Below are positions 1 to 25,868 of a stretch of 25,868 bases of DNA, in pieces. Each line of letters opens with the position of its first letter. Within the stretch, counting starts at the first letter, position 1. The stretch spans positions 4,235-30,102 of the forward strand of contig NZ_JAKJHX010000060.1 of assembly GCF_021648855.1 (NCBI RefSeq), in the 5' to 3' direction. The stretch is from Tychonema litorale BBK16 (GTDB lineage: Bacteria > Cyanobacteriota > Cyanobacteriia > Cyanobacteriales > Microcoleaceae). The notes under the pieces were generated by a model. It saw nothing but the letters and a program-made list of their open reading frames with translations, did no database searches and had not been told where the DNA came from. Both the position numbers and the translations under genes were made by a program.

Positions 1-82
1 TGCCAAATTTTGAGAAACTGTCCTGAAAGAGGCATGGAGATACCGGAGACTAATTCAGTAGATGCACCCTGATTAATTAACT

Positions 83-110
83 CCCGACCAATTTTGGCCG
101 GGTTTTTTTT
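83..110 (+). terminator. Rho-independent terminator-like hairpin, copy 1
   Basis: An inverted repeat with arms CCCGACCAA and TTGGCCGGG (83-102, one A-C mismatch) is followed by eight T residues (103-110). The orientation fits termination of a plus-strand transcript. The spacer after it (111-137) is the only sequence between the two units. Confidence 0.65.
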
Positions 111-218
111 GTGCGATCGGGCTTTCGCCACAAATGTTGCCAAATTTTGAGAAACTGTCCTGAAAGAGGCATGGAGATACCGGAGACTAATTTAGTAGAT
201 GCACCCTGATTTACAAAT

Positions 219-247
219 CCCGACCAATTTTGGCCGGGATTTTTTTT
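219..247 (+). terminator. Rho-independent terminator-like hairpin, copy 2
   Basis: The same hairpin as the first unit lies at 219-238, followed by a T-tract to 247. On the minus strand no T-run follows the stem, so it is a poorer terminator for the convergent gene at 275-496. Confidence 0.65.
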
Positions 248-274
248 GCTCAAAAACAGCATTCAACAATTCAG

Positions 275-496
275 CTAAATCGCCTCAAAAGACTGCACCT
301 CAAGCACCGGCCCAATCATCGCAAAAGTCATAATATCCTTACGCACCAAACCTTTGACACTAACCTTCAAACCCTCTTTTTTCAACTCAGAAGGAGCATC
401 CTTAAGTTCATAAGTTTCCCCATCATCCCCAACCAAAGCCCAAGTACCAGGGCCCAATCCTTGACGTTCAATCACACCCTTCACAGTAATACTCAT
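275..496 (-). CDS. Small hypothetical protein (73 aa), coupled to the subtilase
   Basis: I do not recognise this family. The protein is short, soluble and mostly beta-prone, with repeated V-K-G elements (residues ~5-7 and ~47-49); a small OB-like beta barrel is possible but is a guess. It has no signal peptide or membrane segment. Its ATG overlaps the TGA of the upstream subtilase by the classic ATGA four-base overlap (493-496), so it is almost certainly cotranscribed and translationally coupled with it. A role as cytosolic partner or regulator of the protease is inferred from this coupling only. Confidence 0.7.
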   Translation of the reverse strand: MSITVKGVIERQGLGPGTWALVGDDGETYELKDAPSELKKEGLKVSVKGLVRKDIMTFAMIGPVLEVQSFEAI

Positions 497-2262
497 ACCG
501 ATCGCACCTCAGTTTTAATTGCCAAACGCGCCAATCCGAAACACAAACAAGCATTGACAATCAAGAAAGATTGTGAGATCAAACCAGAACCCAATCCCCA
601 AACACCAGGAGACACAAAAGCATTCACAGCCAAACTGCTAGCAAACCCGATCGAAGTTGCGATCGCGATCCACTTCCACTCTCGATGTCCCAACAGCAAA
701 ACAATCAAAATCCCAGGAATCAACACACTAGCAAAAATCGGATTCAGTAAACTACTGCCATTAATTGCGCCACCAAGTTCAGGAATAGAACTACCCATCA
801 CCCGCAGTGGCCATTGTGGCAAATCAAACACAAACAGATTTCGCAGGAAAAATAACCCAGAACTACCAGCAACTAAACCACCAGAAAAGCCCCAAGTCCA
901 CGCAAACGGGAAATAATTCCGCAACAAGAAAGCCAGCAAATAAGAACCGAGCACCATTCCAATCTTCGGTAACAGCGCCACAGCACCGCCATCAATCCAG
1001 AAACGAGGACTCAGATAGCCATTATCGCGCAACCAGCGGAAGAAATCGCGGAAATTGATTTGTCCCCGCTGGGCTAGCTGAACTGCTGCCGCTGCGTCGA
1101 GATTTCCCGCCCCAAAATGGTTTAGCGGATCTTCGCTGACAACTCGCGCCGACTGCAAAAGTATGCTGCGAATTTCGTCTGGTTCCGTAATACCAGAAGC
1201 TTTCACCAGCGCAGCAACAGCCGCAACGTGGGGAGATGCCATGCTAGTACCCTGATAGCCTTCAAAAATTTCTGCACCGGTTTCTGGGTCGATCGTACTT
1301 TGAATAATTTTCCCACTTTCCGAACCACCGGGTGCGGCAATATCAACCCCAGCGCCGAAGTTAGAATAACCAGCTTTTTCGTCATCCGGGCCGAGGGCAG
1401 AAACGCCGATGACGTGGGGATAGCGGGCTGGATAGGAAGCGGAACTATCGCCAGAATTCCCGGCCGCTGCGATGACGACAACGCCCTTACTATGGGCATA
1501 ATCGATCGCCTCTTCCATCAACTGACTTTCGCCACCACCACCGAGACTCATGTTAATCACATCAGCGCCGTTGTCAGCAGCAAATTTAATCGCTTCAGCG
1601 ATATCAGCAACCGTACCGCCGCCACTACCACTCAACACTTTTAGCGGCATTAAGGCTGCTTCGTAAGCGATACCAGCAACGCCGTAATTGTTGTTAGTTG
1701 ATTGGGCGACAGTACCAGCGACGTGAGTACCGTGGCCGTTGTCATCGAAGGCTTCAGCGCGATCGTTTACAAAGTCATAGCCCGGTACAAATTTGGTTTC
1801 TTTTAAGTCAGCAACCGGAGTAATTCCCGTGTCAATTATCGCTACAGTTGTACCACTACCTTTGGTTTCATTCCAAGCAGATTCTACATTGATACTGCGA
1901 AGATTCCACTGCTTGTTATACATGGGATCGTTGGGAATCCCGAATGCACTGTAAACGTAATTTGGTTCAATGTATTCGGTATCTTTAGCCAAATTAGATT
2001 TTTTCAGAGCATTTAGCAAAGTGCGATCGCCCTTGACAATATACACATTATCCCCTTTAGAAAACTCACTGTTGAGTTGGGGCGTAATTTGGTACTTTTG
2101 GGCGAGTTCTTCTACTCGTTGTGCAACATTAGGATTACCGATATCTTCACGGAAATCCAGCACAATCGAGTCATAAGTGCCTTGGGTAGCCAATCCTGGG
2201 AAACTAGAAATCGCCCAGCCGAGACCGATCAAAAATAAGCACAGAAGGAAAAACTTTTTCAT
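493..2262 (-). CDS. S8 subtilisin-family serine protease with polytopic C-terminal membrane region
   Basis: 589 residues. The ATG at 2262 is preferred over an in-frame TTG at 2268 because it opens directly into a signal peptide (MKKFFLLCLF..., hydrophobic to ~residue 20) and has AGGA upstream with a 9-base spacer. A propeptide-like region (~30-105) precedes the peptidase S8 domain. The catalytic triad is visible: Asp144 in IIDTG, His177 in GHGTHVAG and Ser340 in GTSMASP, with the oxyanion Asn269 in AAAGNSG. From ~residue 430 to the end the chain is rich in hydrophobic segments (about five possible helices), so the protease domain is probably tethered to the membrane and faces the periplasm or outside. 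The protease call is firm; the membrane topology is inferred. Confidence 0.93.
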   Translation of the reverse strand: MKKFFLLCLFLIGLGWAISSFPGLATQGTYDSIVLDFREDIGNPNVAQRVEELAQKYQITPQLNSEFSKGDNVYIVKGDRTLLNALKKSNLAKDTEYIEPNYVYSAFGIPNDPMYNKQWNLRSINVESAWNETKGSGTTVAIIDTGITPVADLKETKFVPGYDFVNDRAEAFDDNGHGTHVAGTVAQSTNNNYGVAGIAYEAALMPLKVLSGSGGGTVADIAEAIKFAADNGADVINMSLGGGGESQLMEEAIDYAHSKGVVVIAAAGNSGDSSASYPARYPHVIGVSALGPDDEKAGYSNFGAGVDIAAPGGSESGKIIQSTIDPETGAEIFEGYQGTSMASPHVAAVAALVKASGITEPDEIRSILLQSARVVSEDPLNHFGAGNLDAAAAVQLAQRGQINFRDFFRWLRDNGYLSPRFWIDGGAVALLPKIGMVLGSYLLAFLLRNYFPFAWTWGFSGGLVAGSSGLFFLRNLFVFDLPQWPLRVMGSSIPELGGAINGSSLLNPIFASVLIPGILIVLLLGHREWKWIAIATSIGFASSLAVNAFVSPGVWGLGSGLISQSFLIVNACLCFGLARLAIKTEVRSV

Positions 2263-2347
2263 GGCCAATTATCCTGATAAGGAAGGCTTGTTCACCACCA
2301 TAACCCAATTTTCATTCATTGAGCTCTTTCGCCAATATCAAAAATTC

Positions 2348-2413
2348 GTAGGGGTGGGTTCGCCAACCATCCATAACGATGACCAAAAATCTAGATAAAC
2401 CCGCCCCCGCCCC
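2348..2413. repeat. Dispersed ~66 bp palindromic repeat, copy A
   Basis: It begins GTAGGGGTGGGTT and ends AAACCCGCCCCCGCCCC, so the ends are roughly inverted. A near-identical copy lies at 7877-7942. It resembles a small non-coding mobile or MITE-like unit. It sits between the subtilase and the 442-residue membrane protein gene. Confidence 0.7.
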
Positions 2414-2463
2414 GACCAACAACCCAAATCAACCAGAACTAAATCATGTTTCAATCACCGAAA

Positions 2464-3792
2464 CTAACGGCGAAAAATGCGCGGCCACAAAGCTATAATT
2501 ATCGCAGTCAGCAAACTAGCAGTTACCCCAGATAGAATACTAAATCCCATAATCACCCTCAATCCCGAACCCGGCTCAAAAATCGGCACAAACGTATTTA
2601 TCGCACTATTGATAGTAGAATTTGCTTCAATTTCCGTTTTAAAATTAGCAGCCGCAGAACCGACAGTACCAGCAGTAGACAGTCCGACTCCGACTATACC
2701 GACTATTGTCTGAAAAGTGCGATCGCTCTCAGCCTTCCGAATCTCAACCGTACCTCTAATAGTATCAGTCAGACTCCGCAAAATTTCCAAACAAGGACGA
2801 AAATTGTCAATATCTTTTTGGATTTGCTTGGGATAGTGTTGTTCAGCCTTGTTCCAAAAATCCTGCAAAAACTTTAAATCGTCCGTAGGTCTAGCCTGAG
2901 TCTTAATTTCAGCCAACTTAGTCTGATATTTTTCCAGATTCACCTTAATTGTACTCTGTTGCAACTCCAGGTAATTAAGGTCGATCGCAAACTCCGACAA
3001 TTTCCCCATCGCCTCCATCAACTTTTGGAGATTCAGACGAGAAGTATTCCTCATTTCCACAATTTGGTTGTAATTACTCACCAACCGATCCTTTAAAACT
3101 AGACTTTTCTCATAAGCCCAAATAATTTTATGGCGGAAACACAGCAAATCCAGCCCATTTATCAAAAACTCCCTAGCCCAGGTTTTAAAAGCCACTTCAT
3201 CGGGATATAAAATTACCAAAAGTTGACAGTTATCCTCAATCTTATTACCCCAAAACTCAAATACTTTCCCGCCTAAAAACTCACCGCTGCCTTGGGAAAC
3301 ACCATCTTTTGCAAACAAACACTTGTAAACCTGTTTTGCAAGTTCTTCCTTTTCCGCATCATCCCCAGATTCCAGCCAACCCGAAAGCATCCAAGTTTTG
3401 CCGATATTTTCCAACTGCGGCGGTTTGGGAATTAAATATTGCAAGCTTTCAATCAGTTTAATAACTTTATCGGGTTCGTACTTATCCTCAACGTAGCCAT
3501 TAAATAAAATTTGGTAATTATCGCTTACGTTCCAGCGGCGGTAGCTGCCTTTGACTGAATGATTGTTGAGATTTCCTGTAAAAGGTAAATCTGCTACTTC
3601 TTTTTCCTGTAGCGCTAGAAAGTTCTGTTTTTGTTGGGGGGTAAAAGAAACATTCAGTTGTTGGTGAAGTTGTTCAGCTAAAGCATCTAAAAAATTGATG
3701 TAGATTTTGCGAGTTTCCGGTTCGCCGACACCCAACCCTTGTTTAAGAGTGTAGCTAAATAAATTCAGAGTTGGGTCAACTAATTTGAGCAT
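2464..3792 (-). CDS. Hypothetical protein with C-terminal two-helix membrane anchor; possible CATRA-like component
   Basis: 442 residues starting at ATG 3792. Residues 1-230 look globular, with a conserved-looking stretch around 185-226 (QLLVILYPDE, then LCFRHKIIWAY). Residues ~235-355 are helical and coiled-coil-like. Two hydrophobic segments (~361-382 and ~412-436) end in a basic WPRIFRR tail, suggesting membrane insertion. It is the third same-strand gene downstream of a TPR-CHAT protease and a small protein. From memory, this arrangement matches the CATRA (caspase- and TPR-repeat-associated) ternary conflict systems described in bacteria. The family match is inference: no profile search was done, and the repeat-filled gap upstream may separate it transcriptionally. 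Confidence 0.75.
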   Translation of the reverse strand: MLKLVDPTLNLFSYTLKQGLGVGEPETRKIYINFLDALAEQLHQQLNVSFTPQQKQNFLALQEKEVADLPFTGNLNNHSVKGSYRRWNVSDNYQILFNGYVEDKYEPDKVIKLIESLQYLIPKPPQLENIGKTWMLSGWLESGDDAEKEELAKQVYKCLFAKDGVSQGSGEFLGGKVFEFWGNKIEDNCQLLVILYPDEVAFKTWAREFLINGLDLLCFRHKIIWAYEKSLVLKDRLVSNYNQIVEMRNTSRLNLQKLMEAMGKLSEFAIDLNYLELQQSTIKVNLEKYQTKLAEIKTQARPTDDLKFLQDFWNKAEQHYPKQIQKDIDNFRPCLEILRSLTDTIRGTVEIRKAESDRTFQTIVGIVGVGLSTAGTVGSAAANFKTEIEANSTINSAINTFVPIFEPGSGLRVIMGFSILSGVTASLLTAIIIALWPRIFRR

Positions 3793-3822
3793 AAAATCTG
3801 TTTCTGATGGTTACATAAAATT

Positions 3823-3876
3823 ACCCGGCGGTTGAAACCGCGTCTACACAAACCAAGTCCGCCTACGCGGACTGAA
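3823..3876 (+). repeat. Dispersed palindromic repeat (CGGCGGTTGAAACCGC... type)
   Basis: The unit consists of a small palindrome GGCGGTTGAAACCGC, a CTACACAAAC linker, then a second palindrome AGTCCGCCTACGCGGACT. The same two-hairpin unit occurs reversed at 3945-3998 and 4004-4057, and forward but diverged at 8139-8192. It is a non-coding dispersed cyanobacterial repeat. Confidence 0.8.
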
Positions 3877-3944
3877 GAATAACATTAAATCTCGTTCATT
3901 CGGCGGTTATAAATTACCGAGTCACCTCAAATACCAATCTACCT

Positions 3945-4057
3945 CTTAGTCCGCGAAGGCGGACATCGTTTGTGTAGCCACGGTTTCAACCGCCGGGTAA
4001 TCTCTTAGTCCGCGAAGGCGGACATCGTTTGTGTAGCCGCGGTTTCAACCGCCGGGT
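3945..4057 (-). repeat. Two tandem inverted copies of the dispersed palindromic repeat
   Basis: Two copies in reverse orientation start at 3945 and 4004 (period 59 bp) and differ at only a few positions. With the forward copy at 3823-3876 they form a large inverted arrangement that fills most of the ~298 bp gap between the 143- and 442-residue protein genes. A partial fragment (CGGCGGTTATAAA) lies near 3900. No promoter was recognised in this gap. Confidence 0.8.
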
Positions 4058-4090
4058 GGCCTCCGGTAATCTCCACCAAGCGCCCTTAAA

Positions 4091-4522
4091 TCAAAACCTT
4101 AACCGATAAACCCGTTCCACCAAATCAGTAGCCTTTCCCAACAACTTCCTCGCCACACTCTGCGGATTAGGATTAGTCAAAGGAGGCGCTAAAAAATTAT
4201 TATAATCATCAGTCTGGCGTGGCGGAGTATTTTCATCCAACTCAGCCATATACTTATTCTTTTCGTTCTCTTTCTTGCCGTGAATTGTCTTCAACTCCTT
4301 AAATGCCAGCTCAAAATTTTGATAAAAAGCAGCATCTTTTTGAGCTATATTAATAAGTTGAGACGCTTTCTGTAACTCACCATTCACCAAAGCCTCGCCA
4401 ACTTCATTCACTTCAGCTATCAACTCAGGCGAGAGAGGTTCTTCAAATCTCGCGAGGGCGATTAAAAAAGCTTTGGGTGCAAACTGATTAGAACCCGATA
4501 ACGTAGATTCTTGAGAAGTCAT
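4091..4522 (-). CDS. Small hypothetical protein (143 aa) in the TPR-CHAT cluster; possible CATASP-like
   Basis: Starts at ATG 4522, only six bases after the TPR-CHAT stop, so the two are very likely one transcript. The N-terminal half (~15-85) is predicted to be helical, with a repeated Glu/Leu pattern; the middle (~90-120) is polar and Pro-rich; the C-terminus is a short basic helix (ARKLLGKATDLVERVYRLRF). There is no signal peptide, membrane segment or recognisable catalytic motif. By position it could be the small partner protein of a CATRA-type caspase system, but that label rests on context and not on sequence similarity I could test. Confidence 0.75.
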   Translation of the reverse strand: MTSQESTLSGSNQFAPKAFLIALARFEEPLSPELIAEVNEVGEALVNGELQKASQLINIAQKDAAFYQNFELAFKELKTIHGKKENEKNKYMAELDENTPPRQTDDYNNFLAPPLTNPNPQSVARKLLGKATDLVERVYRLRF

Positions 4523-4528
4523 GTTAGT

Positions 4529-7500
4529 TTAGCCGTTCCCGGTAATGTTAAAAGCAGCCCAGTAGTAAGGATGCTCGTAGGGCTTCTCATCTATTGTAGC
4601 TAAATTTTCTTGCAGAATTGAGGCATCAACTCCACAGGAGTATAAAATATCAACTTTGTTGTCAAACTCGGCATTTCTCAACAAAGGCAACAACTCTCCC
4701 GCGTACCACTCACCTAGCTTACCATTCGTGAGTTCTCTGAGCCAATCTTTGGCTTGTTGTAAGGCTTCCGGCGGCTGCATTCCCTGCTTCCATAACTGAT
4801 AGAAGTAAATCATTAAGAAGGCGCTAGAACGTTCTTCCGCTCTCCACAGAGTGCTGATCACATAATTTGTCTCCGGCAAAAAGCCACTGGCTATGCCGAC
4901 GAATTCATCGATTAACTCGCCTTTCTTGGTGATACCAGTTTCGCAAGCGCTGAGGCAGACTAGGTAATAATCGACTAATTTTAACTGTAAAATGTCCGTC
5001 AATGTCAATTCTTCGCCAGTGCCTAAAAGTAAGGCGGAATTCTCAGATTTTTCGGTGTTGTGGTAGGCGTGGCCTGTGTAATGAAAGATGCCACTATTGG
5101 ATTTTAGGGCTTGAATAATTTCGGTTTTTGTGGTGGCATTGGAGGTGCGATTAGTTTGGTTGATTTGACTGATGGCGGCTGCTTCGATTTGGGTGAATTT
5201 TAAGGCGCTTTTGCCTTGAGAGTGCTCTACCATCAGCATGGAATTGGGTGCAATTTTCTTGGGGGTTTGCTGTTGTTGTTCGATGGCAATTTGGGCGCTG
5301 GGAAGGCGGGTAATCGAACGGATTATGGGGGCGATCGCGGGGGGATTGCCCCTACCAGGATTCTGTAGGGGTAGTGCCCCCGTGCCTACCCCCTCCAAGG
5401 GCAGAAACAGGGAATCTAGCGGCAACAAGTGCAAGTCGCGGTGGGGAATTAAGATTAAGTGTTGGATATTGGTGAGGTGCGTGCAAATTTCGGGAATTTT
5501 CAGGATGTCAGCGAGTTGTGGCAATTGCGCTGTCATTGACTCGCGCCAGGGATGGGATTCTTTGCTTTGCTGTTTGTTGGTAGTTTGGCAGTAATTTTGA
5601 TAGTTGGTTTTCCAGTTTTCTAGACATTTTTCTAAACTCTGACTGTTGCGCTTTGCGAATATAGGTGTGGCGATAACTTCAAACTTGTCTGGGGTAATGA
5701 TAAAAGCAGTCAGGGAAACTGGGCTGAGATGCCAGTAAATAATCGCAGTTTCGGTGTTGTTTGCCAGTAATTCTCGGATTTGGGGATAAGTCGGGCTGGC
5801 GGTGCGGTTTTGTGAAGTTGCGCGCATCCATTGCAGGCAAAAGTTTTTCCGCGATTCCGCTTTTTCCAGGGCATTTACCTTGTCGCTAGCCTCGACAAAC
5901 ATATCGACTTCTAACTGGTAAAGTCCGGCAAATTTGCGCTGGAGTCGCAGTTTGATTTCGGGGTGAGTTTCATTGCCTAAAATTAGATTTTCTAAGACGG
6001 TGGTAGCTTCGGCAAGGTACTCGCTGGTTTTGGGATCTCCCAAGCTGCGGCAGACGGTAATTAAGCCTTGCATTGCTTCAAAATAAGTTTCGGCGATGAG
6101 GGGTGATTTCAAGAATTCGCGGGCTTGTTCGTAGCTGGCTTTGGCTTTATGGAAAGATTCAAAATATGTGAATGTTTGTTTGCCGTGTTTGTAGTATGCT
6201 TCGCCTTTTTCCTGGTGCAAATGGCCGCAAGCGAGGCGATATTCGCGGTTGCTGGGGAGATATTTCTGTAAGCCTTCATCCCAGTTTTGAATGGCTTCAA
6301 TGTAGCGCCCTGAGTTGAAAAATGGCCAACCTCGATTGTCCCAAGCTTCCCAGTATTGATCGCCTGTAATTTCTAAGCATTTATCGAAGGCTGCGATCGC
6401 CTCACTGTAGCGGCCTAACTTATTTAGGGCATTGCCCAGCCAGTTCCAGGCCAAGTGGTATTTGGGGTCAATTTCTAAGCATTTATCGCAGGCTGCTTTT
6501 GCCTCACTGTTGCGGCCCACATCATTTAGGGTATTGCCCAGCCCGTTCCAGGCCAAGTGGTATTTGGGGTCAATTTCTAAGGCTTTATCGAAGGCTGCGA
6601 TCGCCTCACTGTAGCGGCTCAAATCATTTAGGGCATTGCCCAGCCCGTTCCAGGCCAAGTGGAATTTGGGGTCAATTTCTAAGGCTTTCTCGTAGGCTGC
6701 GATCGCCTCAGTGTTGCGGCCCAAATCTTTTAGGGTAACGCCCAGCCCGTTCCAGGCCAAGTGGTATTTGGGGTCAATTTCTAAGGCTTTCTCGAAGGCT
6801 GCGATCGCCTCTGTGTAGCGGCCCAAATCATTTAGGGTAGCGCCCAGCCCGTTCCAGATAATGCGGGATTTGGGGTCAATTTCTAAGGCTTTCTCGTAGG
6901 CTGCGATCGCCTCACTGTTGCGGCCCACATCTCCTAGGGTATTGCCCAGCCCGTTCCAGGCATCGTGGAATTTGGGGTCAATTTCTAAGGCTGTCTTGTA
7001 GGCTGCGATCGCCTCACTGTAGCGGCCCAAATCTTTTAGGGCATTGCCCAGCCCGTTCCAGGCATAGTGGAATTTGGGGTCAATTTCTAACGCTTTCTCG
7101 TAAGCTGCGATCGCCTCTGTGTATCGGCCCAAATCCTTTAGGCTACAGCCCAGCCCGTTCCAGGCATTGTGGTATTTGGGGTGAGTTTCTAAGGCTTTCT
7201 CGAAGGCTGCGATCGCCCCTTCTAAATCTCCTGCATAATAGCGTTCTCGTCCTTGATTATATAATTCTACCGCCTCTTGACTAAGTTCTCTTTCTATAGA
7301 TTCTGACTCCGAAGTTGAATCACCTTGATTAACAACGACTGAATTATCCGTAGAAGAAACACTCAAACTCTCCCTTCCCAACAATTCAGTAACAATATTT
7401 TCATTCTCAACAGGTGAATCATCCACAGGATTCCAACTAAAACTTTCCCCAGCCAACAATTCCCTACCAATCTTCCCAGCAACCTCACTAATTCTCCCGC

Positions 7501-7813
7501 AATTCATCTCACCCAGCCGCACCATCCGCCCACCCAACTCTAAATGAGTTTCCGGCGATACCAGCAACCTTTCTCCAAATTCTTGCAGCCAGTTTACCCA
7601 CTCAGCATCATTGATTTTACTACCGATTAAAAAGCCTTGAATTGTGCCTCGACTCCAGCCTTGTTCAACACCCTCTAACAGTGCCATGAATTTCTGTTCG
7701 TATTCCCCAAAAGTGCGAATCGGAGGCTTTGGCGGTGGCGGTGCTGGTTTGCGGAATCGCCGCTGAATTTGCCGCCACAGGTTGAGGATGCGTTGCCAAA
7801 TTTGTCGGATCAT
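4529..7813 (-). CDS. TPR-repeat CHAT (caspase-like) protease
   Basis: 1094 residues from ATG 7813 (MIRQIWQRI...). The frame stays open to 8023, but those 70 extra codons cross a dispersed repeat (7877-7942) and are probably not translated. An N-terminal helical region with a Pro-rich linker (~1-110) is followed by about ten TPRs (~180-520) of 34 residues, most near-identical (AWNGLG...EAIAAFEKALEIDPK). The C-terminal CHAT domain (~720-1094) carries a catalytic dyad: His915 in HYTGHA and Cys957 in SACETG. CHAT proteases are cysteine peptidases of the caspase/separase clan; TPRs usually bind partner proteins, and known examples act in abortive-type immunity. The substrate is unknown, but the adjacent 143- and 442-residue proteins are the best candidates. 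Residues ~805-830 look derived from an inserted dispersed repeat. Confidence 0.92.
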   Translation of the reverse strand: MIRQIWQRILNLWRQIQRRFRKPAPPPPKPPIRTFGEYEQKFMALLEGVEQGWSRGTIQGFLIGSKINDAEWVNWLQEFGERLLVSPETHLELGGRMVRLGEMNCGRISEVAGKIGRELLAGESFSWNPVDDSPVENENIVTELLGRESLSVSSTDNSVVVNQGDSTSESESIERELSQEAVELYNQGRERYYAGDLEGAIAAFEKALETHPKYHNAWNGLGCSLKDLGRYTEAIAAYEKALEIDPKFHYAWNGLGNALKDLGRYSEAIAAYKTALEIDPKFHDAWNGLGNTLGDVGRNSEAIAAYEKALEIDPKSRIIWNGLGATLNDLGRYTEAIAAFEKALEIDPKYHLAWNGLGVTLKDLGRNTEAIAAYEKALEIDPKFHLAWNGLGNALNDLSRYSEAIAAFDKALEIDPKYHLAWNGLGNTLNDVGRNSEAKAACDKCLEIDPKYHLAWNWLGNALNKLGRYSEAIAAFDKCLEITGDQYWEAWDNRGWPFFNSGRYIEAIQNWDEGLQKYLPSNREYRLACGHLHQEKGEAYYKHGKQTFTYFESFHKAKASYEQAREFLKSPLIAETYFEAMQGLITVCRSLGDPKTSEYLAEATTVLENLILGNETHPEIKLRLQRKFAGLYQLEVDMFVEASDKVNALEKAESRKNFCLQWMRATSQNRTASPTYPQIRELLANNTETAIIYWHLSPVSLTAFIITPDKFEVIATPIFAKRNSQSLEKCLENWKTNYQNYCQTTNKQQSKESHPWRESMTAQLPQLADILKIPEICTHLTNIQHLILIPHRDLHLLPLDSLFLPLEGVGTGALPLQNPGRGNPPAIAPIIRSITRLPSAQIAIEQQQQTPKKIAPNSMLMVEHSQGKSALKFTQIEAAAISQINQTNRTSNATTKTEIIQALKSNSGIFHYTGHAYHNTEKSENSALLLGTGEELTLTDILQLKLVDYYLVCLSACETGITKKGELIDEFVGIASGFLPETNYVISTLWRAEERSSAFLMIYFYQLWKQGMQPPEALQQAKDWLRELTNGKLGEWYAGELLPLLRNAEFDNKVDILYSCGVDASILQENLATIDEKPYEHPYYWAAFNITGNG
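5325..5401. repeat. GC-rich palindromic dispersed repeat inside the CHAT gene
   Basis: The stretch includes a HIP1 octamer, then GGGGGATTGCCCCTAC facing GTAGGGGTAGTGCCCCC and a trailing CCTACCCC. This is typical of cyanobacterial intergenic palindromes, not of coding DNA. It translates in frame into a Gly/Pro-rich stretch between the His-Leu-Leu-Pro-Leu strand and the LPSAQIA strand of the CHAT domain. A related hairpin (GGGGCAA / TTGCCCC) occurs near 25675-25702. Confidence 0.55.
6375..7230 (-). repeat. Tandem 102-bp repeats encoding TPRs
   Basis: Consecutive 102-base units (34 codons) are highly similar at the DNA level, including third positions. Each carries a GCCCAGCCCGTTCCAGG-like segment. 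HIP1 octamers occur at 6393, 6597, 6699, 6801, 6903, 7005, 7107 and 7209, in phase with the repeat and missing only at the 6495 position. Confidence 0.9.
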
Positions 7814-7876
7814 TGGCTGGGTGGGTGATGTGTTGTTGGTGATTGTAGCAGATTTTGGGGTTGGATATACATTGCG

Positions 7877-7942
7877 GTAGGGGCGGGTTCGCCAACCAAC
7901 TATAACGATGACCGAAAATCTAGATAAACCCGCCCCCGCCCC
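7877..7942. repeat. Dispersed ~66 bp palindromic repeat, copy B
   Basis: Near-identical to 2348-2413, with GTAGGGGCGGGTT at one end and AAACCCGCCCCCGCCCC at the other. It lies just upstream of the chosen start of the TPR-CHAT gene. Together with copy A it brackets the three-gene CHAT cluster in the same orientation. Confidence 0.75.
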
Positions 7943-8138
7943 ACCGTAAATCTGAATGTACATTGTGATTTTGTGTTGGGTTAGGGCGGGTTTTGTGTAT
8001 TTAGACGCGGTTTTAACCGCCAATTTCTAGAAAAATAGTGTAAAATTTAGAATAAAATCAAAATACTTATGAAAGTTATTGAAATTACCGAAGTAACACC
8101 CGAACAACGGGGAAAAACCAAAGAAATGATTTTAGTAA

Positions 8139-8192
8139 TTCGGCGATTGAAATCGCTTCTACAAAAACGAAGTCCGCCTCCGCGGACTAAGA
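8139..8192 (+). repeat. Diverged copy of the two-hairpin dispersed repeat
   Basis: CGGCGATTGAAATCGC, then a CTACAAAAACGAAGTCCGCC linker, then a CCGCGGACT palindrome. It has the same architecture as 3823-3876 but with compensated changes in the first stem (GCGATTGAAATCGC), suggesting that the hairpin is conserved over its exact sequence. Confidence 0.7.
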
Positions 8193-8201
8193 GATACAGT
8201 C

Positions 8202-8969
8202 TTATTCTACGATCTGATGAACAGGCCGACATCCAGACAATATACCGTGCAAATTGACGACATTTCCGATAACCGCGATCGCAGGTGCTGCAAATCCAGT
8301 CACTTCAACTTGCTCTACAATTGTAGCTAAAGTTCCGATCAATTCTTCCTGTTCCGGCCGCGTTCCCCAGCGCACTAAAGCTATGGGCGTTTCGATACTC
8401 AAATCGGCTGCTGTTAACTGGCCGATGATGTATGGTAAATTGTGAATCCCCATGTATATTACAATGGTTTCGGAGCCACGCGCGATCGCCTGCCAATTTA
8501 CCTCTGGTCGATATTTTCCCGCTGATTCATGACCGGTGACAAAGGTGACAGACGAACTGTACGATCGATGTGTTAAAGGAATGCCCGCATAAGCAGGGGC
8601 TGCAATTCCAGAAGTTACACCGGGAACGACTTCTACAGCAACTCCAGCTTTCACCAAATCTTCCATTTCTTCGCCACCACGGCCAAAGATAAACGGATCT
8701 CCCCCTTTCAGACGGACAACGATCGCATTATCTTGAGCTTTTTCGATCAATAATTGAGTAGTTTCGTCCTGTATTAGCGAATGGCGGCCGCGACGTTTCC
8801 CCGCATCAATTCGTTCTGCTTGCGGATTGATTGACTCCAAAATTTGAGGGCTAACTAAAGCGTCGTAAATCACGACATCGGCACACTCTAATAGAGCTTT
8901 TCCCTTCAGTGTCATCAAACCTGGATCTCCCGGCCCTGCACCTACTAAATACACCTTACCCACAGACAT
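8202..8969 (-). CDS. cobA: Uroporphyrinogen-III C-methyltransferase (SUMT)
   Basis: 255 residues. It methylates uroporphyrinogen III at C2 and C7 with S-adenosylmethionine to give precorrin-2, the branch point from heme/chlorophyll to siroheme and cobalamin. SUMT signatures are all present: [10 protein letters not shown] near residue 10, [13 protein letters not shown] and VVPGVTSG. The ATG at 8969 is chosen because AAGAGG lies a few bases upstream and the protein then starts next to the conserved [11 protein letters not shown] strand. An alternative ATG at 9026 adds 19 charged residues and would overlap the chelatase stop by ATGA, so it cannot be excluded. There is no fused HemD or CysG dehydrogenase part. 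The pairing with the chelatase upstream fits one pathway. Confidence 0.95.
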
Positions 8970-9022
8970 TTTTACCTCTTCCTTTTCTATCTTTTCTATT
9001 GATTCCTGTGTGCCTCTGAGGT

Positions 9023-9778
9023 TCATTTTTGAATTAACTCCCCAACTAAGTCTGCTAATTCTACACTTACGCCTAGAGGATTTGCCAGATGCAGTTCCGT
9101 CGTGGGAAATTGCTCCTTTAACTGTGCGACTTTTTGGGTGATCGCATCTGTAATGCCTCCATTGAACAAGAAGTATGGCACAATTCCAATTTGCTGCTGT
9201 CCATCACGAACTAAACTGTCAATTTGTTCTTCCAAACTCGGCTTTACCGACCAATAAGCGGTTACAGCACCGACTTTGCTAGCTATTTCCTCCACTGTCG
9301 AGTTGCCTCCCGGACGGCGACTACCATGAGATAGTAAAATCCATTTGGGGCGCGAATTGGGGAGAAAAGCCATCTCTTGGATCTGAGTTTTCACCAAGTT
9401 GGTTAAGCCTGCTTCTTGGGTTCCCAAATGCGGCTGCAATTCAATATTGAGTTGGGAAGAAAGAGTTTGTCTGGCAATTTCTACCTGGGCGGGAATGTCT
9501 TCGGCGACATGAACTCCCGGTAATAAAAATATGGGCAATATTTGGACTTCTGTCAATCCCAGGGATAGGGTATGTTCGGCAAAATGGCAAATTTGCTCGT
9601 GCAAAGGCGCGCCCAACTCTAAGGTAGCGGTTCCGACTGTGGGAACAGAGGAAGCGGCAGAATTGCTCAAAATTGGTAATTTTTGAGACAGTAGTTGAGC
9701 TAGATTTTCCAGGGCTAGTTGGGGTCGGGGGTCGCGACTGCCGTGGGATACTAATAAATAGGTCGATCGCAATTTCAA
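9023..9778 (-). CDS. cbiX: Sirohydrochlorin chelatase, CbiX/SirB-type
   Basis: 251 residues with two tandem CbiX half-domains. The first has VSHGSRDPR (His12) and the second active-site His in LLPGVHVAEDIP (His90); the second half has LLSHGSRRPGG (His151). This is a class II chelatase that inserts iron or cobalt into sirohydrochlorin; the metal cannot be told from sequence. It lies directly upstream of cobA on the same strand, touching or overlapping it, so the two supply successive steps around precorrin-2 (the dehydrogenase is not in this window). The start appears to be TTG at 9778: no ATG or GTG lies in frame between the stop at 9800-9802 and the conserved first strand. Weak initiation may keep its level low. 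Confidence 0.88.
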   Translation of the reverse strand: MKLRSTYLLVSHGSRDPRPQLALENLAQLLSQKLPILSNSAASSVPTVGTATLELGAPLHEQICHFAEHTLSLGLTEVQILPIFLLPGVHVAEDIPAQVEIARQTLSSQLNIELQPHLGTQEAGLTNLVKTQIQEMAFLPNSRPKWILLSHGSRRPGGNSTVEEIASKVGAVTAYWSVKPSLEEQIDSLVRDGQQQIGIVPYFLFNGGITDAITQKVAQLKEQFPTTELHLANPLGVSVELADLVGELIQK

Positions 9779-9870
9779 TATTTCAATATGGATGTGATCT
9801 TAATGGTCGATCGGGATATTCAATAAGTATAACATCTCAGAGCCGAAACTACTAAAAAAATAGAATAGCC

Positions 9871-9903
9871 AAATCCCCCACTTATTCAAAAAGTCGGGGA
9901 TTT
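9871..9903 (-). terminator. Terminator-like hairpin downstream of the Mn-catalase gene
   Basis: AAATCCCCCACTT pairs with AAGTCGGGGATTT around an ATTCAA loop, about 20 bases past the catalase stop. On the minus strand a T-rich run (TATTTTTTT) follows after ~9 bases. It probably ends the catalase transcript before the cbiX-cobA unit begins. Confidence 0.6.
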
Positions 9904-9922
9904 AAGTTACCAAATATTGTAA

Positions 9923-10606
9923 TTAACCTTGAGGAGCCGGATCTACGACATACTTGAAAGTCGGTTCAGAGTTCAAGGCAGTAGGTTCATCCTTGCCATC
10001 ACTAGACAAGTTAAAGAAAAGATCCACAGTTGAATCTGGCTGAATATTACCGAACATCGGATCGGTCAGTTTGCCCATAGATTCCAGAGCTTTCATAAAC
10101 ATTTGAGTGTGAGAAATTTCGCGAGTCAGCAAAAAGTGCAGCGTCTTTTTCGTCCCCGCATCCGGTGCCAGCTTAATCAATGCTTCGTAGGTTTGGCGAG
10201 CTCCGGCTTCGGCACCGATATTAGCGCGCAAATCGCGGACAACATCCCCGCCTTCGTTGACATAAGCTCCCGTCCAAGCTTGACCTTGGCTATCCAACAA
10301 GTGCGGGCCTACACCTCGCACAGCAAACAAAGTGCTCTTATAAGCTTCGGTTTGGTCAACATTTTTGGTGTGAGATTCGATCAGTTTGCCAACCATTTCT
10401 AAATGGCTGAATTCTTCGAGAGCAATATCTTGCAGCATATCCTTAATCTCTGCATCTTCACAGTGAAAAGACTGCACCCAGTATTGCAGAGCTGCTGTCA
10501 ATTCTCCGGTTGCTCCACCAAACTGTTCTAGCAGAAGTTGGGCAAAACGAGGGTGGGCTTCGTCTACTTTCACCGCAGACATTAATTGTTTTTTGTGAAA
10601 AAACAT
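9923..10606 (-). CDS. Manganese catalase family protein
   Basis: 227 residues from ATG 10606, with GGAG about 10 bases upstream. It is a four-helix-bundle ferritin-like protein that disproportionates hydrogen peroxide with a dinuclear manganese site. The expected ligands can be read: Glu35 in TGELTAALQY, Glu65 and His68 in EEFSHLE, Glu133 in GAEAGAR, and His166 in TREISHTQMF. The spacings match known Mn-catalases. It is shorter than the ~260-300 residues common in the family, mainly in the C-terminal tail, but the active site is complete. It is cytosolic and seems to be a single-gene unit, with the hairpin at 9871-9903 as terminator. Confidence 0.92.
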   Translation of the reverse strand: MFFHKKQLMSAVKVDEAHPRFAQLLLEQFGGATGELTAALQYWVQSFHCEDAEIKDMLQDIALEEFSHLEMVGKLIESHTKNVDQTEAYKSTLFAVRGVGPHLLDSQGQAWTGAYVNEGGDVVRDLRANIGAEAGARQTYEALIKLAPDAGTKKTLHFLLTREISHTQMFMKALESMGKLTDPMFGNIQPDSTVDLFFNLSSDGKDEPTALNSEPTFKYVVDPAPQG

Positions 10607-10801
10607 GGCTCGATATCTCCATTTAGTTCTGTTTTTAAAATCTGATCATTACAGACTTTAGCTGTGTTCACCTTCGTCATCCATTGTGCGATAGGAGATC
10701 GGCAGAAACCTCGGTCGTTAGATAGATCTAGCAGCAGCAAGTTCTCTGCTTTCTGGTATAGTTTAAATTAGAAAAAATACTTACTTAGCAGGTAGACAAA
10801 A

Positions 10802-12328
10802 TTAAAAGTTATTGGGATTATTATTGTCGCATTCGGTTAATCTGGCTGACATAGCATCGAGATGTCGCAGCCATTGAACGCCGCCTACCCAACTGCGAGA
10901 TGGCAAATGTCCTGGAGGTGATTTATGGCTGAATTTAAATTGCCCTGAAGCAGTTGTAGAGTTGTATGTCGGCCAGTTTACCCGATCGCAAAATCTGACA
11001 TAATCTCCCTTAACACTTTCGTAGATTTGCTTTTGGATGCTGAAACCAAACCTATCTTGACTGTAGTGCAACCAAAGGCGATCGCAGATTTGCAAGTCTT
11101 CGCATGGTAACTGGGAAATTTGGCTTTTGTCTAGTTGAGTTCCCCCTGTCACGGAGAGAGACTGACACATGACATTCCAAGTTTCTTTGTCTGCTTCTTT
11201 CCACTTTTTGTTTGACAAATAATCCCGTAATTTGGTATAGTCAATACCCTTGACTGAAATCAACTTAATTTCCAAATTTAATATCGAAGAAAACCCCAAA
11301 TTCTCCTGGAAGTTACTAGATATTTCTGTTGGCAAATCCTGAGATTCAGGAGTTTTCAGTAAGTTAAATTTAGCCAATTTAGTGCTATTAATTATATTGG
11401 GAATAATTAGAGTTTTCTGGAGTATAGAGTTGGGGAAAAGCATATTTAATGCTGTATTGATATCTTGCAAAACTTCGACCGCAAAACTGTATCGTTGATT
11501 GAGATTATTTTGGAGCAATTTATCTAAGATTTCGCCTAACTCATTACTAACCATTGTGCCTTTGGGCAGAAACTCACGCCACCACCAACGCTCAGTTTTA
11601 CAATCATACATATCCAAGGGAGGAACTTGGGTCATCAGGCGAATACAGGTGACACCTAAACTATAAAGATCGCTTGCCGGAAATACTTTTCCTCGCATTT
11701 GTTCGGGAGCTAAATAATCCTGGCTACCGATTAAAGTTGCTGGACGAAGTAAGGCTGTATCTGTGAGCACTTTAGCAATGCCGAAGTCGATCAATACTGG
11801 TTTGTTATCGGACTGGCGACGGATAATATTTTCGGGTTTGATGTCGCGGTGAATGACGCGATGATCGTGGATGAATTGCAAGACAGGCAATAAGTCTTGC
11901 AACAATTCCCAAATCTGATGTTCATTATAGATACTCTCATCTAATTCCTGTTTAAGTGTCAGCCCATCAATAAATTCTTGAACTAAATAAATTTGGCCTT
12001 CTTGTTCAAAACAAGCTAACAAATTCGGAATTTGGGGATGATTACCGAGTTCGTCTAAACGGACGGCTTCTTGATGAAATAATTCTAGTGCTTTGTTGAA
12101 AATGTCTGGATCGCGATCGTAAAATTGAAATTGCTTGACTGCACATCGGGGGTGGGATGGGATGTCTTCATCGATTGCTAAGAAAGTTTTGCCAAATCCA
12201 CCTTTACCCAGAGTTTGTATGGGACGATACCGCTGTCTAAGCAATAGATTAGAGCCGCAGTTTACGCAAAGTTGGGCAGTGCTAGAGTTTTGAGGGATTT
12301 CACATTTTGGGTTAATACAGTAGCTCAT
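10802..12328 (-). CDS. Serine/threonine protein kinase with N-terminal zinc ribbon and C-terminal GUN4 domain
   Basis: 508 residues. Residues 1-25 form a CxxxxC...CxxC zinc ribbon (Cys4, 9, 21, 24). The Hanks-type kinase domain (~34-295) has GKGGFG, Lys65 in AVKQF, Asp162 in HRDIKPEN and the DFG Asp181, so it should be active. Residues ~361-492 match a GUN4 domain: KWKEADKET, LQICDRLWLHYSQDRFGFSIQ, and SPPGHLPS. GUN4 binds porphyrins and stimulates Mg-chelatase in photosynthetic organisms; kinase-GUN4 fusions are known in cyanobacteria, but their targets are poorly understood. A tetrapyrrole-sensing kinase is inferred. The next genes downstream are catalase and cbiX-cobA, a suggestive tetrapyrrole context, though the catalase terminator argues against one operon. 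Confidence 0.93.
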   Translation of the reverse strand: MSYCINPKCEIPQNSSTAQLCVNCGSNLLLRQRYRPIQTLGKGGFGKTFLAIDEDIPSHPRCAVKQFQFYDRDPDIFNKALELFHQEAVRLDELGNHPQIPNLLACFEQEGQIYLVQEFIDGLTLKQELDESIYNEHQIWELLQDLLPVLQFIHDHRVIHRDIKPENIIRRQSDNKPVLIDFGIAKVLTDTALLRPATLIGSQDYLAPEQMRGKVFPASDLYSLGVTCIRLMTQVPPLDMYDCKTERWWWREFLPKGTMVSNELGEILDKLLQNNLNQRYSFAVEVLQDINTALNMLFPNSILQKTLIIPNIINSTKLAKFNLLKTPESQDLPTEISSNFQENLGFSSILNLEIKLISVKGIDYTKLRDYLSNKKWKEADKETWNVMCQSLSVTGGTQLDKSQISQLPCEDLQICDRLWLHYSQDRFGFSIQKQIYESVKGDYVRFCDRVNWPTYNSTTASGQFKFSHKSPPGHLPSRSWVGGVQWLRHLDAMSARLTECDNNNPNNF

Positions 12329-12644
12329 ATTTATTTTAGATTTTAGATTTTGGATGTTAGATTTTAAATTAGGGAAATGAGCAAGAGTTAACTATGTATG
12401 ACTATATTTTAGTGCGCTGGCTGAAATTGAGATACTGTTTTGCTGCTGGGTTTGGCTGCACCGACTCCTCGACTGCGGAGAAATTGGGGAGCGACGATGA
12501 GCGACAATTGTGCTAAAGTGATACAGTGCAAGGAATTGAAAGCAGTGTCAATCGGTGCGATCGGCCGAAATTCACAAAAATCAAAAAAAAATTGCTAAAC
12601 CACTAGACCTATGCTAAGGTTAGATGCTATAGTGAAAAAAACAC
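12329..12644. other. Gene-free spacer upstream of the kinase and tRNA-His
   Basis: About 316 bases. The first ~40 (12331-12370) are imperfect ATTTTAGATTTT repeats upstream of the kinase start. The rest shows no open frame with coding character, and only a candidate tRNA promoter near its right end. I see nothing else in it. Confidence 0.5.
12628..12633 (+). promoter_or_regulatory. Candidate -10 box for tRNA-His
   Basis: TATAGT lies 12 bases before the tRNA 5' end, where a -10 element would give an almost leaderless precursor. No convincing -35 was found at the expected distance, so this is a weak call. Confidence 0.4.
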
Positions 12645-12718
12645 GGCGAGCGTAGCCAAGTGGTTAAGGCAGTGGTTTGTGGTACCACCATTCGTGGGTT
12701 CAATTCCCATCGTTCGCC
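12645..12718 (+). tRNA. tRNA-His (anticodon GTG)
   Basis: The full cloverleaf can be drawn. A seven-base acceptor stem pairs GCGAGCG (12646-12652) with CGTTCGC (12711-12717), including one G-T wobble. The anticodon stem GTGGT/ACCAC closes a TTGTGGT loop with anticodon GTG at 12679-12681. The T-arm reads CGTGGGTTCAATTCCCATCG. The extra 5' G at 12645 facing C at 12718 is the histidine-specific G-1:C73 pair. CCA is not encoded. Confidence 0.97.
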
Positions 12719-12809
12719 CTTTCAAGTCCATCAAGGGATTCGTCCCGTGAGTAATACCTGAATTAGTCTTAACATGACTAAGGAATCTTTTATTCAACAT
12801 CAGGCCTAG

Positions 12810-12835
12810 ATCCCCCCTAATCCATCAGGGGGGAT
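12810..12835 (+). terminator. Hairpin, possible terminator after tRNA-His
   Basis: A perfect nine-base inverted repeat ATCCCCCCT / AGGGGGGAT has an 8-base loop and is followed by TCAATTTTATTT. The T-run is interrupted, so it may be a terminator or simply a common cyanobacterial palindrome. Confidence 0.5.
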
Positions 12836-12924
12836 TCAATTTTATTTAATGGGGTGATGGGGTTATGGGGGAGATGGGGAGATGGAGTGAATTTTTGAGA
12901 TTTTCAGTCGAGTCGCCACTTTGC

Positions 12925-12990
12925 CTCTCCCCCTCTCCCTTTCTCCCCCTCTCCCTTTCTCCCCCTCTCCCTCCATCTCCCCCTCTACCT
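12925..12990 (+). repeat. C/T-rich tandem repeat, ~18 bp period
   Basis: Consecutive imperfect copies of CTCCCCCTCTCCCTTTCT, purely pyrimidine on the plus strand. This low-complexity array ends about 50 bases before the helicase start. Confidence 0.75.
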
Positions 12991-13041
12991 TGTGCTAATA
13001 TTGTATCGATCGGGGCAACCAACAATTATTGAACAATAAAA

Positions 13042-16000
13042 ATGCCAGCTTTACTAGCAGAAGATTGGGGATATAAATTTACTGGAAATCGAGCGATTAA
13101 TAAGTTTATTCGCGATGTTGAAGGAGAAGCAGCTTTAGCAAAATATTGTGATTGGGAATCCAAAGAGCGTGCCGAAGTTTTGATGTCTGATATTGTCAGT
13201 AAATCCCACAACCTTTTCTACGTGCGTCGCCAACAGGTAAATCAGAGATTTGCCGAAGAAGAAATCTGGGAATTAATCATTGCTACCGATCAAGATGATT
13301 TTGAATTACCGGAATTGTTGCAAAAAGCCGATCGCACTTTACGATTATTAGCTTGTGTACGCTTTGAAGATGGCATTGGCGGTTTAAAGTTACTTGATGC
13401 TGGTTTAGTACATCGCCTCAGAGGTAATAAGGATGGGTATGTTTTACCACAAAAGTTGCGACTTTTAGGCAATAGTAAAGCAGGTATTCCTCGAAAGTCG
13501 ATCGCCCGCGTACAACAATTACCATTTTGGGACGATAGACACATCCCAACTACGGAACAACTCAAAGTTTGGCACACTTTTTTGAAGGTTGAAAAACGCA
13601 TTGCTGAAGCCCGTCAGTTTTGCGTCCCTTTTCGAGGTCATAATTACGGTTCTAGTCTCAAAATCATTACTTTAGAAATTGATTCTCGTTCCGCAACTCT
13701 GGATGGTTATGATGAAAATTCCTTAGAGTTAGGCGATTTTCGAGAAAGGCTAAAAAAGGCGCGCAATGAAGAAATTACCCTATTTGATTCTGCACCAGGA
13801 AGTAGAGGAAATCGCGATGGAGAGAAGTTAGGAAGTATCACGGAAGTTGACTTTGAGCATAGCAAATTACGCATCAAATTAGATCTAGATTTGGCATCGC
13901 GTATGGCTGGCGATCGATATTTCTTGCCTAAACAAGGTTTTTTGTATTTTGAGGCTGCTGGGGATATCAGTCAGATCAAACGCAAAGAGCAAGCTTTGAA
14001 AATGTTGACAGATGGCCGTGCTCAAAACCCCTATTTGAGTGACTTTTTATTCGATGCAACTCAAGCCAGACTGCCACAAAAAAGTATTAAGTTAGATCGA
14101 GAAAACTTATTGAATCGCAATGCTAATACTGACCAAATTGCTGCTGTAGAAGCCGTGCTGTCGGCAAAGGATTTAATTCTGATTCAAGGCCCGCCGGGAA
14201 CCGGAAAGACTACAGTGATTGCCGAGATTTGTTATCAAATTGCCCGTCTGGGTGGCAAAACGCTGATTGCTTCTCAGGCTAATTTAGCTGTAGATAATGC
14301 TTTGAGTCGGTTGGTACACAATCCGGCGATTCGGGCGTTGCGGAAGGGAAAAGCTCATAAGGTGCAGGAAGAAGGGCAGCCGTTTTTGGAGGAAAATGCG
14401 ATCGGCACTTGGCTACAAAATACTGCCACTGATTGCGAACAAAAACTCTTACAGCGCCAGAAAAATGTCATATATGTGCGGAAGTTGTTAGCAGAATCTG
14501 AACGATTTGCAGCTTATTTTACCGCCGAATCAGAATTGCATAATCAACAAAAACATCTGTATAGTAGCAAGGCAAGTCTGGAGGCTAACTGCAATCACCA
14601 AGAAACAGCATACCAAGAAAGTTTGACACAAAAAAACGAAATTGAATCTTTATTTTTTGGATTAGAAAGTCTCCTGGCTGCACCGAAGGTTGATTGGGAA
14701 TCTCCAGAAATAACGGAATTTTTGCCCAGACTGAGACCATTTTCAGAAGGCAACATTTTAGTAGAAAACTTTCTGGCAAATGTGCGGATTGCCGCTAACA
14801 ATGCTACTCAAATTGGTTTCAATCGCCCTGCTTGCGGTGCTTTTGGGATTGCGGTTTGGTTGCGGGAAACTGTAGCGCCCCAAATATTAGAATTTAAGAC
14901 GGCATTTGATTGTGCTGATGATGCTTGTCAGGCTATGTCAGGGGTTGGGGAATCGCTGCTGGTGTCGCGACAGATTTCTGATAGGTTGAATCAGCTACAA
15001 TTGGGCGATCGGCAAAATCAGACAAATCGCCACAATTTAGAGCAGAAAATCCAGAATTTGGAACTACGAAAAGCAGAAATTGCCACGGTTGTTGTCGCCG
15101 TTGCAGAGTGGATTCAGACAGCCGATACTCAACTGTATGAAGTTGTGAAATCTTGTTTGGAAACGGGGGTACTGCTCACCGATGAGATGGTAGAATTGCC
15201 TGTGGGATTGTTGAAAATTGCCCGATCGCTCAAATTGCCGATCGTTCCACCCAAATGGAAAGTCAGTTTGCCCGATTTAGAGCGCTTGCAAAAGGCGATC
15301 GCCCATGAAGCCAGCGCAGGTTTTAAGGACATTCAAGGGCAACAATTCCGGTTTAGCGAGTTTTTGCACCTAAATTTGAATCAAACGCCGATCGTGCTCT
15401 CTGTGGGCGATCGCACTCAATGGCAACAACTAGCCAAAGACTTTGATAACTACTCCAAAGTCGCTCCCAGTCAGCGCAAATTCATCATTGAAAAAGCTCA
15501 CACTTTATTCACTAATATTCAACAAACTTACAGTGCATCTTTACAGGCTAATAATATCCAGAATACCTTAGAACGCCTCGCCAAAGAATTGCTGCATAGC
15601 ATCCTCGGAAATGCACGGGAATGTATGGTTCCCCTAAAAACCGAAACTGAACAGCAACTACAAAAACAGCACCAGTTATTAGATAGACTCAACTCAAATT
15701 TAAACCAGCCAGAAATATCCGCCCTTCAACATCAATTAGCCACAGCCCAGGAAGCAACAAATTCAAAAATCGACGAAGTTACTAATTTATTACTGGCAAT
15801 TGTCGAACAGCCAAATGCACCTGAAAAATTACGGATTCTAGCAGAACAATATATTTCCCAGAAATCTAATATTTGGGAACAGTCACAGCAATTCATGAAG
15901 CAAGTTGACACTTGGAAAGCAAGTGCAGTGCAGCTTGAAAGTTCCCTTTCCGACTTAGATGCTTTCGGTATTTTGACTATCATCAAAGATAGTCTAAATG

Positions 16001-17346
16001 AGCATTTATCTCCACTGCAAATAGCCTCCGAAAAATCTCTACAGAAACTCGAAGAACTTCAAAAAGAATTGAGCGAAATTCTAGCTCAACTCGATCAACA
16101 ACAGCCAACACCAGCCTTAATGATTGAGAGAAATTGGTGGGAATCAGCATGGAAACATATCCCCGATAAATCCCAATTAGAAATTCCAACTGCGGGATTA
16201 TTCGCTATGGAGTTTCTACGCAAAATTAAGCGTCAATTCAAAAATTGGCAACGAGAATTAGAAGCAGACGAAATCGAACTAAATCGCTCTCAAAATTTCG
16301 TTACAGACTGGATAGAAAAGCTCCGAAATCCATCAGAAAAAGACCAAAATGATTTAAAGCAAATTTATATAGACAACGCCAACGTTATTGGTATTACTTG
16401 CGTACAAGCAGCCAGTTTCGACTTTAGCAAAAACTTTCCCAGTTTTGATGCAGTCATCATTGACGAAGTTAGTAAATGTACTCCTCCAGAGTTATTAATC
16501 CCCGCATTGAAAGGTAAAAAATTAGTATTAGTAGGCGATCATAGACAATTACCGCCAATGTTCGATCGCAATACCATTGATGATATCGCCGAAGAAATCG
16601 GCTGTACCGGAGACGAACTAAGTTTCATCAAAGAATCCCTATTCAAAACTTTGTTTGAAAATGCCAATGACAGCATCAAACAAATGCTGACAACTCAATA
16701 CCGAATGCACCCCCAAATCATGGGAGCAATCAATCAATTCTATGAGCAAAAACTCAACTGTGGCATTACCGAAGCAGACGAAAAACGCGCTCACAACCTC
16801 CCAGGTAAAATTATTCAAGATACCAATCACATCCTCTGGGTGAAAACACCAATTGGACAAGGATTTGAAGAAGAAAGAAATGGAACTTCGCGCTTGAATG
16901 TCAAGGAAGTTGATGCAATTGAGTGTTTGTGTCAGCAAATGGAAAGAGCTTGGTATCCCAAGGTTGCTGACGGCAAACCCCCGAAAGAAATCGGAATCAT
17001 TACATTTTATGGCGCTCAATTGAGATTAATTCAAGATACAATAGAACCAGAAAAGTTTCCTTCTTTGAGTATCCGTACTGGGACTGTTGACATATTTCAA
17101 GGCATGGAAAGACCTGTGATTATTGTCAGCACAGTGTGCAATAATAACAGAGGCGACATTGGATTTGCTAAGGAACCGGAACGGGTGAATGTGGCATTTT
17201 CCCGTGCTCAAGAATTGTTGGTAGTTGTTGGCTGCCATGATTTGTTCACCCAACAAACAGGTACTGTCGGTAAAATGTATCAGGAAGTTTCAAAAATTGT
17301 GCGTTATTTTGGAGGTTTTGTAGATGTTTCTAACGTCATCAACTAA
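13042..17346 (+). CDS. Large DNA2/NAM7-type superfamily 1 helicase (AAA_11/AAA_12)
   Basis: 1434 residues from ATG 13042, the first start after an in-frame TGA at 13030. SF1 motifs are clear: Walker A GPPGTGKTT (383-391), Walker B DEVS (1141-1144), GDHRQLPPMF (motif III), QYRMHP (motif IV), GTVDIFQGMERP (motif V) and RVNVAFSRAQELLVV (motif VI). Between motif Ia and Walker B lies a ~700-residue helical, coiled-coil-rich insert; residues 1-370 are an accessory region without a recognised motif. Such helicases unwind nucleic acid 5' to 3' and recur in anti-phage systems (for example Mokosh). The 3' end overlaps the PLD-protein start by 23 bases, so the two are translationally linked and probably act together. 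The nucleic-acid type (RNA or DNA) is unknown. Confidence 0.93.
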   Translation: MPALLAEDWGYKFTGNRAINKFIRDVEGEAALAKYCDWESKERAEVLMSDIVSKSHNLFYVRRQQVNQRFAEEEIWELIIATDQDDFELPELLQKADRTLRLLACVRFEDGIGGLKLLDAGLVHRLRGNKDGYVLPQKLRLLGNSKAGIPRKSIARVQQLPFWDDRHIPTTEQLKVWHTFLKVEKRIAEARQFCVPFRGHNYGSSLKIITLEIDSRSATLDGYDENSLELGDFRERLKKARNEEITLFDSAPGSRGNRDGEKLGSITEVDFEHSKLRIKLDLDLASRMAGDRYFLPKQGFLYFEAAGDISQIKRKEQALKMLTDGRAQNPYLSDFLFDATQARLPQKSIKLDRENLLNRNANTDQIAAVEAVLSAKDLILIQGPPGTGKTTVIAEICYQIARLGGKTLIASQANLAVDNALSRLVHNPAIRALRKGKAHKVQEEGQPFLEENAIGTWLQNTATDCEQKLLQRQKNVIYVRKLLAESERFAAYFTAESELHNQQKHLYSSKASLEANCNHQETAYQESLTQKNEIESLFFGLESLLAAPKVDWESPEITEFLPRLRPFSEGNILVENFLANVRIAANNATQIGFNRPACGAFGIAVWLRETVAPQILEFKTAFDCADDACQAMSGVGESLLVSRQISDRLNQLQLGDRQNQTNRHNLEQKIQNLELRKAEIATVVVAVAEWIQTADTQLYEVVKSCLETGVLLTDEMVELPVGLLKIARSLKLPIVPPKWKVSLPDLERLQKAIAHEASAGFKDIQGQQFRFSEFLHLNLNQTPIVLSVGDRTQWQQLAKDFDNYSKVAPSQRKFIIEKAHTLFTNIQQTYSASLQANNIQNTLERLAKELLHSILGNARECMVPLKTETEQQLQKQHQLLDRLNSNLNQPEISALQHQLATAQEATNSKIDEVTNLLLAIVEQPNAPEKLRILAEQYISQKSNIWEQSQQFMKQVDTWKASAVQLESSLSDLDAFGILTIIKDSLNEHLSPLQIASEKSLQKLEELQKELSEILAQLDQQQPTPALMIERNWWESAWKHIPDKSQLEIPTAGLFAMEFLRKIKRQFKNWQRELEADEIELNRSQNFVTDWIEKLRNPSEKDQNDLKQIYIDNANVIGITCVQAASFDFSKNFPSFDAVIIDEVSKCTPPELLIPALKGKKLVLVGDHRQLPPMFDRNTIDDIAEEIGCTGDELSFIKESLFKTLFENANDSIKQMLTTQYRMHPQIMGAINQFYEQKLNCGITEADEKRAHNLPGKIIQDTNHILWVKTPIGQGFEEERNGTSRLNVKEVDAIECLCQQMERAWYPKVADGKPPKEIGIITFYGAQLRLIQDTIEPEKFPSLSIRTGTVDIFQGMERPVIIVSTVCNNNRGDIGFAKEPERVNVAFSRAQELLVVVGCHDLFTQQTGTVGKMYQEVSKIVRYFGGFVDVSNVIN
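17311..17315 (+). promoter_or_regulatory. Shine-Dalgarno site of the PLD gene inside the helicase ORF
   Basis: GGAGG sits 8 bases before ATG 17324, embedded in the last codons of the helicase gene. It fixes the start of the downstream gene and supports coupled translation. Confidence 0.8.
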
Positions 17347-19222
17347 ACCAATTGATTCTAATTTAAGCGGGATTGTCGAACAAATCGAGGAACAAAATCC
17401 CGGTTTGTCTGTTTTGGCGGCTCGTCAATTCCGATGTGCGAAGCGACAAACACCTTTGGAGGTGACAATTAGCGAACCTCGCAAATTCAACGTGTTGGAA
17501 GAGTTTATATTACGGGCTTGTATCGAGTTTGTACCTGCACCAACATTAAAAGAATTGGCTAATTTGCTGGGGCTAGACGAGATTTTCGTGAAAACTACGG
17601 CGACTACTTTGATTAGTTTGGACATCTTGGAGGTGTCTGAAATGGGCAAAATTGCGATCGCACCGGGAGGACGAGAATTTTGCGATTTAGGTGCTGTGAG
17701 TAAGTCGCAAGTTCAATCGATTTATGCCATCTCTGACCCATTAAATCAAACTCTTACCTTTAAACTCGATTCTCTACGGACAGAAACCATCGACTTACCA
17801 GATTTAGCAGATTTAATATTAATAGAACATCAAATTTCTGATATTGCCAATTTAAGTATAACAGAAATCCAGCCACTAATTCAAGATTCTGGCTTAGGAA
17901 TTCACATCCCAGCCGAGGGTAAAATTGTCACCAAGTGCGACATAGTTGGCGACGATTTGAATATTTGGCAGACAGTCTCAATTTTTGTATTGTTTGATGC
18001 CATCGAAAATCAGACTAAGATTCAAGTACGACAGGGAAAGCAAATATTAGAAACAGCATCAAACTTGTTGAATGAACTTGAATCCCAACAAAAACTTTCC
18101 TTAAATGACCTATGCAAATTAACCGAAGATGTTATTCTGCAAGAACAAGAGACTATCCTTGTCAAAAGAAATCAAGAAGTTGCAACGCGATTAGAAAAGA
18201 TCCAAACAGAAGCACTGAATATCGTCAAAGCAACTCAAACTAATTCTGAAACTAATACTTCCAAATCCGCAACAGAAACTGGTACAGTCATTTTCTTGCG
18301 CGATAGTGAAATTCGAGAGGACTTTCTGAATACCATCAAATCTGCACAGCAAAACATTTTCATTTATTCCCCTTGGGTGACTTCAGAAGTCGTAGACCGT
18401 GAATTTATTAAAATACTTCAAAATCGAGCCGATAGCGGTGTTTGGACAGCCATCGGGCACGGAATTTCCCGCAAACAAGCAGAAGAAGATAGGCCAGTAC
18501 CACCAGGACTTGAGGATAAACTTCGACAAGTTAAAACACCGGAAGGATTATCAGCGGTACAGATATTTTGGTTAGGAAATTCCCACGCTAAGGAAGTAAT
18601 TGTTGATGGTAAAATTTACTTATCCGGTTCTCACAACTGGCTTTCCTATCGGGGAGATAGACTACCACGGGGCGAAACTACTTGCAAAGTGACAACCCCC
18701 AATTTAGTCAAAGAAGCGATGGAATATATGGCTAATCGTTTTCAATCTCGTGCATTGGAAGTTTGGCAAGAAGCACTAATCGACAGAGATATAACTATTG
18801 CTGAAAAGTCTTTGAGTTTGTGGGGTGCTTTGGGTATGGAATCGGAAGCGCTGCAACAATTACAGCAGGAAAATTGGCTAGAACTTTATTCGATGTGGTT
18901 GAAATTAGTCTGTCAAGGTTTAAGATCGAAACAGCTTTCACCGCTGTCGGATTGTTTGGGGAAAGCGTTGGGGTTATTAAGTCAAATCTCTCCTGATAAT
19001 GCGGATATTGAGGGGTTGCGGGAGGGATGGCAGAAGGTTGTAGGTGCGATCGCAATTCTTGACTCAAAAACTGCCATAACACTGCTAAATGAGGAATTTT
19101 GGGCAGAGTTTGTCCGACTGGGAATAGCTGAAGAATCGGTGAAGTCTCCAGAAGAATTCATTTCAAAATATAGTAGTTCTAAGGCACATAAACAACCTTT
19201 GAAGAAGAAAATTAATAAGTGA
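17324..19222 (+). CDS. Winged-helix/phospholipase D-like nuclease protein, partner of the helicase
   Basis: 632 residues; start fixed by GGAGG and a 23-base overlap with the helicase. Residues ~50-115 resemble a winged-helix DNA-binding fold. A helical linker (~230-320) precedes a PLD-like domain (~325-480) with one HKD motif: His421, Lys423 and Asp428 in HAKEVIVD, followed by GSHNWLS. The preceding half (FIYSPWV, then AIGHGIS) lacks a full second HKD, so activity would need dimerisation, as in single-HKD nucleases. The C-terminal ~150 residues are helical with no known motif. PLD-superfamily nucleases cut DNA or RNA without metal. With the helicase next to it, a defense role like Mokosh type II (helicase and PLD fused in one protein) is inferred; here the two are separate genes. 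Confidence 0.85.
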   Translation: MFLTSSTKPIDSNLSGIVEQIEEQNPGLSVLAARQFRCAKRQTPLEVTISEPRKFNVLEEFILRACIEFVPAPTLKELANLLGLDEIFVKTTATTLISLDILEVSEMGKIAIAPGGREFCDLGAVSKSQVQSIYAISDPLNQTLTFKLDSLRTETIDLPDLADLILIEHQISDIANLSITEIQPLIQDSGLGIHIPAEGKIVTKCDIVGDDLNIWQTVSIFVLFDAIENQTKIQVRQGKQILETASNLLNELESQQKLSLNDLCKLTEDVILQEQETILVKRNQEVATRLEKIQTEALNIVKATQTNSETNTSKSATETGTVIFLRDSEIREDFLNTIKSAQQNIFIYSPWVTSEVVDREFIKILQNRADSGVWTAIGHGISRKQAEEDRPVPPGLEDKLRQVKTPEGLSAVQIFWLGNSHAKEVIVDGKIYLSGSHNWLSYRGDRLPRGETTCKVTTPNLVKEAMEYMANRFQSRALEVWQEALIDRDITIAEKSLSLWGALGMESEALQQLQQENWLELYSMWLKLVCQGLRSKQLSPLSDCLGKALGLLSQISPDNADIEGLREGWQKVVGAIAILDSKTAITLLNEEFWAEFVRLGIAEESVKSPEEFISKYSSSKAHKQPLKKKINK

Positions 19223-19281
19223 TATTGAAAATATAGGGTTGTGATGTCGGTGGGTATTCTGGATTTTCTATTCGGAATTAT

Positions 19282-19313
19282 TTAACCACAGAGGGCGCAG
19301 AGAGCGCAGAGGA
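19282..19313 (+). repeat. Short dispersed repeat (TTAACCACAGAGGGCGCAGAG type)
   Basis: TTAACCACAGAGGGCGCAGAGAGCGCAGAGG matches the right arm of the larger inverted repeat at 22961-23001. It is a common non-coding cyanobacterial repeat and here separates the PLD gene from the xisH promoter. Confidence 0.7.
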
Positions 19314-19346
19314 GGGAGATCAATTAATGGGATTTTATATTAGTGA

Positions 19347-19375
19347 TTGACATTGTAATAGCAATTAGGTATAGT
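19347..19375 (+). promoter_or_regulatory. Near-consensus sigma70 promoter of xisH-xisI
   Basis: TTGACA (19347-19352) is followed by a 17-base spacer and TATAGT (19370-19375), the optimal spacing with only one mismatch in the -10. Transcription would start near 19382, leaving a leader of about 28 bases before the GTG at 19410. XisHI is therefore probably transcribed independently of the helicase-PLD genes. Confidence 0.75.
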
Positions 19376-19409
19376 TGGTGTTATTGGTAATTGTGTTGAG
19401 ATTTTGCCT

Positions 19410-19826
19410 GTGTCTGCCAAAGATACCTTTCACGAATCCGTAAAACGAGCACTTCAAAAAGAACAGTGGGTAATTACTGCCGATCCACTAAGGTTTGAGT
19501 TTGGTAATGTTAACTTTCAGGTCGATTTGGGAGCAGAAAGGTTAGTTGCGGCTGAGCGAGGAGGGGAGAAAATTGCAATCGAAATCAAAAGCTTTCTCAA
19601 CCCCTCTGTGATTACAGACTTTTATGCTGCATTGGGGCAATTTCTCAGTTATCGGCTTGCCTTGGCATCGGTTCAACCCGATCGCAAATTGTATTTGGCA
19701 GTTCCATTTGAAGTGTATAGAACATTTTTTCAGTATGAGTTTACTCAAAATGCGGTACAACAGTATCAGGTTTTGCTAATTGTATACGATCCAGGAAATG
19801 AGGTAATTGTGCAATGGACAAACTAG
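19410..19826 (+). CDS. xisH: XisH-family protein (fdxN element excision controlling factor type)
   Basis: 138 residues from GTG 19410, which gives the usual M-(S/P)-A-K-D-x-F-H beginning of XisH; an in-frame TTG at 19404 would add two residues. The fold is restriction-endonuclease-like: Asp39 and the IEIK motif (Glu58, Lys60) form a PD-(D/E)xK-type core. XisH and XisI were named in Anabaena, where with XisF they are needed for excision of the fdxN element, but many cyanobacteria carry numerous XisHI pairs without that element, so the function here is open. It overlaps xisI by 13 bases. No XisF recombinase is present, so an excision role is unlikely in this window. Confidence 0.92.
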   Translation: MSAKDTFHESVKRALQKEQWVITADPLRFEFGNVNFQVDLGAERLVAAERGGEKIAIEIKSFLNPSVITDFYAALGQFLSYRLALASVQPDRKLYLAVPFEVYRTFFQYEFTQNAVQQYQVLLIVYDPGNEVIVQWTN

Positions 19827-20149
19827 CTCAATATCGTCAGTACGTTCAGACATTAATCACCCGTTATGCCGAAGATGATGTTTCTGATGATGAAGTCGAA
19901 GTGCAACTTATCTGCGACACAGAACGAGATCATTATCAGTGGATGAATGTCGGCTGGGAACACTTGAACCGGATTTATCGAAGCATCATTCACATTGACA
20001 TTAAAGATGGAAAAATCTGGCTTCAACAAAATTTGACCGAGCAAAATCCTGCGGAGGAATTAGTTGCAATGGGAGTCCCTAGGGAGGACATTGTTTTGGG
20101 ATTGCACCCCCCATATAAACGGCCGTATACCGATTATGGTGTCGCGTAA
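19814..20149 (+). CDS. xisI: XisI-family protein
   Basis: 111 residues from ATG 19814, with GAGG about 9 bases upstream inside xisH. The family pattern is complete: an N-terminal helix (LAQYRQYVQTLITRYAE), the strand WMNVGWEHLNRIYRSIIHIDIKDGKIWLQQN, and the end LVAMGVPREDIVLGLHPPYKRPYTDYGVA. XisI is usually encoded right after XisH and is assumed to be its obligate partner. It may inhibit or guide the nuclease-like XisH, in the manner of a toxin-antitoxin or defense pair; that is inference. Confidence 0.93.
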   Translation: MDKLAQYRQYVQTLITRYAEDDVSDDEVEVQLICDTERDHYQWMNVGWEHLNRIYRSIIHIDIKDGKIWLQQNLTEQNPAEELVAMGVPREDIVLGLHPPYKRPYTDYGVA

Positions 20150-20284
20150 TATTAGTTCCGCTGCAATCGGAATGACAGTTAACAGTTAACATTTAAAAGT
20201 CCACCTGCGCGGACTGAAGAGTACACAGGTGTTAAGGGATTGACTGGCAAATATCTGCATTACCAAAAACTGCGATCGACAAAA

Positions 20285-21265
20285 ATGCGAACAAACCAAA
20301 AACTTTTACTACCAACAATGGGCTGTGGCACTTGGGCCTGGGGCAACCGACTGCTTTGGGGCTATGATGAAAGTATGGACGAAGAATTGCAAGCCGCTTT
20401 CAATCTTTGTGTTAGTAACGGTGTGACTTTATTTGATACTGGTGATTCTTACGGAACTGGAAAACTAAATGGACGTAGCGAGCAGCTTTTAGGGCAGTTT
20501 TCTCAACAATATGAAGGTGTAAATAAAGAGAGTATTTGTATTGCGACAAAACTGGCTGCTTATCCTTGGAGATTGACCAGGAAATCAATGATTTCAGCAG
20601 GAAAAGCCTCTGCCGAACGTCTCGGCAAAAACGTAGATTTGGTGCAAATGCACTGGTCTACCGCTAATTATGCTCCTTGGCAAGAGTCGGCACTTTTAGA
20701 TGGTCTAGGCGACCTTTATGAGCAAGGATTGGTCAAAGGTGTGGGCTTGTCTAATTATGGGCCAAAACGTTTAAAATGGGTGTATAAGAAGTTTTGCGAT
20801 CGCAATATTCCTATTGTTACATTACAAGTCCAATATTCGCTACTTTCCACCTATCCAGTTACGGAACTTGGTCTTAAAGATGTTTGTGATGAGTTAGGGA
20901 TAAAATTGATTGCTTACAGTCCTCTAGCCTTGGGATTGTTGACGGGCAAATATTCGGAGAATGGTGCATTGCCTAAAGGTATCCGAGGTTTGGCGTGTAA
21001 ACAGATATTGCCCGGAATGCGATCGCTTTTGGAGTGTTTGCGAGAAATAGCGACATCCAGAAACAAGACTATTTCCCAGGTAGCAATCAACTGGTGTATC
21101 TGCAAAGAAACTATACCGATTCCTGGGGCAAAATCAGCGGCACAGGCGGCCGAGAATATTGGTGCTTTAGGCTGGAAATTAGACTCTGGGGAGATGGCAG
21201 AATTAGATAAAGTAGCGGCAATGGTAGATAAGAAGATGGTGCAAAATATATTTCAAACTAAGTAA
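20285..21265 (+). CDS. Aldo/keto reductase
   Basis: 326 residues from ATG 20285; an in-frame TTG at 20240 would add 15 residues that do not resemble the family. It is a TIM-barrel NADPH-dependent oxidoreductase. The catalytic tetrad reads Asp51, Tyr56 (LFDTGDSYG), Lys89 (IATKL) and His123 (VQMHWS). The late motif IPIPGAKSAAQAAENIGAL is the NADPH-phosphate binding part. The start of the protein (LPTMGCGTWAWGNRLLWGYDESMD) is typical of a cyanobacterial and plastid subgroup whose substrate is not settled. It is a single gene; the 135-base gap before it holds repeat fragments. Confidence 0.92.
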   Translation: MRTNQKLLLPTMGCGTWAWGNRLLWGYDESMDEELQAAFNLCVSNGVTLFDTGDSYGTGKLNGRSEQLLGQFSQQYEGVNKESICIATKLAAYPWRLTRKSMISAGKASAERLGKNVDLVQMHWSTANYAPWQESALLDGLGDLYEQGLVKGVGLSNYGPKRLKWVYKKFCDRNIPIVTLQVQYSLLSTYPVTELGLKDVCDELGIKLIAYSPLALGLLTGKYSENGALPKGIRGLACKQILPGMRSLLECLREIATSRNKTISQVAINWCICKETIPIPGAKSAAQAAENIGALGWKLDSGEMAELDKVAAMVDKKMVQNIFQTK

Positions 21266-21299
21266 TAATATCAAATTTGAGTTAAATGCCACTTTTGTT

Positions 21300-21352
21300 T
21301 CTTAGTCTGCGGAGGCAGACTTTGTTTGTGTAGTAGCGGTTTCAACCGCCGA
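21300..21352 (-). repeat. Two-hairpin dispersed repeat, reverse orientation
   Basis: CTTAGTCTGCGGAGGCAGACTTTG, a TTGTGTAGTAGC linker and GCGGTTTCAACCGCC form the same two-hairpin element as at 3945-4057, with compensatory changes in the first stem. A half copy (AAAGTCCACCTGCGCGGACTGAAGAG) lies at 20207-20222. Confidence 0.7.
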
Positions 21353-21387
21353 ATTATCTTCGGCTGTCCGGCTTTTTGCTTTAGGGA

Positions 21388-21540
21388 TTACTTTGTTAAG
21401 TCTAATAGCTGATTTAAGGTAATATTTCCACAGCTAATTTCATACATTGCCAATCTGACTAAATAAGGATGTCCGCCGATCGCACTTATTAACTCTCCCA
21501 ACTGCCCCTCATCCCAATCTAAGCCGTGTAACCGCGCTAA
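21388..21540 (-). pseudogene. Remnant of an AAA-like ATPase gene (C-terminal fragment)
   Basis: The minus strand encodes a coherent 50-residue stretch ending at a TAA (21388-21390): LARLHGLDWDEGQLGELISAIGGHPYLVRLAMYEISCGNITLNQLLDLTK in two pieces, L-A-R-L-H-G-L-D-W-D to ISAIGGHPYLVRLAMYEI to LNQLLDLTK. The GGHPYLVRLA segment is typical of the C-terminal part of cyanobacterial AAA-like (AAA_35-type) STAND ATPases. There is no start; upstream the frame meets a TGA inside the repeat at 21539-21602. The gene appears to have been truncated by repeat insertion or deletion. Confidence 0.65.
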
Positions 21541-21602
21541 ACCCGATTTCTTTCAAAAGTCTTCGGTTTTATGGCAAATGTTAAGGCAGAAACCGGGTTT
21601 TT
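21539..21602. repeat. Imperfect inverted repeat with AAACCCG(G/A)TTTCT ends
   Basis: AAACCCGATTTCT at the left faces AGAAACCGGGTTTT at the right across about 38 bases. This is a MITE-like element common in filamentous cyanobacteria. It abuts the ATPase remnant exactly where its coding similarity ends. Confidence 0.65.
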
Positions 21603-21618
21603 TAGTCTTTGGAATCAA

Positions 21619-22833
21619 TCAATTTCCACAAAACTTTTCCACGCACCGCACAAACATTTCTACTCCCATCCCCAAGGCTGTTTCATCAAAATCAAATCTG
21701 GGATGATGGTGCGGGTAAGCCAAGTTTTTCTCTGGATTTGCCGAACCTAAAAAGAAATAGCAACCGGGAACTTCTTGCAAAAAGAATGACATATCTTCCC
21801 CACCCATCGTTTGACATTCCGGTACGATTCCCGCAGAAGTTTCCACAACCGATTCTGCCACACTACGCACCAATTCAGCCATCTTGACATCATTGATTGT
21901 CGGTGGGTAATAGGAATAATAATCGAACTTGTAATTTGCTCCATAACTCTGACAAATTCCGGCAATTACTTGCTCGATTCGCTTGTCAAAATAACCTTGA
22001 TATGCTGGCTTAAAATAGCGCACCGTGCCACCAATTTGAGCGGTATCAGCAATGATATTGTAAGTGTGTCCGGCATGGAATTTGCCTACGGTTACGACTG
22101 CGGAGTCGATCGGGTCAATGTTCCGTGATACGATCGACTGTAAGGCATTGACTATTTGGGCTGCAACCACGATCGCATCTACAGTCTGATGAGGCATCGC
22201 ACCATGTCCACCTTTGCCCAAAATTGTGCAATCAAAAGTTTCTACAGCCGCCATCAACGCGCCACTACGCACGCCTACAGTGCCTAAAGGTAGATTGTTC
22301 CACAAATGCAAACCAACGATCGCATCAACATCAGGATTCTGCAAAACCCCCGCTTCAATCATCGGTTTTGCGCCACCTGGGCCTTCTTCCGCCGGTTGGA
22401 AGATCATTTTCACAGTACCGGAAAAGCTATGTTTGTGCTTAGCTAGATAACAAGCAGTACCAAGGGCGATCGCAGTATGACCGTCATGGCCACAAGCGTG
22501 CATAATTCCTGGATGTTGCGATCGATAATCAACCTCATTTTCCTCTTGAATTGGCAAAGCATCCATATCAGCCCGAATTGCCAAAACTGGCCCAGGTTTC
22601 CCACTATTTATAGTTGCGACAATCCCAGTTTTCGCAATACCAGTTTGATGCTCAATTCCCCATTCCTGTAACTTTTGCGAAATAAACTCCGCCGTTAAAT
22701 TCTCCTTAAAACCCAACTCAGGTTTTTGGTGTAAACGCCGTCGCCATTCGACTAATTGAGGTTGTAAGTTTCTAATCTCAAGTCGCAATTGAGATAAATC
22801 GACAGAAGTTAAATTTGGTAAAGTAGAAATCAT
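21619..22833 (-). CDS. M20-family amidohydrolase (N-acyl-amino acid amidohydrolase/HipO-like)
   Basis: 404 residues from ATG 22833. It is a dinuclear metal-dependent hydrolase that cleaves N-acyl or N-aromatic acyl groups from amino acids. The metal-site signatures are present: Cys114 and His116 in MHACGHDGHTA, the glutamates in PAEEGPGGAKPMIEAG (catalytic Glu149), His176 in GLHLWNN, and the C-terminal GGEDMSFFLQ and HHHPRFDFDE. A Cys at the first ligand position is usual in this subfamily. The dimerisation domain (~190-300) is intact. The precise substrate (hippurate, acetyl-amino acids or conjugated auxin-like compounds) cannot be told. It seems cytosolic, and is separated from bioD by a repeat-rich 197 bp gap. 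Confidence 0.93.
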   Translation of the reverse strand: MISTLPNLTSVDLSQLRLEIRNLQPQLVEWRRRLHQKPELGFKENLTAEFISQKLQEWGIEHQTGIAKTGIVATINSGKPGPVLAIRADMDALPIQEENEVDYRSQHPGIMHACGHDGHTAIALGTACYLAKHKHSFSGTVKMIFQPAEEGPGGAKPMIEAGVLQNPDVDAIVGLHLWNNLPLGTVGVRSGALMAAVETFDCTILGKGGHGAMPHQTVDAIVVAAQIVNALQSIVSRNIDPIDSAVVTVGKFHAGHTYNIIADTAQIGGTVRYFKPAYQGYFDKRIEQVIAGICQSYGANYKFDYYSYYPPTINDVKMAELVRSVAESVVETSAGIVPECQTMGGEDMSFFLQEVPGCYFFLGSANPEKNLAYPHHHPRFDFDETALGMGVEMFVRCVEKFCGN

Positions 22834-22907
22834 ATTACTTGTTATTAGTTATTATTTGCAGTGCCCTGAGCAGAGTCGAAGGGTTGAAAAATCTGTAAAA
22901 CTCTCTC

Positions 22908-23001
22908 TTTTTCTTCTCTGTGCTCTCTGTGTTCTCTGCGGTTAAAATAAAATCTTAGTTTTTTAACCACAGAGGGCGCAGAGTACACAGAGAAAGAGAA
23001 G
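22908..23001. repeat. ~94 bp inverted repeat (MITE-like)
   Basis: The left arm (22908-22947) CTTTTTCTTCTCTGTGCTCT... and the right arm (22961-23001) ...ACACAGAGAAAGAGAAG are inverted, meeting at GGTTAAAA/TTTTAACC around a short AT-rich loop. A single-arm copy occurs at 19282-19313. Just before it, CCCTGAGCAGAGTCGAAGGG (22864-22883) is another common cyanobacterial repeat. Confidence 0.75.
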
Positions 23002-23030
23002 ATTGAGCAATAGAGGCGTTGAGAATACGG

Positions 23031-23738
23031 TTATTTAGCAATATGAGGAATCAAATTAACCCCATGCAACAATCGTTCTAAATCTAATTGTGAAGCAGCT
23101 TTAGCTAATTTACTCAAGTCATTTGGATCATCTAAATGTGGCAAAATACCCAAAACAGATATTTGAGTTAATGACTCAATTAAGTCGATCGGAGCCCAAT
23201 CCGCAATTTCCTGCTCAGAAGCAGCTTGAACACAGTTCAGGATAATCCCTTTAAGTTTAAACCCACTGTGTCTGGCGAGAGCCACATTCGCTACAATTTG
23301 CCCGATCGCACCTAACCTCACAGGTGCCACCAAAACCCCCCTCAGCCGCCAATCCCTAGCAATATCAGCCACAGTCAGTTCCCGCGTGACAGGGGAACCC
23401 AGCCCCCCCAAAGCTTCCACTAACACAAAATCCTTGCGTTCCATGAGGCTTTGCAGCGCCGTCCACACCTTTTCTAGTTCAATATGTCTGCCTTCCCGTT
23501 CAGCAGCGATCGGCGGTGCTAGAGGCTCATTAAAGTGCAATGGGTTGAGTTCTTCGGGGGTTTGGTCGAGGCTAAATAAACGAGTGTAAAGTTCGCGATC
23601 GCCCGTTCCCGTTTGCAACAGCTTCATAATTCCCAAAGTGCGATCGGAACAGTACATTTGCCAATAAGCAGCTAGAGCACTGGTCAAAACAGTTTTGCCC
23701 GCGTCGGTATCAGTTCCAGTAATTAGCAGCGAATTCAT
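23031..23738 (-). CDS. bioD: ATP-dependent dethiobiotin synthetase
   Basis: 235 residues from ATG 23738. It closes the ureido ring of dethiobiotin from diaminopelargonic acid, CO2 and ATP, the penultimate step of biotin synthesis. The N-terminal P-loop GTDTDAGKT (8-16) is the BioD signature; LVEALGGLGSPVTRELTVADIA carries the expected second motif (usually VEGAGG; here VEALGG), and LVAPVRLGAIGQ and GIILNCV are also family-typical. The size fits the family. No other bio gene is nearby, consistent with scattered biotin genes in cyanobacteria. The upstream kinase gene ends 63 bases earlier on the same strand, so read-through is possible but no functional link is evident. Confidence 0.92.
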   Translation of the reverse strand: MNSLLITGTDTDAGKTVLTSALAAYWQMYCSDRTLGIMKLLQTGTGDRELYTRLFSLDQTPEELNPLHFNEPLAPPIAAEREGRHIELEKVWTALQSLMERKDFVLVEALGGLGSPVTRELTVADIARDWRLRGVLVAPVRLGAIGQIVANVALARHSGFKLKGIILNCVQAASEQEIADWAPIDLIESLTQISVLGILPHLDDPNDLSKLAKAASQLDLERLLHGVNLIPHIAK

Positions 23739-23801
23739 GAATAGCTAATAGGTAATGGTAATTGGCTCAACATCAGTCTAAGAGAATTTTGCCAGAAGCA
23801 T

Positions 23802-25427
23802 TTAAAGAGCCGGAGTTGGTGCCGGAGTTTCAGCCGGGGCGGGAGTTGGTACGGTCGTTGGCGCTGGAGTTTCAGCCGGGGCGGGAGTTGGTGTCGGAGT
23901 TGGTACGGTCGTTGGCGCTGGAGTTTCAGCCGGAGTTGGCGCTGGAGTTGGCGCTGGAGTTGGTACGGTCGTTGGTTTAGGCGTCGGAGTTGGTTTGGGT
24001 GGCGGAGTCGGTGCCGGAGTTGGTTTGGGTGGTGGAGTCGGGGCGGGAGTTGGTTTCGGTTCTGGGATTGGTTCTGGAGTTGGTTCTGGAATTGGTTCTG
24101 GAATTGGTTCTGGAGTTGGTTCTGGAATTGGTTCTGGAGTTGGTTCTGGGATTGGTTCTGGAGATGGTTCTGGGATTGGTTCTGGAGTGGGAGTTGGGGT
24201 TGGTTCTGGAGTGGGAGTTGGGGTTGGTTCTGGAGTCGGTATCGGCGATGGTTCTGGAGTTTGTATCGGCGACGGTTCTGGACTTGGACTTGTGAGTGCT
24301 GGTGGAGTCGGGGTTGGCTGCGATCCCTTATTCAGAAATGAACCTACCAAGGCCCAGGAACCGAAGCCTGTCAAGATTACCAAACCTGCACCAATGCCGA
24401 TCGCAGCTACCGGATTATCCCACAAAGAATCGCTCCCAGGCTCAATGACTGGATCTGGCTGACTTTGCGGATGGGAACTTTGGGCGATCGCATCTGGCCG
24501 CCTCCCGACAGCCACCGTTGCTACTTGCGAAACATTCGGCGGCATCGGTGGCTGAGTCGGATCTACACCTTGGGCGTTAGGATAGGAATTACTTTGTCCG
24601 TCGAGTGCTTGGGCGACTTCGCTAACTGACTGATAGCGATCGGCTGGACTCCGATTCAACATCCGATTTAACACCAAAGCGAAATCCGTGCTCACCTGCA
24701 CTTTCTGCTGCCAATTCCACAGCAGTGTCGTCTGATCCAGCAATTCCTGGGGTTCTTTTCCAGTCAGTAGCACGATCGCAGTTACAGCTAAAGCATACAG
24801 GTCACTGCTGGCTGTGGCTCGCCCACTTTGCAATTGTTCGATCGGTGCATAACCGATTTTACCCACCGTTGTCGCATGGGCCGTACCTTCAGGAGACTGC
24901 ACTTTCGTAGCAAGTTCCTTAACCACCCCAAAGTCAATCAGCACAGGCATTTGGTCATTTTCACGACGGATAATGTTTTCCGGCGAAATGTCACGGTGAA
25001 TGATGCCACGGGCGTGGATATGAGCCAACACAGGCAACATTTGACGGATAAACACCAAAATTTCAGTTTCATTGAATGTGCGGCCCGTTGAAGCGCGATC
25101 GAGCAACAATTCGCGATAAGTCATCCCTTCCACATAATCCTGCACCAAAAACAAACGCTGACTCTCCTCAAATATTGCCCGAAACTGCGGAATTTGCGGA
25201 TGCTGAATTTGATAAAGAATCGCCGCCTCTCTTTGAAACAATTCCTTCGACTTTTCCAAAACATAAGGCCCACTTTGCACCGGAATAAATTCCTTCAGGG
25301 CGCAACGTTCTTGAAACCGTCCCAAATCTTCCACCAAATAAGTCCGGCCAAATCCTCCTTGACCTAAAATATTTAGTAAGCGGTAACGGTTTTGTAGGAG
25401 AGTTCCAATAGCAATAGGTGGCTGCAT
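23802..25427 (-). CDS. Membrane-anchored Ser/Thr protein kinase with Pro-rich repeat tail
   Basis: 541 residues. The Hanks-type kinase domain (~15-278) has GQGGFGRTY, Lys45 in ALKEF, Asp146 and Asn151 in HRDISPENI, and the DFG Asp165. The usual Lys of HRDxKxxN is Ser148, seen in some cyanobacterial kinases; whether activity is lower is unknown. A linker leads to one transmembrane helix (~341-363) and then ~170 residues of P-T/E/A repeats ([21 protein letters not shown]) that should lie outside the cytoplasmic membrane and may contact the cell wall. The tail's DNA is a long degenerate tandem repeat and is likely to vary in length between strains. Ligand and targets are unknown. Confidence 0.93.
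23810..24300 (-). repeat. Degenerate tandem repeats encoding the Pro-rich kinase tail
   Basis: Read on the plus strand, units such as GGAGTTGGTTCTGGAATTGGTTCT (12-18 base subunits) repeat across nearly 500 bases, with a second, less regular block of GGAGTTTCAGCCGGGGCGGGAGTT near 23815-23960. They encode PEP-x-P-x-P motifs on the minus strand. Long plus-strand open frames here are artefacts of the repeat. Confidence 0.85.
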
Positions 25428-25452
25428 AAATTTAAGTAGACAATGTTAAATA

Positions 25453-25480
25453 GTTGACTGTTGACCGTTGACTGTTGACT
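25453..25480 (+). repeat. Heptanucleotide tandem repeat (GTTGACT x4)
   Basis: Four seven-base units GTTGACT GTTGACC GTTGACT GTTGACT. This is a short tandemly repeated repetitive (STRR-type) sequence as known in filamentous cyanobacteria. Confidence 0.85.
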
Positions 25481-25717
25481 GTGGATTTACACCGCTCATC
25501 AACAATTACTAATTGTCCAGTGTTAAAAAATGATCGCTGACAGAATTAGACTGCTAGGTCTTTAACACTCAATAGCATACTTCACTATCTCTAGCTCTCA
25601 GTCCCGACCAAAGTTAGCATCTTACGTTTTTTTACGCAACTTTCACAAATCGGTTTTTTTTTGCAGGTTTTAAGGAGGGGCAACCACAGGGGGTTTGCCC
25701 CTACATTCTTCAATCTG

Positions 25718-25780
25718 AACCAATAACCAATGACTAATGACCAATGACTAATAACCAATGACCAATGACCAATGACCAAT
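25718..25780 (+). repeat. Heptanucleotide tandem repeat ((G/A)ACCAAT x9)
   Basis: Nine contiguous seven-base units alternate AACCAAT, GACCAAT and GACTAAT without interruption. This second STRR-type array directly abuts a palindrome at 25781. Confidence 0.9.
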
Positions 25781-25820
25781 GATATCAATTCCGGCTGCAC
25801 CGGAATGATATAGAGGAGAC

Positions 25821-25868
25821 GGCAGTGCCGTGTCCCTACCCGATTAATTGTAGGGACACGGCACTGCC
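25821..25868. repeat. Perfect 19-bp inverted repeat at the window end
   Basis: GGCAGTGCCGTGTCCCTAC (25821-25839) is exactly inverted at 25850-25868 around a 10-base AT-rich loop. It would form a very stable hairpin and resembles a MITE or other dispersed palindrome; the window stops at the end of the right arm, so the element may extend further. Confidence 0.85.

Follow-up and report, generated by a model that had tools for sequence, protein, structure and literature searches.

Systems Related to the Locus

Mokosh was first described by Millman et al. in 2022. In PMC11672841, Mokosh type I is the split form of the system and a Ser/Thr kinase is an additional type I domain, and PMC10952713 gives a NERD domain for type I. 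Mokosh has also been reported to degrade viral transcripts and has been tied to the piRNA pathway in PMC11291487, on which we do not rely here. In CoCoNuT systems, as described in PMC11090510, a UPF1-like helicase with a coiled-coil insert is accompanied by a downstream wHTH-nuclease gene (cnuHE), the effector of the type III-C CnuE is a PLD, such helicase/wHTH-effector pairs are said to characterize the helicase family more broadly, and the CnuE wHTH was modelled as lying close to the coiled-coil insert in CnuH, the UPF1-like helicase.

The pair of genes examined here lies in a stretch of Tychonema litorale BBK16 DNA of 25,868 nucleotides, the whole of which is called the window. Its layout matches Mokosh type I by PADLOC profiles and by the description in PMC11672841: separate adjacent genes encode an SF1 COG1112-type helicase and a PLD nuclease, both proteins are matched by HMMs (MkoA at 2e-114 for the helicase; MkoB at 7.7e-30 for the partner, aligned over residues 45-495 with the winged helix included), and the HKD catalytic residues of the partner are intact. 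These matches bear out the kinship with Mokosh suspected in a first-pass annotation, which had also suggested that the split form might be a distinct subtype. That suggestion is abandoned, since type I is already split and the MkoB model spans the winged helix.

The pair differs from type I in that no Ser/Thr kinase family appears among the listed 25 of 26 Pfam matches of the window helicase, and in that it occupies a fixed chromosomal locus at which the nuclease is absent from most same-genus relatives (26/28). Nor was a NERD domain seen among the Pfam matches of the window proteins. Two kinases elsewhere in the window match the PADLOC MkoA model PDLC03920, whereas PDLC03921 is absent from the top 25 of their 34 and 37 PADLOC matches; some MkoA proteins may therefore lack the kinase. 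The idea that the upstream kinase/GUN4 is a detached MkoA kinase found no support: it is placed divergently, beyond the tRNA, and its cluster comprises genus loci only.

Mokosh type II (MkoC) has both domains in common with the window pair, but in one fused protein rather than two genes, and the pair's MkoC matches are weaker (8.2e-34 and 1.3e-13). The pair resembles cnuHE in its UPF1-like helicase with a coiled-coil insert and in the downstream gene that joins a wHTH to a nuclease; however, neither CnuB (the McrB-type NxD GTPase) nor CnuC was found among ten window proteins scanned with Pfam, a set that included both immediate neighbors. Further ORFs of the window lie upstream of these, among them one for a 1164-aa TPR protein. 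CoCoNuT type III-C has two PLDs, whereas the window partner has one. Hachiman (HamAB) is described as a helicase that senses nucleic-acid state and governs a nuclease partner, which is comparable, although its helicase, HamB, is a different one and the effector role falls to HamA. RecG shares its N-terminal domain with the insert of the window helicase, but it has an SF2 motor and is not known to have a wHTH partner.

The Helicase and Its Partner

The helicase (13042..17346, + strand, as are all features below; 1434 aa) is an SF1B UPF1/DNA2-like, MkoA-like protein by its ORF and its Pfam, PADLOC and PDB-sequence matches. Its nearest solved relatives by sequence are SMUBP-2 (4e-38), UPF1 (5e-36), NAM7, DNA2 (5e-33) and SEN1. 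The half containing Walker A (residues 361-418, GPPGTGKT, 14122..14295) is a Pfam match, and a second RecA-like half (residues 1086-1434, 16297..17343), which carries motifs II-VI, was identified by Pfam and a motif check. Between them a helical coiled-coil insert (residues 461-1085, 14422..16296) is predicted by an AlphaFold2 model (pLDDT 87.5, pTM 0.50). Within the insert lies a RecG N-terminal-like domain (residues 742-886, 15265..15699; NF008170, 2.3e-15), which is 38% identical over 87 aa to the genome's own RecG and is found at only two places genome-wide at E <= 0.01; the L072 and L077 helicases do not have it. A long N-terminal helicase extension is present in 26/51 PLD-bearing rows versus 0/51 PLD-less rows, but a tie to the PLD was rejected, as there was on average fewer than one informative independent pair (sign test p 1).

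The partner (17324..19222; 632 aa) is a winged-helix/PLD, MkoB-like protein by its ORF, Pfam and PADLOC matches. Its reading frame overlaps that of the helicase by 23 bp, and a GGAGG Shine-Dalgarno-like site stands inside the helicase gene at 17311..17315; the overlapping gene pair and the embedded site, both noted in the first-pass annotation, hold. Domain analysis places a winged helix at residues 52-124 (17477..17695), followed by a long linker helix (residues 268-306, 18125..18241), a PLD nuclease domain found by domain matches (residues 319-480, 18278..18763) with an intact H421-K423-D428 motif (18584..18607), and an all-helical C-terminal domain (residues 490-622, 18791..19189). Searched against PDB sequences, the profile of the partner gave no significant match. 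HxKxxxxD is present in 59/62 PLD-bearing entries (two genes were entered twice) and missing in L127, L142 and L074, whose gene is cut by a contig end. Partners that consist only of the winged-helix half (N-only) stop within or shortly past the stretch leading into the linker helix. The C-terminal domain (C) is retained without the PLD in L151, L181 and L183 and in five of 20 further loci, and in L075 a different C-terminal domain stands where the PLD would be.

Distribution and Chromosomal Setting

In the window's genus (the Microcoleus/Tychonema group), 28 of 29 genomes carry the helicase orthologue and the pair at a fixed chromosomal locus. In 26 of these 28 the partner is only the winged-helix half of about 300 aa, and the PLD is kept in the window's genome and one other. 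The PLD-less tails of the genus resemble one another, so recombination may have spread a single deletion allele and thereby produced part of this pattern. In G026 the partner region is far closer to those of G006 and G025 than most of the helicase is; G025, as close as G006, is PLD-less, and therefore no exchange of the PLD is shown.

tRNA-His (12646..12719), a landmark outside the system, was upstream of the pair in all 21 genus loci scanned, these being 21 of 31 core-locus stretches fetched, and the genus loci have flanks in common; a constant neighbor of this kind gives no support to the idea of an integration scar. In Nostocaceae the pair adjoins histone-deacetylase-like, gshA-like and SpoU-methylase genes. 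The first of these was upstream in 29 of 31 tree rows of family f33 outside genus g81 (18 full, 10 N-only, 1 N+C), and the gshA-like gene was downstream in 25 of the 31 (14 full, 10 N-only, 1 N+C). Thus PLD-bearing and PLD-less partners share one site between the two genes. Family f20 has two full-length loci with the histone-deacetylase-like gene upstream and two with the gshA-like gene downstream. The defense-island setting anticipated for the pair was not what the core loci looked at presented: homologues there stood outside defense contexts, while the two genes did co-occur, as had been proposed.

Within f33, taken as Nostocaceae from genome names, the pair was found in 141/217 genomes and 76/217 had no match. 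The 141 open frames were at least 540 aa in 84 genomes, 400-450 aa in eight and at most 370 aa in 49, and this shortest class includes three that are broken or fragments; these lengths suggest about 84 partners with a PLD and 54 without. All 13 g81 tree rows are PLD-less. The partner of Nostoc punctiforme PCC 73102, P0116, has a PLD. Tree rows from eight other families are all PLD-bearing, but most loci were found with a full-length partner as query, which favors such rows outside the genus.

Of 57 PLD-less loci, 55 have no PLD or C match downstream and the remaining two match only through the retained C domain; the stretches are short at some contig ends (e.g., L050, L060, L172, L178). No PLD was nearby in 20/20 additional PLD-less loci. 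Fifty-two of the 57 have a helicase within 6 kb and on the same strand; for seven of the 20 (G470, G462, G510, G508, G509, G521, G520) none was found in the fetched stretch, in some cases at a contig end. Decay is seen in G344 (both genes), G377 (helicase) and G196 (partner), so some of the PLD-less loci may be relics.

Loss of the PLD and Selection on What Remains

The winged-helix half is fused directly to C, with the PLD absent, in G331, G374, G431 and G503, and at a different junction in G365, G508, G509 and G510. G368 keeps the C-terminal tail of its full-length sister (79% over 19 aa), tail traces at 50% are present in G391 and G445, and in G464 a trace of C lies out of frame behind the winged-helix half; these tail scars span few residues, have E values between 0.0009 and 0.03, and were chosen as best over the full-length set. 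Together, the N+C fusions without a PLD and the tail scars indicate loss.

The helicase, PLD+C and N-domain trees are quick trees. The helicase tree, with 102 rows of 122 loci after exclusion of split, truncated and duplicate loci, has eight changes of PLD state without L075, six of them forced by starred branches. The N-domain tree with L075 has ten, five of them forced, L075 being scored N-only in all counts that include it despite its different C-terminal domain. The window's own clade accounts for five changes, and a single clade of PLD-bearing rows was rejected (AU p 0.000135). Change counts alone do not distinguish gain from loss. The PLD+C tree revealed no nested donor for the window's PLD+C, and it is mostly congruent with the N tree from base to tip, with one conflict on a starred branch (P0006 with P0007). 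As read from these sequences, the kept core is helicase plus winged helix at a fixed site, and the PLD is an appendage to it, deleted on several occasions.

Median dN/dS in PLD-less pairs was 0.16-0.22 for the helicase and 0.21-0.27 for the partner (23/27 PLD-less genus loci; only pairs with dS 0.05-1.5). All five SF1 motifs, Walker A included, were intact in 44/44 PLD-less helicases examined. By these measures the PLD-less pairs are under purifying selection.

A Proposed Function and Its Alternatives

The PLD has repeatedly been cut out and the rest is still under selection, so cutting appears dispensable for what the pair is conserved to do. We lean toward a helicase-winged-helix machine that remodels nucleic acid and to which the PLD can be attached as a removable effector; the window holds a PLD-bearing allele. 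The ATP-driven helicase would engage ssDNA or RNA within a branched or hybrid structure, aided both by its RecG-N-like domain and by the winged helix of the partner. That winged helix, by analogy with CnuE and CnuH, may dock on the coiled-coil insert. With a PLD present the engaged strand would be cut; without one the structure would be remodelled uncut. The target could be phage or plasmid nucleic acid or the cell's own. The broader proposition, that in filamentous cyanobacteria the MkoA/MkoB-like pairs without a nuclease are functional chromosomal machines maintained by vertical descent, and that a detachable PLD was lost, and perhaps also exchanged, at one locus, is one on which our judgment is evenly balanced.

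The PADLOC matches and the near-universal HKD motif, which implies selection on the nuclease where it is present, would also fit ordinary Mokosh type I defense, in which only the PLD-bearing form works and PLD-less loci are disarmed remnants briefly kept by weak selection; the decaying loci and the seven additional loci with no helicase in the fetched stretch agree with this. PLD-less forms nevertheless make up nearly all pair-bearing genus genomes and all g81 rows, at fixed loci, with low dN/dS and every motif in place, and we consider remnants of this kind quite unlikely. Housekeeping remodelling as the original job (R-loops, stalled forks, RNA turnover), with the Mokosh resemblance only family kinship, draws on the housekeeping genes beside the fixed loci, the RecG-N-like domain and the nearest solved relatives. 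It is at odds with the patchy occurrence in f33, with accessory paralogues in six genus genomes that look mobile, and with the replacement of the PLD by a different domain in L075, as in conflict systems; we regard it as unlikely.

Repeated gain of the PLD from other lineages by an ancestrally PLD-less pair is permitted by the tree counts alone, and the one starred conflict between trees and the accessory PLD-bearing paralogues of the same genus could be cited for it. Yet no donor clade is nested with the window's PLD+C, the N+C forms and tail scars require loss, and the rows of eight other families, which the query admittedly favors, are all PLD-bearing, which makes repeated gain very improbable. 

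Helicase-nuclease defense systems are usually explained through the nuclease; here, after several natural deletions of the nuclease, helicase and winged-helix partner remain in place under selection, which turns the helicase half's own role into a testable question. If nuclease-free pairs are true machines, a "defense" helicase family would act by remodelling, for example of R-loops or forks, with cutting optional. A search of literature titles, abstracts and listed terms, with subscription papers mostly outside it, returned no description of PLD-less Mokosh. Two PLD-less pairs tried against PADLOC still matched MkoA strongly (about 5e-115) and MkoB weakly (6e-7 and 3e-7), so profile annotation could count such pairs as defense systems or miss the partner.

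Candidate Substitutes for the PLD

Supply of the PLD in trans by an accessory paralogue was rejected as a rule: only six of 29 genus genomes have accessory full-length paralogues at other sites, one of the six genomes having a PLD-bearing core pair, and in G019 and G021, each a single contig, the whole partner had no second match at E <= 0.001. XisH-XisI was likewise rejected as a general substitute nuclease, since it adjoins PLD-bearing (window, G006) as well as PLD-less loci and is absent from many. The window's genome contains eight full copies of XisH and three weaker pieces.

Gene Pair and Kinship to Known Systems

The helicase gene (13042-17346, + strand, 1434 aa) shares its last 23 bp with the gene of its partner (17324-19222, + strand, 632 aa), and a GGAGG site lies 8 nt ahead of the partner's start codon. 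PADLOC models match the helicase to MkoA (2e-114) and the partner to MkoB (7.7e-30). The first-pass annotation had proposed a Mokosh-like defence pair in a split, perhaps distinct version; the pair is real and its family was rightly named, but the novelty falls away, since an excerpt of PMC11672841 describes type I Mokosh as a two-gene form. The pair is therefore a type-I-like member, although it lacks the kinase domain of type I. It also shares the general layout given in an excerpt of the CoCoNuT study (PMC11090510), a UPF1-like helicase with a downstream wHTH-effector gene; the McrB-type GTPase that is a CoCoNuT feature was not seen among ten window proteins scanned.

In the partner, a Csa3/MarR-like winged helix (residues 52-124) is followed by a long linker helix, a single PLD domain (residues 319-480; H421-K423-D428) and a C domain made up entirely of helices (structure prediction: pLDDT 79, pTM 0.49). 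The helicase is of SF1, its nearest solved structures by sequence being SMUBP-2, UPF1, NAM7, DNA2 and SEN1. Between its RecA-like halves stands an insert of ~625 residues, which is nearly pure helix in an AlphaFold2 model and includes helices of 85 and 91 residues. This insert holds a match to the RecG N-terminal region (15265-15699, residues 742-886; 2.3e-15). RecG of the same genome is 38% identical to it over 87 residues, and residues 741-840 as query matched two places in that genome, the insert and RecG only. Of six other helicases tried, four carry the match (L110, L169, L136, L103) and it was not found in two (L072, L077). The domain suggests branched-DNA or R-loop substrates. At the N terminus, many Nostoc-type helicases of ~1490-1506 aa (L110 and many of P0145-P0239) have an IF2_N domain (PF04760), found in none of the 1434-aa forms scanned. 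Longer helicases (L072, L136, L077, L103) carry a ~220-aa N-terminal extension with a weak NosD-like match (TIGR04247, residues 11-110; 8e-4 to 1.4e-7).

A Fixed Locus With and Without the Nuclease

A helicase orthologue (73-94% identity) occurs in 28/29 genomes of the genus; in the remaining one, G009 (84% complete), only a RecG match was found. Flanking genes are common to the genus loci, with tRNA-His upstream in 21/21 scanned. The 632-aa partner occupies this locus only in the window genome and G006, while in the other 26 genomes the partner is 295-313 aa and stops ahead of the PLD domain. Six genus genomes have a second, separate full-length pair at other sites; its helicase measures 1406-1729 aa and its partner, unless truncated at a contig end, 642-655 aa, with 42-55% identity across BLAST segments. 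Upstream of these accessory pairs (L069-L074) is a gene of Spermine_synth type, as scanned in L072 and L073, and in L069, L070 and L074 a 121-aa ORF, with no Pfam match in L069 or L070, separates helicase from partner. Among neighbours of the fixed locus, a kinase-GUN4 gene (10802-12328) recurs across the genus; PADLOC's PD-T4-6 model matches nearly its whole length (624 bits), probably as an over-broad model for cyanobacterial kinases. The XisH-XisI pair next to the locus (19404-20149) varies across the genus, with both genes, XisI alone or neither present; the window genome has 8 full XisH copies.

In family f33, taken as Nostocaceae, the partner was matched in 141/217 genomes. With frame length standing in for domain content, 84 open frames are >=540 aa, 8 are 400-450 aa and 49 are <=370 aa, three of these broken or fragments; 49 PLD-less loci were inspected directly (29 + 20). 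One site carries full, N-only and N+C (PLD missing, C domain retained) forms alike: of the 31 tree rows that do not belong to genus g81, 29 have a histone-deacetylase-like gene upstream (18 full, 10 N-only, 1 N+C) and 25 have a gshA-like gene downstream (14, 10 and 1), followed by a SpoU methylase and an M23 peptidase. Two loci of one genus, PLD-less L158 and full-length L128, confirmed the flank gene families. Rows outside the window's genus were found with a full-length partner query, which biases them toward PLD-bearing forms. Family f20 has two tandem full pairs (L102-L105) between the same deacetylase-like and gshA-like genes that enclose the single pair of f33, so this site predates the f33 family. 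The g81 loci occupy a different fixed site, where 13/13 share a 107-aa gene upstream that looks glutaredoxin-like by eye.

Repeated Loss of the PLD Domain

The PLD label changes 9 times in a quick helicase tree of 102 rows (8 without the outlier L075, 6 of them forced by starred branches) and 10 times, 5 forced, in a quick N-domain tree of 111 rows that includes L075. For the window's clade, a careful tree to which a protein search contributed seven more full-length partners (77-91%) has 5 changes, and a constraint grouping its PLD-bearing core rows was rejected (AU p 0.000135). Among the added proteins, P0003 is close to the partner of G006. In a quick tree, the window's PLD and C domains had no nested donor. 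P0008 and P0009 are basal in both PLD+C and N trees; P0006 conflicts between them, joining P0007 on a starred branch of the PLD+C tree, which implies some recombination.

Scars set the direction of change as loss. N is fused straight to C in G331, G374, G431 and G503; G365, G508, G509 and G510 have such a fusion with a different junction. G368 retains the C-terminal tail of its full-length sister (79% over 19 aa, E 0.0009), as do G391 and G445 at 50%; G464 has an out-of-frame C trace behind N, and G350 a C-end motif (E 0.03). The PLD domain has thus apparently been lost several times, and repeated gain would be very improbable. PLD-less tails in the window's genus share a single lysine-rich type that looks like the full form's end, a pattern compatible with one deletion allele having spread through recombination. 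Compared in 400-column windows of DNA, G026 is 76-94% identical to G006 over the first ten and 96, 99 and 89% over the final three, which cover the helicase end and the partner; over those three its identity to PLD-less G025 is 97, 96 and 91%. The partner region therefore moved between lineages, and the form that moved may have been of either PLD state. Downstream, no PLD or C match was found in 55/57 PLD-less loci, the other two being a kept C domain, and no PLD in 20/20 further ones.

Selection and Interpretation

Selection acts on the PLD-less pair. Median pairwise dN/dS (NG86, pairs with dS 0.05-1.5) for helicase and partner is 0.157 and 0.207 in N-only loci of the genus (23 loci), 0.160 and 0.274 in g81 (13), and 0.221 and 0.251 in other N-only f33 loci (8), next to 0.107-0.265 and 0.143-0.274 in full-length sets; such values average old and recent change and are compatible with recent relaxation. 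All five SF1 motifs are intact in 44/44 PLD-less helicases. In two PLD-less pairs tried, PADLOC still gave MkoA at ~5e-115, with partners at 6e-7 and 3e-7 only. The nuclease seems to be the dispensable part of the pair, and we lean toward a remodelling module of helicase and winged helix from which the nuclease is detachable.

Against this reading stand decaying loci: in G344 the two genes are both affected, in G377 the helicase and in G196 the partner. The helicase lies on the partner's strand within 6 kb in 52/57 of the first PLD-less loci, but none was seen in the fetched stretch at 7/20 extra ones. Also against it, gaps of 0.8-4.8 kb part the two genes in several Nostoc loci of genus g94 (L110, L114-L118, L120, L152), with unrelated ORFs in the two inspected (L110 and L118). 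Ordinary defence, with PLD-less forms as disarmed remnants, would accommodate such decay and is unlikely given the constraint on both genes; a purely housekeeping role is also unlikely, if slightly less so. The remodelling-module reading remains the one we prefer. L117 carries, immediately ahead of the partner, a repeat of the codons that end the helicase gene.

In genome G026, L075 (7196-12335) pairs a related helicase with a 489-aa wHTH partner whose non-PLD C-terminal domain has no Pfam match, a putative swapped effector. Two PLD-bearing partners have the catalytic lysine replaced (HxR in L127, HxQ in L142), which would fit a dispensable nuclease and also plain decay.
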